Below are positions 1 to 64,000 of a stretch of DNA of 64,000 bases, piece after piece. Each line of letters starts with the position of its first letter. The first letter of the stretch is position 1. The notes beneath the pieces were generated by a model. It was not told where the DNA came from. It searched no databases and saw only the letters and a program-made list of their open reading frames with translations. The stretch spans positions 1 through 64,000 of the forward strand of contig CAIKVT010000031.1 of NCBI GenBank assembly GCA_903830945.1. Reading direction: 5' to 3'. A program made the translations under genes and the position numbers. The stretch comes from an uncultured Elusimicrobia bacterium. GTDB lineage: Bacteria > Elusimicrobiota > Elusimicrobia > UBA1565 > UBA9628.

Positions 1-1
1 C

Positions 2-145
2 CAGAACGCATATCTCGTCGAGAAAACGGCCGTGTTCCTGGAGGCTGCGGGCTTTCAAGTCTACACGCACCAAAGGCTGCCGCCCAATGACGGCGGCATT
101 GCGGCGGGACAGGCCTTCCTCGCGGGCTTGGGCTGGCATCCCTGA
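2..145 (+). CDS. hypF: HypF, C-terminal end (partial)
   Basis: The window opens inside a gene whose last 47 codons are readable in frame from base 2 to the TGA at 143-145. The tail contains a PPNDGGIAAGQA stretch, which matches the conserved C-terminal motif of HypF, the carbamoyltransferase that makes the CN ligands of [NiFe] hydrogenase from carbamoyl phosphate. Only the tail is visible, so the domain content cannot be checked. If correct, hydrogenase maturation genes should lie upstream of this window. Confidence 0.8.
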   Translation, partial: QNAYLVEKTAVFLEAAGFQVYTHQRLPPNDGGIAAGQAFLAGLGWHP

Positions 146-151
146 TTGTGT

Positions 152-157
152 TAGAAT
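152..157 (+). promoter_or_regulatory. Promoter -10 box, leaderless type
   Basis: TAGAAT ends six bases before the ATG at 164, and a weak -35 (TTGGGC, 128-133) lies 18 bases upstream. No Shine-Dalgarno is visible. A transcript starting at the usual distance from this box would begin at or next to the start codon. Confidence 0.5.
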
Positions 158-163
158 TTTCGC

Positions 164-1705
164 ATGCCTGCTGAGTTCAACCTGGGCTGGCTCGACGGAG
201 TCATCCTTGTCGGCTACGTTGCGATCCTGGCAGCTATCGGCTGGTGGGCGGCGCACCGCACCGTCAAGACCACGGATGACTATTTCCTGGCCAATCGTTC
301 CATTCCCTGGCTGGTCACCGCCGCGAGCTTCGTGGCTACCTGCATCAGCGCCCTGACCTTCATCGGCACCCCGGCCGAGGGCTTTTCCTCCGATTACCGC
401 TATTTGCTGAGCAACCCGGGCGATATCGCGGCCACTATCTTCATCGCGCTGGTTTTTTTGCCGCACTTCCAGAAGCTGCGCGTGACTTCCATCTATCAGG
501 CCGTGGCCGAACGCTTCGGCCCCTCGGCGCGCACCACCTGCTCCGCCTACTTCCTGCTCACGCGTTCTCTGGCCTCGACCGTGCGCATCGTGGCTATCGC
601 CAAGGTCTTGGAGGTGGTCTCGGGCGGCGGCCTCTCTTACCCACACTGCGTCGTTATCGTGGTGGGAGGAATACTGGCTTATACGACTTTGGGCGGCGGT
701 CGGGCCATCGCCTGGACCGACCTGCTGCAGTTCACCTTGCTTGTGACCGGCGCGCTGGTGGCCTTGATCTATATCGCGACGCATGTGCCAGGCGGCGTGC
801 CCGCCATCATCGACGCGGGCCGCCATGCCATGACCGCCGACGGGGTGCCCTATAATAAGTTCAATTTCACGGAGATGTATAAGCCCTCCAACTTGGGGCT
901 CATGGCGCTGATGACCATCTGGGGCTTTTTCAACTCCTCGGCCGCCTATGGTACGGACCAGGATATGGTGCAGCGGCTGCTCTCCTGCAATGACAACCGC
1001 AAGGCGCGCTGGAGCCTGATGGCCTGGGGCCTGGCCGGCATCCCCATCACCTTCCTCTTCCTGAGTATTGGAGTGGGACTCTACGCTTATGCGCGCGTGC
1101 ATCCGGATCTGATCGCCGGTATGACGGATAACGACCATATTTTTCCGCGCTTCATCTTGGGCGTCATGCCCCATGGCTTGCGCGGACTTCTTTTGGCCGC
1201 GGTGGCTTCGGCCGCTATGGGTAGCGCGGACTCGGCATTAGCGTCTCTATCTACGGCCTTCACCATGGATTTCTACAAGCCGTTCTGGGGCAAGGGTCAG
1301 CCGGAAGAGAAGGTGGTGAAGGTCTCTAAGCTCTCTTTTGTGGGCTTCGGGCTTTTCTTCATGGTCGTCGCTCTGTGCCTCAAGAGTATGGATAACCTGC
1401 TCTGGCTGGCGTTCCGTCTTATCGCCTTCACCTACGGTCCGCTCCTAGGCATCTTCATCGTGACCATCATGACGGACTGGAAGCTTTCCGCGCGCCAGGT
1501 GTTGGGCTTGATGCTTACCCCGACGGTGATCACCTTTGCAACGGCTATGCTGGCGTGGTGCATGAGCACGCATGGCGGCGGGCCTTTCTGGACTCAGCTG
1601 CACGGAACTTACTGGCGGCTCTACACCATCTTCGGGACTTTGTTCGTGCTGGTGGGGGCTTGGCTGTTTAACGTGAGTGACGAGCGGCCGGTCCCAGCCA
1701 CCTAG
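164..1705 (+). CDS. Sodium:solute symporter family transporter
   Basis: A 513-residue polytopic inner-membrane protein of the SSS (sodium:solute symporter) family, which couples Na+ entry to uptake of small solutes such as sugars, amino acids or vitamins. Typical family features are visible: an N-terminal hydrophobic helix followed by DDYFLANR, the LGGGRAIAWTDLLQF segment near residue 185, and MGSADSALASLSTAF near residue 350, the Ser-rich helix that forms the Na2 sodium site. Length and about 13 hydrophobic segments fit the family. The substrate cannot be told. It follows the hypF tail by 18 bases but has its own -10 box six bases before the ATG, so it is probably transcribed separately. Confidence 0.85.
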   Translation: MPAEFNLGWLDGVILVGYVAILAAIGWWAAHRTVKTTDDYFLANRSIPWLVTAASFVATCISALTFIGTPAEGFSSDYRYLLSNPGDIAATIFIALVFLPHFQKLRVTSIYQAVAERFGPSARTTCSAYFLLTRSLASTVRIVAIAKVLEVVSGGGLSYPHCVVIVVGGILAYTTLGGGRAIAWTDLLQFTLLVTGALVALIYIATHVPGGVPAIIDAGRHAMTADGVPYNKFNFTEMYKPSNLGLMALMTIWGFFNSSAAYGTDQDMVQRLLSCNDNRKARWSLMAWGLAGIPITFLFLSIGVGLYAYARVHPDLIAGMTDNDHIFPRFILGVMPHGLRGLLLAAVASAAMGSADSALASLSTAFTMDFYKPFWGKGQPEEKVVKVSKLSFVGFGLFFMVVALCLKSMDNLLWLAFRLIAFTYGPLLGIFIVTIMTDWKLSARQVLGLMLTPTVITFATAMLAWCMSTHGGGPFWTQLHGTYWRLYTIFGTLFVLVGAWLFNVSDERPVPAT

Positions 1706-1742
1706 CGCGCGGTAGCGTCGCTTGGCGCAGGGTTCGTGCAAA

Positions 1743-1845
1743 GGGCCGAACGGCCCAAAAGAGGGTGGAGCTCAAGATGCCTGAGTCGATACCCGGATGG
1801 CCTACGGCCGTTGGCATAGGCCGGGGCTATCCTTCTTTTTGAAGG
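1743..1845 (+). promoter_or_regulatory. Structured mRNA leader (unclassified)
   Basis: The 160-base gap before the next gene can fold into several hairpins: GGGCC/GGCCC at 1743-1756; GGGT (1763-1766) with ACCC (1791-1794) enclosing CTCA/TGAG; GGAT-GGCCTA (1795-1804) with TAGGCC (1817-1822) and ATCC (1829-1832); and CCTTC/GAAGG (1831-1845), which overlaps the previous stem. A strong Shine-Dalgarno follows. The overlapping pairings could act as a switch, but the sequence matches no riboswitch consensus I know. Confidence 0.35.
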
Positions 1846-1866
1846 GACGTTGAGCAGGGAGGAAAT

Positions 1867-2667
1867 ATGAAGACGATCATGGGCAGGATATCCTCAGGTC
1901 AACTTATCATCGTGCTGTTCTGTGCCAGCCGGTTGGCCGTCGCCGCGACGCCAGAGCGCGTCATCCTTGGAGTCGTGCCGCAGCGCCAGGACGTTTTTGC
2001 AGGCGGATCCGCATGCGTGGTGGCGGATGCCCTTCCCATCCGAGCCTTCGGCCGAGATGAGGCCGTGCGGGCTTTAGGGCCTTGTATGCAGGAGCTCTCC
2101 CAGCGATATGGAGTCGCGGTCAGCGCCGAACCGGGGGTCGTAGGCATCAATGGAGGCCGCGACGAGGTTCCGGGCATCCTGATCCATGTCCCTGGGGAGA
2201 TCAAGATAGACTGCCATATCCTGATGGACCTGAGCTATTCGATCCGGGAACGAAGGGAGGGGCGACTGCTCGGCTGGCCGGCCGGTGTCTGGTCAGGTCG
2301 CGTCGACGGTCAAGAGCCGGTCTCGGCCGAGGGCTCCGCTGGCATACCGGCCTGGCTCGATGGGCCGAGCTTGAGGATGGATGCTAAGCTCACTAAGGCG
2401 CGCCTGGGGGGGGACCTCCATGTGATACTTTTCGACAAGGACGACAATGAGGTCGATTTGTTCGTTCCCTCGGTTCCGCCGGGAGCTGAGGCCGTCGTGA
2501 CCTTCGTCAAGTCCACGGACGAGGAACTCGGCCCTTACAGGGTCGGCAGCCTTGACGCGGCAAGCCCTGGAGCATTGAGGCGGATCGTCGCGCCCATCCC
2601 GATCCCGGCGGAACTTGATGCTTTTATCCGTCGGGCGGTACGCGACTTGTTCGGCCGTCTGCCGTGA
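1867..2667 (+). CDS. Exported protein of unknown function
   Basis: A 266-residue protein with a signal peptide (charged start, hydrophobic core to about residue 26, AVAA cleavage region). The mature part is globular with no family I recognise. It has a GDLHVILFDKDDNEVDLFVP stretch that looks like a beta-rich domain, and two cysteines near residues 50 and 69 plus one near 118. The start is well supported by a GGGAGG ribosome site five bases before the ATG. A long leader with several possible hairpins precedes it. It meets the minus-strand gene downstream tail to tail. Function unknown. Confidence 0.6.
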   Translation: MKTIMGRISSGQLIIVLFCASRLAVAATPERVILGVVPQRQDVFAGGSACVVADALPIRAFGRDEAVRALGPCMQELSQRYGVAVSAEPGVVGINGGRDEVPGILIHVPGEIKIDCHILMDLSYSIRERREGRLLGWPAGVWSGRVDGQEPVSAEGSAGIPAWLDGPSLRMDAKLTKARLGGDLHVILFDKDDNEVDLFVPSVPPGAEAVVTFVKSTDEELGPYRVGSLDAASPGALRRIVAPIPIPAELDAFIRRAVRDLFGRLP

Positions 2668-2712
2668 GGAAATACCAAATGACGACCTTCGGCGGAGTTT
2701 GCCGGCTGACGG

Positions 2713-4353
2713 TTAAGCGGTCAGCCCCCAGCGGTTCGCTTCGGATATAGATGTCAGCCCCTCAAGTACGAGCCGGGCCAGATTCGTCTGGAACGGCGTC
2801 ATGCCGTCAGTCTTCGCAGCCTTGAGCCAGTCCTTATCCGAAACGCCAGCTTTGAGCAATGGTCGGAGATCCTGGCCTACGGCCAAAAGTTCGAAGACAG
2901 GAGCCACGCCGCGGAAGCCTGTGTTGAGGCAGGCCGGACAGCCCACGGGCCGGCCCAGCTTCTGCCCAGCTGGTTGTCCACCCAGAAGTGCCAAGTCCTC
3001 CGCCTGCACCGCGGTCAAGCGATGACAGGCGCACAAATGTCTAGGCAAGCGATGCGAGCAAATACCCAGCAAGGCTTGGCGCAGTTGCTCCGGCCTCAGT
3101 TCCATATCGAAGAGCCGCCGTAAAGCCGCCAAAGCGCTGTCGCAAGGCAGCCCGCCCAAGACCAAGACCCCATGGCCTGCAGCCCGCAGCGCCTCACGCA
3201 TCGTCTCGGGATCGGCCAACTCATCGATCACCAGCACGTCGGCTTTTCGGTCCAGCATCCCCTTGAGAAATTCCGCATGTTCTTTCGTCCCTGAAGCCGC
3301 CACCGATATGGATACCCCTGGCGCCTCGTCGTTATGATTAGCAAGCAGAGCGAAGGTATTTTTTCCCTGCTTGGCCAAGGATGCGGCTGCGGCTAACAGA
3401 GCCGTCGTTTTGCCTGTCCCGGAAAGCCCGGCGTGGATGATCAGTCCGCCCCTGGGAGCTAACAGCGCCTCATAGCGCGAGGCATCGCTGGCGGGGAAAC
3501 CTAATTCGTGCGGGGACAGGAGAGGCTTCGGCGGCCCGTCGAGATGGATGTCCACCCGTTCGCCATGGATCGTCGGTAGAATCTGGATGATGGCCCGAGG
3601 GGTCTGCAACTTTGGTTCCGTGCTGGCCGCAGTCGAGCCCTCCTGCGGTCTGCGGCGTTGGCTCAGATCCATCCCGCCCATGGCCTTGAACCGCGCGGCC
3701 AGGGCTCGATGGTACGGCAAGGCCAGCTCCAGTATCGGCACCAATATCCCTCCTAGCCGGTACTGCACCAAGCTCACCCAAGAGCCGGGCGCTGCCACGA
3801 TACCGCTGGCGCCCCGGCGGTGGGCATCCAACATGAGCAGCGCGGCCAGGCGCACCGCCGGATGAGTCGCGCGCGCGCCTTCGGTCGGTTCCGGCGCATC
3901 CCCAAGCTCTAAGAGCTGGCGCAGGCCCGGGTCCGAGAGCGCCGGAGCGATCGAGCGCAGGATGTCCAGAAGGTCGGTCAGATTTTCTTCATGCGACTCT
4001 GTGGAGACCAAAGCCTCTCCCGCGCAGACCTCATCGCGGCGCGCGCGCTTCTCTTCGTGCAGGAGGCGCATGAAGGCCCGGCAAGCTCGCTCCAGGTCTA
4101 GGAAAGCTGCGTGCAGACGGTTGGTCAGTTCGGTCGCGTCCTCGTCAGGTGCCTCGCGCGCCAGCCTGCCGGCCCGGGCCGTCCAGGACGAGTAGGGCCC
4201 TTCCAAAAACCCCTTGGCCGACTCGAAGGCGGCCCAGCGGCCGGCGTGGAACTCCTGGCGTAGGGCCTCCAATTGCAGTCCTAAGATCTCCGCGGCCATG
4301 ATGGCCGCTTGCTTGAGCTTGCGCGGGTCCGCCGGGGGGGACTGCTCATTCAT
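2713..4353 (-). CDS. Degenerate GspE/PilB-like ATPase
   Basis: A 546-residue relative of type II secretion/type IV pilus assembly ATPases. Residues 1-150 are helical and unlike the usual N-terminal domain. Residues 180-270 match the GspE N2 region (RYRL-like YRLGGIL, RRRPQEG, LPTIHGERVDIHL). A good Walker A lies at 309-317 (GLSGTGKTT). Other catalytic elements are altered: the Asp box (normally IEDP) reads ANHND, Walker B is VLVIDELADPET, and the His-box region (normally LHTN) reads GGLPCD. Cysteine pairs at 441/443 and 472/475 correspond to the zinc site of GspE. It may be a regulatory or specialised paralogue with weak ATPase activity. It lies 41 bases after the malic enzyme gene on the same strand. 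Confidence 0.7.
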   Translation of the reverse strand: MNEQSPPADPRKLKQAAIMAAEILGLQLEALRQEFHAGRWAAFESAKGFLEGPYSSWTARAGRLAREAPDEDATELTNRLHAAFLDLERACRAFMRLLHEEKRARRDEVCAGEALVSTESHEENLTDLLDILRSIAPALSDPGLRQLLELGDAPEPTEGARATHPAVRLAALLMLDAHRRGASGIVAAPGSWVSLVQYRLGGILVPILELALPYHRALAARFKAMGGMDLSQRRRPQEGSTAASTEPKLQTPRAIIQILPTIHGERVDIHLDGPPKPLLSPHELGFPASDASRYEALLAPRGGLIIHAGLSGTGKTTALLAAAASLAKQGKNTFALLANHNDEAPGVSISVAASGTKEHAEFLKGMLDRKADVLVIDELADPETMREALRAAGHGVLVLGGLPCDSALAALRRLFDMELRPEQLRQALLGICSHRLPRHLCACHRLTAVQAEDLALLGGQPAGQKLGRPVGCPACLNTGFRGVAPVFELLAVGQDLRPLLKAGVSDKDWLKAAKTDGMTPFQTNLARLVLEGLTSISEANRWGLTA

Positions 4354-4394
4354 CCGGATATCATACCAAAGCCCTCCGCTGCCGGCTCCGCGGA

Positions 4395-6044
4395 CTACTT
4401 ATCGAGCTTTTCGTAGACCGGTTGATACTGCATCCGCCGCATGTGCTCTAGAAGATGCTTGGGTCTGCGTTGGTCCGTCAAGCCGCGTTGGTAGGCCACT
4501 TCCGCCGTGGCCACGGCGATGCGGACCGATATCTCCCGGATCTTGGTGAGCGCCGGGAAGAGACGCCCTTTGGCGAGGTCCTTGGATGTGGTCATTCCCG
4601 CCAAGATCTTGGCGGAAGCGAAGAACATCTCGTCCGTGACCCGCTGGGCCTCGCTGACCGCCACTCCCAGCCCGACGCCCGGGAAGACGTAGGCGTTATT
4701 GGACTGGCCGGGCACGAGGGTCCTGCCCTTGTAGGAGTAGGGTGAAAACGGCGAACCGCTGGCGAAGATGGCGCGGCCGTCAGACCAGTCGTATGCCTCC
4801 TGCGCCGAGCATTCCGCTTTAGAAGTGGGATTGGAGAGCGCGAATATGACCGGGCGCCGGTTGATCCGGGCCATCTCCGTCACGATCGCGCGGGTGAACT
4901 GCTTGGGTTGTCCCGAGACTCCAATGAGGGCTGTGGGCTTGAGGGCCTTGACCGCGGCTGCCAGGTCCTTGAGGGGCGTATGCTGGTGGGCATAGGGTCT
5001 CTTGTGCGGCGCTAGGTCCGTGCGGCCGGCTATCACCAGGCCTTTGGAGTCCACGAACCAAAAGTGCCTCCGGGCTTCTTGAGGATCGGCTCCTTCGGCG
5101 ACGGCCGCGCTCACGCAGAGGTCCGCGATCCCGATCGCCGCTTCGCCGGCTCCCAGGAAGAGCAGGGTCTGGTCCTTCAACTTGCCGCCGGTCAGGCGCA
5201 TGGCGCTGTAGAGTCCGGCCAGCGCCACCGAGGCGGTCCCTTGGATGTCGTCGTTGAACGTGCAGACTTTGTTCCGGTACTTGGCGAGCAGGCGGAACGC
5301 GTTGTGGCCGGCGAAGTCCTCGAACTGGATGAGGGCCTTGGGAAAGACGTCCCGAACCGCGCGGATGAACTCATCGACGAAGGCATCATATGTCGGTCCC
5401 GATATCCGTCGTTTGCGGATGCCGAGGTAGAGCGGATCTTTGATGAGCGCTTCGTTGTTGGTTCCCACGTCGAGGAGGATCGGCAGGGTTTGCCGCGGCG
5501 GGATGCCGGCGCAGGCCGTATAGAGGGCTAGCTTGCCGATAGGTATGCCCATGCCGTTGGTGCCGAGGTCGCCCAGCCCCAGGATGCGCTCGCCGTCCGT
5601 CACTACGATGACCCGCACGTCGCGCTCGGGCCAGTTGTTGAGGATCTTCTTGATCTGGCCGCGGTATTCTCGGGAGAGGTACACGCCCCGTGGCCGCCGG
5701 AAGATGTGGCCGTAGGCTTGGCAGGCCTGGCCGACTACCGGGGTGTAGATGATGGGCATGGTTTCTTCGATGTGGTCCATCACCACCCGATAAAAAAGAG
5801 TCTCATTGCGGTCCTGTAGCGCTGTCAGCATGATATATTTCCCCAACGTGTCGGGAACCCGGCGGAAGTTATCCAGCGCCCGCGCGCATTGTTCTTCGAT
5901 GGTGCAGACATGGGGGGGCAGGAGGCCCAGCAGGCCGAAGCGCCGACGTTCTCCCTCCGTGAAAGCCGTACCCTTATTGAGGCAGGGGTCGTGGAGGATG
6001 TCCATGGCGAGGCGGGTCTTGAGGGCGGGATAGGCAGTTTTCAT
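4395..6044 (-). CDS. maeA: NAD-dependent malic enzyme
   Basis: A 549-residue cytosolic enzyme converting malate to pyruvate and CO2 with reduction of NAD(P)+. It has the full length and signatures of the large bacterial/eukaryotic malic enzyme family: YTPVVGQACQAYG near residue 100, the VVTDGERILGLGDLGTNGMGIPIGK segment with the conserved Tyr/Lys region, the metal-binding FEDFAGHNAF and FNDDIQGTASVALAGL, and the dinucleotide fold FLGAGEAAIGIA near residue 300. Choice between NAD and NADP cannot be made reliably by eye; the length favours the NAD-linked type. A TAACAT box lies six bases upstream of the ATG (6051-6056) and could be a leaderless-type -10. The GspE-like gene follows it. Confidence 0.93.
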   Translation of the reverse strand: MKTAYPALKTRLAMDILHDPCLNKGTAFTEGERRRFGLLGLLPPHVCTIEEQCARALDNFRRVPDTLGKYIMLTALQDRNETLFYRVVMDHIEETMPIIYTPVVGQACQAYGHIFRRPRGVYLSREYRGQIKKILNNWPERDVRVIVVTDGERILGLGDLGTNGMGIPIGKLALYTACAGIPPRQTLPILLDVGTNNEALIKDPLYLGIRKRRISGPTYDAFVDEFIRAVRDVFPKALIQFEDFAGHNAFRLLAKYRNKVCTFNDDIQGTASVALAGLYSAMRLTGGKLKDQTLLFLGAGEAAIGIADLCVSAAVAEGADPQEARRHFWFVDSKGLVIAGRTDLAPHKRPYAHQHTPLKDLAAAVKALKPTALIGVSGQPKQFTRAIVTEMARINRRPVIFALSNPTSKAECSAQEAYDWSDGRAIFASGSPFSPYSYKGRTLVPGQSNNAYVFPGVGLGVAVSEAQRVTDEMFFASAKILAGMTTSKDLAKGRLFPALTKIREISVRIAVATAEVAYQRGLTDQRRPKHLLEHMRRMQYQPVYEKLDK

Positions 6045-6146
6045 GTATTAATGTTACTAATAGTTTTTTGGACTGTATAGTCATTTCGAATCAATCGGGG
6101 CGCAGGGATTTCTTTCTGGCGGGTGCCAGGAGCCGACAGTCATCGG

Positions 6147-6695
6147 CTAGATCAACTCGGTGAGCAGTTCTGCCCGGGGCTTGGGGATGACGACCTTTTC
6201 GACTAAAAGCCCGCGGCGGCCCACCGCGGCCGCGGCCGCGGCCACGGCCGTGTCCACCGCGGCCACGCTTCCGGTCATAGTCACGAAAGCCTTGCCGCCC
6301 ATGGCCATGGCCAGACGCACTTCGATGAGGTGCACGGCCGCGGCCTTGACCGCCGCGTCGGCACCCTCGATCAGCGCGGAGACTGAGAAGGCCTCGACTA
6401 CGCCCAAGGCCTCAAGCTTATCCACAACCGCGGTGCCGGATATCGCCGGCATGACCTCGGGATGGATGTTAGGGATGACGAAGCGGTCGACCAAGGACAC
6501 CCCGCCGCGATTGCCGCCCGCGTCTACGCTGGCCTGCACGTCGGCGACCTCTCCCGTGACTAGGACGATGTACTTGCCAGGGCAAACCGTGCGCGCCAGC
6601 AGGAGCTTCACGGGCGAGGTCTTGAGCATGGTGTCAGCCACGTCGAAACCGCGCGCTATGCTGGAGAGTTCTACGCCGCCGATGGCATTGTTCAT
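6147..6695 (-). CDS. pduT: PduT-like bacterial microcompartment protein
   Basis: A 182-residue protein with two tandem BMC domains (about residues 5-85 and 95-180). It closely resembles PduT, the trimeric shell protein of propanediol-utilisation compartments that carries an Fe-S cluster in its central pore. It starts MNNAIGGVELSSIARGFDVAD, and its only cysteine, in TVCPGKY, is residue 38, the position of the cluster-binding Cys in PduT. An in-frame extension upstream is open but lies inside pduS, so I chose the ATG at 6695, which overlaps the pduS stop by four bases. No other shell or propanediol genes are in the window. Confidence 0.88.
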   Translation of the reverse strand: MNNAIGGVELSSIARGFDVADTMLKTSPVKLLLARTVCPGKYIVLVTGEVADVQASVDAGGNRGGVSLVDRFVIPNIHPEVMPAISGTAVVDKLEALGVVEAFSVSALIEGADAAVKAAAVHLIEVRLAMAMGGKAFVTMTGSVAAVDTAVAAAAAAVGRRGLLVEKVVIPKPRAELLTELI

Positions 6696-8029
6696 GCAGT
6701 GATCTCCACAAAATCCTGGATCGCGGTCACGCGACCGTTGATGCTGGCATGCACCGGCACGCCTAACTGGGCTTCGGGGACATCCCCGAGAAGGTCTCCG
6801 CGTTTGACCGTTTGGCCGACGGTCACCACCGGCAGGGCCGGCACGCCCACGTGCTGCTTCAACAGGATGCGGACAGTCTTGGGCGCGTAGGGCTCGTGGC
6901 GCAGCGGCGCTTCGGCCTCGTAATCCTCCAGTCCCAGTCGGCTCTTGAGCTGGCTCACCGGGATCTTGCGCCAGGGCCGGAGAGGATGGGCGTGGGGGGG
7001 CTGGCCGCGGTTCAAGGGGGAGTTCTTCCAGTAGACCTTCTTTGCGGCGAGGTCGGTTTTGGTGAAACCGCAGATGTCGCCGGGGTTGAGGTTTTCCGGG
7101 CAGGCGAAGAGGCTGCAGAGTTTGCACTCGCAGCACAATAGAGACCACTGGTTCCAAGGCTTGCGGTCGGCGGCCGAGAACAGCAGGCTGCGCATGACCT
7201 TGTGCGGCTGGATGTCGTAGCCCAGCAGGTAGCGGGGGCAGAGCTCGGTGCATAAGGAGCATTGGTCGCAGGCGGATTTTCCGGCGCGGTCGAAAGAGGC
7301 CCGGCCGGCGTTCTTGCGCCGCACTAGGGGGTGCTCTCGCGGCAGGATGATGAGGCCGCCGCTGGTTTTGGTCAGCGGCGACGAGAAGTCGGCGACCACC
7401 TTGCCCATCATAGCTCCGCCGTCCAAGGCGATCGGATCCTTGGCCGCGGCGCCGCCGGCTAAGGCTACGGCTTCCGCGATGGATACGCCTATTGGCAGGC
7501 GTAGGGTGCAGGGGCTCTTTACGGCGCCGGCTACGGTCAGGAAGGTGTCTACGACCGGGGTTTTTTCCGCTTGGGAGATGTTATAGAGGGATTCGACGTT
7601 GGCGACCACCACGCCGACCTGGAGCGGGATGCCGCCCATAGGGATGAGCTTGCCCGTGACTTCGAAGACCTGGCAGTATTCGTCGCCGGCTGGATAGTAG
7701 TCTTCTAGACGGTGGATGGAGAGGGTCGGCTTGCCGGCGATGGCTTTTTCTAGGATCTTGATGAGGCCCGCGTGTTTCTCCTTGATGGCGATGACTCCCC
7801 GAGAGGCGCCGGTCGCTGAGACCATCGACTCCAGCCCATAGACGACCTCCGGCGCGAAGTGTGTCAGGATCTCCTGGTCTTTCTGCAGGAGGGGCTCGCA
7901 TTCCGCGGCGTTGACGATGACCGTCTCGGCCTGGGATGAGACCTTGACATAGGAAGGGAAGCCCGCGCCGCCGGCCCCGACCACGCCGGCGCGGCGGATG
8001 AGGCGCGCAAATTCAGGCAGGGCCGTCAC
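6692..8029 (-). CDS. pduS: PduS-like RnfC-family flavo-iron-sulfur reductase
   Basis: A 445-residue member of the RnfC/PduS family. PduS is the NADH-dependent corrinoid reductase that reactivates B12 in propanediol compartments and binds FMN plus two [4Fe-4S] clusters. Visible features are the glycine-rich flavin/NADH-binding GAGGAGFPSYVK (residues 18-29), an SLBB-type domain around 163-210, and two ferredoxin motifs: C254-C257-C260-C264 and C299-C302-C305-C310. The C-terminal part resembles a biotinyl/lipoyl-like RnfC barrel. The start is GTG; TAAAAT ends six bases before it and no ribosome site is seen. It forms a two-gene unit with the PduT-like gene. Confidence 0.88.
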   Translation of the reverse strand: MTALPEFARLIRRAGVVGAGGAGFPSYVKVSSQAETVIVNAAECEPLLQKDQEILTHFAPEVVYGLESMVSATGASRGVIAIKEKHAGLIKILEKAIAGKPTLSIHRLEDYYPAGDEYCQVFEVTGKLIPMGGIPLQVGVVVANVESLYNISQAEKTPVVDTFLTVAGAVKSPCTLRLPIGVSIAEAVALAGGAAAKDPIALDGGAMMGKVVADFSSPLTKTSGGLIILPREHPLVRRKNAGRASFDRAGKSACDQCSLCTELCPRYLLGYDIQPHKVMRSLLFSAADRKPWNQWSLLCCECKLCSLFACPENLNPGDICGFTKTDLAAKKVYWKNSPLNRGQPPHAHPLRPWRKIPVSQLKSRLGLEDYEAEAPLRHEPYAPKTVRILLKQHVGVPALPVVTVGQTVKRGDLLGDVPEAQLGVPVHASINGRVTAIQDFVEITA

Positions 8030-8035
8030 GGATGA

Positions 8036-8041
8036 ATTTTA
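8036..8041 (-). promoter_or_regulatory. Promoter -10 box, leaderless type
   Basis: On the minus strand TAAAAT is followed by six bases and then the GTG start of pduS. No -35 consensus and no Shine-Dalgarno are recognisable. Confidence 0.5.
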
Positions 8042-8050
8042 CCAATTATC

Positions 8051-8971
8051 CTAATAGGACGCCCATTGCTTCTGCCGCGAGTCTGTATGCGTGCAGTTCA
8101 CGAACAGGCTGCTTGAGCAGGGGGCTTTGGGGTCGGCGACATATCCCCATCCGCCTGTGTCCTGGAGCTTGGTCAAGTCGACAGCCTTCCCGCTGCAGAC
8201 GGAGGCGTCATAGACGCGCACGGCCGGGGAGTCCGGATGGAAGTTCGGCGTCTTGGCGTCCGGGATCTGCTGCAGGTACTTCCCGTTGAGCGTCAGGGCT
8301 GAGATGTCCGCGGGGTATTGGCCCTCCATGTCAGCGTAATAGATGGTTATGGCGCTGCGGAGGGACCCAAGATTTCCCTTGCCCGCGCCTTCGCCCGACT
8401 TCCTGGTCAGGTCCGCGAACCTCGGTATCGCGACAGCGGCTATGATGCCGAGCATGGCGACGAGGGGAAGGACAAGGCCCATAAGTATGACGGCGGCTTT
8501 GCGTCCGGTCCCGATCTCCTGGATGTAGATGACCCGGGTGTCGGCTAGGTAATCATGCAGGGCGCGCTTCTGGCCGGTGAAGGCGGCGATCACGAAACCC
8601 AATCCCGCGACGACGGTCGAGACCAGATAGCCGGCCCAGCGGCCGAAGCAGCGCAGATAGGTCAGGGGCGAGCCGTCCATGCGTACGATCGCGATGCCGG
8701 CCGCCATCTTGCCTAAGGTCTGGCCGGAATTGGCTGCGGGCATCCAGATGAAGTAGCCGATACCCAGCAGAGAGCTGCATAGGTTGGTCGCGATCTTGGG
8801 AATCCCCACCAAGAATAGTAAGCCGAAGACCACGAGTTGGGCGACGGCGAGCAGGATGCCATCGATCATGTAGGCGCCGGCGCGTATCCAGAAGCCGGCC
8901 GGGACGAATTCGGCGACTGCGGCCGGGGCGGGCTGATGAAGCGGGGCTCCGGGTTCGGGCGCGATGTCCAT
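8051..8971 (-). CDS. RDD membrane domain fused to type IV pilin-like domain
   Basis: A 306-residue protein of two parts. Residues about 20-150 form an RDD domain: FWIRAGAYMIDGILLA at the start, NSGQTLGKMAAGI and TGQKRALHDYLADTRVI later, with three to four membrane helices. From about residue 160 it continues as a type IV pilin/pseudopilin: a hydrophobic helix ending AAVAIPRFADLTRK, then GNLGSLRSAITIYYADMEGQYP and a small C-terminal domain with Cys residues. The prepilin peptidase site and Glu5 are missing, so this helix should stay as a membrane anchor that displays the pilin head. I chose the ATG at 8971 because AGGAGG lies five bases upstream; ATG 8992 is an alternative. Confidence 0.75.
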   Translation of the reverse strand: MDIAPEPGAPLHQPAPAAVAEFVPAGFWIRAGAYMIDGILLAVAQLVVFGLLFLVGIPKIATNLCSSLLGIGYFIWMPAANSGQTLGKMAAGIAIVRMDGSPLTYLRCFGRWAGYLVSTVVAGLGFVIAAFTGQKRALHDYLADTRVIYIQEIGTGRKAAVILMGLVLPLVAMLGIIAAVAIPRFADLTRKSGEGAGKGNLGSLRSAITIYYADMEGQYPADISALTLNGKYLQQIPDAKTPNFHPDSPAVRVYDASVCSGKAVDLTKLQDTGGWGYVADPKAPCSSSLFVNCTHTDSRQKQWASY

Positions 8972-9029
8972 GAAATCCTCCTGGGCAGACATCACAGAGT
9001 ATAATGCGGGGTGCGGCCCGCGTCAAGGC

Positions 9030-10277
9030 TCAGTGTAGGGTGAAGTCCAGCGGGGAGAGGCGGGCCGACGAAGGGAAGCGGCGGAAATTATCATTGAAGC
9101 TTCCGACGCCTACGAGGTCGGCCAAAGATGGGTCGTCGACGTAAGGGTTACGGTTATTTTGGAATTGTTCGACGAGATCGTTGCGCCGCAGTTCGTCCGT
9201 GGTCGGGGGATGCTCCCGGTTCCAGCGCAAAAACATGTCGATGCGGTCCTTGAAAAAGCCGTGGTTGTAGGCACCCTGGGTGATGTTTTGGTCGTAGTAG
9301 CGGGTGTAGAAATAGAGGATGGCGCGCGCGACCCGGCCCTTGGATGCGTCCGGGGGCTCGAAGACCCCCCCGCCTTCTTTGGCGCCTCCAGCATTGGAAT
9401 AGTCCGGTTGGCCGGTCACTTCACCAAAGGGCAGGTTGCTGCGCATGCTGTTGGGATGCTGGAAGGTCGGCAGGAGGTGGTGTAGGTCAGAGCGCATTGG
9501 CAGGACCTTGTCGAAGAAGGACTGCGGCCAGGTGTGCTCCACATTCATGCCATCGCGCTCTGGATAGCCGTCGCCGTCTTGGTCGCCGCCATCCGAGTAA
9601 TCGCCACCGTTGCTGCTGGTGCCCGGCACGAAGATGCCCGAGTAGGCGTCTACGACCCCGCGTACGCCATGGCTGACGATGTTGTCGGCCACGGAGAACA
9701 TGTATTGACTGGCATCCTTGTATTCGTGGGCGTGATAGTCGCGGCCGGTGATCTGGTGGAGGGAGGTCAGGAGCTGGGATCCGGAGAGCCCCTGGGTTTT
9801 GGCGAGATAGTCGGAACCGGAAGCGGCTGGCGCCTTGACGGGCGAGAGGTCGACGGCAGGGGCGCAACGGCGGATTCCTTCGTAGAAAGAGGAAAGGACC
9901 TGGGAGTCCTGGGCGTTACGCTGGGAGAGGGCTTGCTGGACCGTGATCCCGGTCTCGATGATCGAGGCGGCTGGCGCGGCCGGGCCCGGAGCTACGGGAG
10001 CGATCACGAGAGAGCCGACTAAGTGAGCGGCTTGGACTCGGGGAGAGAGGGTCGTGGTCAGCGCGGGCGCTTGGAGCGAGGGGGTGAGGGTCGCGCGGAT
10101 TGTCGGCGCCGTCAGGGATATCGGTCGGGTCCCGACCATGGGGGCGGTCAGGGCCCATGTCGGCATCAGGCGGACCGGTTCGTAGGTCGCTTTCTGGGCA
10201 ACGGATGGTAGGGCGGTCGTCAGAACAATAAGGAAAGAGGTCAGAACGGCCGAGCGATCGGAGGGGCGGGGCGCCAT
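9030..10277 (-). CDS. Secreted endonuclease I family nuclease
   Basis: A 415-residue exported protein. An N-terminal hydrophobic segment ends near AQ at about residue 28, then comes a Thr/Pro/Ala-rich low-complexity stretch, and the C-terminal half is an endonuclease I (EndA/NucM) domain. The catalytic motif is NVEHTWPQSFF, followed by MRSDLHHLLPTFQHPNSMRSNLPFGEV, both typical of this metal-dependent non-specific DNase/RNase family. Just before the catalytic motif, GGDQDGDGYPERDG looks like an inserted EF-hand-type calcium loop. It probably degrades extracellular nucleic acids. The start chosen is the ATG six bases after a TACACT box; an ATG six bases further upstream would lie directly on that box. 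Confidence 0.82.
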   Translation of the reverse strand: MAPRPSDRSAVLTSFLIVLTTALPSVAQKATYEPVRLMPTWALTAPMVGTRPISLTAPTIRATLTPSLQAPALTTTLSPRVQAAHLVGSLVIAPVAPGPAAPAASIIETGITVQQALSQRNAQDSQVLSSFYEGIRRCAPAVDLSPVKAPAASGSDYLAKTQGLSGSQLLTSLHQITGRDYHAHEYKDASQYMFSVADNIVSHGVRGVVDAYSGIFVPGTSSNGGDYSDGGDQDGDGYPERDGMNVEHTWPQSFFDKVLPMRSDLHHLLPTFQHPNSMRSNLPFGEVTGQPDYSNAGGAKEGGGVFEPPDASKGRVARAILYFYTRYYDQNITQGAYNHGFFKDRIDMFLRWNREHPPTTDELRRNDLVEQFQNNRNPYVDDPSLADLVGVGSFNDNFRRFPSSARLSPLDFTLH

Positions 10278-10283
10278 TGACAT

Positions 10284-10289
10284 AGTGTA
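10284..10289 (-). promoter_or_regulatory. Promoter -10 box, leaderless type
   Basis: On the minus strand TACACT lies six bases before the chosen ATG (10277) of the endonuclease gene, with no ribosome site between. Confidence 0.4.
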
Positions 10290-10348
10290 GAAAGGAGGCG
10301 GCTCGGCCGCATGGGACGCAGGGCCTACGAGGGCGGAAGGCTTTGGAC

Positions 10349-10492
10349 CTAAGATGTCGGCTTGGTCAGGCGGTTATAGAAGGCCGCGCCGGCCAGCCAA
10401 GCGAAGGGCATGGTGATCAGCACGCCGATGACAACGGCTATGGCTCCGGCCGCCCCGATGATTGCCAGCACGACGGCGTAGCCGAAGAGATG
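10349..10492 (-). pseudogene. Remnant of a membrane-protein C-terminus after rpmB
   Basis: Directly after the rpmB stop, and in the same frame, the minus strand stays open for 47 codons to a TAG at 10349. The reading ends in a hydrophobic helix followed by ITMPFAWLAGAAFYNRLTKPTS, which looks like the last helix of a polytopic membrane protein. The only plausible internal start is a GTG at 10471 (40 residues). I read it as a truncated remnant, or as a very small one-helix protein. Without a homology search this stays tentative. Confidence 0.35.
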
Positions 10493-10687
10493 CTAGCGCA
10501 CGGGCCGCACGGCGCGGCCGGACTTGATGCAGGCGGTGCACACATAGACGCTGCGCGTGCGTCCCGCGATGGCGACCTTCTGCCTCTGGAGGTTCGGCCG
10601 GAAGATGCGCTTGGTGGCCCGGTGGGAATGGCTGTAGCTGAAGCCTGAAACCGGGCCCTTGGCGCAGATGCTGCACTTAAATGACAT
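10493..10687 (-). CDS. rpmB: Ribosomal protein bL28
   Basis: A 64-residue large-subunit ribosomal protein. It starts MSFKCSICAKGP and carries two CxxC pairs (SICAKG region and VCTACIKSG), so it is the zinc-binding form of bL28. The SHSHRATKRIFRPNLQ segment is the conserved RNA-binding part. A purine-rich AAAGGATC precedes the ATG at a suitable distance, and a TATGATACT-like -10 lies further upstream, so this gene has a normal short leader. It stands alone and is divergent from recG. Confidence 0.93.
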   Translation of the reverse strand: MSFKCSICAKGPVSGFSYSHSHRATKRIFRPNLQRQKVAIAGRTRSVYVCTACIKSGRAVRPVR

Positions 10688-10731
10688 GGTTGATCCTTTT
10701 ACAGAGTATCATAAATTTTACAAAATAGACG

Positions 10732-12840
10732 GTGATGGAGCAACTGCCCGCGACTGATATCCTCAAACAATCCGTCCAATACCTTAAGGGAGTGGGTCCT
10801 CGCCGGGCTGTGGCCCTAGAGCGCCTTGGCGTCAAGAGAGTGTCGGACCTGCTGCATCACTTCCCGCGGGACTGGCAGGACCGGCGCCAGCCCACGGATC
10901 TCACTCGGCCACTGGTAGACACCCTAATCGTGGCCAGAGGCCGGGTAACGCGGGTCGAGCATTTCCAGGCCGGGCCGCGTATGGCCATCTATAAGGCAAC
11001 CGTCGCTACGGCGACGGGGAAGCTGCCGGTGCTGTGGTTCAAGCACGGCAGCCGGCGCTACGACGTGTTCGAGGCTCTCAAGCGCGACGTGGTGCGGGGC
11101 TGCGACCTGTGGGTGGTCGGTCGCAGCGAGCCGGGCCTGCTGGGCGCGCACGAGGTGCACGCCGAAGAGTATTATCTCGAAGACGACCCGCGCGCCGCCA
11201 TCCACGTGGGCCGCATCGTGCCGGTCTACAGCCTGACCGAGGGCATCACCCAGCGTTTCCTGCGCGAACTCATCCACACGGTCTTGGCCGACCGCGCCGC
11301 GCAGCTTCCTGAGTACCTGCCCGGGAGGTTCCTCGAAGAGCGCCGGCTCCTGGCTTACGGTCAGGCTTTACGCGCCGTGCATTTCCCGGCCGCGTTCCCC
11401 GAGCGCGACGCGGCCCGCTCCCGGCTGGCGTACGAGGAGTTCTTGCTTCTGGAGCTGGCGTGGTTCTTAAAGCGTCGTCAGACCAAGGAGCTCTCCAAGG
11501 GCTTCGGCTACGAGATCCGGAAGACCCTGCTGACGCCGTTCCGGGGACAGCTTGGCTTCGAGCTCACCCGTGCGCAGATCCGGGTGATCAACGAGATATT
11601 CGACGACCTGCGACGTCCCAGCCCCATGACTCGGCTCCTGCAGGGCGACGTGGGCTCGGGCAAGACCGTGGTCGCTCTCTCGGCTCTGCTCCTGGCCGTG
11701 GAGAATGGGTTTCAGGGCGCGTTCATGGCGCCCACCGAGATCCTGGCGGACCAGCATCTGGCGACCATGAAGGGTTTCTTGCGCGACCTGCCTGTGCGTC
11801 TGGCCATGCTGACGTCGAGGCTTAAGGCCAAGGAGCGCGAGCAGACGCTCGCGGCAGTGCGTCGCGGTGAGGTGGACATCCTGGTTGGCACGCATGCCCT
11901 GCTGGAGGAAGACGTGCGGTTCCCGCGCCTGCGCCTGGCGGTTATCGATGAGCAGCACCGCTTTGGCGTGCGCCAGCGCGCGACCTTGCGCCAGAAGAGC
12001 TCGATTTTAGACCTGCTCATCATGACGGCTACGCCTATCCCGCGGACCTTGGCCTTGGCGCTTTATGGGGATCTCGACGTTTCTACTTTAGACGAGATGC
12101 CTCCGGGCAAGACCACGGCGCGCACGGTCCGCGCGGGAGAGGAGGAGGCTCTGGACTTCCTTAAGAAGGAGGTCGCCGTCGGGCACCAGGCCTATATCGT
12201 GTACCCGATCATCGATGAATCGAGCCGGCTGGACCTGCTGTCTGCCAAGCAGGAGTTCGAGCGCCTGCGCGCGGGGCCTTTGGCGGGGCTCAATGTCGCG
12301 CTCATCCACGGAGCCATGCCGGGCAAGCAGAAGACCCGGGTGATGCGCGAGTTCGCGGCCGGGGCTTGGCAGGTGCTGGTCGCGACCCCGGTCATCGAGG
12401 TGGGCATTGACGTGCACAACGCGACGGTCATGGTGATCCAGAACGCGGACCGGTTCGGCATGGCCTCCTTGCACCAGCTGCGCGGCCGCATCGGCCGCAG
12501 CCGCCTGGAGTCAATCTGCTTCTTGGTGGCAGAGGCCAGGACCCCGCAGGCCCAGAAGCGCCTAGAGACTTTGGTGGCTTCTTCGGACGGTTTCAGGATC
12601 GGGGAGGAGGACCTGAAATTGCGAGGGCCGGGAGAGTTCATCGGCACGGCCCAGCACGGCGAACTCGCGCTTAAGGTCGCGGACATCTTCCGGGACGCGG
12701 CGCTCCTCTCCGCGGCGCGGCAGGATGCGCAGTGGGCTCTTGCTGAGGATCCGCGGCTCCTGTCCCGGGAGAATGCCGGTCTGCGTGAGAGGCTCCTGTC
12801 TCTCTATCAGAAAGAGTGGGGATGGGTCGACCTCGCCTGA
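10732..12840 (+). CDS. recG: ATP-dependent DNA helicase RecG
   Basis: A 702-residue branch-migrating helicase that remodels stalled replication forks and Holliday junctions. The N-terminal wedge domain begins with LKGVGPRRAVALERLGV and includes the LLHHFPRDWQDRR segment. Helicase motifs follow: Walker A GDVGSGKTVVA near residue 305, APTEILADQH, the DExH-type box as DEQHRFGVRQR, TATPIPRTLAL, and later QLRGRIGRS. The C-terminal LKLRGPGEFIGTAQHG is a RecG hallmark. The start may be GTG 10732 or the adjacent ATG 10735. A TACAAAAT stretch lies just upstream, so leaderless initiation is possible. Confidence 0.96.
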   Translation: MMEQLPATDILKQSVQYLKGVGPRRAVALERLGVKRVSDLLHHFPRDWQDRRQPTDLTRPLVDTLIVARGRVTRVEHFQAGPRMAIYKATVATATGKLPVLWFKHGSRRYDVFEALKRDVVRGCDLWVVGRSEPGLLGAHEVHAEEYYLEDDPRAAIHVGRIVPVYSLTEGITQRFLRELIHTVLADRAAQLPEYLPGRFLEERRLLAYGQALRAVHFPAAFPERDAARSRLAYEEFLLLELAWFLKRRQTKELSKGFGYEIRKTLLTPFRGQLGFELTRAQIRVINEIFDDLRRPSPMTRLLQGDVGSGKTVVALSALLLAVENGFQGAFMAPTEILADQHLATMKGFLRDLPVRLAMLTSRLKAKEREQTLAAVRRGEVDILVGTHALLEEDVRFPRLRLAVIDEQHRFGVRQRATLRQKSSILDLLIMTATPIPRTLALALYGDLDVSTLDEMPPGKTTARTVRAGEEEALDFLKKEVAVGHQAYIVYPIIDESSRLDLLSAKQEFERLRAGPLAGLNVALIHGAMPGKQKTRVMREFAAGAWQVLVATPVIEVGIDVHNATVMVIQNADRFGMASLHQLRGRIGRSRLESICFLVAEARTPQAQKRLETLVASSDGFRIGEEDLKLRGPGEFIGTAQHGELALKVADIFRDAALLSAARQDAQWALAEDPRLLSRENAGLRERLLSLYQKEWGWVDLA

Positions 12841-12845
12841 TTTTG

Positions 12846-12851
12846 TAAAAT
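12846..12851 (+). promoter_or_regulatory. Promoter -10 box, leaderless type
   Basis: TAAAAT ends seven bases before the ATG at 12859. An earlier in-frame ATG at 12850 overlaps the box and is therefore unlikely to be the start. Confidence 0.45.
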
Positions 12852-12858
12852 GCCTCGC

Positions 12859-14529
12859 ATGTTCATCCGTCATCGTCAGCTCCTGATTTTATCGGCCTTG
12901 GTCGCCGTGGCCTGCAACATGCACTATCCCTTGATGGCCTTGTATCGTCAGGCCTTTATGACGAAATGCCCCGAGCTGACGCAGGGCTGGAATAAAGGGT
13001 CCTTTGCCGTCATTGGTTGGGACTATCCGTTCTTGGATGAAGGCATGTTCGCGGCGCGCACGCAGACGGCCGCTCGGCATCGGCTGCCCTATGATCCCTA
13101 TATAAAGGAAAATCGGCGGCCACGGCTCATTTGTTACGATTTTCTCGATTTTTTTGTCCTGGGGCTGATCCAAAGGGCCGTAGGAAACATCCAGTGGACC
13201 TGGGCGCTATGCCGGCTGGTCCTGGCATTTTTCTGGTTCTATCTGGCCTATCTTTTAGCCGAACGGATCACGCGAGCGCCGCCAGTCGCCATTTTTTTCG
13301 CCGTGTTCGTCACCTTTTTTGGCTACCTTCTCTACGGCAATACCACCGACATCTTGCGATGGATCGACCTTTCCACGTTTAAAGGAGTATTGCATGCCTG
13401 CTGGGACGTCCTGCGCTGGGGCCGGGCTGAGCATGTCGTGCGCTTGACCCGTCCCGCCATCACCTTCCCGGCGATATTCGCCGTTTCCTTGCTGACTATA
13501 AAATCCGTTGAGCGACGCGGTGGGGCCCTCCTGCTGGCTGCGGGTGCTGCCAGCGGTTTGTTGGCTTACGTGCATGTGGATATTTGGACTACTGCGGTCG
13601 GTTGTTGCGCCTTGCTGGCTCTTATGGAATGCTGGCGCCGCCGCCGCATTGTCCATGAGTTGTGGCTGCCGCTATTATCGGCGTTGGCCATGAGCCTGCC
13701 GTGGGCGATTTATTCCTTGCCGCTCAGCCCTGAACTCGTCGCTGCCGCCGAGGTTTCTCGACGATTGGACTGGATATCAATACTTTACCTTGCCGCTTTT
13801 CTGGAAGGTTGTCGTCGCTGCGCCAGCAAAGAGAATGCGCCGCTGTTGTATTTGACGGCTTTTGAAGGAAGTCTTTTCATCATGTGTAACCTGCAACTTG
13901 TTACCGGTTTGAAGCATGAGACCAATCACTGGCACTTTTTTGGCAATATATACACGTTTCTTTTCGCCCTTGATTGCTGGGAAGCCGCAAAAAAAAGAGT
14001 TCGGCCATGGAACATGCTGTCGCTAGCGGCGGCGACGGCCTTCCTTCTTCAGAGCATGGTTTATGCCGCCATCCGCTATCCCTTGTATGCGTATCCCAAG
14101 CCCATCGAGGAGGCTGCGGACTGGTTGAATCGGAATGCTCCGCTCGATAGCGTGGTCGCGACATTGGACCCCTCGACGACCCTTCTGATCCCGATGTTGA
14201 CGCGCTGCAAGGTCTTGGCCGCTTACGATAATCCATTCGGTGCCTCGGACCTGCCCCGCGCGGAAAACGCAGGGCGGTTCCGTTTGGCGCTGCGCCTATT
14301 CGGCGTATCTCTGGATCAGGCGGCTCACGCCAAGTCGCGCTTGGGCTTTTTTGGTCCGTATACACTGCCCGATGCCGCTGCCGTCGAGGCGGTTCCGGGA
14401 CGTATCGCGCTGGATTATTTCTGGCTGGGGCCTTTGGAAAAAGACTTGATCGGAGGGCGCAGGCCGGCTTTTGCGAACACCCGCCCCCTGTTCGCCAATG
14501 CGGAGGTCGCGATCTACCGCGCCCCGTGA
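12859..14529 (+). CDS. Polytopic membrane protein, possible GT-C glycosyltransferase-like
   Basis: A 556-residue inner-membrane protein with about ten hydrophobic helices and a soluble C-terminal part (from about residue 410) containing EEAADWLNRNAPLDSVVATLDP. The layout, an extracytoplasmic loop after the first helix containing WDYPFLDEGMFAARTQTA and a membrane core followed by a soluble domain, resembles GT-C-type proteins using polyprenyl-linked sugars. No diagnostic DxD motif in the usual first loop can be assigned with certainty. Several AT-rich runs around 13.9-14.0 kb differ from its neighbours. Specific function unknown. Confidence 0.6.
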   Translation: MFIRHRQLLILSALVAVACNMHYPLMALYRQAFMTKCPELTQGWNKGSFAVIGWDYPFLDEGMFAARTQTAARHRLPYDPYIKENRRPRLICYDFLDFFVLGLIQRAVGNIQWTWALCRLVLAFFWFYLAYLLAERITRAPPVAIFFAVFVTFFGYLLYGNTTDILRWIDLSTFKGVLHACWDVLRWGRAEHVVRLTRPAITFPAIFAVSLLTIKSVERRGGALLLAAGAASGLLAYVHVDIWTTAVGCCALLALMECWRRRRIVHELWLPLLSALAMSLPWAIYSLPLSPELVAAAEVSRRLDWISILYLAAFLEGCRRCASKENAPLLYLTAFEGSLFIMCNLQLVTGLKHETNHWHFFGNIYTFLFALDCWEAAKKRVRPWNMLSLAAATAFLLQSMVYAAIRYPLYAYPKPIEEAADWLNRNAPLDSVVATLDPSTTLLIPMLTRCKVLAAYDNPFGASDLPRAENAGRFRLALRLFGVSLDQAAHAKSRLGFFGPYTLPDAAAVEAVPGRIALDYFWLGPLEKDLIGGRRPAFANTRPLFANAEVAIYRAP

Positions 14530-14599
14530 TCCGCCGGCCGGACGTTCTTGGAAAGATATGTTATTATAGGCCGGCGATAGTGAAATCCGTATTCTCGAC

Positions 14600-15967
14600 A
14601 TGAAAATCACCCTCATCAAGAACGCTCTGCGCATCGCGTGTATGAATAATGCTCGCGATGAATTTTCAAACAGCGACCTCCTTATTGAAGGCAACGTCAT
14701 CAAAAAGATCGGGCCAGGCATCAAGGCCAAAGCCCACGATATCATTGACGCCAAGGACTGCGTGGTTTTCCCCGGTTTCATCAACACGCATCATCATCTT
14801 TACCAGACCCTTACTCGAAACCTATCCGCGGTGCAGGACAGCAAGCTCTTCGATTGGCTCATTTACCTCTACGAAGTCTGGCGGCACGTTACCCCGGAAG
14901 GCGTCAATATCAGCGCCCAGGTCGGCCTGGGCGAATTGCTCTTGACCGGCTGCACAACCAGTTCGGATCACTTCTACCTTTTTCCAGGCGGCAAAAGCGC
15001 CGACTTGATCGATCACGAGATCGATGGCGCGGCCCAAGTCGGCATGCGTTTCCACGCCTGCCGCGGATCCATGTCGCGCGGCAAGTCCAAGGGCGGCCTG
15101 CCCCCCGACGACGTCGTGCAGACCGAAGACGAGATCATGAAAGATTGCGAGCGGCTGGTCGGAAAATATCACGACCGTAAGCCCTATGCCATGACCCGTA
15201 TTGCTTTGGCTCCCTGCTCGCCTTTCTCGGTGACCACGGAGCTCCTCAAGCTTTCGGCCCAGATGGCCAAGAAATGGGATGTGCGCCTGCATACTCACTT
15301 GGCCGAGACGCTCGACGAGGAAGCCTACTGTTTGGAACTCTATAAGATGCGGCCTTTGGCTTACATGGAGTCCGTGGGTTGGCTCGAGGGCGGCCGCTCT
15401 TGGTTCGCCCACTGCGTGCACATGAACGAGGCGGAGTCCCGGCTTATGGGCCAGACCAATACCGGCGTGGCCCACTGCCCATCTTCTAACCTGCGCCTTG
15501 GTTCAGGCATCGCGCCCACGCGTATGTATTTGAATGATAAGGTTCCCTTGGGCATCGGCGTAGACGGCTCCGCCTCCAACGACTGTTGCGACATGCTCGC
15601 CGAAGTGCGCCAGGCCATGCTCGTGGCCCGCGTTAAGTCCGGCGTGGGCTCCATGTCCGCGCGCGACGCCCTGTGGATCGCCACGCGCGGCGGGGCCCAG
15701 GTTCTTGGCCGCGACGACATCGGCGAGCTCTCGCCTGGCAAGGCTGCGGATATCGCTCTTTTTGACCTCAGCGGCATCGATTTTGCGGGCTCTCTGTCCG
15801 ACCCCGTGGCCGCCGCAGTCTTCTGCGGGGCCAGCCATAAGGCCAAGCACGTTCTGGTCGACGGCAAGCAGGTCGTCCAGGACGGTCGTCTCGTCAATGT
15901 GGACGAGGCCGTTCTGGCCCGCAAGGCCAACAAGCTCTCACGAGAGATGCTGGAGAAGGCGGCCTAG
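14600..15967 (+). CDS. 8-oxoguanine deaminase-like amidohydrolase
   Basis: A 455-residue cytosolic metal-dependent deaminase of the amidohydrolase superfamily (TrzN/AtzB/SsnA/8-oxoguanine deaminase branch). Metal ligands are visible: NTHHHLYQTLTRN near residue 62 (HxH), THLAE near residue 232, the HCVHMNE segment, and GVDGSASND with the late Asp. The Q-T-L-T-R-N motif and SSDHFYLFPGG closely resemble 8-oxoguanine deaminase, which turns 8-oxoguanine into urate and ammonia. Guanine deaminase or a related purine/triazine activity cannot be excluded. It is the first gene of a six-gene operon with a MoaD-like protein and a molybdenum hydroxylase, which fits purine catabolism. Confidence 0.8.
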   Translation: MKITLIKNALRIACMNNARDEFSNSDLLIEGNVIKKIGPGIKAKAHDIIDAKDCVVFPGFINTHHHLYQTLTRNLSAVQDSKLFDWLIYLYEVWRHVTPEGVNISAQVGLGELLLTGCTTSSDHFYLFPGGKSADLIDHEIDGAAQVGMRFHACRGSMSRGKSKGGLPPDDVVQTEDEIMKDCERLVGKYHDRKPYAMTRIALAPCSPFSVTTELLKLSAQMAKKWDVRLHTHLAETLDEEAYCLELYKMRPLAYMESVGWLEGGRSWFAHCVHMNEAESRLMGQTNTGVAHCPSSNLRLGSGIAPTRMYLNDKVPLGIGVDGSASNDCCDMLAEVRQAMLVARVKSGVGSMSARDALWIATRGGAQVLGRDDIGELSPGKAADIALFDLSGIDFAGSLSDPVAAAVFCGASHKAKHVLVDGKQVVQDGRLVNVDEAVLARKANKLSREMLEKAA

Positions 15968-16246
15968 ATGCCCAAGGTGTTGGTCAAGCTCTACACCACG
16001 TTACGCTTGCGCCTGGGCAAGTCCCAGATCTGGGTGGAGGGCAAGACGGCCGCCGACGCGGTCGGCCGCGTGGCCGAACTCGGCGGCGCAGAGGTCGCCC
16101 AGGCGCTGTTCGATGTGAAGGGCACCGTGCGCAACGAGTTCCTCCTGGCCTTGGATTCGGAGATCCTTGACCGCAACGCTTTGGACCAGGTACAGCTTAA
16201 GGAGGGCAACGTCCTGCACATCTTCCCTCCCATATCCGGAGGTTGA
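15968..16246 (+). CDS. MoaD/ThiS-family sulfur carrier protein
   Basis: A 92-residue beta-grasp protein that ends in PPISGG, the C-terminal di-glycine tail on which MoaD-type sulfur carriers are adenylated and thiocarboxylated. LKEGNVLHIFPPISGG is the standard MoaD ending. MoaD supplies the dithiolene sulfurs of molybdopterin. The ATG immediately follows the stop of the deaminase gene, and the three molybdenum hydroxylase subunits follow directly. This placement suggests a dedicated carrier for the cofactor of this enzyme, but it could also be the housekeeping MoaD. No MoaE or MoeB is next to it. Confidence 0.85.
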   Translation: MPKVLVKLYTTLRLRLGKSQIWVEGKTAADAVGRVAELGGAEVAQALFDVKGTVRNEFLLALDSEILDRNALDQVQLKEGNVLHIFPPISGG

Positions 16247-16252
16247 CCGCAG

Positions 16253-17104
16253 ATGAAGAACAACATCAAGCAGTTCTGCTTCCCTACCAGCGCCAAGGAG
16301 GCCGCGAGCCTCATCAACCGGCTCAAGAGCAAGGCCGTGGTCGTGGCCGGAGGCACGCGCCTCTCGCGGGCTCTGCTGCCAACGGTAGAGACCGTGGTGG
16401 ATCTGGCTGACCTGCCGCTCAAGCATATCGCGGCAGATAAGAAGTGGCTGCGCATCGGAGCCCTTTGCTCGGTCGCGGAGCTTGAGAAGTCTTCGCTGCT
16501 GGGCAAGTGGGCGTGCGGCGTCATCGTCAAGGCGGCGAGCCACTGGAGCAACGCCCTGGCCCGCAGCATGGGCACCGTGGGCGGCAACGTGGCGCGCGCC
16601 CATCCGCACAACAACCTGCCCCCGGTCTTCCTGGCTCTGGACGCGGTCGCGGTATGCACGGACGGGCGCCGCGAGATAATCATCCCCTTTGCCCAGCTTC
16701 TTGAGCCAGGGCTCATGCGCGAGCTGGGCACGCGCTACATCGTCATCGAGGTGCGCGTGCCGGCCGAGACCAGGACTTGGTCGTGCGCCTGCGCGCGCCT
16801 TGTGCTCACCAAGACCAGTTGGGAGGCCTACACCAACTGCGTGGTCGCAGTGGAACAAGAAGACGGCGCGGTGCGCCGCGCCTCCGTGGTGATCGGTTCG
16901 GTGCTGCCTCGGGCCGTGCGTCTAGGCAAGGCTGAGGCGGCCTTGATCGGCAGGAGCTGCGGCGAGGCTGCGGCGTGCGCGGCCGAGACCGCTGCCGCGG
17001 CCGAGCTTCAGTCGCTCACCACTGGCGCCCCAGCCAAGGCTTACGCCTGCCGGACTTCCGGGGTCATGGTGCGGCGCTGTCTGATCGAAGCTTTCAACAG
17101 ATGA
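16253..17104 (+). CDS. Xanthine dehydrogenase family, FAD-binding subunit
   Basis: A 283-residue flavoprotein subunit of a three-part molybdenum hydroxylase. It passes electrons from the [2Fe-2S] clusters to NAD+ or another acceptor through FAD. The first FAD-binding loop reads VVVAGGTRLSRAL (about residues 29-41) and the second GTVGGNVARAHPHNNLPPVFLALDA (about 107-131). The second loop is unusual, since most members have a Ser/Pro/Ala-Asp pattern there instead of HPHNN. A CO-dehydrogenase flavoprotein C-terminal domain follows from about residue 160. It starts six bases after the MoaD-like gene. Confidence 0.86.
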   Translation: MKNNIKQFCFPTSAKEAASLINRLKSKAVVVAGGTRLSRALLPTVETVVDLADLPLKHIAADKKWLRIGALCSVAELEKSSLLGKWACGVIVKAASHWSNALARSMGTVGGNVARAHPHNNLPPVFLALDAVAVCTDGRREIIIPFAQLLEPGLMRELGTRYIVIEVRVPAETRTWSCACARLVLTKTSWEAYTNCVVAVEQEDGAVRRASVVIGSVLPRAVRLGKAEAALIGRSCGEAAACAAETAAAAELQSLTTGAPAKAYACRTSGVMVRRCLIEAFNR

Positions 17105-17114
17105 GGTGAGAGAA

Positions 17115-17639
17115 ATGGCCAAGACTAAGGGACGCGGCGTTTTGAAGGCGGTCGACGGGGTGATCGCCATCACCGTCAACATCAATGGCCGGGACCAGGC
17201 ACTGAAGGTCGTTTCGGGCGAGTACCTGCTCGACACCTTGCGCCGGGAAGGCTACAAAGGCGTCAAGAAAGGCTGCGACAACGGCGACTGCGGTACCTGC
17301 ACCGTGCTTCTGGACGGCCGGCCCGTGTTGGCTTGCATGATGTTCGCGGCTCAGGCCCACGGTCGCAGAGTCTTGACCATCGAGGGTCTCGGCACGCCGG
17401 ACCGGCCCCATCCCATCCAGCAGGCTTTCGTGGAGTCGGGCGCGGTGCAGTGCGGCTTCTGCATCCCGGGCATGGTGCTGGCGACCAAGGCGCTTTTAGA
17501 CGAGAACCCGGACCCGGATGAGCCGGCCGCGCGCCGGGCTTTGGACGGCAACCTGTGTCGCTGTACGGGCTACGTCAAGCAGATCGAGGCGGTGCTTTTG
17601 GCCGCCAAGAGGATCAAGGCTTCTCCAGGAGGGAAATAG
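17115..17639 (+). CDS. Xanthine dehydrogenase family, [2Fe-2S] subunit
   Basis: A 174-residue iron-sulfur subunit. The N-terminal plant-type ferredoxin domain has CDNGDCGTCTVLLDG plus an upstream-paired Cys at VLACMM. The C-terminal helical domain has QCGFCIPGMVL and GNLCRCTGYVKQ, the second [2Fe-2S] site. Both motifs are complete. I chose ATG 17115, which has a GAGGTGA ribosome site five bases upstream; a GTG three codons earlier is possible. The gene is ten bases after the FAD subunit and two bases before the molybdenum subunit. Confidence 0.93.
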   Translation: MAKTKGRGVLKAVDGVIAITVNINGRDQALKVVSGEYLLDTLRREGYKGVKKGCDNGDCGTCTVLLDGRPVLACMMFAAQAHGRRVLTIEGLGTPDRPHPIQQAFVESGAVQCGFCIPGMVLATKALLDENPDPDEPAARRALDGNLCRCTGYVKQIEAVLLAAKRIKASPGGK

Positions 17640-17641
17640 CC

Positions 17642-19987
17642 ATGGGCGTCGCGGATAAGAGGGTTTTCACGGTCGTCAACCACCGGGTCGACAAGATCGA
17701 CGCGCTGGCCTTGGCTTGCGGTACGGCCCAGTTCACGGATGATGTTGACATCCGGGGACTGCTCGTCGGCCGCATCCTATTCAGCCCCTACGCCCACGCG
17801 CGCATTAAGAGCATCGATACCCGGGCCGCCAAGAAGGTGCCGGGCGTTCTTGCGGTGCTCACTCACGAGGACTTGCCTCGCGTGCGCCACACCACGGCCG
17901 GGCAGGGCTACCCCGAGCCATCGCCCTACGACACTTTGGTCCTCAGCGAGAAGGCCCGCTACGTGGGCGACCGCATTGCGGCCGTCGCCGCCGAAACGGC
18001 CGAAGCCGCGGAAGAGGCTCTGAGCAAGATCAAGGTGGACTACGAGGTCCTGCCCGCGGTGTTCGACACCATGGCCGCCATGAAGGACGGCGCCCCCGTC
18101 ATCCACGACGAGGAAGACTCCAAGAATATCCCGGACGTCCAGCACAATATCTGCGCCAAGTTCGACTTCGAGGTCAAGGAGAACGAGTGGTTCTCCGAGG
18201 CCGACATCGTCATCGATCAGTGGTACAAGACGCAATGGGCCCAGCATTGCGCCCTGGAGCCCCACATCGCCATCACCTACTTCGACGGCGACGGCAGACT
18301 GGTCATCCGCACTTCCACCCAGGTGCCCTTCCACTGCCGGCGCATCACGGCTCGGGTCCTGCAGCTGCCGCTCAAGTCCATCCGCGTCATCAAGCCCCGC
18401 ATCGGCGGGGGCTTCGGCTCCAAGCAGGAGGTCCTGCTCGAGCCGGTGTGCGCGGCCTTGACCTTGGCGACCAGGCGGCCGGTCAAGCTCGAGTTCTCAC
18501 GCAAGGAGACCTTCATCTCCTCGCGCACGCGCCATCCCTTCGTGCTCCGGCTCAAGACTGGGGCCAAGAAGGACGGCACCATCACGGACGCGCACATGGA
18601 GGTCTACTGCGACAACGGGGCCTACGGCGCGCACAGCCTGACCGTCATGATGTGCTCGGGCTCGCACACCTTGCCCATGTACCAGGCCAAGAACTCCCGC
18701 TTCATTGGCCGTTCGGTCTACACTAACCTCCCGGTAGGCGGCGCCTACCGTGGTTTCGGCGCGACCCAGGGTTTTTTCGCCTGGGAGAGCCAGATGGACA
18801 TGATGGCTGAAGGACTGGGCCTGGACCCCATCGAGTTCCGCCGCAAGAACTACATCCGCTCCGGCGAGGGCTCCCCGGTCTTCAAGGCCATGGGCGAGGG
18901 TCGCGAGGGCATCGAGCAGAAGATCGGCTCCTGCGGCATGGACGCCTGCATCGATAAGGGAATGGAGGCTTTCGGCTGGCGCGAGAGGAAGAAGCGCAAC
19001 GCCAAGCAGACCGGCGTCAAGCGCCGGGGTCTGGGCTGCGCTTGCCTCATGCAGGGCTCAGGCATCCCGGAGGTGGACATGGCCGCCGCCTCCATCAAGA
19101 TGAATGAGGACGGCTCGTTCAATCTGCATATGGGAGCCACCGACTTGGGGACCGGCTCGGACACGGTCCTGGCCCAGATCGCGGCCGAGGTCCTGGGAAT
19201 TTCCGTTAAGGATATCATCGTGCTGTCCTCGGATACGGACTTGACTCCTTTCGACGTGGGGGCCTATGCCTCTTCGACCACCTTTATCTCCGGCAACGCG
19301 GTCAAGAAGGCCGCTTTGCACGCGCGCGAGCAGATCCTTAAGGTCGCGGCGCGCATATTAGACGAGGATCCTGAGGATGTGGATCTCAAGGACGGAAAGG
19401 CCGTGGGCAAGTCCGGCCGTTCCTGTTCCCTGTCTGAGGTGGCCAACACCGCATTCTACTATCATGACCAGCACCAGATCATGGGCGTGGCCTCGCACAC
19501 CGCGACCAGTTCGCCTCCACCTTTCGCTGCGCATTTTACTGAAGTGGAGGTGGACACCGAAACCGGCCAGGTCGAGGTCCTCTCTTATGTCTCTACGGTG
19601 GATTGCGGTACGGCCATTAACCCGACTCTGGCCGAGGGGCAGAACGACGGGGCGGTCCTCAACGGCCTCTCGTACGCTCTGACTGAGGAGATGCGCTTCA
19701 ACGCGGCCGGGGCCATGGTCAATTCATCCTTTCGAAACTATAAGATCTACTCCGCCGGCGACGCCCCGCCTTTTCAGACCATCCTCATCCCGACCTACGA
19801 GCCCGACGGTCCTTTCGGTGCCAAGTCGGTCTCGGAGATCGGCATCAACGGGCCGCAGCCGGCCATCGCCAATGCTATCTACGACGCGGTGGGCGTGCGG
19901 CTCTTCGCGCCGCCTTTTACGCCGGAGAAGGTCCTAGCCGCGCTCCAGGCCACGAAGAAAAAGAGGGTCCCGACGAGTGGGAGATAG
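17642..19987 (+). CDS. Xanthine dehydrogenase family, molybdopterin subunit
   Basis: A 781-residue catalytic subunit that binds the molybdopterin cofactor. Conserved segments are CGTAQFTDD near the start, QHCALEPHI, the IGGGFGSKQE loop near residue 257, GAYRGFGATQG near residue 365, the GATDLGTGSDTVLAQ loop, and near the C-terminus GAKSVSEIGINGP, where the Glu is the expected catalytic base. The preceding deaminase supports a purine substrate (hypoxanthine or xanthine), but aldehyde or nicotinate-type substrates cannot be excluded from sequence alone. AGGAGGG lies nine bases before the ATG. The next gene starts one base after its stop. Confidence 0.9.
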   Translation: MGVADKRVFTVVNHRVDKIDALALACGTAQFTDDVDIRGLLVGRILFSPYAHARIKSIDTRAAKKVPGVLAVLTHEDLPRVRHTTAGQGYPEPSPYDTLVLSEKARYVGDRIAAVAAETAEAAEEALSKIKVDYEVLPAVFDTMAAMKDGAPVIHDEEDSKNIPDVQHNICAKFDFEVKENEWFSEADIVIDQWYKTQWAQHCALEPHIAITYFDGDGRLVIRTSTQVPFHCRRITARVLQLPLKSIRVIKPRIGGGFGSKQEVLLEPVCAALTLATRRPVKLEFSRKETFISSRTRHPFVLRLKTGAKKDGTITDAHMEVYCDNGAYGAHSLTVMMCSGSHTLPMYQAKNSRFIGRSVYTNLPVGGAYRGFGATQGFFAWESQMDMMAEGLGLDPIEFRRKNYIRSGEGSPVFKAMGEGREGIEQKIGSCGMDACIDKGMEAFGWRERKKRNAKQTGVKRRGLGCACLMQGSGIPEVDMAAASIKMNEDGSFNLHMGATDLGTGSDTVLAQIAAEVLGISVKDIIVLSSDTDLTPFDVGAYASSTTFISGNAVKKAALHAREQILKVAARILDEDPEDVDLKDGKAVGKSGRSCSLSEVANTAFYYHDQHQIMGVASHTATSSPPPFAAHFTEVEVDTETGQVEVLSYVSTVDCGTAINPTLAEGQNDGAVLNGLSYALTEEMRFNAAGAMVNSSFRNYKIYSAGDAPPFQTILIPTYEPDGPFGAKSVSEIGINGPQPAIANAIYDAVGVRLFAPPFTPEKVLAALQATKKKRVPTSGR

Positions 19988-19988
19988 T

Positions 19989-20768
19989 ATGGGTTTCACC
20001 GCCACAGAGGTCCGGGAGAAGGTCGGCCTCATCACCTTCGGTAACCCGGGCAAGCGCAATGCCTTGTGTGCAGGGCTTCTCGATGAGCTGGCCGCTGCCC
20101 TGGAGCGCTTGCGCGCCGAGCGCGTGCCTGTGGTGGTATTGGCCGCTGCGCCGGGTTCCAAGGTCTGGTCGGCCGGAGTCGACCTGGCCGAAATAGAGAA
20201 GTCGCAGCACGATCCCTTGTGTTATGACAGCCCGCTGGAGCGGGTACTGCGCGCGGTCGAAGCTTTCCCCGGTCCGGTCATCGCTATGGTGCGCGGCGGG
20301 GTCTGGGGCGGGGCCTGCGACTTGGCCCTGACTTGCGACATGGCCGTGGGTGACCCCAGTGCTACGTTCGCCATCACGCCGGTCAAGGTGGGCATCCCCT
20401 ACAACGCCTCGGGCATACTTCACTTCATCAATCATTTGGGCTTGAACCGCGCCAAGGAGATGTTCTTCACGGCCGAGCCCGTCGACGCGGTCCGCGCCCT
20501 GGCGTTCGGCATCCTTAATCACCTGGTGCCGCCCGAGCAGCTCGAGGAGTTCACTTTTTGCCTGGCACGCAAGGCCACGGCGCATTCGGCGCTATCGGTC
20601 GCCGTCATCAAGGAGCAGTTTCGCATCCTCTCCGGCGCTCACCCTATCAGCCCCGAGACCTTCGAACGCGTGGAAGAGTTGCGCCGGAAGGTCTTCGAGA
20701 GCCATGACTATGCGGAGGGCATCCGGGCTTTTCTGGAGAAGAGGCCACCGTGTTTTCGAGGCGACTGA
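19989..20768 (+). CDS. scpB: Methylmalonyl-CoA decarboxylase (crotonase family)
   Basis: A 259-residue crotonase-fold protein very like E. coli ScpB/YgfG, which decarboxylates (R)-methylmalonyl-CoA to propionyl-CoA. Diagnostic similarity runs throughout: SKVWSAGVDLAEI, DPLCYDSPLERVLR, VIAMVRGGVWGGACDLALTCD (oxyanion-hole region with the VWGGA motif), FAITPVKVGIPYNASGI, AVIKEQFRIL, FERVEELRR and a C-terminal AFLEKRPPCF. Its position as last gene of a purine-oxidation operon is unexpected. It might serve propionate metabolism, or this paralogue may act on another acyl-CoA. The ATG is one base after the upstream stop. Confidence 0.88.
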   Translation: MGFTATEVREKVGLITFGNPGKRNALCAGLLDELAAALERLRAERVPVVVLAAAPGSKVWSAGVDLAEIEKSQHDPLCYDSPLERVLRAVEAFPGPVIAMVRGGVWGGACDLALTCDMAVGDPSATFAITPVKVGIPYNASGILHFINHLGLNRAKEMFFTAEPVDAVRALAFGILNHLVPPEQLEEFTFCLARKATAHSALSVAVIKEQFRILSGAHPISPETFERVEELRRKVFESHDYAEGIRAFLEKRPPCFRGD

Positions 20769-20799
20769 TGCGACGATGCCGTATCCTGGAGGCCATGAT

Positions 20800-20955
20800 A
20801 TGAGACGATTGACTTGGGTGTTGCTTCCCTTGCTCGCTATGTTCAACGGCTGTCCGAAGCGGCCGACTGTGGCTGATGACGAATCGGTCCGTCGGCGTTC
20901 CGAGCAGTCCCACCAAAGCTTGGACCAGCAGCCGGTCTCCAGCGAGACGCGTTAG
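20800..20955 (+). CDS. Small putative lipoprotein
   Basis: A 51-residue peptide: MRR start, a hydrophobic stretch (about residues 4-14), then NGC, an imperfect lipobox with Cys15, followed by a short charged, Gln/Ser-rich tail. CTGGAGG precedes the ATG by seven bases, so it is probably translated. It may be cotranscribed with the operon upstream. Function unknown. Confidence 0.5.
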   Translation: MRRLTWVLLPLLAMFNGCPKRPTVADDESVRRRSEQSHQSLDQQPVSSETR

Positions 20956-21009
20956 CTGAAAAAAGCAGGAGACAGCGCCTCATCCCTGTCAGTATGAAGG
21001 AGAGGAGAG

Positions 21010-21270
21010 CTAGCGGGCGTGGCGGTAGAGGATGGCGAGGATGACCCAGACGATGACGCCGATCAGGGCGCCCACCATCCCGGCCCATAGGCCGCCCGGT
21101 TTTTCTTTTTGGCCCTTTTGGCCGGGGAAGACCCTGTCTAAAGCCGCAGAGATCTCTTTCGAGTCGTAGCCGCGCTCGTGCAGTACGGTTTCCACCTGCG
21201 GCCAGGGGACCGTGCTGGTGTTGTCGCGGATGAACTCCACGAGCTCGTCGTGCCGGGGGTCTTGGGCCAT
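21010..21270 (-). CDS. Small C-tail-anchored membrane protein
   Basis: An 86-residue protein with a soluble, acidic N-terminal half (MAQDPRHDELVEFIRDNTS) that looks like a short helical domain, then a Gly/Lys linker, a single hydrophobic helix (about residues 60-80) and a basic end. It resembles no family I can name. It lies between convergent and divergent genes, with a TAAAAT box about 12 bases upstream of the ATG. Confidence 0.5.
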   Translation of the reverse strand: MAQDPRHDELVEFIRDNTSTVPWPQVETVLHERGYDSKEISAALDRVFPGQKGQKEKPGGLWAGMVGALIGVIVWVILAILYRHAR

Positions 21271-21368
21271 GGCGTAGGGGGGATTTTAAGTCTATTGGGA
21301 GCCATTATGCAACAGATGGTTTATGTGTGTCGCTCCCTGCAGGGAACTTCTGATACCATATCTGAGTC

Positions 21369-22103
21369 ATGCTGCGTCCTATCGGCTTCATCGAATCCTG
21401 CTTCCGAGAAAAGTTCGGCACCCCGCGCCAAGGTTCCCTGGTGCCCCGAGCCCCCGCACGCTTGCGCGTCCTTTCGGAGTTCCTCCCAGGGCAGTCCTTG
21501 GTTGGGCTTTCCGAGTTCAGCCACGTCTGGCTCATCTTTCAGTTTCATCTGAACACCAACAAGGGATACCTTTCTAAGATCCACCCGCCGCGTCTACGGG
21601 GCGGCACTATAGGTGTGTTCGCTTGCCGCTCTCCGCATCGGCCCAACCCCATCGGCTTGACGCTGGCGCGGCTTACGGCCATCGAAGGCGACACTTTGCT
21701 TCTCACAGGCGTGGACTTGGTCAACGGCACGCCAGTCCTTGACATCAAGCCTTATCTGCCGGCCTGCGACCGGCCCTCTCGGCCGCGCATCGGATGGGTG
21801 GACCGCTGTCGCGTGCCCCGGCTTGAGGTGGAGTTCACCAAGTCGGCCTTGGCGGATCTGCGCCGGGTCGTGCCCGTCCGCATCCGCTCCAAAGTCAAGC
21901 GGCTCATGGAAAGTAGCCTCAGCCATGACCCGCGCAACCTGCGAGACCGGGCCCAGCTGCGGCCGGATAGGGTGTTCGCCTTCTTTGTCCTGCACTACGA
22001 CGCTCACTTCCACATCCAGGATGGGCGCGCGCAGGTCTTTTGCATCCTCCCTGCCGACGAGGCTGCTCGTCGCAGGCCGCCGCTGACGCCGGGTTTGTTC
22101 TAA
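21369..22103 (+). CDS. trmO: tRNA (t6A37) N6-methyltransferase TrmO
   Basis: A 244-residue SAM-dependent enzyme of the TrmO (YaeB/TsaA) family that methylates N6-threonylcarbamoyladenosine-37 in some tRNAs. The N-terminal beta-barrel domain has IGFIESCFREKFGTPRQGSLVP, FSHVWLIFQFH, RSPHRPNPIGLTLARL and DLVNGTPVLDIKPYLPACD, all diagnostic. The C-terminal domain is present, but the family's DPRPAYR motif reads DPRNLRD, which may affect tRNA binding. No clear ribosome site; a TGATACCAT-type box lies close upstream. Confidence 0.92.
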   Translation: MLRPIGFIESCFREKFGTPRQGSLVPRAPARLRVLSEFLPGQSLVGLSEFSHVWLIFQFHLNTNKGYLSKIHPPRLRGGTIGVFACRSPHRPNPIGLTLARLTAIEGDTLLLTGVDLVNGTPVLDIKPYLPACDRPSRPRIGWVDRCRVPRLEVEFTKSALADLRRVVPVRIRSKVKRLMESSLSHDPRNLRDRAQLRPDRVFAFFVLHYDAHFHIQDGRAQVFCILPADEAARRRPPLTPGLF

Positions 22104-22157
22104 GCCATGCGCCCGAGATGATTTGATATCATAAGCCCGGCTTTCAAGGACAATCAC

Positions 22158-23213
22158 ATGAAGATCGCTTTGCTGGGACTACAGGGCGCGGGTAAGAAAA
22201 CTCTTTTCAAGCTCTTGACCGGCTCCGATGTGGCGGTTGTGCCCGCCAAGGGCGTGCCTGGGGTTTTTCAGATCCGTGACCCGCGCGTCGACGCCCTCTC
22301 CGCCTTGTACAAGCCGGAGAAGACCACCTACGCGCGCACGGATCTGCTGCTCCTGCCCGATGTGGAGAAATCCGAGGGCAAGGCGGTCTGGCTCGACGAC
22401 GTGCGCAATCTCGATGGCATCGTGGTGGTGGCGCGCGCCTTCCCGGATCCCTCCGTGTTCCATCCCGCAGGTACGGTGGATGCCCGGCGCGACCTGGACA
22501 CATTCCTCTCTGAGTTGGTTTTCGCGGACCTCTTCCTCATGGAGCGGCGCAAGGATAAGCTCGCCAGCGAGATGCGCGCCAAGAGCACGCCTGAGAAAAT
22601 GCGTGAGTCGGCTGCGGTTCAGAAGGTGATCGCCGGCCTGGAGACGGGAAAAACGGTCCGGGCTTTGGGCCTCACAGAGCCGGAGAAAGCCGTCCTGTTC
22701 AATTACCAGTTTCTAACCGACAAGGCCATCGCGGGCGTGGTCAACGTGATGCATGGCTCCGAGGAAGCGGCTCTGCGCACGGCGTTGGAAAAAGAGTTCG
22801 GCTCGCGCATGAGCCTCTCCTTCTTCGACGCCAAGCTTGAGGCTGAGATCGCGGCCATGTCGGACCCTAAGGAGCGCGAGGAGTTTCTCTCAGGCATGGG
22901 CATTGCGGAGCCGGCCGTGGCGGTCTTGACACGCGGCATCTACGAGGCTTTGGGACTGATGTCCTATTACACGAGCGGCACGGACGAGGTGCGCGCCTGG
23001 ACGGTGCGTAAGGGATCCACCGCGCCGCAGGCCGCCCGCGCCATCCACACGGACCTGGAACGGGGATTCATCCGTGCCGAGCACATGAAGTACAAGGACT
23101 TGATCGAGTTGGGCTCCGAGGCCAAGGTCAAGGAAGCCGGCAAGTTCTCCCTCAAGGGCAAGGACTATGTCGTGGAAGACGGCGATATCCTGAGCTTCAG
23201 GGCTGCCAACTAG
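22158..23213 (+). CDS. YchF/OLA1-like GTPase homologue with altered nucleotide motifs
   Basis: A 351-residue protein with the YchF layout: N-terminal P-loop domain, helical insertion (about 125-190), and C-terminal TGS/DUF933 domain (about 265-351, containing YYTSGTDEVRAWTVRKGSTAPQAA and KDYVVEDGDILSFRAAN). YchF proteins bind ATP/GTP and associate with ribosomes. Here the P-loop is GLQGAGKKT, with Lys where Walker A needs Ser/Thr, and the G3 DxAG and usual NVGKS elements are missing. It is likely a diverged paralogue that may not hydrolyse nucleotide. AAGGA lies eight bases before the ATG. Confidence 0.75.
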   Translation: MKIALLGLQGAGKKTLFKLLTGSDVAVVPAKGVPGVFQIRDPRVDALSALYKPEKTTYARTDLLLLPDVEKSEGKAVWLDDVRNLDGIVVVARAFPDPSVFHPAGTVDARRDLDTFLSELVFADLFLMERRKDKLASEMRAKSTPEKMRESAAVQKVIAGLETGKTVRALGLTEPEKAVLFNYQFLTDKAIAGVVNVMHGSEEAALRTALEKEFGSRMSLSFFDAKLEAEIAAMSDPKEREEFLSGMGIAEPAVAVLTRGIYEALGLMSYYTSGTDEVRAWTVRKGSTAPQAARAIHTDLERGFIRAEHMKYKDLIELGSEAKVKEAGKFSLKGKDYVVEDGDILSFRAAN

Positions 23214-23441
23214 CGTTCGGGGTCGTTCTTAACGAACTGGCGCGTCGAAGACGCTATCTATAAGCTGATCAGACGGGGTTCTGTCGCTCGCTGCGTGGGC
23301 GGTTGCGGTGAGCAAAGCTCGCCCGCCCGGAAGGCTGTCAGATAGATTTTATCGAGCTGGACGCGCGCACGCGCCTGAAATATTGGATAATGGACGCCCG
23401 ATTGGGTTTTCTCCCGCGGACCTGAAGTCTTGGAGAATGTC

Positions 23442-24737
23442 ATGAACGGACAGATTTCTTTCGAATGGCGGCGCCGGCAGAACTGGATCGTCATCGGCGT
23501 GTTGTACGCGCTCTTCATGATGTCGCGGTATAACTATTCGGCGATTTCTCCACTCCTGCTCGCTGCATTCGGGTGGACCAAGCAGGACCTGTCCATCCTC
23601 GAGACGGCTCTGCCGTTCTTCTACGGACTGTCGGTCATCATCAACGCCGCTATCGTTGACCGGATCGGCGGCCGCAAGGCCTACCTGATCGGTTCGGTCG
23701 GCGTCGTGGCCGCCAACTTGGCCTTCGGCGCCGGTCACTGGCTCATTGGTTCGTTCGCCCCGCGGGAGACGGCCTACATCATGTCGGCGGTCTGGGCAGT
23801 CAATGCTTACTTCCAATCCTTCGGCGCGATGGCGATCATTCAGATCAATTCCCAGTGGTTCGCCCCTCACGAGCGCGGCACCTTCAGTGCCATCTTCGGC
23901 ATTCTGATCCGGATGGGCCTGGTCTTCGCCTTCGCGGGCGTGCCGGCCATTGCCGCGGCCACGACCTGGTACTGGGGTTTCTGGATTCCCGCCGCTTTGG
24001 TCGCTGTATTCGCGGGTCTCGACTACTTCTTCGTGACGGACAAGCCGGAGCAGGCCGGCTACCCGGCCGTTCTTCCCGATGACAAGGGTCTGGCCCGGGT
24101 TAGGCCGACCACGTGGGAGCTCATCAAAGGCGTGGTCAGCAATAGGAACGTCCTCATCTTCGCCCTGGCTTCGATCATGATCGGCTTCGTGCGGCGCAGC
24201 GTCGTTGATTCTTGGTGGCCGCTTTACCTGAAGGAAGTCATCGGGGTGACCGGCACCAGCTCCATCGCCCAGGCCATGCCCTGGGGCATCGCCGTCTTCG
24301 GTATCCTCGGAGGCTTCGCTCTCGGCCCCATTTCGGACCGGCTCGGTCGTCGCGCGCCGGTCATCAGCGCCGGCTTCGTGGGTATGGCGGTCAGCCTCGT
24401 TATCTTCTACTTCGTCGGTGCCAAGAGTTTGGGCGGGTGGGAGACGGTCCTTTGTCTGTCGCTCCTATCGTTCTTCGTCAACGGGGTGCACGGCGTGATC
24501 ATGGGCGCGGCGTCTATGGATATCGGCGGCAAGCACGGCTCGGCTTCGGCCGCGGGCATCTTCGACGGGGCGCAGTATTTCTTCGCCGCCCCGTTCACCG
24601 GATGGTTTGTCGGCAAGATTACCACGAACTTCGGCTGGAACGTCTGGAAAATCTGGCCTATTCCGTTCGCCCTTATCGGGGCCGTCCTCATGCTCTTCGT
24701 CTGGGACGTGAGGTCGTCCAAGAGCGGCGGCCACTAG
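23442..24737 (+). CDS. Major facilitator transporter, OPA-type
   Basis: A 431-residue 12-helix MFS protein that resembles the organophosphate:phosphate antiporter group (GlpT/UhpT relatives): LYALFMMSRYNYSAISPLL in helix 1, DRIGGRKAYLIGS as the loop 2-3 motif, NAYFQSFGAMAIIQINSQWF in helix 4, ERGTFSAIFGILIRMG, and DRLGRRAPVISAGF in the second half. The substrate is uncertain. I chose ATG 23442 with TGGAG six bases upstream; the 228-base gap before it holds a GGATAAT that could be a -10 and an imperfect GC-rich inverted repeat. The stop overlaps tail to tail with the next minus-strand gene over CTAG. Confidence 0.8.
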   Translation: MNGQISFEWRRRQNWIVIGVLYALFMMSRYNYSAISPLLLAAFGWTKQDLSILETALPFFYGLSVIINAAIVDRIGGRKAYLIGSVGVVAANLAFGAGHWLIGSFAPRETAYIMSAVWAVNAYFQSFGAMAIIQINSQWFAPHERGTFSAIFGILIRMGLVFAFAGVPAIAAATTWYWGFWIPAALVAVFAGLDYFFVTDKPEQAGYPAVLPDDKGLARVRPTTWELIKGVVSNRNVLIFALASIMIGFVRRSVVDSWWPLYLKEVIGVTGTSSIAQAMPWGIAVFGILGGFALGPISDRLGRRAPVISAGFVGMAVSLVIFYFVGAKSLGGWETVLCLSLLSFFVNGVHGVIMGAASMDIGGKHGSASAAGIFDGAQYFFAAPFTGWFVGKITTNFGWNVWKIWPIPFALIGAVLMLFVWDVRSSKSGGH

Positions 24738-24961
24738 CCGAGTATTTGGACGATTTTTGAAGGAGAGGTCGCTCCCTTGATGATGCGCAGCCTCTTGGTT
24801 TCGAGCCCCAAGCGCGCGGCGAGCAAAGCGAGCACCGCGGCATTGGCTTTGCCTTGTTCGGCCTCGGCCTTGACCCAGGCTTCGTAGGAAGTCGGACTCT
24901 TCTCTTCCAGGCGGTTCTCGCGCGAGTCGGGGTGGACCTTCACGCGCAGGAGTCTTTCCAA
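24734..24961 (-). CDS. DUF167 (YggU) family protein
   Basis: A 75-residue member of the DUF167/YggU family, small alpha-beta proteins of unknown biochemical role. The family core VHPDSRENRLEE…AWVKAEAEQGKANAAVLALLA…LRIIKGATSPSKIVQI is complete. The likely start is the TTG at 24961, overlapping nothing and lying one base after the uppP stop; a GTG seven codons into the protein would remove conserved residues. Coupled to uppP. Confidence 0.85.
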   Translation of the reverse strand: MERLLRVKVHPDSRENRLEEKSPTSYEAWVKAEAEQGKANAAVLALLAARLGLETKRLRIIKGATSPSKIVQILG

Positions 24962-24962
24962 G

Positions 24963-25742
24963 CTAGCGCAGGGCCCAGACGATGCAGAGGGCGGCGAACA
25001 GGACGCGGTAGACCACGAAGGCCCCCACCCCATTACGCTTGAGGTATGAGAGCATGAACTTGATGCAGCCCAGGCCCACGATGGCCGTGATCAGGATGCC
25101 GAACCAGAAAGAACCGCCGGTCTCGGCCAAGCGCAGGTGGTGGAGCTTCATGACCCCGGCCCCGATCACGATGGGCACCATGAGCAGAAACGAGAACCGC
25201 GCCGCTTCTTCGCGCTTGAGGCCCAGCAAAAGCCCGGCCGTGATGGTGCTGCCTGAGCGCGACACGCCCGGTATTACGGCCAAGGCCTGGGCGCAGCCGA
25301 TGAGGAAGATATCGCGCAGGCCCAGTTCCGTCGCGGACTTTTCTTGGCGGCCCAGGCGTTGGGATAGACCCAGCAAGAGCCCGAACACGGCCAAGGTCAG
25401 GGCGATGATGACCGGGGAGTGCAGGTCCTTCTCAATCCGGTGCTCGAGCAACAGCCCGACCACTCCGCTTGGGATGGTGGCCAGCACGATGGCCCAGAAG
25501 AGGCGCTTCTGCGCGGACTCGGCTGAAGAGAGCCCGGCTTTCAGGAGCTCAAGCCAGTCTTTCCCGAAATAGACGCAGACCGCGGCCAGCGTGCCCCAAT
25601 GCAAGGCCACGTCGTACTCTAGACCTTGATAATCCCATTTGAAGAGCCAGGGCATGAGCACCAGGTGCGCGGAGCTCGATATGGGCAGGAACTCGCCCAA
25701 TCCTTGGACCAAGCCCAGGAGCGCGGCGTGGAGGTAGTTCAT
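24963..25742 (-). CDS. uppP: Undecaprenyl-diphosphatase UppP/BacA
   Basis: A 259-residue polytopic membrane enzyme that recycles undecaprenyl diphosphate to the monophosphate carrier for peptidoglycan and other envelope polymers; extra copies give bacitracin resistance. Family motifs are clear: GLVQGLGEFLPISSSAHL near residue 11 (active-site Glu/Ser region) and VIPGVSRSGSTITAGLLLG near residue 157 (the Arg-Ser-Gly motif). Normal length. The ATG overlaps the stop of the TPR gene upstream by four bases. Confidence 0.95.
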   Translation of the reverse strand: MNYLHAALLGLVQGLGEFLPISSSAHLVLMPWLFKWDYQGLEYDVALHWGTLAAVCVYFGKDWLELLKAGLSSAESAQKRLFWAIVLATIPSGVVGLLLEHRIEKDLHSPVIIALTLAVFGLLLGLSQRLGRQEKSATELGLRDIFLIGCAQALAVIPGVSRSGSTITAGLLLGLKREEAARFSFLLMVPIVIGAGVMKLHHLRLAETGGSFWFGILITAIVGLGCIKFMLSYLKRNGVGAFVVYRVLFAALCIVWALR

Positions 25743-26917
25743 GGGGCCGTCGGTGGGTCGGTCGGCTCATCCGGGCCGGGCGTCGCTACGGCCTCGTCGC
25801 TCTTGAACACACCGGTGACCGTGAGCAACGCGACGATGATCAGCAGTGTGATGAGCCCGCCGAAGATGATCAGGCCGGTTAGGGAGCTGCTCTCGCGCTT
25901 GACCGGGACGGACTGGAGGGGCTCCTCTTTTCTGTCGCCGGGCATGAGGAACGGCTCGCCGTCTTTTGACTTGCGTGCGTCTATCAGGAGCGGCTCAAAG
26001 CTTGGGTCGAGCGCGAAGGCGGTCTCCAAGGCCTTGATCATTCCCTCGTGGTCGCCGCTGCGGCCTAAGGCATAAGCCTTCAGTGCCAGAAGCGCGGCGT
26101 CCGTTGCGTAGAGGGCCAGGGCCCGGTCGGCGGCCGTGATGGCCGCCATGTAATCCTTTTTCTTGTTCAGCGCGAAGATCTTGTTCTTGAGAAGGTCCAG
26201 GTCGTTGGGGAAGGATTGGAGTCCACGCTCGGAGATGGCGAGCGCCTGGTCATAGCTGCGCAGTTGGCGGCTGGCTTCGGCCCAGGCGTCGAAAGCTTGC
26301 CGGTTCTTGGGTTGAAGCTCGACGGCTCGCCGGGCCGCCGCCGCCGCCTCGGCAAGCTTGCCGTGGGCCAGAAGCGACTGTGATTCCGTGAGCTTGTCAT
26401 AGGTCGTGGGTTGGTCCTGGACGCCGGGCCCGGCTGGCGGGGAGCTGATGACCTGGGAGGGGATGTTCTCGGCCGGAAGTCCTCCGGTCTCCAGACCGCT
26501 TTCTTTCTGGCCCTGTAGGGCCGGTTGCTGCTGCTGTTGCTGGTCTTGGTGGCCATTGGCTCTGCCTGAGAAGGGCTTGGGCTTGAGGTTGTCCTTTTCC
26601 TCTTCCTCATCCTTCTGAGGCTTCTTCTTGAAGTCCATCTTATCGATGGGCTTTTCGCCACAGGTCAGTTTGGAGATCCCTAAGGCCTTTTGGTCCAGGG
26701 CATCAGTTGCTAGCGCGGTGGTGGCATCGGCGCAGGCCGCGGCCTTTTGGCCCGCCTGGAACTCGGTGATGGCCTTAGCTGTCAGCGGATTGAGCGTCGG
26801 CTGGCTGTCATTCGCGAACAATGTCGTGGGAGCCAGGAGAGCGGCGCAGAACCAGAGGAGCCTGAGCGTGGAAGCACTCAGGCTCTGCGAGCCATCAGAA
26901 AATTCCTTGGCTGTCAT
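25739..26917 (-). CDS. Exported TPR protein with C-terminal membrane anchor
   Basis: A 392-residue protein. It has a hydrophobic signal segment (about residues 18-36), a Lys/Glu-rich then Gln-rich low-complexity region (about 95-130), about four TPR-like helical repeats (175-310; KLAEAAAAARRAVELQPKN is the clearest) and a C-terminal membrane helix near residues 345-367 followed by an acidic Pro-rich tail. It probably acts as a scaffold on the periplasmic side of the inner membrane. Cotranscription with uppP suggests a role in envelope assembly, but that is only inference. Confidence 0.65.
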   Translation of the reverse strand: MTAKEFSDGSQSLSASTLRLLWFCAALLAPTTLFANDSQPTLNPLTAKAITEFQAGQKAAACADATTALATDALDQKALGISKLTCGEKPIDKMDFKKKPQKDEEEEKDNLKPKPFSGRANGHQDQQQQQQPALQGQKESGLETGGLPAENIPSQVISSPPAGPGVQDQPTTYDKLTESQSLLAHGKLAEAAAAARRAVELQPKNRQAFDAWAEASRQLRSYDQALAISERGLQSFPNDLDLLKNKIFALNKKKDYMAAITAADRALALYATDAALLALKAYALGRSGDHEGMIKALETAFALDPSFEPLLIDARKSKDGEPFLMPGDRKEEPLQSVPVKRESSSLTGLIIFGGLITLLIIVALLTVTGVFKSDEAVATPGPDEPTDPPTAP

Positions 26918-26920
26918 GTG

Positions 26921-27175
26921 CTAGAAATCGCCGCCCATCCCGCCCATCCCGCCCATCCCGCCCATCCCGCCCATCCCGCAGGAACCGCCCGAGGGGCAGC
27001 TTTCGCAGCCTCCACCGGAAGGCATATCGTCAAAGCCGCCGCCCTTGCCTTTTGACGAGACTCCGGGAACCTTGCTGGAGACTTTTATGACTTTGCCTAG
27101 TTTCTTGTCATAGACGTAGGTGCCGGTGGTGTCGTCGGTCTTGGGATCGGTTTGAGGATGATTCTTCTTGGTCAT
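26921..27175 (-). CDS. Small Cys- and GGM-repeat protein
   Basis: An 84-residue hydrophilic protein: Lys/Thr/Asp-rich start, TGTYVYDKKLGKVIKVSSKVP in the middle, GCESCPSGGSC (three Cys, possible metal site), then a tail of five Gly-Gly-Met units. The tail is encoded by a perfect 9-base tandem repeat, so its length could vary between strains. CAGGAG lies six bases before the ATG chosen here. Similar GGM tails occur on FmdB-type zinc ribbons, but the second Cys pair is missing. Function unknown; a Met/Cys-rich tail suggests copper or other metal binding as one idea. Confidence 0.55.
   Translation of the reverse strand: MTKKNHPQTDPKTDDTTGTYVYDKKLGKVIKVSSKVPGVSSKGKGGGFDDMPSGGGCESCPSGGSCGMGGMGGMGGMGGMGGDF
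26932..26976. repeat. 9-base minisatellite, five copies
   Basis: Five consecutive perfect copies of CGCCCATCC on the + strand, coding for Gly-Gly-Met units on the minus strand. Because the unit is a multiple of three, gain or loss of copies keeps the reading frame. Confidence 0.9.
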
Positions 27176-27204
27176 GGTTTTCTCCTGTTGTTTCATTATA
27201 GGAA

Positions 27205-29403
27205 TTAGGCTTCGTGTAAAGCTCGGATCTCGGCGTCGGCATGGCGCAGGCGTAGGGCCAGGGCCTTGGATATCCTGGAGAATAGTTTGCGGCCCAGCTC
27301 CGGGTTGCGAGCCGCGGCCGCGTCGAAGCGCTGGCGAGAGAGAGCGAAGAGATCGGTCGGGGCGATCGCGACGGCGGATGCCGCGCGTCGGCCGTGGTCC
27401 AAGAATGCTATCTCGCCAAAAAAATCACCCCGGGAGAACACGGCCAGCGGGCGGTGGCCGCCTGAATCGACGTCGAGCTCGATGCGCACCCGGCCGCGGC
27501 GGATGAGGTACATCTCGTCGGCCGCCTCGGCGCCTTGCATGAAGAGGGATTCCCCCGTGGCCAGCGTCCGCGTGCCGGTGCAATCTTTGAGCGCGGCCAG
27601 ATATCCGGGATCCATGCCTTTGAGGAGGTCGATCTCCTCCAGGGGCAAGGGCCAGTCCGGTGCTGAGCCCTCTAAGTTCTTGGCGAGTATGCGGTCCTCG
27701 GCCCAGGCGAAGGCCTCGTCCAGGGTCGGGAAGAGATGCGCGCGCCGCGCCGGGTCGGTCAGGCCCAGCTGGCGCAGGTACGATGTGAGGTCCTGGCCTG
27801 TGGGCGATGTTTGGGGTATGTTGGCGAAGAGCAGGCGCCCTCCGCGTTCGAAGAGGCGGTTCTCGATCATGTCGAGCATGTGCGCCGCAGTGAAGTCCAC
27901 TGAGAGCACGCGTTTCATGTCAAAGATGAAGTAGCGGCGTCGGCTGAAGTCAGGCTCGACTTCAGTGTAGAGCTGGTCGGCTGTGCCGAAGAAAAGCGAG
28001 CCCTGTAGTTCAAAGATGGCAATCTTGGAGCCTTCGCGCGCGAGGATGGCCGCCTCCTCGGGCAATCTCCTTTGATGGGAGGTGACCTGGTCGCCGTAGA
28101 CCTTGCGCCGCACCACGGAGGAGTGCATCATATTGCGGATGAAGAGCAAGATCGAGAGGGCTAGGCCCACGCCCGAGGCCAGGACGAGGTCTACCGACAC
28201 CGCGGTGGCAACGACCACAGCCGCGACCGCGAAGTCGAACCGGGTGGCGCGCTGGCGCAGGAGGTGGAAGCTGTGCCAGTCGAACATGCGGCCGGCCAGC
28301 ACGATAAGCATGCCGGCCAGGGCCGCCATAGGCAGCCAGGCCACGGCTCGGCTCATTAGTAGAAATGTCGCTATCACGAAGGCGGCCGAGAACAGGCCCG
28401 AGGCGTAGGTCTGGCCGCCGCTGGAGAGGTTGACCACAGTGGGGGCCATGGCGCCGGAGCCTGGCATGCCGCCGGCCAGGCCTGAGACCGCGTTGCCTAG
28501 GCCCTGGCCGATGAGCTCGCGGTTGGAGTCGTGGCGCGTGCCGGTCATGGCGTCCAAGACCACGCAGGTCTTCAGGGTGTCGATGGAAAGAAGGATGGAG
28601 AGGGTCAACGCCGGGAAGAGGAGTTTGTGCACCTCGGAGAATCCCAGGGCCGCGGCCTCGCCCCAGCGCGTTGACCAGGCGCCGAAGCCCGCGGTCTGCG
28701 TGCCCAGTGGGCCGATGACGAGTGGGTTGCCGACCGTGACGCGCAGTCCGGGTTGGATATAGGCTAGGACGAGATAGGTCAGCACGCCGCCGGCCACGCC
28801 GAGCACGGTGGCCGGTATTTTCTTGGTGAGCTTGGGGCCGCCGAGGGTGCAGGCGATGGTCGCCAGCCCCACGGCCACCGCTTCCCAGCGCCAGGCGCCC
28901 GGGGTCCAGAGGCCGGGGCACAAGGTCATGCCTTTGGGCAGGCCGAGGAGTTTGGGGCCTTGGCTTAAGACGATGAGGATGGCCACGCCGGAGAGATATC
29001 CAGTTACCACGGGGTAAGGGATGTACTTGATGAGCGTGCCTCCTCCCAGGAGGCCGTAGGTGATCTGCAGGAGTCCCACCAAGAGGCCTACCACCAGGAG
29101 CAGCACCATGACCTGCTCGGGGCTGCGCACGCGGATGAGGAGCTCGGCGGCCAGGGGGGCCATAACCGCGGCCGCTGGCGCGCAGGGAGTCGAGATGAGC
29201 CGCGGCGCTCCTCCGGCTGCTGAGGCGGCCAGGCCTATGGTCGCGGCGCCCAGGAAGCCGGCCAAGGCGCCGTAAGCGGCGTAGGCCGGGCCGAGCGCGG
29301 CGTAGGTGGCCACGCCGAAGGCGATGGACTGGGGCAGTACCACGAGGGAGGCGGCCAGTCCGCCCCAAGCGTCGCCGGCCAAGGTGGTCTTTTCTTTGGG
29401 CAT
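27205..29403 (-). CDS. SulP-family anion transporter with STAS and cNMP-binding domains
   Basis: A 732-residue protein. The N-terminal SulP membrane core has LAASLVVLPQSIAFG near the start and AGGMPGSGAMAPTVVNLSSGGQT near residue 320. A STAS domain follows (about 475-575, SKIAIFELQGSLFFG…VLSVDFTAAHMLD), then a cyclic-nucleotide-binding-like domain (about 600-720, with GESLFMQGAEAADEMYLIRRGRVRIEL and GDFFGEIAFLDHGRRAASAVA). The GEIAxLxxxRRxASAxA pattern is a good phosphate-binding cassette. It likely moves sulfate, bicarbonate or another anion under nucleotide control. Start ATG 29403; an ATG at 29439 with AGGAAG upstream is the alternative. Divergent from the radical SAM gene. Confidence 0.88.
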   Translation of the reverse strand: MPKEKTTLAGDAWGGLAASLVVLPQSIAFGVATYAALGPAYAAYGALAGFLGAATIGLAASAAGGAPRLISTPCAPAAAVMAPLAAELLIRVRSPEQVMVLLLVVGLLVGLLQITYGLLGGGTLIKYIPYPVVTGYLSGVAILIVLSQGPKLLGLPKGMTLCPGLWTPGAWRWEAVAVGLATIACTLGGPKLTKKIPATVLGVAGGVLTYLVLAYIQPGLRVTVGNPLVIGPLGTQTAGFGAWSTRWGEAAALGFSEVHKLLFPALTLSILLSIDTLKTCVVLDAMTGTRHDSNRELIGQGLGNAVSGLAGGMPGSGAMAPTVVNLSSGGQTYASGLFSAAFVIATFLLMSRAVAWLPMAALAGMLIVLAGRMFDWHSFHLLRQRATRFDFAVAAVVVATAVSVDLVLASGVGLALSILLFIRNMMHSSVVRRKVYGDQVTSHQRRLPEEAAILAREGSKIAIFELQGSLFFGTADQLYTEVEPDFSRRRYFIFDMKRVLSVDFTAAHMLDMIENRLFERGGRLLFANIPQTSPTGQDLTSYLRQLGLTDPARRAHLFPTLDEAFAWAEDRILAKNLEGSAPDWPLPLEEIDLLKGMDPGYLAALKDCTGTRTLATGESLFMQGAEAADEMYLIRRGRVRIELDVDSGGHRPLAVFSRGDFFGEIAFLDHGRRAASAVAIAPTDLFALSRQRFDAAAARNPELGRKLFSRISKALALRLRHADAEIRALHEA

Positions 29404-29460
29404 CGAGCGATTATAGTCTATTTCCTCTTTTTGTATCATGGGGACGCCGCTTCCTGATAT

Positions 29461-30396
29461 ATGACCCGCCCGCGAAGTCCTTCCGAAGCCTTGCAGCGCT
29501 ACGCCTTGGGCCTGGCCCGCGAGCGACTGCTGGCTCCCGTGCCTGTGGACTCGGGCCGGCGGCGCGCGGCCTTGTTGCGTAAGCTCAAAGCCGCGGGCAT
29601 CAATGGCTGGCCTGAGCGCATGACTCTTTTCACCAAGAGTCTGCCTATGGGCTGTCGGCCGTGTTTGAAGGGGCAGGGCAGTAATCTGGTGATGACCTTG
29701 AAGTGCAACCGGGATTGCTTCTTCTGCTTTAATCCTGAGCCGCGTCTGGCTGAGATGAGCGTGCACGGCCGTTCAGTGCGCGATCTGAAAGAAGGGGTGG
29801 CTTTGTTGGCGGCGTTGGGCGCGAGGAGCGTGGGCATCAGCGGCGGGGAGCCTCTGCTTGAGAAAAGAAAGGTCCTGGCTTTGGCGCGGGCTCTGCGGCG
29901 ACACTTCGGCCGCTCTTTGCGCATCGACCTTTACACCAACGGGGATCTGCTGACCACGCGAGTCTTGAAGAGTCTGAAGGCGGCCGGGGTATCTGGCCTG
30001 CGCATGAATCTGGCGGCCAACGGCTATGATCCGGCTCCGGCGGCTTTAGCTTTGGGGGTCTTCAAGGACGTGGAGGTGGAGATCCCGATGATCCCGGAGG
30101 ATAAGGGGCGGGTTTTGGTTCTGTTGGGCCGGCTGGAGGAGTTAGGGTGTCGGCATCTGATCCTGCATGAGCTGTTCGCCTCGGCGGCGAATGTGTCGCG
30201 GATGGATGGGCGGCGGGCGCATGAGCGGCGCTCCGGGCTGACTTGGTCGGGGGTGTCGGGCAGCGAGGCGGCGGCGCTGGAGGTGTTGTTGGAGGCGCTG
30301 AGGGCGATGCGGAAGATCTCGGTGTACTATTGCTCCACCGGGACGCAGGGGTGGATCGCGCAGCGGGCTATGGCCCGCGCGCGGGCGCGCGGCTAG
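29461..30396 (+). CDS. Radical SAM protein
   Basis: A 311-residue radical SAM enzyme. The [4Fe-4S] motif is CNRDCFFC near residue 82 (CxxxCxxC), followed by GISGGEPLL (SAM-binding GGE) near residue 125 and DLYTNG near 160. An earlier GCRPCLKGQGSNLVMTLKC segment adds Cys residues just before the motif, and a YYCSTGTQGW segment near the end carries one more. Substrate unknown; the layout resembles archaeal-type radical SAM proteins of the PflA-like group. Only 57 bases separate its start from the divergent SulP gene. Confidence 0.82.
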   Translation: MTRPRSPSEALQRYALGLARERLLAPVPVDSGRRRAALLRKLKAAGINGWPERMTLFTKSLPMGCRPCLKGQGSNLVMTLKCNRDCFFCFNPEPRLAEMSVHGRSVRDLKEGVALLAALGARSVGISGGEPLLEKRKVLALARALRRHFGRSLRIDLYTNGDLLTTRVLKSLKAAGVSGLRMNLAANGYDPAPAALALGVFKDVEVEIPMIPEDKGRVLVLLGRLEELGCRHLILHELFASAANVSRMDGRRAHERRSGLTWSGVSGSEAAALEVLLEALRAMRKISVYYCSTGTQGWIAQRAMARARARG

Positions 30397-30438
30397 GCGG
30401 GCTTCGCATCTGACGGTCTCATTTTGCGCGCACTTTGA

Positions 30439-30444
30439 TATCAT
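30439..30444 (+). promoter_or_regulatory. Promoter -10 box, leaderless type
   Basis: TATCAT ends six bases before the ATG at 30451, with CCCCTC between and no ribosome site. Confidence 0.45.
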
Positions 30445-30450
30445 CCCCTC

Positions 30451-30972
30451 ATGAAAGAGCTCACCACCCAGCTCCTCGAAGCCGCCCGTCTGGCCCCCTC
30501 CGGCAGCAACTCCCAGCCCTGGCGCTTCAAGATCGTCCAGGCCCCCGCGATCAAGGCCAAGCTCATGGCCGCGGCCAACGGCCAGCCTTTCATCGGCGCC
30601 GCACCCGTGATCCTGGTCTGCTGTGTGGACATTAAAGGCTACGTGGCCAGCACCATTGCCACCATCGACGCCATGCACGCCGGCGGCCAGCTCTCCGCCT
30701 TCATGGCCGAGAGTATCCGAAGCCGCACCCGGGACCTCGCCGCCCGTGCTGTCGCCTTTAACATAGGCATCGCCGGCGAGCACATCGCTCTGCGGGCCCT
30801 CGACTTCGGCCTGGGCACCTGCTGGGTGCGTGCCTTCGACGAGGTGCGCGTGCGCGAGCTCTTCGGCTGGGGTGAGAACCTCTACGTCGCGGCACTCATG
30901 CCCGTCGGCTACCCCGCGGAATTCCCGCAGGCGCGCCCGCGCCGGCCGCTGGAAGAGCTGCTCCTGTCATGA
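30451..30972 (+). CDS. Nitroreductase-family flavoprotein
   Basis: A 173-residue member of the nitroreductase (FMN-dependent oxidoreductase) fold. AARLAPSGSNSQPWRFKIV at the N-terminus is the typical FMN-phosphate-binding stretch (xxxAPSxxNxQPW), and the C-terminal HIALRALDFGLGTCWVRAFDE…MPVGYP matches the second FMN-contact region. It could reduce nitro compounds, quinones or flavin-linked substrates; the natural role is unknown. It overlaps the next gene by four bases. Confidence 0.88.
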   Translation: MKELTTQLLEAARLAPSGSNSQPWRFKIVQAPAIKAKLMAAANGQPFIGAAPVILVCCVDIKGYVASTIATIDAMHAGGQLSAFMAESIRSRTRDLAARAVAFNIGIAGEHIALRALDFGLGTCWVRAFDEVRVRELFGWGENLYVAALMPVGYPAEFPQARPRRPLEELLLS

Positions 30973-31460
30973 GCCTTGACCAGACCGGCCCTGCGGGCGG
31001 GCTGCTGCGCATCATCCAAGAACAGTTCTCCCTCGACTGCCGCGGCGTCCACGGCGCCTCGCATTGGGCTCGGGTCCGTGATAATGGCCTGCGTTTGGCC
31101 GCGCTCACCACGGCCAAGCCCAAGGTTGTCGAGCTCTTCGCCCTGCTCCATGACTCGCGGCGCTTCACCAACGGCTACGACCCCCAGCACGGCACGCGGG
31201 CGGCCCTTTATGCCCGGTCCTTGGCCGGTTCCGCTTTTCAGCTCGAAGCTGTGGACCTCGACCTTCTCGCGGATGCCTGCCACGGCCACAGCGACGGTCT
31301 CATGAGCGGTGACATCACCGTGCTTACCTGCTGGGACGCCGACCGTCTCGACCTTGGCCGTGTCGGCGTCAAGCCCCGGCCCGAGCGTCTTTGCACCCTG
31401 GCGGCCCGCGATCCTAGTTTCATCGAATGGGCCTATCAGCGCAGCATAGCGCGGACTTAA
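30969..31460 (+). CDS. HD-domain phosphohydrolase-like protein
   Basis: A 163-residue protein with HD-domain-type metal ligands: HGASHWARV near residue 28, LLHDSRR near residue 60, HGTRAA near 75, ACHGHSDG near 100 and CWDADRLDLGRVGV near 117. The classical HD doublet is present as LLHDS, and the final CWDADRLDL matches the last Asp of small HD phosphohydrolases. Probably a nucleotide or phosphoester hydrolase of unknown substrate. Translationally coupled to the nitroreductase gene. A 7-bp inverted repeat (31475-31499) without a T-run follows. Confidence 0.72.
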   Translation: MSLDQTGPAGGLLRIIQEQFSLDCRGVHGASHWARVRDNGLRLAALTTAKPKVVELFALLHDSRRFTNGYDPQHGTRAALYARSLAGSAFQLEAVDLDLLADACHGHSDGLMSGDITVLTCWDADRLDLGRVGVKPRPERLCTLAARDPSFIEWAYQRSIART

Positions 31461-31563
31461 TAAGGACGGCGCGGCGCTCGCGTGTGTAAAGTGCGAGCGT
31501 GACTTAGCTCCTGATAGATGATAATGACAGATGATATGACTTGGCGAATCACTCTATTTGTCG

Positions 31564-31569
31564 CATAAT
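31564..31569 (+). promoter_or_regulatory. Promoter with -35 and leaderless-type -10
   Basis: CATAAT ends seven bases before the ATG at 31577; TTGGCG at 31541-31546 is a possible -35 with a 17-base spacer. Confidence 0.5.
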
Positions 31570-31576
31570 GTTCATC

Positions 31577-31831
31577 ATGCGAACTCCAAAGAAGCTAAAG
31601 ATGATGGAACGGTATAAGAACCTCAGCGGCGATTCCAAGGTCGTGCGCTATCATATCGCGAAAGACGCCATGACGATCCGATTCGCCGACTGCTCGGTCT
31701 ATATCTATACCAACCAGAGCGCGGATCCCGGCAACATCAGCAAGATGAAGTCCCTTGCGAACGTCGGGAAGGGATTGGGGACTTTTATAAGCGCCCACCT
31801 GAAGGATCGCTTCGCTAGAAAAATCAGATAG
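31577..31831 (+). CDS. KTSC-domain-like small protein
   Basis: An 84-residue basic protein. SGDSKVVRYHIAKDAMTIRFADCSVYIYTNQ, then KSLANVGKGLGTFISAHLKDRFARKI, matches the shape of KTSC domains (pfam KTSC; a small RNA-binding-like fold found near phage and RNA genes): a strand pair with F.D..VYIY, then a Gly-containing helix and a basic end. It is monocistronic, with its own promoter and a strong terminator right after it. Function unknown. Confidence 0.6.
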   Translation: MRTPKKLKMMERYKNLSGDSKVVRYHIAKDAMTIRFADCSVYIYTNQSADPGNISKMKSLANVGKGLGTFISAHLKDRFARKIR

Positions 31832-31854
31832 CAAGACCCTCCCGGTAAGAGCGG

Positions 31855-31896
31855 ACTCAGCCCCTGGCAGGAACACCTGTCAGGGGCTGAGTTTTA
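31855..31896 (+). terminator. Rho-independent terminator
   Basis: ACTCAGCCCCTG and CAGGGGCTGAGT pair around an inner CAGG/CCTG with an AACA loop, giving about 17 base pairs with one G-T wobble, followed by TTTT. It ends the KTSC-like gene; the convergent gene starts its stop codon at 31936. Confidence 0.85.
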
Positions 31897-31935
31897 AGAA
31901 CGGATTCGGCCAAGGCGTTGGAGACGGAGCAAGCG

Positions 31936-32793
31936 CTACTGGTAGATGATCACGCGCGGCACCGGTTTGAGCTCGAGCACTTCGGTTGGAGACATTATTG
32001 GCCGGTCGTTCTTGTAGAAGAGTTTGATGCCCGCGTATTCGACGGGTTCGCGGGTGATCTCTCGGCGATAGATGTTGCGCTTGCCATGGGGCGTGCCGAA
32101 ACCGTCCATGACCATAACGACCTGCACGCGCGGGTCGAGTCGGACTTTGGCGCGGCGCCGAAGCATGTCATCGGTGAACCGGTGGACGAGCAGCAGTTTT
32201 GGAGGCAGGCGATACTTCTCGACGATGTCGGCCAACATGATGATGGCGACATTGATATCCTCGGCGTCACTGGAGCCTATGCGCCGGCCGGGCTTCAGGC
32301 CGCGGCTCATCTGGAACTCCGGGTCGATCGCCAGGTGGACGTCCGGGCGGCGCAGATACGGGCGTAGGCGTTCGAGCTCGGCGCGCACGGTGCTGCGGCC
32401 TACCTGGACATCGAGTATGGTGATCCAGCCGAGGCGGCTCGCCCAGCCGATGACTCTCTCGATGAGTGCATCAGGCATGCGCGTGCAGTAGCGGCCGCCA
32501 GCTCCCGGGTAGTCAGAGGCGACCGCCGCCACGAGTTCCAGGCCCGGGCGCACCGTGGACGCCGGGTCGGCCTTCCGCCAGACGCGAGCCTCGGCTTGAA
32601 GGCGCAAGAGCATCTCGCCGACGGGAAGTTCGCCGAGTATGCCCATGCGCTTGGAGAGGGGGTTGCCGTAATAGGTGACGACGCGGCAAGCCGGCAGCAG
32701 GGCCGATGGGCGGCTTTGCTGTGCTCCAGCGGCCGGCGAGAGTTGAGCGCCCAACGACAGTGCGGCGGCGAGCCAAGTATACTTTTTTAACAT
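31936..32793 (-). CDS. Exported protein of unknown function
   Basis: A 285-residue protein with a signal peptide (MLKKYTW, hydrophobic to about residue 24). The mature chain is soluble and contains VTYYGNPLSKRMGILGELP, VAAVASDYPGAGGRYCTRMPD, GWITILDVQVGRS, HLAIDPEFQMSRG and a late KLLLVHRFTDDM / VVMVMDGFGTPHGKR. The strand-loop spacing with acidic residues after strands suggests an alpha/beta barrel such as a glycosidase-like fold, but I cannot assign a family. It has a TAAAAT box about 25 bases upstream. The gene is single. Confidence 0.6.
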   Translation of the reverse strand: MLKKYTWLAAALSLGAQLSPAAGAQQSRPSALLPACRVVTYYGNPLSKRMGILGELPVGEMLLRLQAEARVWRKADPASTVRPGLELVAAVASDYPGAGGRYCTRMPDALIERVIGWASRLGWITILDVQVGRSTVRAELERLRPYLRRPDVHLAIDPEFQMSRGLKPGRRIGSSDAEDINVAIIMLADIVEKYRLPPKLLLVHRFTDDMLRRRAKVRLDPRVQVVMVMDGFGTPHGKRNIYRREITREPVEYAGIKLFYKNDRPIMSPTEVLELKPVPRVIIYQ

Positions 32794-32924
32794 AGTCGGG
32801 AGGCTGGGAGGCTCGTGTCATTTTAGCAGTTGGAGGCCACTACGCGCCGCCGATGGCTTAAGCGGAATTGCTATACTCGCTCGTACCCGAGCGAGAGACG
32901 CAAGGCGTTCTCCGTCGGCGAGGA

Positions 32925-32999
32925 GCGCTCGTAACACAATGGATAGTGTCCAAGCCTGCGAAGCTTGGTATATAGGTTCGATTCCTATCGAGCGCACCA
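32925..32999 (+). tRNA. tRNA-Arg (anticodon GCG)
   Basis: A complete 75-base cloverleaf: acceptor GCGCTCG/CGAGCGC, D-stem ACAC/GTGT with GG and A20 in the loop, anticodon stem CAAGC/GCTTG with loop CTGCGAA (anticodon 32958-32960, GCG, reading CGC), T-arm ATAGG-TTCGATT-CCTAT, discriminator A and an encoded CCA. A20 and C35 are arginine identity elements. Most bacteria use an ACG (inosine-modified) tRNA for these codons. A TATACT box lies at 32872-32877. Confidence 0.93.
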
Positions 33000-33052
33000 C
33001 TTTCCCTGGGTACTGTGGTCTCTTAAAAAAGGTCTTCTCCCCCTTGGCCCTG

Positions 33053-33499
33053 ATGGTCGGTGCCGCCGTACTCCTTAGCGCCCAGCCTGCCGCCACCTTG
33101 GATCAGCTCAGGGCCCATCAACTCAAGGAGCGTCAAGAGCTCCGAACCGACCAGACGCGGCGTTTCGATCAGCTTCGGCGGAACACGACCGAGGATCAGG
33201 AGCTCTTCAAGCACCGGCGGAAGGAGAGGAAGAGAGACTTCGATGCCGCGCTTAAGGTTGAGCAAAGCGCCTTCGATGCGTCTCTGCAGGGCCTGTCCAA
33301 GGATGAGCGCCAGCGCAAGAAGACCGAGTTCAAGGCTCAACGCAAGCAGAAACAGGCTGAATTCAAGCGGAGCTTGGCGCAGGAAGGTGAGCGGTTCTAT
33401 TATGACCTTCAGGCTCAATGGGATTTCCTCAAGGGGGTACAGGGTAAGGAGGTTCTTCAGCTCGATGAGAAGCAGCGCGGGGAAAGAGAGCATGAATAG
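33053..33499 (+). CDS. Exported coiled-coil protein
   Basis: A protein of about 148 residues. A hydrophobic segment (VGAAVLLSAQPAA) is followed by a long, highly charged helix rich in Arg, Lys, Gln and Glu (about residues 20-140), clearly a coiled coil. The start is uncertain: ATG 33053 is used here, TTG 33044 is possible, and the frame runs back open into the tRNA, so a longer signal peptide with LLKK may start at a non-standard codon. It overlaps the next gene by eight bases and probably works with it. Confidence 0.5.
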   Translation: MVGAAVLLSAQPAATLDQLRAHQLKERQELRTDQTRRFDQLRRNTTEDQELFKHRRKERKRDFDAALKVEQSAFDASLQGLSKDERQRKKTEFKAQRKQKQAEFKRSLAQEGERFYYDLQAQWDFLKGVQGKEVLQLDEKQRGEREHE

Positions 33500-35408
33500 G
33501 TTTTTGATTGGCCTGACCGCGACGTGCTTCTTGGCCGTGCCGGTACGTGCCGGCTCCTCTGCCGCGTACGGGGGGCCTGCCCTTTCTCGTGAGGACTTCA
33601 ACCGCCTGGCGGCTGCTGCGGGAGTGCCGCTCTATTGGAAGCCCGGCGAGGCCTCCGGCAACCTGCCCACTCCGCAGTCCTTGTTCCCTGTGGGTGAAGC
33701 GGACATCTCGGCCTATGTGACGGGCGGCGCCTTGAGCGATGCATTCCAGGCCGCCTACCTGCGTCTGGCGCAGGCGCGGAGGTTGGAGGCGGTCCGTCGA
33801 GAACTGGATCAGGGACTGCCCGTGGTCATCTACAATGATTTCCGACAGGCTCCTCTGGCCGAGCGGTCCTTGGCCGCTCATCTAGTCGCCGCGGCCAAGC
33901 TCATCGATGAGCTCTACCGTGAGCAGAAAGGCTCTTTGAAGCTGCGCGATGCCATCCCCATTTTGGATGAGGCCAGCCGGGCGCTCTTCGAGCGCAACCA
34001 TGGTCCTTGGTGCGAGGCACCGCAGACCGAGGATGATCCCTTTTGCAGCGCTTTGCCCTCTTTCCCCAAAAAGCTCTCGGATGCCTATCCGACCGGCTGG
34101 GAGCAGGACGCGGCCATGTGCGAGTCGTTGCGCAGGCAGCCGGAGGGCAAAGCGTTGCTTGACCCCTTCACTGTGGTCCGGGAGAAGGACGGCCGGCCCC
34201 AGGCCTTGCCCTTGAGCGCGGTCTATGGTGGCCGGATGCTCCGCGTGGCCGTGGAGCTGCGCTTAGCCGCCCAGGGGCTTGGCCGCGACGAGGCCGCGTT
34301 CAAACGATACCTGCTGGCTGCGGCCTCTGGTTTTTCTGACGGCGACTGGGCCGCGGCGGACGAGGCCTGGGCGGACATGGGAGGCCGTCGCAGTAAGTGG
34401 TATCTGCGCGTGGGGCCCGACGAAACGGGCTTTGAGTCCTGCCAGGAGAAGGCGGGCTTCCATCTGGCCTGGGCGCGCATCGATGAGGCGGCTTTAGCCT
34501 GGCAGGGCAAGCTCAAGCTCCTGCGCCAGGAGATGGAGGATTCATTAGCAAAGCTCATCGGCCCGGCCTATCAGGTGCGCCGGGCGTCTTTCGACCTGCC
34601 GGACTTCATCGCCGTGATTTTAAATGCCGGCGACTCCCGGCCCGGTTTGGGCGCTATCACGGGACAGTCTCTGCCTAACTGGGGAAAAGTGGCCGAGCAG
34701 GGCCGGCGGCGCACCGTGGTCATGACCAACATCTATTCGGACCCGGAATCTCGGCGCCTGGACCGCGAGAAGGCCCGGGAGCTTTTGGCCCCGGAGGCGC
34801 TCAAGTATTATCCCGAGGACGATGAGCCGGGAATACTCGGCACCATCCTTCACGAGGCCGCGCATAACTTGGGGCCGCATTCGGACACGCGCGTTGATGG
34901 TAAGCTTCCGGCCCAGATCTTTGGCGGCCGCTTGGAAGGCGTTTTGGAGGAGCTTAAGGCTCAGACCGGCGCCTTATGGTATGTGGACCTTCTACGGCGA
35001 AAGGGCCTCATCACCGATGAGCGCGCGCGGCAGATCTACGCGCACGAGCTGGTCTGGGCTTTTGGCCATATCTCCCAAGGCATGTTCAGCGATGGAGACA
35101 ACCCCAAGCCCTACAGCCAGCTCGCCGCGGTGCAGATTGGGAGCTTTCTCAAGGACGGCGCCATGGCTTTCGGCCGAGCGGGGGAGCGCGAGCTCTTCAG
35201 CGTGGACTTCGACCGCTTGCCTGCCTCGGTGGAGAAGCTGATGCGCCGGGTAGGTCAGATCAAGGCCGCCGGCGACGCGGCCGCGGCCAAGTCGCTGATC
35301 GACGGCTTCGTCATGGGTGAGTATGCGCACCTGATGCGCATGGATGAAGTCCGGAGTCGTCTGAGCCGGCTGCCCAAGCCGAGCTTTTCCTATACGTTGA
35401 GATACTGA
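33492..35408 (+). CDS. Exported M49-like (dipeptidyl-peptidase III-type) metallopeptidase
   Basis: A 638-residue protein with a signal peptide (MNRFLIGLTATCFLAVPVRAG). The zinc motif is HEAAHNLGPHS starting at H454 (HExxH with GPHS just after), and EELKAQTGALWYVDLL about 30 residues later supplies the third ligand. This HExxH…EExKA arrangement resembles the M49 family branch related to plant Nudix-associated peptidases, rather than the classic HExxxH of DPP III. Length fits. It probably cleaves peptides outside the inner membrane. The start overlaps the coiled-coil gene by eight bases. Confidence 0.75.
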   Translation: MNRFLIGLTATCFLAVPVRAGSSAAYGGPALSREDFNRLAAAAGVPLYWKPGEASGNLPTPQSLFPVGEADISAYVTGGALSDAFQAAYLRLAQARRLEAVRRELDQGLPVVIYNDFRQAPLAERSLAAHLVAAAKLIDELYREQKGSLKLRDAIPILDEASRALFERNHGPWCEAPQTEDDPFCSALPSFPKKLSDAYPTGWEQDAAMCESLRRQPEGKALLDPFTVVREKDGRPQALPLSAVYGGRMLRVAVELRLAAQGLGRDEAAFKRYLLAAASGFSDGDWAAADEAWADMGGRRSKWYLRVGPDETGFESCQEKAGFHLAWARIDEAALAWQGKLKLLRQEMEDSLAKLIGPAYQVRRASFDLPDFIAVILNAGDSRPGLGAITGQSLPNWGKVAEQGRRRTVVMTNIYSDPESRRLDREKARELLAPEALKYYPEDDEPGILGTILHEAAHNLGPHSDTRVDGKLPAQIFGGRLEGVLEELKAQTGALWYVDLLRRKGLITDERARQIYAHELVWAFGHISQGMFSDGDNPKPYSQLAAVQIGSFLKDGAMAFGRAGERELFSVDFDRLPASVEKLMRRVGQIKAAGDAAAAKSLIDGFVMGEYAHLMRMDEVRSRLSRLPKPSFSYTLRY

Positions 35409-35455
35409 GCCGGGGTGGCCCGGGAGGCAGGTCGAGCCCCGGAGGCCGGATAAGG

Positions 35456-35461
35456 TAAAAT
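35456..35461 (+). promoter_or_regulatory. Promoter -10 box, leaderless type
   Basis: TAAAAT ends seven bases before the GTG start of uvrD at 35469. An ATG at 35465 is out of frame with the gene. No clear -35. Confidence 0.45.
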
Positions 35462-35468
35462 ATCATGA

Positions 35469-37688
35469 GTGGAAACCTGCCCGGCCATAGATCTTAACAC
35501 CCTTAACCCCCAGCAGAAGGAGGGCGTGCTCCATCCCGGCGGCCCGCTACTGGTCCTGGCCGGAGCCGGCACGGGCAAGACTCGCGTCATCACCTACCGC
35601 ATCGCGCACCTCATCAGCCGCGGCGTGGCGCCTGAGCGGATTCTGGCCGTCACCTTCACCAACAAGGCGGCCGAAGAGATGCGCCGCCGCATCGAAGAGC
35701 TCGCCCCGGGAAAGGGAGCTTTGGTCTGGGCCCACACTTTCCACGCCTTCGCCGCGCGCCTGGTGCGCCGCCACCATGACCTCTTGAAGCTCTCTCGCCA
35801 TTTCACCATCTACGATCAGTCGGACCAGAAGCGCCTGGTGGTCGAGGCCATGAAGGCCGTAGGCCTGGAGGACCAGGATAAAAAGGCGTCCATGTACGTG
35901 AGCATCATTTCTCGCGCCAAGGACGACCTGCTCGACGCCCAGTCCTACTCCATCCATGCCATGACCGCCGGTGAGCCGGCGCGCAAGACCGCCGCCGAGA
36001 TCTACCTGGCTTACCAGCGCAAGCTCGACGCGGCCGGAGCCTTAGACTTCGGGGATCTGCTGCTTAAAGCATGCGAGCTCCTGCGCGACTACGAGACCGT
36101 GCGTTCGCACTACCAGAATTTCTTCGAACACATGCTCGTCGACGAGTATCAGGACACCAACCACGCCCAGTACATCATCACTAAGACCTTGGCCGCCCAG
36201 CACCGCAACATCTGCGTGGTGGGCGACGACGACCAGGGTATCTACTCCTGGCGCGGGGCCAATGTGCGCAATATCCTCGAGTTCGAAAACGACTTCCCTG
36301 ATGCCAAGGTCGTCACTTTAGAGCAGAACTACCGCTCCACCTCGCGTATCCTAGAGGCCGCGGGCAAGGTCATCCAGCACAATAAGTCGCGCAAGCCCAA
36401 GACCCTTTGGACCACCAAGCCCGCGGGCGATTCTGTCGTGGTCCAGGAGCTTCCCAGTGAAATGGAGGAGGCGGTCTGGGTGGTGCGCCGCATCCAGGAG
36501 CTCGTGGGTCAGGGGCGTTCCTTGCGCGAGACCGCCGTTTTCTACCGCACAAACGCCCAGAGCCGCTCCTTTGAGGAGGCTTTGCGCCGCGCGGGTTTGC
36601 CTTACGTCATCGTTGGCGCCATGCGCTTCTATGAGCGCAAGGAGATCAAGGACGCCTTAGCCTATGCGCGCTTGATCTTGAACCCGGCCGACGCCGCGAG
36701 TCTGCAGCGCATCATCAATGTTCCGGCTCGGGGCATCGGTAAGACCAGTCTGGACCGCTTCGTGAGCTTCGCCGAGGCGCAAGGCTGCAATCTCTGGGAG
36801 GCCTTCACCCGGCAGGCTCAGATCCCCCAGCTGACCGTCTCCTGCCGCCGTGCCGCCACGGACCTGGTCCATGTGGTGGAGAAGCTGCGCGCGGACACCG
36901 TCGGGGTCACTGCCTCGCGGGCTTTGGCTTTGATCTTGGAGCAGACCGGGTATTGGGCTTGGCTTGAGGGACAGGTGGGCGCCGATCCGGAGGCGGCGGG
37001 GCGCCTGGAGAATCTGCAGGAGCTTGTGAACTCCGCCAAGGAATACGAGGAGAAGGCGGCCAGCCCATGCCCGCCGACCTCGGATGGGGCCTGGGACCTT
37101 TCCCAATACCTTGAATCGGTCTCCTTGCATACCGACCTCGATTCCTACGATGCCACCAAGCCTGCCGTGACTTTGATGACCGTGCACCTGGCCAAGGGTC
37201 TGGAGTACCCGGCGGTTTTCTTGACCGGCCTGGAAGAGGGGCTATTCCCTATCGGTTCGGGAGGCGCGTCCCCGGAGGAACTCGAAGAAGAGCGGCGGCT
37301 GTGCTATGTCGGCATCACCCGGGCGCGGGAGCTCTTGTACATTACCTACGCCTCCACGCGCCGCATCTTCGGCCAGGTCTACGCCAACCTGCCCTCGCGC
37401 TTCATCGTGGAGGCGCAGCTTTTGTTCCAGCAGGGAGCCTCTTCCGGAGGGAGGAGAACGGCAGGCGCCTGCGGGGACGGCGAGCCCATGCCCACCGCCG
37501 TGCCAGCCTCCCGCAGGCTGTCGGCATGCGGGGCTAAGGTGGGCATGCGCGTGTGCCACCCGGACTTCGGCGGGGGCCGGGTCGTGGACACGGCGGGCTT
37601 GGGAGACACCCTGAAGGTCGCGGTCATGTTCGATGACGGCCGCTCGGCGAAGTTCTTGGCGCGTTACGCGCCCTTGGAGAAGGAGTAG
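35469..37688 (+). CDS. uvrD: UvrD/PcrA-type DNA helicase
   Basis: A 739-residue superfamily 1 3'-5' helicase for nucleotide-excision and mismatch repair and replication-fork maintenance. Visible motifs are Q-motif LNPQQKEGV, Walker A AGAGTGKTRVI, FTNKAAEEMRRRI, VDEYQDTNHAQY (motif II), DDDQGIYSWRGA (motif III), LEQNYRSTSRI, VTLMTVHLAKGLEYPAVFLTG (motif V) and CYVGITRARELLYI. The C-terminal VGMRVCHPDFGGGRVVD…KVAVMFDDG is the PcrA-type Tudor-like tail. Translation starts at a GTG seven bases after the -10. It heads a run of overlapping genes including gatCAB. Confidence 0.95.
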   Translation: METCPAIDLNTLNPQQKEGVLHPGGPLLVLAGAGTGKTRVITYRIAHLISRGVAPERILAVTFTNKAAEEMRRRIEELAPGKGALVWAHTFHAFAARLVRRHHDLLKLSRHFTIYDQSDQKRLVVEAMKAVGLEDQDKKASMYVSIISRAKDDLLDAQSYSIHAMTAGEPARKTAAEIYLAYQRKLDAAGALDFGDLLLKACELLRDYETVRSHYQNFFEHMLVDEYQDTNHAQYIITKTLAAQHRNICVVGDDDQGIYSWRGANVRNILEFENDFPDAKVVTLEQNYRSTSRILEAAGKVIQHNKSRKPKTLWTTKPAGDSVVVQELPSEMEEAVWVVRRIQELVGQGRSLRETAVFYRTNAQSRSFEEALRRAGLPYVIVGAMRFYERKEIKDALAYARLILNPADAASLQRIINVPARGIGKTSLDRFVSFAEAQGCNLWEAFTRQAQIPQLTVSCRRAATDLVHVVEKLRADTVGVTASRALALILEQTGYWAWLEGQVGADPEAAGRLENLQELVNSAKEYEEKAASPCPPTSDGAWDLSQYLESVSLHTDLDSYDATKPAVTLMTVHLAKGLEYPAVFLTGLEEGLFPIGSGGASPEELEEERRLCYVGITRARELLYITYASTRRIFGQVYANLPSRFIVEAQLLFQQGASSGGRRTAGACGDGEPMPTAVPASRRLSACGAKVGMRVCHPDFGGGRVVDTAGLGDTLKVAVMFDDGRSAKFLARYAPLEKE

Positions 37689-37975
37689 TGGCCGTCACGG
37701 CCGAGGAGGTGCGCCGCATCGCGGAGCTGGCGCGGCTGCGGCTCTCCGACCAGGAGGCCGCGCTCTACGAACGGCAGTTCGGCCGAATCCTTGAGCTGGT
37801 GGCGGAGATCTCTGAGCTCGATACCTCGCAGACCGCCGCTACCACGAGCGTCCTGGGGCTCTCCAACGTCATGCGCGACGACGTGCCTAGGCCCTTCCCG
37901 GATCCGGAGCGCCTTCTGGCCCTGGCCCCGGAGCGCGAGGACGGCTACTACAAGGTCAAGAAGGTTATCGCATGA
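37688..37975 (+). CDS. gatC: Asp/Glu-tRNA amidotransferase subunit GatC
   Basis: A 95-residue subunit that stabilises GatA and links it to GatB in the GatCAB complex, which converts Asp-tRNA(Asn) and Glu-tRNA(Gln) to the amides. The family pattern is intact: EVRRIAELARLRLSDQE at the start and NVMRDDVPRPFPDPERLLALAPEREDGYYKVKKVI at the end. The GTG start shares its G with the last base of the uvrD stop. Confidence 0.92.
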   Translation: MAVTAEEVRRIAELARLRLSDQEAALYERQFGRILELVAEISELDTSQTAATTSVLGLSNVMRDDVPRPFPDPERLLALAPEREDGYYKVKKVIA

Positions 37976-39045
37976 ATGCTTTCCTTCTGGCCGGCTTCCT
38001 GGCCGTGCTGCCGGGAAGCGCCGCCGGCAAGGGTCCGGGCCAGCCTGGCCGCGAGGCGCAGCAGACGCTGGGGGCTGCGATCGCGCTTTACGACAAGGCC
38101 GAATTTGAGGCGGCCTTGTCGCGCTTCAATAAGGCGTTGGCGCTCTTCGACGGCTGGAAGACGGCCCTGGGCTACCGCGCCTTTTGCCGCTGGAACATGG
38201 GAGACCGGCAGGGCGCAGGCCAGGATGCCCTCATTGCGGCCCAGCTTAAGCCTAACAACGCGGCATCCTTCACCTCCCGCGGTCTGGCGCGGTTCGTGGT
38301 CAAGGACTATCAGGCCGCGGAGGTGGATTTTTCGCAGGCCTTGAAGCTTGACCCGGACCAGGCCGAGGCGCATTTCGGCATGGGCAGCGTGGCCAGCGCT
38401 CAAGGAGAGCTGGATCGGGCACTGCAGAACTTGGATCAGGCCGTGCGTATCAACAACGACTTTGCGGCGGCCTTTTTGGTGCGGGGCACGGTGCAGGAGA
38501 AACGCAAGGACTTCAAGGCCGCGATCCGGGATTTCGACCGGGTGTTGGAGATCAACCCGCGCTTCGTCTGGGCGCGCTTTTATCGAGGCAAGTGCCATCG
38601 CGAGGTTAAGGATTACCGCGAGGCGTTGGTCGATTTCGACGAGTTTATCGCGGAGCACCCGAACTCCGTTGAGGCGGTCTACCTGCGCTCTAACGTCCGT
38701 TTCTTGGCGGGCGACTACGCGGGCGCGGAGTCCGACCTCGGCGTCGTCATTTCGCTCGACCCACAGCGAGGCTTGGCTTATTCCAATCGCGGCCAGGCGC
38801 GTGCCCAGCTTGGCGATCGGCCGGGGGCCTTAGCCGATCTCAAAAGAGCTCTGGAACTGCTTCCGGACAAGCGCGCTAAGATCCAAGTCGCCATAGACCG
38901 CCTCGAGGGCGCCGCGCAGGCCGGCAATGCCACCCCTGAGGACGGGCCGCACGGCATGAGTCAGGATGTCGCTCCGGAAGGGGACTCGGGGAAGAATCCG
39001 GGGCAGCGCATCGCCGCCCCGGAAGAGGCGCTGCTCATCGAATGA
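37972..39045 (+). CDS. Exported TPR protein inside the gat operon
   Basis: A 357-residue protein with a short signal peptide (about residues 1-19) and about seven to eight TPR repeats (roughly 25-300), for example YDKAEFEAALSRFNKALALF, NNDFAAAFLVRGTVQEK, NPRFVWARFYRGKCHREVKDY and QRGLAYSNRGQARAQLGDR, followed by an Asp/Gly/Glu-rich tail. TPRs are protein-binding scaffolds. It sits between gatC and gatA, overlapping both by four bases, although an exported protein has no obvious role in tRNA amidation. Function unknown. Confidence 0.75.
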   Translation: MNAFLLAGFLAVLPGSAAGKGPGQPGREAQQTLGAAIALYDKAEFEAALSRFNKALALFDGWKTALGYRAFCRWNMGDRQGAGQDALIAAQLKPNNAASFTSRGLARFVVKDYQAAEVDFSQALKLDPDQAEAHFGMGSVASAQGELDRALQNLDQAVRINNDFAAAFLVRGTVQEKRKDFKAAIRDFDRVLEINPRFVWARFYRGKCHREVKDYREALVDFDEFIAEHPNSVEAVYLRSNVRFLAGDYAGAESDLGVVISLDPQRGLAYSNRGQARAQLGDRPGALADLKRALELLPDKRAKIQVAIDRLEGAAQAGNATPEDGPHGMSQDVAPEGDSGKNPGQRIAAPEEALLIE

Positions 39046-40502
39046 CGACCGTCTCGACCGCCGCCCTCGCGCGCGATGTGGCTTCCGGCAATGTTTCGGC
39101 CGAAGAGGTCCTTCAAGAGCACTTGGTCCGTATCCGGGCCTGGGAGCCCAAGCTCGGCGCGTATCTGCGGGTGCTGGAGCCAGAGGCCGTGGCTCAAGCG
39201 CGGGCCATCGACGCCAAGCGCGGTCGCGGCGAAAAGCTGGGCCGCCTGGCGGGCGTGCCTGTGGCGGTCAAGGACAACATGCTCGTGCGGGGCGTGGAGA
39301 CCACGGCCGGCTCGCGCATCCTGCAGGGGCACGTCGCTGCCTATGACGCGACCGTGGTGAGACGGATGCTCGACGAGGACGCGGTGATCCTCGGGCAGAC
39401 CAATATGGATGAGTTCGCCATGGGTTCTTCCACCGAGAACTCGGCTTTTCAGGTCACGCACAATCCCTGGGATGCCGACTGCGTGCCCGGCGGATCCTCC
39501 GGCGGTTCGGCGGCCGCTGTCTGCGCCGGACTTTGCAGCTTGGCCCTGGGCTCGGACACGGGCGGCTCGATCCGCCAGCCCGCTTCCTTCTGCGGCGTAG
39601 TGGGCCTTAAGCCCACTTATGGCCGGATCTCCAGACATGGCCTCATTGCCTTCGCTTCGTCTTTGGATCAGATCGGGCCGTTGGCTAGAAGCGTGGAGGA
39701 TGCGGCTTTGGCCCTCTCGGTCATCGCCGGGCCCGACCCCATGGATTCGACTTGTGCGATCATGCCGGTCCCGGATTATCTTAATGAGTTGGAGGCCGGC
39801 GTGAAAGGTTTGCGCGTGGGATTGCCCAAGGAGTACTTCGTAGCGGGCTTGGACCCCGAAGTGGAGGCTGCCGTGCGCGCGGCCGTGGCGACCTTGGGCA
39901 GCCTGGGCGCTGAGGTGCGCGAGGTTTCTTTGCCGCATACCAGATACGCGGTAAGTGCCTATTATATCCTGGCCCCGTCAGAGGCCAGCTCGAACCTGGC
40001 CCGCTTTGACGGAGTGCGTTACGGCCGCCGCAGCGCGCGGGCGCGGACGCTGGAGGAGCTCTACGAGCTTTCGCGCGGCGAGGGATTCGGCCCCGAGGTC
40101 AAGCGTCGCATCATGCTGGGCACCTATGCCTTGAGCGCCGGCTACTACGACGCCTACTATGGCAAGGCTCAGCGCGTGCGCACGCTCATCAAGGGGGATT
40201 TTTCCGCGGCCTTCCAGCAGGTCGACGTCATCGCCGCGCCTGCCGCGCCCACGGCCGCCTTTCGTCTGGGAGAGAAGTCCTCCGACCCGGTGGCGATGTA
40301 TCTTTCTGATGTGTTCACCATTCCGTCGAGTATGGCGGGTAACGCCAGCCTCTCGCTGCCCTGCGGCCGGACCAAGGGGGGTCTGCCCATCGGGCTCCAG
40401 CTCATCGCGGATTCCTTCTGCGAGGGGACCCTGCTGCGCGCGGCCGCGGCCTATGAGCGGGTCAACCCATGGTCCGCGCTTCCGGAGCCGACCCGTGCTT
40501 AA
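39042..40502 (+). CDS. gatA: Asp/Glu-tRNA amidotransferase subunit GatA
   Basis: The 486-residue amidase subunit that releases ammonia from glutamine or asparagine for GatB. The Ser-cisSer-Lys triad is in place: K77 (VAVKDNM), S152 (PGGSSGGSAAAV) and S176 (GSDTGGSIRQPASF). Glutamine-pocket segments such as GLKPTYGRISRHGLIAFASSLDQIGP follow. Normal length. The start overlaps the TPR gene stop by four bases and the end overlaps the NUDIX gene by eight. Confidence 0.96.
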   Translation: MTTVSTAALARDVASGNVSAEEVLQEHLVRIRAWEPKLGAYLRVLEPEAVAQARAIDAKRGRGEKLGRLAGVPVAVKDNMLVRGVETTAGSRILQGHVAAYDATVVRRMLDEDAVILGQTNMDEFAMGSSTENSAFQVTHNPWDADCVPGGSSGGSAAAVCAGLCSLALGSDTGGSIRQPASFCGVVGLKPTYGRISRHGLIAFASSLDQIGPLARSVEDAALALSVIAGPDPMDSTCAIMPVPDYLNELEAGVKGLRVGLPKEYFVAGLDPEVEAAVRAAVATLGSLGAEVREVSLPHTRYAVSAYYILAPSEASSNLARFDGVRYGRRSARARTLEELYELSRGEGFGPEVKRRIMLGTYALSAGYYDAYYGKAQRVRTLIKGDFSAAFQQVDVIAAPAAPTAAFRLGEKSSDPVAMYLSDVFTIPSSMAGNASLSLPCGRTKGGLPIGLQLIADSFCEGTLLRAAAAYERVNPWSALPEPTRA

Positions 40503-40905
40503 GGAGATATCGGCGGGCGGCCTGGTGGTGCGCGAGGGCCAGGTGCTCATGGTGAAGGTCACCAACCTCCAAGATGAGGTGGTCTGGACCTTTCCCAAGG
40601 GACATCTCGAAGCGGGGGAGGGCGCTCGCCAGGCGGCCTTGCGTGAAGTGGAGGAGGAGACAGGCTGGGCCTGCCGCATCCGGGGGCCGTTGATCGCCTC
40701 CAGTTACCATTTCTTGCGCAATGGCCGGGAGGTCTCCAAGCAAGTTAAATGGTATCTCATGGCGCCTCTGAAGAAAACGGGCAGCCGCGACGGGGAAGAG
40801 ATCATGGCCGTGCGCTGGGTGGCTCTGGCCGACGCGGCCAAGCTCCTTCGCTATCCAAGCGATCTGGAGCTTCTCGTGGCCTTTCATCGGCGGGGGGGGG
40901 CGTGA
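40495..40905 (+). CDS. NUDIX hydrolase
   Basis: A 136-residue NUDIX enzyme starting at GTG 40495 inside the end of gatA. The Nudix box GHLEAGEGARQAALREVEEETGW (about residues 37-59) is complete, with all Gly, Glu and Arg residues for Mg2+ binding. SAGGLVVREGQVLMVKV at the start and VWTFPKGHLE fit the Ap4A/diadenosine-type or MutT-like subfamilies. Likely a nucleoside-diphosphate-linked housecleaning enzyme; substrate unknown. A run of nine G (40892-40900) near its end makes this junction prone to indels. Confidence 0.86.
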   Translation: MLKEISAGGLVVREGQVLMVKVTNLQDEVVWTFPKGHLEAGEGARQAALREVEEETGWACRIRGPLIASSYHFLRNGREVSKQVKWYLMAPLKKTGSRDGEEIMAVRWVALADAAKLLRYPSDLELLVAFHRRGGA

Positions 40906-42359
40906 ACTCGGAGTTCGAGATGGTGGTGGGTCTGGAGGTTCACATCCAGCTCGCGACCCGCACCAAGCTCTTCTGCTCCTGCTTGACCGACGGCTTCGGT
41001 TCGCCTGCGAACTCGCGGATATGCCCGATCTGCACGGGCCAACCGGGCGTGCTGCCGGTCCTCAATCGTGCCGCAGTCGAGATGGCTTTCCAGGCGGCCT
41101 TGGCCCTCAACTGCCGGCTTGCTGCGGCTTCGGTGTTCGCGCGTAAGAATTATTTCTATCCGGACCTGCCCAAAGCCTATCAGATATCCCAGTACGAGAA
41201 GCCTTTCTCTACGGACGGCTGGCTGGATCTGCCGGCGCCTGGGGAGGCCCGCAGGCGCATCCGCATCCATCGCATCCATCTGGAGGAAGACGCGGGCAAG
41301 CTCCTGCACGCCATCGGCGCGCGAAAGCTCGACTATTCTCTGATAGACTTCAACCGCGGCGGCGTGCCCTTGATTGAGGTCGTCAGTGAGGCCGACATCC
41401 GCTCTTCGGAAGAGGCCTTTGTGTATCTTAAGGCCTTGAAGGAAATCATCCAGTATATCGGGGTGAGCCGCTGCGACATGGAGAAGGGCGAGCTGCGCTG
41501 CGACGCCAACGTGTCTGTGCGTCCAGTCGGCCAGGCGGAGTTCGGCACGCGCGCGGAGATCAAGAACCTCAACTCCGTGCGCGCGGTCAAGGACGCTTTG
41601 GAATATGAATACCGGCGCCAGACCGAGCTCCTGGCCTCGGGTGGCCGGGTCATACAGGAGACCCGACTTTGGGACCCGCAGGCCGGCGTGACGCAGCTCA
41701 TGCGCTCCAAGGAAGGGGCCGCAGACTACCGTTACTTCCCGGACCCCGACCTGCCGCCTTTGGTCGCCGACGCCCGTTGGCTTGAGGAGCTTAAGGCTCG
41801 TATCCCCGAGTTGCCCGCGGTCCGGCGGGAGCGCCTCGTCTCTCAATATGGTTTGAGCGCCCAAGCTGCGGAACTTCTCACTTCCACGCGCGCCTTAGCC
41901 GACTATTTCGAGGCGGCGGCCGTAGGCCGCCCAGCTGCTGCGGCTAAGACCACGGCCAACCTCATCGCGACCGAGCTTTTGGCCCGGCTCAACGCTGAAG
42001 TCCTCCCATTAGAGTCTTCCCGGATCAAAGCCTCGGAGCTGGGTGTTCTGGCGGCCCGGGTAGAGGACGGCACGCTTTCGAGCAAGGGCGCCAAGGCGGC
42101 TTTCGTCGCCATGTGGGAAGGAGGAGGCTCGGTTGCCGAGGTCGTCTTGAAGCTTGGCCTGGCCCAGGTTTCTGACGAGCTCCAGCTCAGTGTCTGGGTC
42201 AACGATGTGTTGCGGGTCAATCCCAAAGCCGCCGCGGATCTCAAGGCCGGTCATGAGCGTGCCGTCGGCTCTCTCGTGGGTGAGGTCATGAAAATCTCTC
42301 GGGGGAGAGCCAACCCAGTCATTGTGAACCGTCTGATTAAGGAGTCGATCAAGCCATGA
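40902..42359 (+). CDS. gatB: Asp/Glu-tRNA amidotransferase subunit GatB
   Basis: The 485-residue subunit that phosphorylates and amidates the misacylated tRNA. Diagnostic segments are VGLEVHIQLATRTKLFCSC, then SRICPICTGQPGVLPVLN (Cys pairs of the zinc site), ARKNYFYPDLPKAYQISQYEKP, IHLEEDAGKLLH, DFNRGGVPLIEVVSE, RCDANVSVRP and the YRYFPDPDLPPL segment; the C-terminal YqeY-like tail is present. The GTG start overlaps the NUDIX stop as GTGA. An open frame upstream lies inside the NUDIX gene and is not part of it. Confidence 0.95.
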   Translation: MNSEFEMVVGLEVHIQLATRTKLFCSCLTDGFGSPANSRICPICTGQPGVLPVLNRAAVEMAFQAALALNCRLAAASVFARKNYFYPDLPKAYQISQYEKPFSTDGWLDLPAPGEARRRIRIHRIHLEEDAGKLLHAIGARKLDYSLIDFNRGGVPLIEVVSEADIRSSEEAFVYLKALKEIIQYIGVSRCDMEKGELRCDANVSVRPVGQAEFGTRAEIKNLNSVRAVKDALEYEYRRQTELLASGGRVIQETRLWDPQAGVTQLMRSKEGAADYRYFPDPDLPPLVADARWLEELKARIPELPAVRRERLVSQYGLSAQAAELLTSTRALADYFEAAAVGRPAAAAKTTANLIATELLARLNAEVLPLESSRIKASELGVLAARVEDGTLSSKGAKAAFVAMWEGGGSVAEVVLKLGLAQVSDELQLSVWVNDVLRVNPKAAADLKAGHERAVGSLVGEVMKISRGRANPVIVNRLIKESIKP

Positions 42360-45300
42360 AGAACTTCCTCGCTCTCTCGGTCCTGATGGTAGGCACATCG
42401 GCGCGAGCTTACGATACTATCCACTTCCTCGATCCGATCAAGGCCAATGAGATGGTCAAGCCCGTGGCGGCGGCTATGTATGGCTCGCGGCTTTATGTGG
42501 TCGACGAAAAGAAGTCGGCCCTGCTGATCTATGATCTGGGTGGCCGGTTGCTTAAGTCCGTGGGCCGCAAGGGCGCCGACCAGTCGAGCTTCGATTCGCC
42601 CCGCGGCGTGGCCACGGGCCCGGACGGCAGGGTCTATATGGCTGACACCGGCAACTCGCGCATCACGGTCCTGGGTGCCGACGGCGAGGTTCTCTGGTCC
42701 TTCGGGACGCGTGGTTCCGAACGGGGCATGCTCAGGTCTCCGCAGTCCGTGGCCGTGGGCTTGGACGGCCGGGTTTACGTGGCGGATACGGATAACAACC
42801 GTGTGCAGGTCTTCACGGCCAGTGGGATCCTGCTCTATGGGTTTGGCTCCAAAGGCAAGGAGGGCGGCCGTTTCAACACACCCACCAAGGTGGCGGTCGA
42901 TAACTCGGATAATATTTATGTGCTTGACAGCGGCAACGACCGCATCCAGAAGTTCGACCCTTCGGCGCGCTTCGTGCATGCGTTCATCGCGCAGGATAGA
43001 GATTTCGCGGTCGACGCCTATGGTTTTTTTTACGAACTTGACTCCAAGAACGGCAAGGTCATCGAGCGCGGTCCGGACGACGCCATCCTGGGGAAGTTCG
43101 GCAGCTTTGGATCGGGTGTGGGCCAGTTCAAAAGGCCCGAGGGCGTCGCCGTGGCCTCGGATGGCACGGTCATCGTTCTGGACGCGGGCAACGCGCGCAT
43201 TCAGCGTGTGGAAATAAGCAATAAGCTAAAAATCGATCTTTTGGCCCCCAGCCTGCAGACCAAGCTCACGGTTTCGGGCCCGAGCCGTTCTTGGAAGGCG
43301 GCGGCCTCGGCCATGGCTTCATTCGGCGACGACCTTTACGCCTATCTGCCCTTGGCCGGGCAGTTTGTCGTGCTCGACGGCGAGGGAAAGGTCAAGGCCC
43401 GCTTCGGCGCCCAAGGCGGCAAGGTCCTGGGAGGGGTTTCCGGGACGCAGGGCTTCGCGGTCAGCCAGAAGCTGGGCGTCTATGTCTCCGACACGCCGCA
43501 AAGCCGCATCCAGCATTTTGCGGTCGGCGGGACCTTCAAGGACACCATCGCCGCGAGCACCGGACTCTTCGACAGCAAGAAGAAAGAAGGCCGGGTCAAG
43601 GACCCGCGCGGCGTGGCTATCAACGACGCGGGTACGATCTATGTGGCGGATGCGGGCAACCAGCGTATCGACGCCTTCAGCCCCGAGGGAGCCTTCCTCT
43701 TCGGGTTCGGCCCGCAGGTCGGGCCTTACACTTTGGTCGAGCCCACGGCACTGGCTTGGGATAAGGGGCGCTTTCTCTACTTCACGGATAAGGGATTGAA
43801 GAAGGTCTTTAAAGTGGAGCCTTCGGGAGCCTTCATCTCGGCCTGGGGCGAGCCGGGCGAGGGTCCGGGGCAGTTCCAATCGCCAACGGCCATGGCCTTT
43901 GACGGCCACAACTACCTTTATGTGCTCGACGACAAGCTCTCCCGGGTCTCGGTCTATACCAAGGAAGGCCACTGGTTGACGGATTTTTTTGCGCCTGGAT
44001 CGGCAGAAAGGGAACTGTCGGGGCCAGCCGCGGTGGCCATTCAGGGTGAGCGCCTGCTGGTTTCGGATTACGGTAAGGCCCGTATTGTGACCTACGACCT
44101 GCATCCGCATCTAGCCGCGCCGGTCGCGATCGCGAGCTCGACTAAGGAAGGCATCGTGAGTCTCTCCTGGCAAGCGGTGGCCGACCCTTGGACCGCGGGC
44201 TATCTGGTGAGCCGTTCCACCGATCCGATGGGTCCGTTCGCCGAGGTGGGGCATGTGGAGGCGCCGAAGTTTCAGGACTCTTCCGTGGCCGGTGACACCC
44301 TCTATTGGTATGTGGTCGCGACCTTGGCTAAGACCAAGGACGCGGGGCCGCTCTCGCGGCCCTTCTTAGTCTACGTGCCTGCGGCTTCCAACAAGGCGCC
44401 GGTGGAGATATCTACGGCCACCATCGGCGATATCTTTTCTGCTAATTACAAGTGGTACCTCAAGAACCCTGTGGGCAAGGTGACCGTGACGAACAACGTC
44501 GACAGCTCCTTCCAGAACCTGAAGCTCACTTTCCGTCTGAAGGAGTTCATGGACTTCGGCTACGACACGGAGATCAAGAGGCTTGATTCTCGGGAATCGG
44601 TCGCGATCCCTTTGAGCGCAACCCTGAATAATAAGATCCTGGAGGTGAGCGAGGACACGCCGGTGCAGGCGGAATTCGCGTTGACTTATTTCGAGAGCGG
44701 TAAGCAGCAGACGGTGTCTTTGACTAAGCCTTTGCGCGTGTACTCCCGCAACGCCATCACTTGGGAGGATCCGCTGCGCATCGCCAACTTTCTGACCCCG
44801 AAGGACCCGCCGGTGCGGGAGTTCGCAGTCGAGGTCTTGCGCGACCGGCCGCGTGCCGCCGTGGCCGAGGCATTGAATCCGAGTCTCACGACGGCGATGC
44901 ACCTCTGGGCGGCGCTTTCCGAGGCGGGAGTGCGCTTCCAGAGTAATCCGAACAATCCTTATGAGGCCGTCCGTGAGGACGCGAACTTTCCGGTGGACTA
45001 CGCGCAGTTCCCGCGGGAGACCTTGAAGCGCAAGAGCGGCCAGTGCGACGACCTTTCCACGTTGATCGTTTCCATGCTCTATGGGGCCAACGTGCGCTCC
45101 GCTCTCCTCGACTATCCGGGCCATATGGCCTTGATGTTCGACACAGAGACGGACGATCCGGTCGAGGCGGGGCTTCCGGAGCAGGAGATGGTGAGATACG
45201 AGGGCACCTACTGGATCCCGCTCGAGGCCACGATGCTGGGGAGTTCTTTTGCGGAGGCTTATCGGAAGGCTCTCTACGTCTATAAGACCGAGAGCGAAAA

Positions 45301-45850
45301 GGGCCGGGTGCGTGTGCTGGACCCGCGCCGCGCTTGGGAGAGCTTCGAGCCTGCGACCTTGCCCGAGGTGGCCGTGGCTAATGATGTGCCGAAGGCCGAG
45401 GCGCGCGCCAAGCGCTTTGCGGCGGACGCCGAGGCATTGGCCGGTGAGCGCTATGAGTTCCTCAAGAAGATCTATGCGGAGCAGGCGGCGGTCGACGTCA
45501 GGGACGCGGTGGCTCATGTGCAGTTGGGTTTGCTGGAGTATCAGAAGGGCGACTCGGCCGCGGCTGCGGCCGAGTACAATAAGGCCTTGGCTTTGGACCC
45601 GCAGAACACGGCGGCCTTGAACAACCTGGCGGGCCTGGCTTATGTGGCAGGGGATCTCGCCACGGCCGAGGCGCAGTACCTGAAGGCGGTCGAGGCGGAC
45701 GGCTTTGACGCGGAGCTGTGGCTTAATCTCGTAAAGACGGGAGTGAGACTCAAGGATAAGGCCAAGGCGCAAGGCTATGCGGAGAAGGCTCTGGCGCGGG
45801 ATGGAGCTTTGAAGCCGATCGTGGAGACTTTGTTGGGCAATCTGCAGTGA
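42356..45850 (+). CDS. Exported NHL-repeat, Fn3, transglutaminase-like and TPR protein
   Basis: An 1164-residue exported protein with a clear signal peptide (first about 20 residues). NHL-type beta-propeller repeats fill residues about 40-290 and 310-580 (units such as SPRGVATGPDGRVYMADTGNSRI). A fibronectin-like domain follows (about 585-680, TYWYVVA-like sequence). A transglutaminase-like domain lies around 870-990 with catalytic-type SGQCDDLSTL Cys and PGHMALMFD His. The tail (about 1050-1150) has TPR repeats. It may crosslink or process envelope or surface proteins while binding partners through its propellers. It overlaps the gatB stop by four bases. Confidence 0.72.
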   Translation: MKNFLALSVLMVGTSARAYDTIHFLDPIKANEMVKPVAAAMYGSRLYVVDEKKSALLIYDLGGRLLKSVGRKGADQSSFDSPRGVATGPDGRVYMADTGNSRITVLGADGEVLWSFGTRGSERGMLRSPQSVAVGLDGRVYVADTDNNRVQVFTASGILLYGFGSKGKEGGRFNTPTKVAVDNSDNIYVLDSGNDRIQKFDPSARFVHAFIAQDRDFAVDAYGFFYELDSKNGKVIERGPDDAILGKFGSFGSGVGQFKRPEGVAVASDGTVIVLDAGNARIQRVEISNKLKIDLLAPSLQTKLTVSGPSRSWKAAASAMASFGDDLYAYLPLAGQFVVLDGEGKVKARFGAQGGKVLGGVSGTQGFAVSQKLGVYVSDTPQSRIQHFAVGGTFKDTIAASTGLFDSKKKEGRVKDPRGVAINDAGTIYVADAGNQRIDAFSPEGAFLFGFGPQVGPYTLVEPTALAWDKGRFLYFTDKGLKKVFKVEPSGAFISAWGEPGEGPGQFQSPTAMAFDGHNYLYVLDDKLSRVSVYTKEGHWLTDFFAPGSAERELSGPAAVAIQGERLLVSDYGKARIVTYDLHPHLAAPVAIASSTKEGIVSLSWQAVADPWTAGYLVSRSTDPMGPFAEVGHVEAPKFQDSSVAGDTLYWYVVATLAKTKDAGPLSRPFLVYVPAASNKAPVEISTATIGDIFSANYKWYLKNPVGKVTVTNNVDSSFQNLKLTFRLKEFMDFGYDTEIKRLDSRESVAIPLSATLNNKILEVSEDTPVQAEFALTYFESGKQQTVSLTKPLRVYSRNAITWEDPLRIANFLTPKDPPVREFAVEVLRDRPRAAVAEALNPSLTTAMHLWAALSEAGVRFQSNPNNPYEAVREDANFPVDYAQFPRETLKRKSGQCDDLSTLIVSMLYGANVRSALLDYPGHMALMFDTETDDPVEAGLPEQEMVRYEGTYWIPLEATMLGSSFAEAYRKALYVYKTESEKGRVRVLDPRRAWESFEPATLPEVAVANDVPKAEARAKRFAADAEALAGERYEFLKKIYAEQAAVDVRDAVAHVQLGLLEYQKGDSAAAAAEYNKALALDPQNTAALNNLAGLAYVAGDLATAEAQYLKAVEADGFDAELWLNLVKTGVRLKDKAKAQGYAEKALARDGALKPIVETLLGNLQ

Positions 45851-45863
45851 TTCCGGAGGGGCG

Positions 45864-46343
45864 ATGAGATATCTGGCTCTGGCGTTGATGTTGGTCGCGG
45901 GCGCGCACGGCGAGGGGAATAAATGGGATTCCTTGACGATGTACTTCAAGCATCTCAAGCAGGGGCTGATGGAGTCGTCGGTGGAAGGGGTCTATCAGAA
46001 GCGGGGCCTGGTGGCCGTGGCCGCGGTGCGCGGCGCCAACCAGAGGGATGAGAAGTCTGATTTGAGCAAGCCCGCGATGAAGGACCCGGCAAAGGAGAAG
46101 AAGATCCGGATTCGCAAGGCCGAGGCACGTGAGTTCGAGCAGGCGGCGGATTCGGCGGTGGGCGGGAAGTACGAGGATGCGTTGGCGGGATTGGAGGCTT
46201 TCGAGAAGGCGCATCCTAAGAGCACGCTCCTAGCGGACGTGAAGGACGCGAAGGGGAAGGTGAAGGAGGCAATCGAGGCGCAGAAGGCGGAGGCGCTTAA
46301 GCTTGCGGAGCCTGCGAAGACCGCGCCCTCCAAGGGTCAGTAA
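45864..46343 (+). CDS. Exported TPR-like helper protein
   Basis: A 159-residue protein with a signal peptide (MRYLALALMLVAGAHG). The mature part is helical and Lys/Ala/Glu-rich, with one TPR-like hairpin (AREFEQAADSAVGGKYEDALAGLEAFEKAHPKS) and a charged tail. It starts 13 bases after the large NHL protein with a GGAGGGGCG ribosome site, so it is very likely the last gene of the uvrD-gat run. Function unknown. Confidence 0.6.
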   Translation: MRYLALALMLVAGAHGEGNKWDSLTMYFKHLKQGLMESSVEGVYQKRGLVAVAAVRGANQRDEKSDLSKPAMKDPAKEKKIRIRKAEAREFEQAADSAVGGKYEDALAGLEAFEKAHPKSTLLADVKDAKGKVKEAIEAQKAEALKLAEPAKTAPSKGQ

Positions 46344-46445
46344 GGCTGGTTCTTTCGCTGGATTGCGGATGCTATATGCGGACATGGTCCATCCCTTTGC
46401 CCGAGGTTGAGCTGCTGTGGGCCCTGTGTGTGGCGGACTTGTAGG

Positions 46446-47285
46446 ATGCTGACAAAGTCCACCCTGGCTCTAGGGTTCTTCGCCGCGGCTCTTTGCGCTT
46501 GCATGGACCTGCCGGAGAGTGCGGCGCCGCCCAGCAGTGGCGGCGCCGCAGCCATCATGAGGCTGCCTTTCCAGCCGCTCGACCCCGGCGCCTACGAGCA
46601 GGTCAGCCTGCACTTCAAGGTCGCCGCTTACGGCACCGACAATGCGCACCAGATATCGAATCAGGCCGAGGGTTTCTACACCGGCATTATGACGGACACC
46701 AATCTCTTCTCCTTCATGCCTTCCGGCCTCTATGAGATCGTGGTCTACGCTAGTCACGACGAGTATGTGCGTAAGACCGGACAGCCGGACTGGTCCGGCG
46801 GAGTCACCTACGGCAATGCTATTTGCAGCTACAACGGGCCACAGCTCCTGCAGACCATCGCGCACGAGATGACGCACCTCATTTTCAACGAGTATCTGGG
46901 GCGGCCGCGCCGCGACCTGCTTTGGGTCAACGAGGGCTTGGCCGTTTACGAGCAGGCCAAGGCCGCCAGCGGCACGCGCGTCCCTGGGGAACTCTTCGGG
47001 AGCATCCATCAGCAGATGCGCTCCCAGCCTTTGACTTTGGACGACATCCTCGGTTTCGTGCCGCTCGGCGAGAGAACGGATGCTGACCAGAGGGTCTCGT
47101 TGTGGTACGCTCAGTCTGAGAGCATGGTGCAATTCATGATCGAGCGCGGCGGTCGAATAGGCTTCTCGCAATTCCTCCCCGCTCTTCGGGACGGCAAGAG
47201 CTTCGATGAGTCGATCCGCTCGGCTTACATCGGTGTTTGGGGCGATCTGGTCGGATTTTATAGCGCGTGGCAGGCCAGCCCATAG
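46446..47285 (+). CDS. Lipoprotein gluzincin-type metallopeptidase
   Basis: A 279-residue protein. The first 19 residues form a lipoprotein signal (AALCAC, lipid-modified Cys likely), then a Ser/Ala/Gly-rich linker. The catalytic zinc motif is AHEMTHLIFNE near residue 140 (HExxH), and the glutamate ligand is in WVNEGLAVYEQ about 20 residues later, the arrangement of gluzincin (peptidase MA clan) enzymes. The C-terminal half is helical. Probably an outer-membrane or periplasmic peptidase with unknown target. ATG 46446 is chosen because it starts the signal sequence; an upstream TTG is in frame. Confidence 0.78.
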   Translation: MLTKSTLALGFFAAALCACMDLPESAAPPSSGGAAAIMRLPFQPLDPGAYEQVSLHFKVAAYGTDNAHQISNQAEGFYTGIMTDTNLFSFMPSGLYEIVVYASHDEYVRKTGQPDWSGGVTYGNAICSYNGPQLLQTIAHEMTHLIFNEYLGRPRRDLLWVNEGLAVYEQAKAASGTRVPGELFGSIHQQMRSQPLTLDDILGFVPLGERTDADQRVSLWYAQSESMVQFMIERGGRIGFSQFLPALRDGKSFDESIRSAYIGVWGDLVGFYSAWQASP

Positions 47286-47342
47286 GGTGGCCGTGCTTCG
47301 TTCTGTTACATCAGAACCGTGCCGGTCATGCGTCCCATAAAG

Positions 47343-49127
47343 CTATGGGTTGGTGTCCGGATCAGCGGATTTTCCTGGAGCATGCAGCGGCGCCGTAGTC
47401 GAGAACCCCGTCTTGGCGTTGAACTCCATGCGGCTGCCGGGGAGAACCAACTGTGACGTGCCAAGGCTGTCCATGACCGTTGAATCGCCGGTGAATATGT
47501 CCAGCATCGCGCTCGTCGGAGTCAGGATCTGGGCTGCGAAACTCCCCTCGTGCAGTGTGGCCGAAAACAGCGGCATCGGCGTCTCGACACGGAAGCCAGC
47601 GCCCTTGCGTTTCTTGATCCAGGCTTCCAGCCGCCCGGAGCCCAAGGATATCGTCGTTCTTCCAGAGGACAACTCAGCCACGCGCAGGCTCGACTGTGGC
47701 CCAAGGCGCAGCCTGGTCCCGTCGGAGAATGAAAAGAGGCAGTAGGAGTCCGTCTCGGTCTTGACCAAGGACCCGGCCGGCAACGGCTGGCCCGACCGCG
47801 CGAAGAACCACGCGTCCGATCCGCCTGGCTGGAATTGCGCTGTGCCGTAGACCGGGCCTGTCTCGGCGGTCGGCACTGCCGTAGTCGAGAACCCCGTCTT
47901 GGCGTCGAACTCCATGCGGCTGCCGGGGAGAACCAACTGTGACGTGCCAAGGCTGTCCATGACCGTTGAATCGCCGGTGAATATGTCCAGCGTTGCGCTT
48001 GTCGGAGTCAGGATCTGGGCTGCGAAACTCCCCTCGTGCAATGTGGCCGAGAACAGCGGCATCGGCGTCTCGATACGGAAGCCAGCGCCCTTGCGTTTCT
48101 TGACCCAGGCTTCCAGCCGCCCCGAGCCCAAGGATATCGTCGTTCTTCCAGAGGACAACTCAGCCACGCGCAGGCTCGACTGCGGTCCAAGGCGCAGCTT
48201 GGTCCCGTCGGAGAATGAAAAGAGGCAATAGGAGTCCGTCTCGGTCTTGAGCAAGGACCCGGCCGGCAACGGCTGGCCCGGCCGCGCGAAGAACCACGCG
48301 TCCGAGCCGCCTGGCTGGAATTGCGCCGTGCCGTAGACCGAGCCTATCTCGGAGGTCGGCACTGTCGAAGTCGGCGGCTTGGTCGGTTTGGCTTTGGTAG
48401 AAGGCGAGAGCGGCGCGACGGGAACTATGGTAATAGACTTGGCAGCGGCCGGGCCCGCCGGCGACGGTTCCTCGGGCCTGGCTGCCCCGGCCGGAAGCGG
48501 CGCCGGGGTCGATGACCCCGTCTTGGCACTCAGCTCCATGCGCTGACCTGGGGCCACCTTTTGGGACGTGCCCAGGCTGTCGAGGACCGTCGGCTCACCG
48601 GAAAAAATATCTAGAGTGGCGCTTGTTGGACCCAGTATCCCTGCCGCGAAAATCCCCTCGGGCAAGGCGGCTGTGAATAGAGGTGTTTCGGTCCGAAACT
48701 CAGCGTTCTTGCGTCTCTTGACCCAGGCTTCCAGTCGCCCCGAGTTCAAGGACATCGTCGTTCTCCCAGCGGATAACTCCGCCATGCGCAGATTCGACTG
48801 TGGCCCCAGGCGCAGTTTGGTCCCGTCGGAGAAGAAAAAGAGACAGTAGGAGTCCGCTTCGGTCTTGATTAAGGATCCAGCCGGCAGCGGCCTGCCTGGC
48901 CGAGCGAAGAACCACGCGTCCGAGCCGTTCGGTTGGAATTGCGCTGAGCCGTAGACCGGGCCCATCTCCGCGGTCGGCGATGCTGGAGCCGACGGTGCCG
49001 GCATTGGGGAAGTCCGGCCGGCTTGCCCCCGCAGAACTTCCGATGTCGCAGGTGTTTGCATCCCCCCTGCCAGGGTCCACGCGGGCAGCGACAATAGAAC
49101 GGTGGAAAATATGAGTTTTATGGTCAT
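47343..49127 (-). CDS. Exported FecR-like protein with triplicated domain
   Basis: A 594-residue exported protein. A signal peptide (about residues 1-20) and a Pro/Ala-rich linker lead to three copies of a FecR-like beta domain of about 150 residues (GSDAWFFARPGxPLPAGSLxKTExDSYCLFxFSDGTKLRLGPQSxLR…SGRTT-SLxSGRLEAWVK is the conserved core). The first copy is diverged; the last two are nearly identical. FecR domains of anti-sigma factors bind signal partners, but here there is no membrane helix and no sigma factor nearby, so it may be a surface or periplasmic binding protein. The ATG overlaps the upstream stop by four bases. Confidence 0.7.
   Translation of the reverse strand: MTIKLIFSTVLLSLPAWTLAGGMQTPATSEVLRGQAGRTSPMPAPSAPASPTAEMGPVYGSAQFQPNGSDAWFFARPGRPLPAGSLIKTEADSYCLFFFSDGTKLRLGPQSNLRMAELSAGRTTMSLNSGRLEAWVKRRKNAEFRTETPLFTAALPEGIFAAGILGPTSATLDIFSGEPTVLDSLGTSQKVAPGQRMELSAKTGSSTPAPLPAGAARPEEPSPAGPAAAKSITIVPVAPLSPSTKAKPTKPPTSTVPTSEIGSVYGTAQFQPGGSDAWFFARPGQPLPAGSLLKTETDSYCLFSFSDGTKLRLGPQSSLRVAELSSGRTTISLGSGRLEAWVKKRKGAGFRIETPMPLFSATLHEGSFAAQILTPTSATLDIFTGDSTVMDSLGTSQLVLPGSRMEFDAKTGFSTTAVPTAETGPVYGTAQFQPGGSDAWFFARSGQPLPAGSLVKTETDSYCLFSFSDGTRLRLGPQSSLRVAELSSGRTTISLGSGRLEAWIKKRKGAGFRVETPMPLFSATLHEGSFAAQILTPTSAMLDIFTGDSTVMDSLGTSQLVLPGSRMEFNAKTGFSTTAPLHAPGKSADPDTNP
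47394..48365. repeat. Two near-identical 486-base tandem units
   Basis: The unit 47394-47879 is repeated at 47880-48365 with only scattered single-base differences, keeping the reading frame (162 codons). The match is much higher than with the third, older domain copy (about 48508-48960), which suggests a recent duplication or gene conversion. Confidence 0.85.
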
Positions 49128-49600
49128 CTTTTTCCCTGAAGACGGCGGATGAGATTTGTGGTCGAATAGCCGGCCTTGAGCGTGACACGCACCACTCGGC
49201 CCGCGTGTTGCGAGCCCGCGATCTGGTGCTTGCCGTAGTCTGCTCCTTTGACCAACACGTCCGGTCTGAGCCTGGAGAGCAGCAGTCCCGGTGTGTCCTC
49301 GCTGAAGGGAACCACCGCGTCCACGCAGGAGAGGGCTGCCAGCAGCGCCGCTCGGTCGCGTAGGCGGTTGACCGGGCGGCCCGGACCTTTGCCCAGGCGG
49401 TGGGCCGAGGCGTCGGAGTTGACGCCCACGATGAGCATGTCGCCCAGGGATCGGGCGCGTTCTAGGAGCTGCACGTGACCCGCGTGCAGGATGTCGAAGA
49501 CCCCGTTGGTGAATACAACCTTCTTGCCTTGCCAGCCCCAGAGTTGGCGCAGAGTCGTCAGACGCTTCCAAGTCTTGATCTTGGCTTTGGAGGAAGGCAT
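49124..49600 (-). CDS. hldC: D-glycero-beta-D-manno-heptose 1-phosphate adenylyltransferase
   Basis: A 158-residue nucleotidyltransferase of the RfaE2/HldC type, which makes ADP-D-glycero-beta-D-manno-heptose for lipopolysaccharide inner core. VVFTNGVFDILHAGHVQLLERARSLGD (HxGH motif near residue 35) and GVNSDASAHRLGKGPGRPVN are the family signature. It corresponds to the second half of HldE; no kinase half is fused, so the kinase should be elsewhere. The chosen ATG is two bases after the gmhA stop; the longer open frame upstream is inside gmhA. Confidence 0.9.
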   Translation of the reverse strand: MPSSKAKIKTWKRLTTLRQLWGWQGKKVVFTNGVFDILHAGHVQLLERARSLGDMLIVGVNSDASAHRLGKGPGRPVNRLRDRAALLAALSCVDAVVPFSEDTPGLLLSRLRPDVLVKGADYGKHQIAGSQHAGRVVRVTLKAGYSTTNLIRRLQGKR

Positions 49601-49602
49601 GG

Positions 49603-50199
49603 TCAGTGAGCCTTCGGACTTTTTGGAAAAAGTCCGCTCTCGATGGCCGCGCACCAGGCGTGGATGACGGCCGCATGAACCTCCTGGATGCGCGCGGTGT
49701 CGGTCGATGGCGCCCGGACGCATACGTCGCAGAGGTCTTTGAGACGGCCCCCACTTTCTCCGGTCAGGCCGATGACCGTGAGCTTGCGGCGCCGTGCCGC
49801 GGCCGCGGCTTTGAGCACGCTAATCGAGTTGCCCGAGGTGGTGATGGCCACGGCCACGTCGCCGGGCAGGGCCTGGGCTTCGAGCTGGCGGACGAAGACC
49901 TGGTCATAGCCATAGTCGTTGCCGATAGCGGTCAGGTCCGAGGAGTTGACGGTCAGGGCCAGGGCGGGTAGGGCCGGGCGGTCGCGCTCGAATCGGCCCA
50001 CCAGTTCCGCGGCGAAATGCTGGGCGTCGGCGGCTGAGCCGCCGTTGCCGAAGACCAGGGCCTTGCGCCCCTTGCGGTAGGCGGCGAGTAGAAGCTCAGC
50101 CGCGGCCGCAATCTCCGGAGTCAGGCGCGCGGCCGCCGCTAGAGTGCGGCTCGATTCACGCAATCGGGATGCGATGAGTGCTTTAAGCGCCTTGGGCAT
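49603..50199 (-). CDS. gmhA: Phosphoheptose isomerase GmhA
   Basis: A 198-residue SIS-domain isomerase that converts sedoheptulose 7-phosphate to D-glycero-D-manno-heptose 7-phosphate, the first step to ADP-heptose. LVFGNGGSAADAQHFAAELVGRFERDRPALPALAL (about residues 48-82) and ITTSGNSISVLKAA are characteristic, along with a C-terminal IQEVHAAVIHAWCAAIE. It pairs with the adenylyltransferase directly downstream. It overlaps the accC end by 17 bases. Confidence 0.93.
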   Translation of the reverse strand: MPKALKALIASRLRESSRTLAAAARLTPEIAAAAELLLAAYRKGRKALVFGNGGSAADAQHFAAELVGRFERDRPALPALALTVNSSDLTAIGNDYGYDQVFVRQLEAQALPGDVAVAITTSGNSISVLKAAAAARRRKLTVIGLTGESGGRLKDLCDVCVRAPSTDTARIQEVHAAVIHAWCAAIESGLFPKSPKAH

Positions 50200-51541
50200 G
50201 CCGTTCCTCCTGGATGGTGTCCACTAAATTGGTGTCGAAATCGCCTGACTGGAACTTCGGGTGCGCCAGGACCCGGCGATGGAAGTCCGCGGTGGTCGGG
50301 ATGCCGCCCACGCGCAGTTCGCCCAAGGCCCGTAAGGCCCGGCGGATGGCTGCGGGTCGGTCTGCCGCGTGCACGATGAGCTTGCCCAGCAGGCTGTCGT
50401 AGTACATGGGCACGGTGTAGCCGGCGTAGATGTGGGTGTCTAGGCGCACACCCGGCCCGCCGGGCAGGCGCAGTTCGCAGATGCGGCCCGGTCGCGGGGC
50501 GAATCCGTGGTCCGGATCTTCCGCATTGATGCGGTGTTCGATGGCGTGGCCGCGGATCTCTGAAGCTCGGTCCTGATCGAAGGACAGCGGCTCGCCTGCG
50601 GCCAGGCGGATCTGTGTGGCCACCAGGTCCAGGCCGGTCACGCATTCGGTGACCGGGTGTTCTACCTGCAGCCGCGTGTTGACCTCGATGAAGTAGAACT
50701 TTCCATCCGGGGCGAGTAGGAATTCCACGGTCCCTACGCTGGAGTAGCCCGCGGCCTTGGCCAGGCGCACCGCCGCGGTCTGCATGGCCTGGCGGGTCGC
50801 GGTCGGCACGGCCGGCGATGGGGACTCTTCGATGAGCTTCTGGTGGCGCCGCTGTACGCTGCAGTCGCGCTCCGGGAAGGCGACCACGCCGCCCGTCCGG
50901 TCGGCCGCGATCTGGATCTCCACGTGGCGGGGTCTCTCGATGAACTTCTCGATGTAGACCGACCCGTCTTTGAAGGCCGTCGCCGCCTCGTTTTGGGCCA
51001 GCCTCACCGCGGCTTCGAGGTCGTCAGGGTGGCGCACGAAGCGCAGGCCTTTGCCCCCGCCGCCGGCCGCGGCCTTGACCATGACTGGAAAGCCGACGGC
51101 TTGGGCTTCCTTGAGGAATCCCTGGGTGATCGTGCCTGCCGTGCCTGGTACTACCGGGACTCCGGCCTTATGGGCTAGGACCTTAGCCGCGCTCTTGTGC
51201 CCGAGCTTGCGGATGGCTCCGGGTTCTGGGCCGATGAAGGTCAGGCCGTGGTCCGCGCAGGACTGCGCGAAGTCCGCGTTTTCGGCCAAGAACCCGTAGC
51301 CGGGGTGGACGGCATCGGCGCCAGTGATTTTGGCCGCGGCCAGCAGAGCCTCTACGTTGAGGTAGCTCTGCGGAGAGGGGGCGGGCCCGATGCAGACGGC
51401 CTCGTCGGCCAGGTCTACGTGCAGGGATTCCCGGTCGGCTTCGGAGTAGACGGCTACGCTGGGGATGCCCAGCTCTCGGGCGGCGCGGATTACGCGTACG
51501 GCGATTTCACTGCGGTTGGCGATGAGAATTTTTTTGAACAT
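50183..51541 (-). CDS. accC: Biotin carboxylase subunit of acetyl-CoA carboxylase
   Basis: A 452-residue ATP-grasp enzyme that carboxylates the biotin on AccB. It begins MFKKILIANRSEIAVRVIRAA. ATP-grasp loop VKAAAGGGGKGLRFVRH, the bicarbonate/biotin region FIERPRHVEIQIAADR and ERDCSVQRRHQKLIEESPSP, and the metal site FIEVNTRLQVEHPVTE are intact. HAIEHRINAEDP has His where most enzymes have Cys, which is a minor variation. The catalytic centre looks functional. It is unexpected that the neighbouring AccB-like protein lacks its biotin lysine. Confidence 0.95.
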   Translation of the reverse strand: MFKKILIANRSEIAVRVIRAARELGIPSVAVYSEADRESLHVDLADEAVCIGPAPSPQSYLNVEALLAAAKITGADAVHPGYGFLAENADFAQSCADHGLTFIGPEPGAIRKLGHKSAAKVLAHKAGVPVVPGTAGTITQGFLKEAQAVGFPVMVKAAAGGGGKGLRFVRHPDDLEAAVRLAQNEAATAFKDGSVYIEKFIERPRHVEIQIAADRTGGVVAFPERDCSVQRRHQKLIEESPSPAVPTATRQAMQTAAVRLAKAAGYSSVGTVEFLLAPDGKFYFIEVNTRLQVEHPVTECVTGLDLVATQIRLAAGEPLSFDQDRASEIRGHAIEHRINAEDPDHGFAPRPGRICELRLPGGPGVRLDTHIYAGYTVPMYYDSLLGKLIVHAADRPAAIRRALRALGELRVGGIPTTADFHRRVLAHPKFQSGDFDTNLVDTIQEERHAQGA

Positions 51542-51543
51542 GT

Positions 51544-52911
51544 TCACCTCGGTGCGCCAGGGCGCACCGTCCCTGACGGGCTGGAGTTCTTCTTTTCCGG
51601 AAGGGTCGGAGCGTTGAGAGCGGCCTGTCGTTTGGTGCGGATGTAGTCGAGGTCTTCTGGTTTGGCGCAGACTCCGACGGCGGTCTGCAGATCCGCGGTC
51701 GCCTCGGCGCTTTGGCCCATGGCGATGCGCGTGTCGGCGCGGGCCAGGAGCAGATCGCATTGGTCGGCCGGCGCCAGGTCCGGGAAGGCCAGCAGGGCGT
51801 CGTACTGGGCGACGGCCTCGGGATATTTTCGCAGGGCGTTCTTATAGGTGTCGCCTAGGATGGCATGGAGATGGTAGAGGCTTTTGAGGGACAGCTTGGA
51901 GGGATAGACCCGGCTCAATTGCAGGGCGGCGGAGCATTCCCGTTCCGTCTCCGCTGGGACTTTCCTGTAGTAGACCGCCTCGCAGAGATAGCCTCGGGCC
52001 ATGGGGTCGCGGGGGTCGATATTGACCGCCTCCTGGGCGAGGATGAGCGCCATGTCCGGGTCGTTGCGTGTGAAAGAGTCCTCAGCCCTCTGCAGGAGGT
52101 TCCAGTTGTAGGGACGCACCCAGCGGCCGTCCTCGAGAAGGAAGATGAGGATGTCTTCGACCGGCGGTTTGTTGGAGACCTGCAGGCGGTACTTGATCAC
52201 CGCAGCCCTGGGCTCGAGGCGTGCCAGCTTGATGGCGGACCAGGTCCAGGGCGTGGCCTCGCGTCCGGACCGGAATTCGTCTAAAGTACAGTGGGCCTGG
52301 GAATCGTGGGAGAGGAGCGCATAGGCAGCCGGGAGGTTGTCGGCGCTTAGGGCGTTGAGGTACTGGGTCGCGGCGCGGGGGATGGCGCTCTGGGGCTTCT
52401 GGTAGTCGTAGTAGAGGAACGCCGCCGCGGTGCATGTGGCCGCGATCGGTCCCCAGAAGAACATGCTTCGGTGGGTGTCCCGGCGGTGCAGGCGGGTCAG
52501 CGAGGCTTCGGTGGGCGACGGGGGGGGGACGTACTGGCCCTCTGGGATGGGGGCTGGGGCGCCGGGGTCGCGACGCAGGGCTTGCGGGATGGATAAACCG
52601 GGCGGAGGCAGGACGACATTGAGCGGCTGGCTCTTTGGGGAGGAGTTGGATTTTGCGGTGCGTCGCAGGGCGGTCTGGGGTGGTCCTTCCGGCGCGGAGC
52701 TTGCGTCGGAAGGAGGCTCGGCCGGGGCGGGTGCCAGTATCAGGGGCGTGCCGCAGCGGTCACAATAGTTTTTTGCCACGGCGTTCTTGAAGTTGCAGTT
52801 GCCGCATATCTTGGATAGGGAGCCCTGGCATTTCGGGCAGGCATAGCCCGGCGCGGGCAACTCGAACCCGCACTTGGTGCAGACTATATGAGCGAACCCG
52901 GCTGTGGACAT
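51544..52911 (-). CDS. Zinc-ribbon, single-helix, TPR protein between accB and accC
   Basis: A 455-residue protein. The N-terminus has two zinc ribbons (C11, C14, C25, C28 and C36, C39, C50, C53), then a Pro/Ser-rich linker. One membrane helix at about 148-168 (MFFWGPIAATCTAAAFLYY) is followed by a soluble domain that starts AATQYLNALSADNLPAAYALLSHDS (resembling a DUF4878/NTF2-like head) and several TPR-type helices (about 265-420). The zinc ribbons should face the cytoplasm and the TPRs the outside. Its place between acetyl-CoA carboxylase genes is unexplained. Confidence 0.65.
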   Translation of the reverse strand: MSTAGFAHIVCTKCGFELPAPGYACPKCQGSLSKICGNCNFKNAVAKNYCDRCGTPLILAPAPAEPPSDASSAPEGPPQTALRRTAKSNSSPKSQPLNVVLPPPGLSIPQALRRDPGAPAPIPEGQYVPPPSPTEASLTRLHRRDTHRSMFFWGPIAATCTAAAFLYYDYQKPQSAIPRAATQYLNALSADNLPAAYALLSHDSQAHCTLDEFRSGREATPWTWSAIKLARLEPRAAVIKYRLQVSNKPPVEDILIFLLEDGRWVRPYNWNLLQRAEDSFTRNDPDMALILAQEAVNIDPRDPMARGYLCEAVYYRKVPAETERECSAALQLSRVYPSKLSLKSLYHLHAILGDTYKNALRKYPEAVAQYDALLAFPDLAPADQCDLLLARADTRIAMGQSAEATADLQTAVGVCAKPEDLDYIRTKRQAALNAPTLPEKKNSSPSGTVRPGAPR

Positions 52912-52928
52912 CTAGCGTCCGTCGCTCA

Positions 52929-53312
52929 TCAGCGCTCCAGGAAGAAGAGCGGCTGGCCGTATTGGACCGCCTGGCCGCAGGAGACGAAGACTCGGGCCAC
53001 TCGTCCCGCACTGGGCGAGCGCACTACATGGGGCTGGCCTGCGCCGGTCTCGATTTGGCCCAAAGCGTCGCCCTCCTTTACGGAGAGGCCTTCATCGCCG
53101 AGTTTTGGCTGGCCCGGCGCATTGGATTGGAACAGTCCTACCGCCAAGGCGCAGACCGGGATAAAACGGCTGGCCGGGAGTCCCGGCGGCGGCGCCGCCG
53201 GGACGGGGCAGGTCGTTAGTTCGAAGCCGAAGGAGCCGTCGTTGTAACTCACGGTCGCGAGGTCGGTGGCTTTGAGCCATTCCATCACAGGCTGGAGTCG
53301 TTGACTCTTCAT
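52929..53312 (-). CDS. AccB-like biotinyl-domain protein lacking the biotinylation lysine
   Basis: A 127-residue protein with the AccB layout: an N-terminal helical segment (MKSQRLQPVMEWLKATDL), a Pro/Ala-rich linker, and a biotinyl/lipoyl-type barrel (about 50-127) that ends QAVQYGQPLFFLER, like real AccB. At the site that should read EAMKMM, residues 88-93 read ETGAGQ, so the lysine that carries biotin is replaced (A91). Flanking barrel sequence and length are normal, so this looks like real divergence rather than a frameshift. GGAGG lies eight bases before the ATG. It may be a structural or regulatory partner of AccC, with another AccB elsewhere. Confidence 0.75.
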   Translation of the reverse strand: MKSQRLQPVMEWLKATDLATVSYNDGSFGFELTTCPVPAAPPPGLPASRFIPVCALAVGLFQSNAPGQPKLGDEGLSVKEGDALGQIETGAGQPHVVRSPSAGRVARVFVSCGQAVQYGQPLFFLER

Positions 53313-53818
53313 GATTCGGTCCTCCGGGACGCGGGTTTGCGCCGCTGGGTTTTGCGGCGGTGGGATTGTTTGGTCCGCAGAAGGTTCTGCGGGTTGGGTG
53401 GCAGCAGCCCCGAGGCGATGGGGTCGAAGGCCGCGGGCAGCATGCGGAAGACGGTGGTCTTGGTGACGTGTCGGCGTCCTGTGGCGGGGTTGAGATCTAC
53501 AAGGTAGAGTGCTGTGTCCTTGCCGCTGAACTCGATCATGACCTGGCGGCAGGCGCCACAGGGTTTGGCCGAGCTGGCCACCACGCATACGGCCTTCAAG
53601 GCCCGGTGCCCGTGCGCCACGGCATTGAAGATAGCGACGCGTTCGGCGCAGATGCTCAGGCCGTAGGAAGCGTTTTCAACATTTCCGCCTGAGAAGATGC
53701 GGCCGGTCTCGGTGAGGACCGCGGCCCCCACGCGATAGCGGGAATAGGGGCAATAGGCGCCTTTTTGGGCGGTGATCGCGGTCTCGATGAGCCGGATGAT
53801 GGGTTTGGTCAGTTTCAT
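53309..53818 (-). CDS. cdd: Cytidine deaminase
   Basis: A 169-residue zinc-dependent deaminase that converts cytidine/deoxycytidine to uridine. AYCPYSRYRVGAAVLTETGRIFSGGNVENASYGLSICAERVAIF includes the zinc ligand CAE, and PCGACRQ supplies the other two Cys; this is the tetrameric three-Cys type. After about residue 130 the chain has an unusual Arg/Lys-rich tail (QSHRRKTQRRKPASRRTES) that might bind nucleic acid. The stop overlaps the AccB-like start by four bases. Confidence 0.9.
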   Translation of the reverse strand: MKLTKPIIRLIETAITAQKGAYCPYSRYRVGAAVLTETGRIFSGGNVENASYGLSICAERVAIFNAVAHGHRALKAVCVVASSAKPCGACRQVMIEFSGKDTALYLVDLNPATGRRHVTKTTVFRMLPAAFDPIASGLLPPNPQNLLRTKQSHRRKTQRRKPASRRTES

Positions 53819-53834
53819 GAGGGTTCTCTGTCGG

Positions 53835-54704
53835 TCATTTTTTAAGGTATCTGCCTACGAGCAGATCGAGCTTGCGCAGGGTCCGGCGGTCGGCTAGTTT
53901 GGGGTCTGTGAAGATAGAGCCGGCAAGCGCTGTGGCGCAGCGGCAGAGGCGCCGGCGGGCCGCGAGTGCGGGGATCGCGGCAGCCAGGAGACGTTGGGCA
54001 TTGGTCACATTGACGGCGAGGTTATCCACCACCTTGCTGCTGGAGACTTCTTCGCCTTCCTTCCAGCAGTCATAATCCGTGACCAGACAGATCGGGGCGT
54101 AGCAGAGCTCGGCCTCGCGCGCGAGCTTGGCTTCGGGGAGCGCGGTCATACCGATGATGTCGTAGCCTTGGCGTCGGTGGTACTCGGATTCCGCTCTAGT
54201 GGAGAAGGCCGGGCCCTCCATGCATACCAAGGTCCCCCCCGTATGCGCCCGGATGCCCAGGCCGCGGGCTCGTTCATGCAGGAGCCGCGACTGCTCGGCA
54301 CAGAAGGGATTGTCGAAGGCGACGTGCGCGACTAGACCATCCCCGAAGAAAGTGGATGGTCGACCCTTGGTCTCGTCGACGAGTTGATCCGGGAAGACGA
54401 GATCCCGCGGCGGCAGCTCTTCCTTGAGTGAGCCCACGGCTGAGATCGCGACCACACGCTCTACACCCAAGGCCTTGAGCGCCCAGATGTTGGCCCGGCT
54501 GTTGACCTCGCAGGGCAGCCGGGTGTGTCCGCGGCCGTGGCGGGGCAAGAAGGCGCAGGCCACTCCCGAGAGGTCGCCTAGCAGTATTGGGCTGGAGGGC
54601 GGGCCGAAGGGGGTCTTGACGCGGATATCCCGGCGGCCGGTGATGCCGGGCATGTCATAGAGTCCGCTGCCTCCGATGACGGCCAGGCATGCGTGGTTCT
54701 TCAT
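53835..54704 (-). CDS. mtnP: 5'-methylthioadenosine phosphorylase family
   Basis: A 289-residue purine nucleoside phosphorylase-fold enzyme of the MTAP group, which splits methylthioadenosine to adenine and methylthioribose 1-phosphate in methionine salvage. It has AVIGGSGLYDM at the N-terminus, FLPRHGRGHTRLPCEVNSRANIWALKALGV, the phosphate/substrate segment VCMEGPAFSTRAESEYHRRQGYDIIGMTALPEAKLAREAEL and CLVTDYDCW. Related inosine- or adenosine-preferring forms exist, so the exact base is not certain. It follows the receiver gene with a four-base overlap. Confidence 0.88.
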   Translation of the reverse strand: MKNHACLAVIGGSGLYDMPGITGRRDIRVKTPFGPPSSPILLGDLSGVACAFLPRHGRGHTRLPCEVNSRANIWALKALGVERVVAISAVGSLKEELPPRDLVFPDQLVDETKGRPSTFFGDGLVAHVAFDNPFCAEQSRLLHERARGLGIRAHTGGTLVCMEGPAFSTRAESEYHRRQGYDIIGMTALPEAKLAREAELCYAPICLVTDYDCWKEGEEVSSSKVVDNLAVNVTNAQRLLAAAIPALAARRRLCRCATALAGSIFTDPKLADRRTLRKLDLLVGRYLKK

Positions 54705-55084
54705 GGCACATAGCCTCCTAAGGGAAGGAGCTCCGCAATGTATTTTTCTAGGGCTGGGAAGTTGATGGGTTTCTGGATAAAGCGTGTTTTGGGGTCGTTT
54801 GGGATGATGTTTTTGATTTGTTCCAGTGGATGCGCGGAGATAAACAGCATCGGGATGCCCTTGGTCTTGGGATCCTTTTGGAGTATCTGATAGACAGAGG
54901 ATCCGTAGGCGCCGGGCATCTGGACGTCGGTGATGATCAGGTGCGGCTGGTGTTCCGCCGCCTTCTGCGCAAGCTGGAAGCCGTCGTAGACGACGATGAT
55001 CCGGTGCTGGCGGCTGCTGAGATACTGGCTCAGCAGGTTGGCTATGTCCTCGTCGTCATCGGCGACGATGATCTGTGCGATCAT
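54701..55084 (-). CDS. Single-domain response regulator (receiver)
   Basis: A 127-residue stand-alone CheY-like receiver. The acidic pocket is D9-D11, the phosphorylation site is D53 (IITDVQMPG), the switch Ser is in MLFISAHP and the Lys is in FIQKPIN. No output domain is attached. It overlaps glyA upstream and mtnP downstream by four bases each, so it is cotranscribed with metabolic genes. The cognate kinase is not in this window. Confidence 0.88.
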
Positions 55085-56346
55085 GGGGTGGCGAGGCTTT
55101 CCATGAGTTCGGGATAGATGGGAAAGCGACCGCAGAGGCGCCGCACCTCGGCGCGGATGGCGGAGAGCCGTTGGTCGTCGTCCCTTGCGGCCAGGGCTTC
55201 GTCGATGTACTGGGCGATCTGGGACATCTCGCTTTCGTCCATGCCGCGGGTGGATACGGCCGGCGTGCCGATGCGTATGCCCGAGGCGATGAATGGTTTC
55301 TGCGGGTCGTAGGGGATGGCGTTCTTGTTGACCGTGATGCCGGCTTTGTCGAGAGTCGCTTCCGCTTCCTTGCCGGTCACGTTCTTGGGTCGTAGGTCCA
55401 CGGCGAAGAGGTGGCAGTCGGTGCCGCCGGCTACGATCCTGAACCCGCGCTGCGCCAGCTCCGCGGCGAGCCGACGTGCGTTGGCCTTGACCCGTCTCTG
55501 GTAAGTCTTGAACTCGGGCCGTAGGGCTTCGCCGAAGCAGACAGCCTTGGCCGCGATGACGTGCATGAGCGGCCCTCCCTGCGTGCCGGGGAAATTGATC
55601 TTATCAACGGCCGAGGCGTGTACCGCTTTGGAGAGGATGAGGCCGCCGCGGGGCCCACGCAGGGTCTTATGCGTCGTGGAGGTGGTGAAGTCCGCGTAGG
55701 GCACCGAGGAAGGGTACTCGTCGGCGGCGATGAGGCCCGCGTAGTGCGCGATGTCCGCGGCGAAGTACGCGCCGACCGCATCGGCGATGGACTTCAGGCG
55801 TGCCCAGTCGAAGACGCGGGAGTAATTGGAAGCTCCGGCGAAGATCATCTTGGGTTTATGCTCGTAAGCCAGGCGCTCGGCCTCGTCGTAGTCGATGAGT
55901 TCATCGTCCTTGCGCACATTCATGGGCACGATCTTGAAGAACTTGCCTGAGAAGTTGAGGGGATGGCCGTGGGAGAGGTGGCCGCCGTGGGCCAGGTTCA
56001 GGCCCATGACCGTGTCGCCGGGCTTGAGGACCGAGAGGTACATTGAGATGTTGGCCTGGGTTCCTGAGTGGGGCTGGACATTGGCGTGCTCGGCGCCGAA
56101 GAGCTTTTTGGCGCGCGAGATGGCCAGGTTCTCTGCGATATCGACGAATTCGCAGCCGCCGTAGTAGCGCTTGCCCGGGTACCCCTCCGCGTATTTGTTG
56201 GTCAGCACTGAGCCCTGGGCTTCGAGTACGGCCGCGGATGCGTAGTTCTCGGAGGCGATGAGTTCGAGGTTCTCGGCCTGGCGCCGGGCCTCGCGCCGGA
56301 GCGCGTCAAAGACTTCGGGATCAAGGCTCTTAAGAGTGTGGTGCAT
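55081..56346 (-). CDS. glyA: Serine hydroxymethyltransferase
   Basis: A 421-residue PLP enzyme that interconverts serine and glycine with tetrahydrofolate. [43 protein letters not shown] and the PLP-lysine motif [15 protein letters not shown] (near residue 225) are diagnostic, as is [27 protein letters not shown] in the C-terminal part. Complete and of normal length. Its start overlaps the end of the Sua5-phosphatase fusion by 17 bases. Confidence 0.97.
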
Positions 56347-57418
56347 GGGGGGATTCCTCCGCGGCGCGGCCCAGGATCGTCTTCAGGGCCGTCTTGATTT
56401 TACGGCAGCAATCGGCGTAGGTCGTGTCGGATTGACCGATGGGATCGGTGATGTCCTCGGGGCCGACCAAGGTCTCGACCTTGGCTGCGGTGTCGGGGAA
56501 GAGGCCCAGGAGCAACTCGCGGTGGCGTCGCTCCATGACCAGGACTAGGTCGGCCCAGTCCATGAGCTCCTGGGTGACTGCCTGCGGCATGTGCTCCACT
56601 CGCGTGATGCCCTCTGCGGCAAGCGCGGCGCGCACGCCCGTTGGGATGGGAAGGGAGGGGTCCGCAGCCACGCCGCAGGAACGGGCCGAGAGGCCCAGCC
56701 CGCGGTCGCGCGAGAGACGATGCAGCAGGGCCTCGGCCATGACGCTGCGGCAGGAGTTGCCGGTGCAGACGAAGAGGATTGTCCGGGGGCGGAGGGGGCC
56801 GGCGAGTATGTCGCCGGCCGGTATGGCGCCCTCGCGTAGGATGCGCAGCGGCTCGGCGCTGGCGTCCACGACGCTTGATTGCGTTCCTGCGGCCGGTCCG
56901 CAGTCGATGATGAAAGCCAGGTCCTTGCCGAAGCACCGCGCCACGGCCGCGCCGTCGGGCAAGGGCGGTTCGCCTGCGGCGTTGGCGCTGGTCTGGGCCC
57001 AGGGCGTTTCAGAGGCATCCAGAAGCGCCAGGGCCACGGGATGGTCCGGGACGCGCACCGCCAAGGTCTCGCCATGGCAGCACGCGAGGCGGCAGCCTTC
57101 GGCGCCGGCCTTGAGCACCAGGGTCAGGCTTCCGGGCCAGAACCTGCGGGCCAAAGCTTCGGCCTGGGGCGTCCATTCCACCCAACGGCGGGCCTCCTTG
57201 GTCGACGCCGCTAAGAGAGGCAGGGGCTTGTCCGGGCAGCGGCCTTTGATCCGGCAGATGCGCGCGACACCCTCGCGGCTAAGAGCTGAGGTTCCCAGCC
57301 CGTAGACCGTGTCCGTGGGGAAGGCCACGACCTCGCCGCGGCGCGCGGCTGCGGCCGCGCGGTGCAAGTCCTCGCGCCCGGGGAGCTCCCCGGGCGCGAG
57401 CTTAAGGAGCTCAGGCAT
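56330..57418 (-). CDS. Sua5/YrdC fused to a low-molecular-weight phosphatase
   Basis: A 362-residue fusion. The N-terminal half (about 15-200) is a Sua5/YrdC domain (L-threonylcarbamoyladenylate synthase for tRNA t6A), with [36 protein letters not shown] and [15 protein letters not shown]. The C-terminal half (about 215-355) is a low-molecular-weight protein phosphatase with the active-site loop [17 protein letters not shown] and a late [13 protein letters not shown] with the general acid Asp. It may act on phosphotyrosine or phosphoarginine. I chose ATG 57418, which overlaps the rsmI end by eight bases; the longer frame upstream lies inside rsmI. Confidence 0.88.
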
Positions 57419-58094
57419 GCTCGGGAGCCTCCTTCGGGTGCAGCACCACCACGAACTCGCCCAGGAGCTCCGAGCGGGCCGCGAGTTGGGCGCGGACTTC
57501 GGCAAGGGTTCCGCGCAGCCACTCCTCATGGAGTTTGGAGAGCTCGCGTACCACGCAGGCTTGGGCCTGCCGGCCGAGAACGTCTTCGGCAAGTTCGAGG
57601 AGGTCCTTGACGCGGAAGGGTGACTCGTAGGCCACCATGGTTCGCCCGAGGGCCGCGGTCTCCTGGAGTATGCGGCGTTGTTTGCCCGGCGCGCGCGGCA
57701 AGAATCCTAAAAAAACGAAGGAATCTCCGGGCAGGCCGGAGCCGGCCACAGCGGCGACAGCTGCGCTGGGTCCGGGTAGGACCGTGACTGCAATGCCGTT
57801 GCGGCTGGCCAAAGCCACCAGGCGGCGGCCCGGGTCCGAGATGCAGGGCAGGCCGCCATCCGAGACCAAGGCGAGGTCGTCACCGGCCTGAAGGCGCTCC
57901 AGCAGGCGCCGATTGTCGCGTTCGTCGCGCTCGTTGTAGCGCAACACCGGCGTGGTCAGGCCGAAGTGGGTCATGAGGTTGCGGGTGCGGCGGGTGTCCT
58001 CGCAGTAGACCGCGGTCGCCTCGCGCAGAGCGCGCAGGGCCCGGGGGGGCATGTCCTCGAGGTTGCCCAGCGGCGTGGGGACGATGGAAAGCAT
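57411..58094 (-). CDS. rsmI: 16S rRNA 2'-O-methyltransferase RsmI
   Basis: A 227-residue SAM-dependent tetrapyrrole-methylase-fold enzyme that methylates the ribose of C1402 in 16S rRNA. It begins MLSIVPTPLGNLEDMPPRALRAL, followed by VYCEDTRRTRNLMTHFG, NERDERDNRRLLERL, LVSDGGLPCISDPG and LPGPSAAVAAVAGSGLPGDSFVFLGFLPR, all family signatures. The C-terminal extension of longer homologues is missing. The start shares one base with the stop of the HD-GYP gene. Confidence 0.95.
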   Translation of the reverse strand: MLSIVPTPLGNLEDMPPRALRALREATAVYCEDTRRTRNLMTHFGLTTPVLRYNERDERDNRRLLERLQAGDDLALVSDGGLPCISDPGRRLVALASRNGIAVTVLPGPSAAVAAVAGSGLPGDSFVFLGFLPRAPGKQRRILQETAALGRTMVAYESPFRVKDLLELAEDVLGRQAQACVVRELSKLHEEWLRGTLAEVRAQLAARSELLGEFVVVLHPKEAPEHA

Positions 58095-59344
58095 CAGCTC
58101 GGTTTGGTCTCCTGGGGAGGGATGTTGCCCCCCTCGGATTCGATGCGCAGGAAGGCCTCCACGATCTTGGGGTCGAATTGGGTCCCGGCACAGCGGCGCA
58201 GTTCTGCGGCGGCGGATTCGTGCGTCAAGGCCTTGCGGTAGGGGCGGTCCGAACGCATGGCGTCCCAGGCGTCTATGACCGCGACCATGCGCGCGCCCAC
58301 GGGGATTTCCTCGCCTTTGAGTCCCTCAGGATAGCCGCGTCCGTTGTACCACTCATGGTGGTAGAGCACCATATGCGCCACGGGACCGAGGTATTTTACC
58401 GGCGCCAGGATCTGGTGGCCGATGATCGGGTGGCGTTTCATGACCTCGTATTCTTCCGGCGTGAGCTTTCCGGGCTTGAGCAGGATGGACTGGTCGATGC
58501 CGACTTTTCCGATGTCGTGAAGCAGGGCCGCGTATTCGATGTGGCGGGTCATCTGGTCCGGCAGCTTGAACTCCGCGGCTAAGCGCCTGGCTTTGTTGCG
58601 GGCTCGCTCCAAGTGTCCCTTGGTGTAGGCGTCCTTGGAGTCCACGGCCCGCGCCAGGGTCTGAACCATCTCCAGGTAGAAGGTCTGCAGGTTGTCGAGG
58701 AGGTCCTGGTTGTGGAGCATGACCGCGGCTTCACCGGCGAGGATGTTGAGGAACTTGGCCTGGTAGCCGGTGAAGGATTCGGTGCCGCCTGTGGCGTGGA
58801 GGTTCAAGACTCCCACGGGCTTGGACTTGACCAGTAGCGGGATGGAGATGAAGGGCTCGGCGTCCTCCGGGCTGGTCTGGATGTAGCGGGGATCGGATTC
58901 CGGATTGGCCACATAGATGGCCTGACCGCTGGCGAAAGCCTTGCCCGCCACGCCTTCGCCGGGTTTGAGGAAGAGCTTCTGGCTCTTCTCGGAGAAGCGG
59001 TTCTGGGAGGCTACGATCTTGAGGCAAGCGGAGGCTCCGTCCCAGAGCATGACCGAACCGCGCGTGCACTTCATGAGCTTGCAGGAGATGTCCAACACCG
59101 TCTTGGCGAAGTCTCCGCGGGAGACCTCCCCGGCATGGGACATGCCGTATTCCTGAAGGTTGAGCAGGATGGAGAGCAACTCGTCGAGTTTTTCCCAGCC
59201 TTCCGGGAACTTCAGAGAGCCGCCGGCCTGCCTTTTATGATCCGGAAGGCCGACCTGCAGGTTGTAAATCTGTTTTAAAACCAGTCCCAGAGCGACGGTC
59301 AGTATTAGGCAAAGACCGCCCGGGACCCACAAGGTCCAGGTCAT
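58094..59344 (-). CDS. GAF/HD-GYP membrane phosphodiesterase
   Basis: A 416-residue protein: a single membrane helix (about residues 2-24), a GAF-like sensor domain (about 70-215; TRGSVMLWDGAS, FISIPLLVKSKPVGVLNLHA), and an HD-GYP phosphodiesterase domain (about 225-405). The HD-GYP motif is complete: HDIGKVGI, RHPIIGHQIL, HHEWYNGRGYPEGLKG, DAWDAMRSDRPYRKAL. It likely degrades cyclic di-GMP in response to a ligand bound by GAF. It heads the long minus-strand run and has a TACCCT box six bases before the ATG. Confidence 0.9.
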   Translation of the reverse strand: MTWTLWVPGGLCLILTVALGLVLKQIYNLQVGLPDHKRQAGGSLKFPEGWEKLDELLSILLNLQEYGMSHAGEVSRGDFAKTVLDISCKLMKCTRGSVMLWDGASACLKIVASQNRFSEKSQKLFLKPGEGVAGKAFASGQAIYVANPESDPRYIQTSPEDAEPFISIPLLVKSKPVGVLNLHATGGTESFTGYQAKFLNILAGEAAVMLHNQDLLDNLQTFYLEMVQTLARAVDSKDAYTKGHLERARNKARRLAAEFKLPDQMTRHIEYAALLHDIGKVGIDQSILLKPGKLTPEEYEVMKRHPIIGHQILAPVKYLGPVAHMVLYHHEWYNGRGYPEGLKGEEIPVGARMVAVIDAWDAMRSDRPYRKALTHESAAAELRRCAGTQFDPKIVEAFLRIESEGGNIPPQETKPS

Positions 59345-59350
59345 TTGGCT

Positions 59351-59356
59351 AGGGTA
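59351..59356 (-). promoter_or_regulatory. Promoter -10 box, leaderless type
   Basis: On the minus strand TACCCT, six bases (AGCCAA), then the ATG of the HD-GYP gene. TTGAGT 20 bases further up is a poor -35. This is the expected start of the whole minus-strand run to 47343. Confidence 0.45.
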
Positions 59357-59403
59357 GCAAATTTGAGGGAGACCTTACTCAACGAGAAGAACTATTGAGA
59401 CTA

Positions 59404-60582
59404 TTAAGGCTGCGGTGGTGGGGTCTTGAGCATCTCGTTGGCGGATTGTCGGTTCTCCGCATCCGGGTCATTGGCCGACGCTGCCTCCAGGAATGGGCGC
59501 GTCTCTGCCGGAGGTAGGAGTAGGCGCAGCTGCATCATCCCCCCGAGGCGAATCTTGGCATCCGGGTCCTCGGAGGCAATCTTTTTGAGCCATGGGACAG
59601 TCTTGGGGCTGCGTGAAGCGAAGAGTGCGGCGGAGAGGGTGAGTCTGGACTCCGAGTCTTGGGCGGCGGTTTGTTCCGCCAGCAGGGAGTCGATCTCTTC
59701 CGGGGTCGAGGATATCCCCACTTTGATGGCCAGCTGGTGGCGCAGTTCCCGGTCTGATTTCGGGTTGCGCAGGACGGCCAGCATCTTGGCGCGGGTCTTG
59801 CGCAGGGCGGTGAGCGGGACGTCGGCGGTCAGGGCTTCGTGGGCGCTCTCCGCTGATCCGCGGGAGCCGGCCCACTTGATGATGTCGGGCAGTGATTCAT
59901 TCCAAAGGTATATGGACATCAGCCGCGCCACGGCCGGGGCTTTTTCTGCTTGGCTGCGCAGCAGGGGCAGGGCTTGTGCCCCCTGCCACTGGGCGAGAGC
60001 CGAGAGCGCTTCATATTGGGTCCACCAGAGGTTCTTGTCAGATAAGATCGGGGTCTCACCGGGACTCTTGAAGCTGAAGCGCTGTGCCGCGATCTCTTTG
60101 ATCAGGGGCAGGGCCCGCAGTGAGCGCAGGCGAAAGGCCCCGTTGATCCCGAAGATGCGGGCTTCGCTCTCTGAGAGTTTGAGATACTCCATGAACGCCG
60201 GTTCGAGTCCGGAGTCGTTCTGGTCAAGGCGTCTGACCGAGCCCATGACCGTGTCGCGTACCGCGGGTTGGGGGAAGCGCATGAAGAGGTCGAAGAGCGA
60301 CTTGATGTCCCGCTGGGTCTGAGGATGCGTCCGGGCAATCTCATCTAGCACGGCGCGGCGCGAGTCGCCGTCGATGGACTCTATGAACTTATCGTGGAGT
60401 TCGACCAGGCTGCTGCTGCGCTGCGCGCCTTCGAGGATGATCGTGGGGGTGCTCTGGGTCATGTCGCCCCCTTCCGGGAGAGGAGAACGCTTGCCCTTCA
60501 GGGACGGCGGCTCCTTTGCCGCCGCCATCGCCGCCGTAGACACGGCGAGACAGAGGCTGAGTGCGAAGGTGAGGATTTTCAT
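59404..60582 (-). CDS. Exported HEAT-repeat-like protein
   Basis: A 392-residue protein with a signal peptide (MKILTFALSLCLAVSTAAMAAA). The mature chain is almost all helical and shows HEAT/Armadillo-type repeats (units such as KNLWWTQYEALSALAQWQGAQALPLLRSQAEKAP and KTVPWLKKIASEDPDAKIRLGGMMQLRLLLPP). It probably serves as a protein-binding scaffold outside the inner membrane. Its first 194 bases overlap the annotated end of the GH3 gene in another frame. That overlap probably results from a frameshift in the GH3 gene, not from a wrong start here. Confidence 0.65.
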   Translation of the reverse strand: MKILTFALSLCLAVSTAAMAAAKEPPSLKGKRSPLPEGGDMTQSTPTIILEGAQRSSSLVELHDKFIESIDGDSRRAVLDEIARTHPQTQRDIKSLFDLFMRFPQPAVRDTVMGSVRRLDQNDSGLEPAFMEYLKLSESEARIFGINGAFRLRSLRALPLIKEIAAQRFSFKSPGETPILSDKNLWWTQYEALSALAQWQGAQALPLLRSQAEKAPAVARLMSIYLWNESLPDIIKWAGSRGSAESAHEALTADVPLTALRKTRAKMLAVLRNPKSDRELRHQLAIKVGISSTPEEIDSLLAEQTAAQDSESRLTLSAALFASRSPKTVPWLKKIASEDPDAKIRLGGMMQLRLLLPPAETRPFLEAASANDPDAENRQSANEMLKTPPPQP

Positions 60583-62095
60583 GGTTTTTGTTCCCCCAGA
60601 TAAGTTCTAGCGCCGCCTGGAGCTGGCAGAGACGGTAGCCGTAGGCGTCGACGGTCGTGACGCGCCGGCTCAGGAGGCTGATGTCGAAGGAGTTTCGTAT
60701 AAGGCAGGCGACGCTGCGGCGCGGCGCGGCGTGGTTGACCATCCGCAAGACGGCCCGCTGGCCCGCGAAGCGCAGGGCTTCGAAGCAGAAGAAGACGATG
60801 AGCTCCGCCTGGTCTATCGCATCATTCAGACGCTGGCGAAAACGCGCGTCTGGACCGTTTTCCATTGGCGTATGCATGAGGCGGGCCCAGCGCGGCAGGA
60901 GGCGGCGCAGGAAATCTTCGGGGCCGTGCGGGCCACCCTCGAAGGTGAAGCGCTCGCGGACATCCATGAAGTCCGGGAATAAGACGAGGGTCCGGCCCTC
61001 GCCTTGAGGCAGCGGCAAAGGCAGGGTGCCGGAGCGCGCTATGGCCACGGCCCGGCGCGCGACCCGTAAGGCGAGCTCGGCGCCCGTCTTGGGGTCCGGG
61101 GCGCGGCGGCTCGGCCGGGGGAATTTCAGCAAAGCGGCGATGCGTCCTGTCGCGGCCTTCAGCTCGGAGGCGGGCAGGCCGCCGCTGGCCTGCATCGAGC
61201 GGAACAGATCCACGGACTCCCGCTGCGCGCTGGGGTCGTGCGCGACCATGATGATGTCGTGACCGGCCTTAAAGGCGTCCCAGGCCGCTGTCGGGACCGG
61301 GCCACGGGAGGTGACGGCGCCCATGCATAGGTCGTCGGAGATGATGACGCCCCGGAATCCGAGTCTGCGGCGGAGGAGGTCGCGAGTGATGCGGCGCGAG
61401 AAGCTCGCGGGTCTGCGGTCGAGGGCGGGGTAGCGCACGTGCGAGGTCATGACGGCGGCGACGCCCGCCCGGGTCGCTGCGGCGAAGGGGGCCAGGTGGG
61501 TGCGGAAGAATTCCGTTTTGGGCAGCCGGATGGTGGGCAGGTCGACGTGGGCGTCTTTGGTGGCCGCGCCTTTGCCCGGGAAGTGCTTGGCGCAGGCCGC
61601 CACGCCGTGGTCCTGGAGGCCGCGCAGGAATGCCGTCGCCAGGCGACTGACCAAGGCAGGGTCCGAGCCGAAGGAGCGGATGCCGATGCCGGGGTTATAG
61701 CGCCCGACGCCGACGTCCAAGACCGGGGCCAGGTTCATCCCGATGCCCAGCGGGGCGAGTTCGAGCGCCATCTGGCGGCCCGTGGCGTAGGCGAGCCTGG
61801 GGTCGCGGCAGCGGCCCAGCGCGGCGTTTCCGGGGAAGGCGGTCAGGCCGGACCGGAAGCGCAGGACCCAGCCTCCCTCATGGTCTATGGCGAAGATCAG
61901 CGGCCGGCCCAGCCGGTCCATGAGCCCATGGGTTAAAGCTCGGACCTGCTGTGTGCTTTCGATGTTGCGGGCCAGCAGCAGAACTCCGGAGGCTCCGGTG
62001 TCCCGGAACAGGGAGACCATATCGCGGGTGGGGCGCCGGCCATAGATGCCGAACATGAACAGGCATCCGGGGTCTTGTGACCGCTGCGCGTCCAC
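60389..62095 (-). CDS. nagZ: GH3 beta-N-acetylglucosaminidase-like protein
   Basis: A 568-residue reading of a glycoside hydrolase family 3 protein, like NagZ, which removes GlcNAc from recycled peptidoglycan. Motifs present are FAIDHEGGWVLRF, LAPVLDV, AACAKHFPGKGAATKDAHVDLPTI (acid/base His region), and VIISDDLCMGAV with the nucleophile Asp. After about residue 330 a second domain continues, as in longer GH3 proteins. The last about 64 codons overlap the HEAT gene and look non-native. With one extra G in a five-base run (60593-60597) the frame would end at TGA overlapping the next ATG. The start is GTG, six bases after TATGTT. Confidence 0.8.
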   Translation of the reverse strand: MDAQRSQDPGCLFMFGIYGRRPTRDMVSLFRDTGASGVLLLARNIESTQQVRALTHGLMDRLGRPLIFAIDHEGGWVLRFRSGLTAFPGNAALGRCRDPRLAYATGRQMALELAPLGIGMNLAPVLDVGVGRYNPGIGIRSFGSDPALVSRLATAFLRGLQDHGVAACAKHFPGKGAATKDAHVDLPTIRLPKTEFFRTHLAPFAAATRAGVAAVMTSHVRYPALDRRPASFSRRITRDLLRRRLGFRGVIISDDLCMGAVTSRGPVPTAAWDAFKAGHDIIMVAHDPSAQRESVDLFRSMQASGGLPASELKAATGRIAALLKFPRPSRRAPDPKTGAELALRVARRAVAIARSGTLPLPLPQGEGRTLVLFPDFMDVRERFTFEGGPHGPEDFLRRLLPRWARLMHTPMENGPDARFRQRLNDAIDQAELIVFFCFEALRFAGQRAVLRMVNHAAPRRSVACLIRNSFDISLLSRRVTTVDAYGYRLCQLQAALELIWGNKNHENPHLRTQPLSRRVYGGDGGGKGAAVPEGQAFSSPGRGRHDPEHPHDHPRRRAAQQQPGRTPR

Positions 62096-62101
62096 GGCAG
62101 C

Positions 62102-62107
62102 AACATA
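62102..62107 (-). promoter_or_regulatory. Promoter -10 box, leaderless type
   Basis: On the minus strand TATGTT, then GCTGCC, then the GTG start of the GH3 gene. No ribosome site is present. Confidence 0.4.
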
Positions 62108-62169
62108 TCAAATTTGGCATCATCCGGATAGGATGAGACGGCCGGAGCGACGGCCAGCCAGCGCGGCTA

Positions 62170-62859
62170 TCAGTAACGGCTGCTGCGTTCGATCCAGTCG
62201 ATCAAGCTTTTGAGGAATATCGGGTCGGCGAACATCTGCGCGCCATGACCTCGGCCGGCCTTCAGAAAGCTGGCGGATGGGAACTGCTGCGCGTAGGCGG
62301 TCGCGGTCTGGAAGGCATAGGCGTCTGACGGGGAGGCGGCCACGAGGACCGGTAGTCCGGAGGGCGGGCGCGAGAGGCGTACGCCGCGGTAGTCCATGCC
62401 GGGAGAGAGCAAGGTCAGCCAATGCGGGCGGGGCTTGGCCCAGGATACGAGGTTGGCTCCGATGGAGGCGCCGATGTAGCCGAGGCGGATGGCGGGAATG
62501 CCGAGCGTTTTCAGGAAGGCCGCTGCGGCCTCGATGTCTTGTGTGGCCTTGGGCCATTCCTGGGCCGCGTCGAAGCCCGCGAAATCGGTCTTCCCTTGGG
62601 GGCCAGCCAGGCTTTCGCCGTGGCCGCGCAGGTCCAGGGCCAGGCTGCCGATGCCGCGCTGGCTCAGCTCTGTCACTAAAGGCTGCCACTCGCTCTTGCC
62701 CGCGGCCACGCCGTGCACCAGGATGGCGACGGGCCGGCCTTTCTTGGGCGCCTGGTAGCTGGCGCATATGGTCCAGCCGTCAACCGTTTTGAAGCGGGCG
62801 GACTCGGAGGCCGCGCCGCTCGGGGACAGGAGCAGGACCAGCAGGAGAAGATCTTTCAT
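62170..62859 (-). CDS. Exported alpha/beta hydrolase
   Basis: A 229-residue protein with a hydrophobic leader (about residues 4-18) and an alpha/beta-hydrolase fold. HGVAAGKSEWQPL is the oxyanion-hole segment, the nucleophile elbow is GYIGASIGANL (GxSxG), the acid is in ASPSDAY and the His is in KAGRGHGAQMF. It resembles small carboxyl- or thioesterase-like hydrolases of the DLH/acylpeptide type. Substrate unknown. ATG 62859 is two bases after the stop of the upstream gene; a TTG two codons earlier overlaps that stop. Confidence 0.8.
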   Translation of the reverse strand: MKDLLLLVLLLSPSGAASESARFKTVDGWTICASYQAPKKGRPVAILVHGVAAGKSEWQPLVTELSQRGIGSLALDLRGHGESLAGPQGKTDFAGFDAAQEWPKATQDIEAAAAFLKTLGIPAIRLGYIGASIGANLVSWAKPRPHWLTLLSPGMDYRGVRLSRPPSGLPVLVAASPSDAYAFQTATAYAQQFPSASFLKAGRGHGAQMFADPIFLKSLIDWIERSSRY

Positions 62860-62861
62860 AC

Positions 62862-63518
62862 TCAACGGCTGCGCATGGAGAACTCATAGCCTGCGTTGTA
62901 GATCGAGAACACGGAGTCTTGGATGCGCACCACGCTGCGCAGAAGCTCCCCGGCGGAGTGGCGGAAGAACTTATCCGTGGCCCAGTCGTTCTCCGCGATG
63001 AGTTGGCGCACGGCCGTGGTGTCGAGGTAGAGGGCGTTGAGGGCCAGCTGCAGCTGCTGCACTTGGCTGAGAAGCAGGAGCCCTGCCTGGTAGAGCTCCG
63101 GGTCGGGCAGGGCCTGGGAGGAGGCCATGCGGCAGCGGGCCGTGAGGAAGTAGAGGTTGCTGCGAATCTGGTCGTTGCCCTTAGTGAGGGTCTCGAGGTT
63201 GGCCGAGATGGTGTTGAGACTGGGTTGTGGCTCGGGCTGGGAGAAGGCGTAACGCAGGTTGTCTTGCTGGGCCTTGGCGTAGACGTCTATCTGCTGGATG
63301 TTGACCACCTGTTGAGCGACCTGGCCGGCTAAGGCCTTGAGCACGGCCATGAGCTGGGGGTCGCTCTGCTGGCGGGCGGCACGGCTACGGGATTGGAGCA
63401 GGGCGTCGAAGAAGTAGCTCTCCTGCCAGAGAAGGGGCCCGTCGCTCCAGGCCGCGGCGAGGCGGGGGCAGGCCAGGAGGCCGATACCCAGCAGCAGTAA
63501 CGCCCAAGAGCGTTTCAT
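62862..63518 (-). CDS. Exported helical protein of unknown function
   Basis: A 218-residue protein with a signal peptide (MKRSWALLLLGIGLLACPRLAAA). The mature part is largely helical and Gln/Leu/Ala-rich, with stretches such as LKALAGQVAQQVVNIQQIDVYAKAQQDNLRYAF that could form coiled coils. No family recognised. A TATACT box lies eight bases before the ATG. It is probably cotranscribed with the hydrolase gene that follows. Confidence 0.6.
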   Translation of the reverse strand: MKRSWALLLLGIGLLACPRLAAAWSDGPLLWQESYFFDALLQSRSRAARQQSDPQLMAVLKALAGQVAQQVVNIQQIDVYAKAQQDNLRYAFSQPEPQPSLNTISANLETLTKGNDQIRSNLYFLTARCRMASSQALPDPELYQAGLLLLSQVQQLQLALNALYLDTTAVRQLIAENDWATDKFFRHSAGELLRSVVRIQDSVFSIYNAGYEFSMRSR

Positions 63519-63584
63519 CGTCCTAGAGTATAGTGGATTTCCCCGGGCAAGTGAAGATATTTGACCAGCCCCGTTGGCCTTTGG

Positions 63585-63590
63585 TATCCT
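63585..63590 (+). promoter_or_regulatory. Promoter with -35 and leaderless-type -10
   Basis: TTGACC (63561-63566), an 18-base spacer, TATCCT, six bases, then the ATG of the DoxX gene. This is the most complete promoter of the leaderless set in the window. Confidence 0.6.
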
Positions 63591-63596
63591 GCCTGG

Positions 63597-63980
63597 ATGC
63601 GCACCGAGGACATCCTCGCCCTGGCGGGTCGCCTGCTGTTGGCCGTCATCTTTCTGGCTTCCGCTTTTGGCAAGATCACCAATTTCGACGGCACGCTTAA
63701 ATTCATGGAGGCTCATGGAATGCCCATGACGGCGTTGTTGTGCGCCTGCGCCATCGCTCTGGAGGCCCTGGGGGCCATCACCCTCAGCCTGGGCTATCTC
63801 ACGCGTTGGGGGGCGGCGGCCTTGATCGGGTTCCTCGTGACCGTGACCTGGATCTTCCACTCGGCCCCCGACCAGCGCATCGCTCTGCTTAAGAACCTGG
63901 CCATCATGGGAGGACTCCTCCAGGTCATGGCCTTCGGACCAGGGGCGCTCAGTCTCGACGGTCGGGAGAGGCCTAGGTAG
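63597..63980 (+). CDS. DoxX-family membrane protein
   Basis: A 127-residue four-helix inner-membrane protein of the DoxX family: LALAGRLLLAVIFLASAFGKITNFDGTLKFMEAHGMP at the start, ALEALGAITLSLGYLTRWGAAALIGFLVTVTWIFH in the middle and LLKNLAIMGGLLQVMAFGPG at the end. DoxX proteins are linked to respiratory-quinone, thiol or redox roles, but the function is not settled. The first ATG of the open frame would lie 12 codons upstream; the promoter spacing supports 63597. Confidence 0.85.
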   Translation: MRTEDILALAGRLLLAVIFLASAFGKITNFDGTLKFMEAHGMPMTALLCACAIALEALGAITLSLGYLTRWGAAALIGFLVTVTWIFHSAPDQRIALLKNLAIMGGLLQVMAFGPGALSLDGRERPR

Positions 63981-64000
63981 TCCGATCTTTATGAGTAAGA

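Follow-up and report, generated by a model that had tools for sequence, protein, structure and literature searches.

Does a pduS–pduT pair with no other shell gene around it work as an electron conduit by itself, or does it belong to a microcompartment whose genes lie elsewhere in the genome? This question is raised by the first 64,000 nucleotides of contig C31 (the window, meaning the whole stretch of DNA that was analysed) of an uncultured Elusimicrobia bacterium. A preliminary description, made from these letters alone, had called the pair an orphan and had named both possibilities. The pair lies at positions 6147–8029 as described there, domain matches confirm both genes, and the malic enzyme gene said to adjoin them is present. 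Published work is cited below by PMC number and from extracts of the papers. The features of the locus are as follows.

6147..6695, minus strand: pduT, encoding a double BMC-domain shell protein (BMC-T) of 182 aa (PF00936 matched twice, 142 bits)
6582..6584, minus strand: codon of PduT Cys38, the expected ligand of a pore [4Fe-4S] cluster (residue conservation)
6692..8029, minus strand: pduS, encoding a flavin and Fe-S electron-transfer protein of 445 aa, with a GTG start (domain matches)
7238..7270, minus strand: first four-cysteine motif of PduS, residues 254, 257, 260, and 264 (conservation)
7100..7135, minus strand: second four-cysteine motif of PduS, residues 299, 302, 305, and 310 (conservation)
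8051–8995, minus strand: RDD-family gene, upstream of pduS (PF06271)
9030–10283, minus strand: endonuclease I gene, upstream of pduS (PF04231)
4395–6044: malic enzyme gene, downstream of the pair

The pduT reading frame, shorter than the ORF as listed, starts at the ATG at 6695 and stops at 6147; this ATG overlaps the pduS stop codon as ATGA, and the two genes share 4 bp. Counted from that start, the cysteine that had been placed in the BMC pore is indeed residue 38, and it aligns with a cysteine of solved relatives. The best solved matches of PduT were 3nwg, 3pac, 3n79 (PduT), and 3vcd (PduT), the structures named PduT matching at E 1e-45 and 1e-42. Since its score against the NCBIfam equivalog TIGR02526 (121.1 bits) is below the cut-off of 250.3, we call the protein a PduT homologue rather than that equivalog. 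A profile search of PduS gave Complex1_51K (PF01512), SLBB (PF10531), Fer4_17 (PF13534), and RnfC_N (PF13375), the four-domain list given for PduS in PMC6325248. Its relatives among solved structures are RnfC and NuoF-type proteins alone, with RnfC the nearest, and its 213 bits lie below the RnfC cut-off of 246. Both four-cysteine motifs attributed to PduS are present, and C300, within the second motif, is conserved too; we infer that residues 299, 302, 305, and 310 are the cluster ligands.

All 38 Elusimicrobiota PduT sequences and all 74 PduT sequences from named genomes keep Cys38, so the loss of this residue that was looked for among relatives did not appear, and the eight motif cysteines of PduS are kept in 38/38 and 80/80 sequences, respectively (in both comparisons, the two sets share some genomes). 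The named loci come from many phyla and are the best 80 of 579 confirmed relatives; six of the 80 gave no PduT, and three of those six end at most 320 bases from PduS. The PduS loci L172, L178, and L192 have at least 4 kb on the 3′ side, and no PduT was detected there. Overall, pduS and pduT probably encode a wire that takes electrons through the protein wall of a bacterial compartment.

The wall itself could be located in the window's own assembly, G000, an Elusimicrobiota MAG of 3.24 Mb in 84 contigs that is 99% complete. A profile search of this genome gave six BMC-domain and three BMC-P matches; with the two PduT halves set aside, every match falls in the 39.0–44.4 kb region of contig C55. 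The gene order there is PduL, BMC-H, BMC-P, CoA-acylating aldehyde dehydrogenase (AldDH), double BMC-T, RpiB, BMC-P, BMC-P, DeoC, and BMC-H, and a triosephosphate isomerase (TPI), named from its sequence, is encoded just upstream. With two BMC-H, one BMC-T, and three BMC-P, the shell set is complete, and AldDH and DeoC have N-terminal extensions that resemble encapsulation peptides by eye. The statement that shell genes are lacking thus holds for the window, where PF00936 matched the two PduT halves only and PF03319 nothing, and fails for the genome. Diol dehydratase (PF02286) gave no match in the 56 genomes of the order, G000 included, which is a weak negative as the control genomes gave no match either.

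Sugar-phosphate-utilising (SPU) microcompartments fall into seven subtypes, SPU1 to SPU7. The C55 operon combines a PF01791 aldolase and a PF02502 isomerase with BMC-H and BMC-P, which is the SPU definition, and judged by its predicted proteins it encodes an SPU microcompartment. DeoC and RpiB are the enzyme pair common to all SPU microcompartments (Sutter et al. 2021, PMC8217296). The C55 BMC-T has Ala in place of PduT Cys38, so that PduT alone of the two double-BMC proteins of G000 carries the pore cysteine; BMC-T paralogues have Ala or Ser at this position.

Contamination of the MAG was rejected as a source of the pair, as C55 and the pair contig agree in tetranucleotide composition (r 0.993) and each of the 7 genomes in the genus carries the pair. 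On C31, 6.1 kb separate the pair from the contig end, and on C55 at least 21 kb lie between the operon and the nearer end; with the closest ends placed together, the two loci would still be separated by about 28 kb or more. The genome search that had been suggested for a shell cluster found one, not directly linked to the pair. Satellite loci as defined by Sutter 2021 encode a shell protein, alone or with enzymes, at a distance from a main locus that has BMC-H and BMC-P, and the pair is of this kind. A strict satellite after Axen 2014 has an insufficient shell set, is contiguous, shares its genome with a second BMC locus, and has no other BMC genes nearby. The pair shows the first three properties and departs from the last; since PduS is itself BMC-associated, Axen's term would be satellite-like (PMC4207490). 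Given a complete shell operon in the same genome, the pair is almost certainly a satellite of the C55 SPU microcompartment and not a stand-alone conduit.

The same separation is seen across the order, in which 19 of the 56 genomes have PduS, with PduT adjoining each (G208 and G233 are cut by contig ends), and the pair and the main locus are on different contigs in all 18 genomes where both could be placed. Named loci in which PduS is flanked by 8 kb or more on each side number 34, a sample biased toward query-like sequences; 29 of them are without another shell domain, and 28 of these unlinked loci have PduT. The remaining five are linked to shell genes, and all five are from Elusimicrobia.

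We consider it likely that the pduS–pduT satellite supplies the electron gate of the C55 SPU-type microcompartment. The enclosed AldDH would make NADH inside the compartment, and as there is no alcohol dehydrogenase among the ten C55 operon proteins scanned, this NADH would be re-oxidised in another way. PduS would sit on the inner face of PduT and re-oxidise NADH via FMN and two [4Fe-4S] clusters; electrons would then pass to the PduT pore [4Fe-4S] cluster, held by three Cys38 residues, and from there to an acceptor in the cytosol. The model for these steps is the Citrobacter system, in which PduS, an FMN protein, oxidises NADH, has two [4Fe-4S] clusters, and copurifies with PduT, the potentials are −262/−150 mV for PduS and +99 mV for PduT, and outward passage of electrons was proposed (PMC2982820). 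By this analogy, outward flow appears somewhat the better bet. PduS in some SPU loci was an unexplained feature for Axen et al. 2014 (PMC4207490), and in GRM loci pduS nearly always adjoins pduT, its role being left open by Ferlez et al. 2019 (PMC6325248). A link to oxygen was tried and rejected: the terminal oxidase (PF00115, counted from long strong matches) is present in 13/19 genomes with the pair versus 32/37 without (p 0.16), and with shell-bearing genomes as the comparison the difference is not significant either (13/19 versus 25/28, p 0.13).

Electrons might also run the other way, the pair bringing reducing power in or helping to reduce aldehyde to alcohol inside the shell. Axen et al. 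2014, finding alcohol dehydrogenase missing, suggested that SPU PduS might make alcohol from aldehyde (PMC4207490), and Ferlez et al. 2019 discuss PduS as an electron source for an enclosed enzyme (PMC6325248). However, the Citrobacter potentials favour the sequence NADH to PduS to PduT (PMC2982820). Moreover, the enclosed pathway makes NADH, and no scanned operon enzyme needs low-potential electrons, which leaves reverse flow unlikely.

Ethanolamine ammonia-lyase is a B12 enzyme that makes acetaldehyde, and PduS could serve it as a corrin reductase, as in PDU compartments. Fused EutB-EutC is encoded in G000 and G232, and Citrobacter PduS reduces cobalamin (PMC2982820). Nevertheless, 17 of the 19 pair-bearing genomes in the order lack EutB (it occurs in 2/56 order genomes in all), EutB-EutC of G000 is on contig C36 and not beside the pair, DeoC needs no B12 (PMC4207490), and the universal Cys38 of PduT would be left unexplained, so we regard a corrin reductase as very improbable. 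The two fusions each occupy one frame (L226:8673-11138 in G000, on C36, and L227:3563-6055 in G232), and by eye the N-terminus of the G000 protein resembles a signal peptide.

To return to the gate reading, the pair was seen to keep company with shells in both samples. In a phylum survey of 340 genomes, in which the named relatives are Elusimicrobia/Elusimicrobiota MAGs, 83 had a strong PduS match (E 1e-50 or better), and BMC-P was present in 81 of them; a further 43 genomes had BMC-P without PduS, and 214 had neither (Fisher p 2e-43, uncorrected for kinship). Of the two exceptions, G233 is 82% complete in 460 contigs and has three BMC-domain matches (best 4e-27), and G163 is 71% complete and 14% contaminated. 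Weak PduS matches in 8 genomes (best 1e-31 to 1e-38, about 29–35% identity) were not counted and are likely RnfC-like paralogues; one of these genomes has BMC-P. Beyond the phylum, BMC-P was found in 49/49 genomes searched, which represent 49 of the 65 loci L128–L192. These figures show that the pair goes with shells; together with the C55 genes they make the word orphan wrong at the genome level and bear out the alternative of a remote microcompartment locus. That PduS and PduT work together without any shell is hence scarcely credible, for although in G000 the two genes form a self-contained unit with the other shell genes far away, and the 29 unlinked named loci look alike in this respect, BMC-P accompanies PduS throughout both samples apart from two incomplete genomes.

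The reverse does not hold. BMC-P is present in 46 genomes of the order, 28 of which are without the pair, so that the shell can do without it. The gate is thus an optional add-on, and many relatives keep the shell without the gate.

Adjacency of pduS and pduT is kept in the order. Malic enzyme gave no match in any of 20 pair loci from relatives; it was rejected as a partner and is an incidental neighbour, particular to G000 among the genomes checked. Axen noted MaeB beside EUT1 loci as unexplained (PMC4207490). No recurrent redox partner beside the pair was found among the clusters of flanking genes examined. On the other side, the RDD and endonuclease I genes form a stretch on the same strand that ends 21 bp before pduS. 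Both are upstream of pduS in five of the six checkable genomes of the genus, the window counted; the other four are G231, G229 (with extra ORFs between), G230, and G232, and the two genes are missing there in G234. A DNase adjoining the gate is suggestive, the compartment being thought to burn DNA sugar, but it is no more than that. Further along, positions 14600–19987 of the window encode amidohydrolase, MoaD-like, FAD, 2Fe-2S, and molybdopterin subunits (two by domain search, the rest by eye), which looks like a purine-base breakdown cluster.

Sister family f8 has the same operon with the pair at its head, in the order PduS-PduT-TPI-PduL-BMC-H-BMC-P-AldDH-BMC-T-RpiB-BMC-P-BMC-P-DeoC-BMC-H (L104, L106, L107, L109, and L112, some cut at a contig or sequence end; L105 is of the same type with an 8-kb gap), these loci having been selected for the presence of PduS and BMC-H on one contig. 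In the outgroup Elusimicrobiota loci L110 and L111, PduS-PduT lies between AldDH and RpiB, the place of BMC-T elsewhere, and no separate BMC-T was found in them. A duplication may have given rise to the two double-BMC proteins. Other variants were noted in passing. L167 has two PduS-PduT sets in a single stretch, one within a shell operon with DeoC and one outside. The shell operon of L101 (G204, a single contig) has its AldDH and BMC-P frames in pieces, from either sequencing errors or decay. Two f3g16 genomes have 7.5 to 9.7 kb inserted between AldDH and BMC-T (L096:5414-12788 and L098:4040-13493); EUT-type inserts were considered for these main loci and rejected, as by eye the ORFs resemble genes for secreted proteins rather than eut genes.

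The separate locus also has a separate history. We compared a tree of ten concatenated main-operon proteins with one of PduS plus PduT. The main-operon tree separates families f1 and f3, the base of f1 being weakly supported. In the tree of the pair, the three pair-bearing genomes of f1 genus g3 (G197, G208, and G210) stand beside f3g16 with support of 100/100, and genus g5 groups with f3g17, f3g18, and f10. Constraining the pair tree to hold f1 together was rejected (AU p 5e-50, log-likelihood loss 388), as were joining g1 with g3 (AU p 1e-42, loss 221) and holding f3 together (AU p 1e-5, loss 256); holding the whole order together came at no cost. Forcing the main operons of the g3 pair-bearers together with g16 was likewise rejected (AU p 8e-5, loss 848). 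The conflict between the two trees argues that the pair moved between families on its own, and its nesting within f3 would favour a transfer from f3 to g3. A misbinned contig is ruled out for G197 because the flanks of its pair match relatives within its own genus. Repeated loss of old paralogues could mimic such a transfer, but it needs more steps.

Loss can be followed in the same genus. G196 is near G197 in the main-operon tree and has the same flanks, which its contig joins directly. At the junction, which reads MSEQLNDFARLLTELV-stop, PduS begins the frame and the end of PduT completes it, a deletion scar of about 1.8 kb. All genes looked for in the G196 shell operon (L103) are present, so the pair was lost independently of the shell. 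Across g3, 15 of 19 genomes have BMC-P and 3 of 19 have PduS.

From these observations, we tentatively suggest, at slightly under an even chance, that pduS–pduT is a plug-in redox module which lineages exchange, a two-gene unit outside the shell operon whose transfer, loss, and retention are independent of the shell, in which case the organelle would exist in closed and electron-exporting versions, and regulation of the satellite alone could let cells change from one to the other. That PduS and PduT carry electrons across the wall has yet to be proven, and why they occur in B12-free loci is recognised as a puzzle (PMC4207490, PMC6325248). A clade with related shells that have, lack, or have freshly deleted the gate offers natural comparisons. 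Moreover, a separate locus suggests that a shell can gain the gate while its operon stays as it is, a useful property for engineering. The conduit is also linked in this way to a compartment that is thought to use DNA sugar as fuel in uncultured Elusimicrobiota. The literature already covers SPU compartments, the occurrence of PduS in some of their loci, satellite loci, and the idea of a PduS-PduT conduit. In the open-licence literature, we found no paper on a pduS–pduT satellite transferred and lost apart from its shell, although the supplementary data of Sutter may list such satellites, and in the open-licence literature, subscription papers and supplements aside, none on Elusimicrobiota microcompartments.

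Compared with known systems, the pair resembles PduS and PduT of PDU and GRM compartments in the domain architecture of PduS, the double-BMC PduT with its pore cysteine, and the adjacency of the genes (PMC2982820, PMC6325248). However, the PDU and GRM pairs belong to the operon of a compartment with a B12 or glycyl-radical enzyme, whereas the pair here lies apart, and the compartment is of the sugar-phosphate type with no B12 or glycyl-radical enzyme in its operon. RnfC and NuoF-type subunits share the 51K, SLBB, Fe-S, and RnfC_N domains with PduS, but in the order PduS, unlike RnfC, invariably has a shell protein gene next to it. With SPU microcompartments, C55 has in common DeoC (PF01791), RpiB (PF02502), AldDH, PduL, BMC-H, BMC-T, and BMC-P as well as the adjoining TPI. 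PduS was reported in Atribacteria SPU loci (PMC4207490), whereas PduS and PduT are outside the main operon here. Satellite loci (Axen 2014; Sutter 2021) likewise place a shell gene and a partner far from a complete main locus (PMC8217296). Their described cargo differs: Sutter 2021 names permeability tuning and substrate-extension modules, and neither PduS nor PduT occurs in its main text (PMC8217296), whereas the satellite described here carries an electron-transfer pair. In sum, the organelle is of a known kind, and pduS–pduT is a redox module that can be separated from it.

Follow-up and report, generated by a model that had tools for sequence, protein, structure and literature searches.

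The locus raises the question of why a gene resembling accB, in the same operon as an intact accC, encodes a protein without the lysine to which biotin would be attached, and of what such a protein may do. The window, that is the whole stretch of DNA analysed here, comprises 64,000 nt of a contig from an uncultured Elusimicrobia bacterium. The gene, hereafter accB2, and its neighbours are arranged as follows.

52929-53312, minus strand: accB2, accB-like gene (pseudo-BCCP) without biotin site, 127 aa, assigned from its ORF, Pfam and profile matches and fold
53211-53312, minus strand: N-terminal domain of AccB2, residues 1-34, a helix and a beta hairpin, collinear with the AccB N-terminal domain
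52932-53165, minus strand: C-terminal barrel-sandwich (biotinyl-domain) fold of AccB2, residues 50-127, with the clade signature YGQPLFF at the C-terminus
53034-53051, minus strand: former biotin hairpin of AccB2, residues 88-93, ETGAGQ (EAMK in AccB), tip variable in the clade
51544-52911, minus strand: gene for a protein with a double zinc ribbon, one hydrophobic segment and a TPR-like part, between accB2 and accC
50183-51541, minus strand: accC, intact biotin carboxylase
53309-53818, minus strand: cytidine-deaminase-like gene directly upstream of accB2, named by sequence inspection only

The ORF, its strand and limits, and the reading ETGAGQ at residues 88-93 were correctly given by the first-pass annotation. 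The first ATG of accB2 overlaps by 4 bases the stop of the cytidine-deaminase-like gene, so that the frame fits a tight operon, with the order cytidine-deaminase-like gene, accB2, zinc-ribbon/TPR gene and accC. The description of accB2 as lying next to accC thus holds for the operon, the immediate neighbour being the zinc-ribbon gene, as the same annotation had also said; this gene was found in the expected place. Its product carries four CxxC motifs, a hydrophobic segment near residue 150 and a TPR-like C-terminus. Elsewhere on the same strand of the window (47343 to about 48900), an ORF contains three near-identical tandem repeats (VYGTAQFQPGGSDAWFFARPGQPLPAGSL...) and resembles FecR-type domains by eye.

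The AccB ancestry of AccB2, proposed at first from the barrel and its ends, is borne out by profile and fold comparisons. Its C-terminus scored above the curated cut-offs of both Biotin_lipoyl_2 and Biotin_lipoyl in Pfam, and a profile of 30 orthologue rows retrieved as top PDB match the E. coli AccB chain of the AccC complex, 4hr7_B (E 1e-11). The AlphaFold2 model (mean pLDDT 82) has the E. coli BCCP domain 1bdo as best fold match, with a TM of 0.85 by target length and an rmsd of 1.7. A Pro/Ala linker joins this barrel to the short N-terminal domain, which is predicted with moderate confidence (pLDDT about 62-80) and which on its own matches E. coli AccB weakly, with 2.7 bits; in profile-profile comparison with AccB1, the second AccB found across Elusimicrobiota (see below), the alignment extends over both domains with a probability of 99.5. 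Identification as an HlyD/RND membrane-fusion adaptor was rejected: HlyD_D23 scored 14 bits, under its cut-off of 30, and neither a long hairpin or coiled coil nor a membrane anchor is predicted in these 127 aa.

At the position where AccB reads EAMKM, ETGAGQ is found, with no lysine at the tip or beside it. The first-pass annotation had placed an alanine at the biotin-lysine position; the lack of a lysine stands in either register, while the alanine itself is a choice of register (A91 or G92), since the hairpin in this family is one residue longer than in AccB. Without a biotin site, AccB2 can no longer carry the carboxyl group. Lipoylation, suggested by ETGK-like motifs in some relatives, was discarded for the window protein, which has no lysine to accept it.

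That accB2 might simply be decaying, or reflect an artefact of assembly, was considered because the motif is absent and because its score against the AccB equivalog TIGR00531 is far under the cut-off (21.9 versus 115.2 bits), a threshold that the genome's own AccB1 also misses somewhat, with 97.7 bits. This explanation has a negligible probability, and a pseudogene or sequencing error was rejected, as the same state recurs in independent assemblies of many species. A full-length orthologue was present in 33 of the 38 genomes in the relatives set, all of the same order, the weaker matches in the other genomes being AccB1 or a more distant AccB2. None of the 30 aligned orthologues has an interrupted frame, and none contains AMK. 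Within the genus, the window sequence and the other five all read ETG(A/V)G with no lysine, and the 57 biotin-less rows of the clade described below likewise lack AMK, which excludes a sequencing error. The claim that the loss is real in a frame of normal length was therefore upheld, and of the two observations that had been named as counting against it, an error restoring the motif and a lysine in close relatives, neither was made. Pairwise dN/dS values in the genus (NG86) are similar for AccB2 (0.21-0.45) and AccB1 (0.19-0.39), which indicates that AccB2 is under purifying selection. The AccB2 profile matches 146 of the 147 genomes of the class and the AccB1 profile 142 of 147, each profile also catching the other paralogue in some genomes.

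Two AccB paralogues are indeed found across Elusimicrobiota, AccB1 at an orphan locus and AccB2 linked to accC. All 57 inspected copies of AccB1 keep EAMKV, the 30 copies of a first set as EAMKVFN and the 27 further loci in other families and classes as EAMKV. The accC-linked AccB2 of other classes reads EAMK or ETMK in 16 of 18 cases and EAMR in two. Within the class to which the window belongs, (A/C)MK is kept in AccB2 of families f6, f7, f9 and f14, apart from one f9 copy with EAMQ, and the motif is lost in families f1-f5, f10-f12 and f15. Three accC-linked AccB2 copies, with EAMR at L267:1614-2057 and L279:2502-2978 and EAMQ at L140:2876-3367, have the rest of the motif intact and apparently represent separate losses, each in a genome with an intact AccB1.

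In a tree computed without the hairpin columns, the 57 biotin-less rows form one clade (support 100/99). AccB2 rows that bear EAMK make up its sister group (90/78), and AccB1 lies on the opposite side (100/98); only the f5 row, very divergent (branch of 3.4), is of unsure position. The simplest reading is a single loss of the biotin site, in an ancestor common to most families of the class. A search with the pattern YGQPLFF, which selects for the clade and does not provide a random sample, returned 73 named loci, all in records titled Elusimicrobia or Elusimicrobiota (or their sub-groups) or bacterium bins. None has AMK at the hairpin; in L160 an AMK string occurs outside the hairpin, which itself reads DTGAEQ. 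Four other hits, from Kapaibacterium and Clostridia, do carry AMK.

Conservation within the clade further documents what has been kept. Across its 57 biotin-less rows, the positions W12, T16, D17, L18, G59, G67, G85, G103 and L122 hardly vary and YGQPLFF is strongly conserved; AccB1 differs at several of these positions, with F at W12, C at G85 and S at G67. The hairpin tip (residues 89-96) is in turn variable and changes in length by one residue. New near-invariant residues together with a variable tip argue that selection has acted on AccB2 for a role other than carrying biotin. That it might still carry a group, either biotin or lipoate on a displaced lysine or some other cofactor, has been weighed because the glutamate preceding the lysine position is kept in 47 of the 57 rows and because some sister families have a lysine near the tip, outside of a methionine context (EVGK, EMNK, ETGK). 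Modification can be excluded with certainty only if no lysine remains, as in the window AccB2; yet the whole genus lacks a hairpin lysine, the tip gains or loses a residue, AccB1 encoded in the same genomes has the motif unchanged, and a single protein of the BPL/LplA/LipB family, taken as the biotin ligase, was detected in the genome. A carrier role is thus very improbable.

Of the 73 named loci, 67 have an accC downstream of accB2: in 32 it follows immediately, in 34 the zinc-ribbon gene intervenes and in one it is more distant. Most other loci have the same organisation, directly or past the zinc-ribbon gene. The position of this zinc-ribbon/one-TM/TPR gene exactly between accB2 and accC, in several families, could mean that AccB2 is an adaptor tethering AccC to the membrane through the zinc-ribbon protein. 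However, about half of the Elusimicrobiota loci, including many from gut lineages, have no such gene, so that tethering cannot be the general function; as an explanation for AccB2 it is improbable, if less so than cofactor carriage. One genome of the same genus (G005, 92% complete) has no AccB1, AccB2 or AccC, absences in metagenome bins being bounded by their completeness. This joint loss of both AccBs and AccC, though a single case in a genome of that completeness, is telling. De novo malonyl-CoA synthesis may have been lost in G005.

The partner genes were sought in the host genome (84 contigs, 99% complete). AccC of the window was described at first as retaining its catalytic motifs and proved intact: it scores 642.6 bits, above the TIGR00514 cut-off of 626.5, and the active-site lysines, glutamates, Asn and Arg of E. 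coli AccC were all found, shifted by 0-3 residues relative to the E. coli numbering. A second AccB with the motif, whose presence the first-pass annotation had proposed to check, does exist: AccB1, of 189 aa with IEAMKVFN, is encoded at G000:C24:48055-48624, an orphan locus between pnp-like and ftsK-like genes. The same check for accA and accD had the opposite outcome, as no separate gene for either was found in the host genome and its three carboxyltransferases are of the MmdA/PccB type, including those at G000:C26:64674-66134 and G000:C1:68006-69448; the carboxyltransferase of acetyl-CoA carboxylase (ACC) thus appears non-canonical in this lineage. A third biotin domain, with DSMKIEF, occurs with a second AccC and a carboxyltransferase on contig C14. 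There, the cluster L052:435-13666 comprises acyl-CoA dehydrogenase, carboxyltransferase, second AccC, BCCP and HMG-CoA-lyase-like genes and looks by inspection like one for leucine/isovalerate degradation (methylcrotonyl-CoA carboxylase). The housekeeping ACC would probably consist of the window AccC, the orphan AccB1 and some PccB-type carboxyltransferase, AccB2 being additional to these.

Overall, these data are best explained if AccB2 serves acetyl-CoA carboxylase as a non-catalytic subunit, a pseudo-BCCP, acting in the manner of the plant BADC proteins but with an independent origin, a reading to which we give a probability of roughly two in three. AccB2 would be an ancient AccB paralogue tied to accC in which the biotin site was lost once, biotin being carried for the enzyme by AccB1 from the orphan locus. 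Its N-terminal domain and barrel would still dock on AccC, on AccB1 or on both, and the docked protein would assist assembly of the biotin carboxylase-carrier complex, hold it together or tune it, as BADC does in plastids. The suggestion in the first-pass annotation that the protein has a non-enzymatic role as a subunit, or forms part of an unusual carboxylase assembly, is thus supported, physical membership in the complex being what we infer from the genes. As to the direction of the effect, an assembly glue seems more likely than an inhibitor, because near-universal retention in the class better fits a structural part.

The most serious competitor, still an unlikely one, is that AccB2 is mainly a regulator, sensing free AccC, AccB1 or the biotinylation state and controlling its own operon. 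E. coli AccB has been proposed to autoregulate accBC transcription despite having no DNA-binding motif (PMC11602165), a proposal that regulation by AccB2 would extend, and accB2 does lie upstream of accC in the same operon. Against this, no DNA-binding domain was found in AccB2, and conservation is equally strong in the N-terminal domain and in the barrel, although a regulator acting through its N-terminus only could dispense with the latter.

If the pseudo-BCCP reading is correct, bacteria too equip their ACC with a carrier look-alike that plays no part in catalysis and governs assembly or output. That a bacterial phylum has independently evolved such a BADC-like, biotin-free BCCP as a fixed ACC subunit is, in our estimate, somewhat better than an even proposition. 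For annotation, an accB-like gene beside accC in the class to which the window belongs should not be taken as encoding the biotin carrier. Compared with AccB/BCCP (TIGR00531; 4hr7_B, 1bdo), AccB2 shares the two-domain layout, the barrel-sandwich fold and the linkage to accC, but it has no EAMK, a shorter linker, W-x3-TDL and YGQPLFF as clade signatures, and a score under the TIGR00531 cut-off. Epsilon-type (AccE) small subunits belong to actinobacterial acyl-CoA carboxylases, and AccB2 would resemble them in helping to assemble a bacterial acyl-CoA carboxylase without taking part in catalysis; AccE subunits are not known to be BCCP paralogues.

The closest parallel is found in plants: BADC is a paralogue of BCCP that lacks AMKL, associates with both BC and BCCP and aids assembly, its role as complex glue or as inhibitor being disputed (PMC11926652). 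The same source calls non-catalytic BCCP look-alikes unique to the plant enzyme and cites bacterial noncatalytic 'glue' subunits (PMC11926652); no bacterial precedent for a biotin-less BCCP subunit was found in the open-access literature. A small bacterial protein would offer a simple system for settling the glue-versus-inhibitor question, and this second case, apparently of independent origin, shows what persists after loss of the biotin site. BADC and AccB2 have both kept the barrel, lost the biotin motif and retained a true BCCP alongside. They differ in that AccB2 is bacterial, adjacent to accC and only 127 residues long, and in that the plant enzyme has CT-alpha/CT-beta whereas the AccB2 genome has PccB/MmdA-type carboxyltransferases. 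For AccB2, whose binding to BC and BCCP is putative, operon linkage and one joint loss are what was observed. Since the biotin-less clade nests inside Elusimicrobiota AccB2, in a tree built without plant BADC sequences, AccB2 would work like BADC without being a member of that family, its origin being apparently independent.
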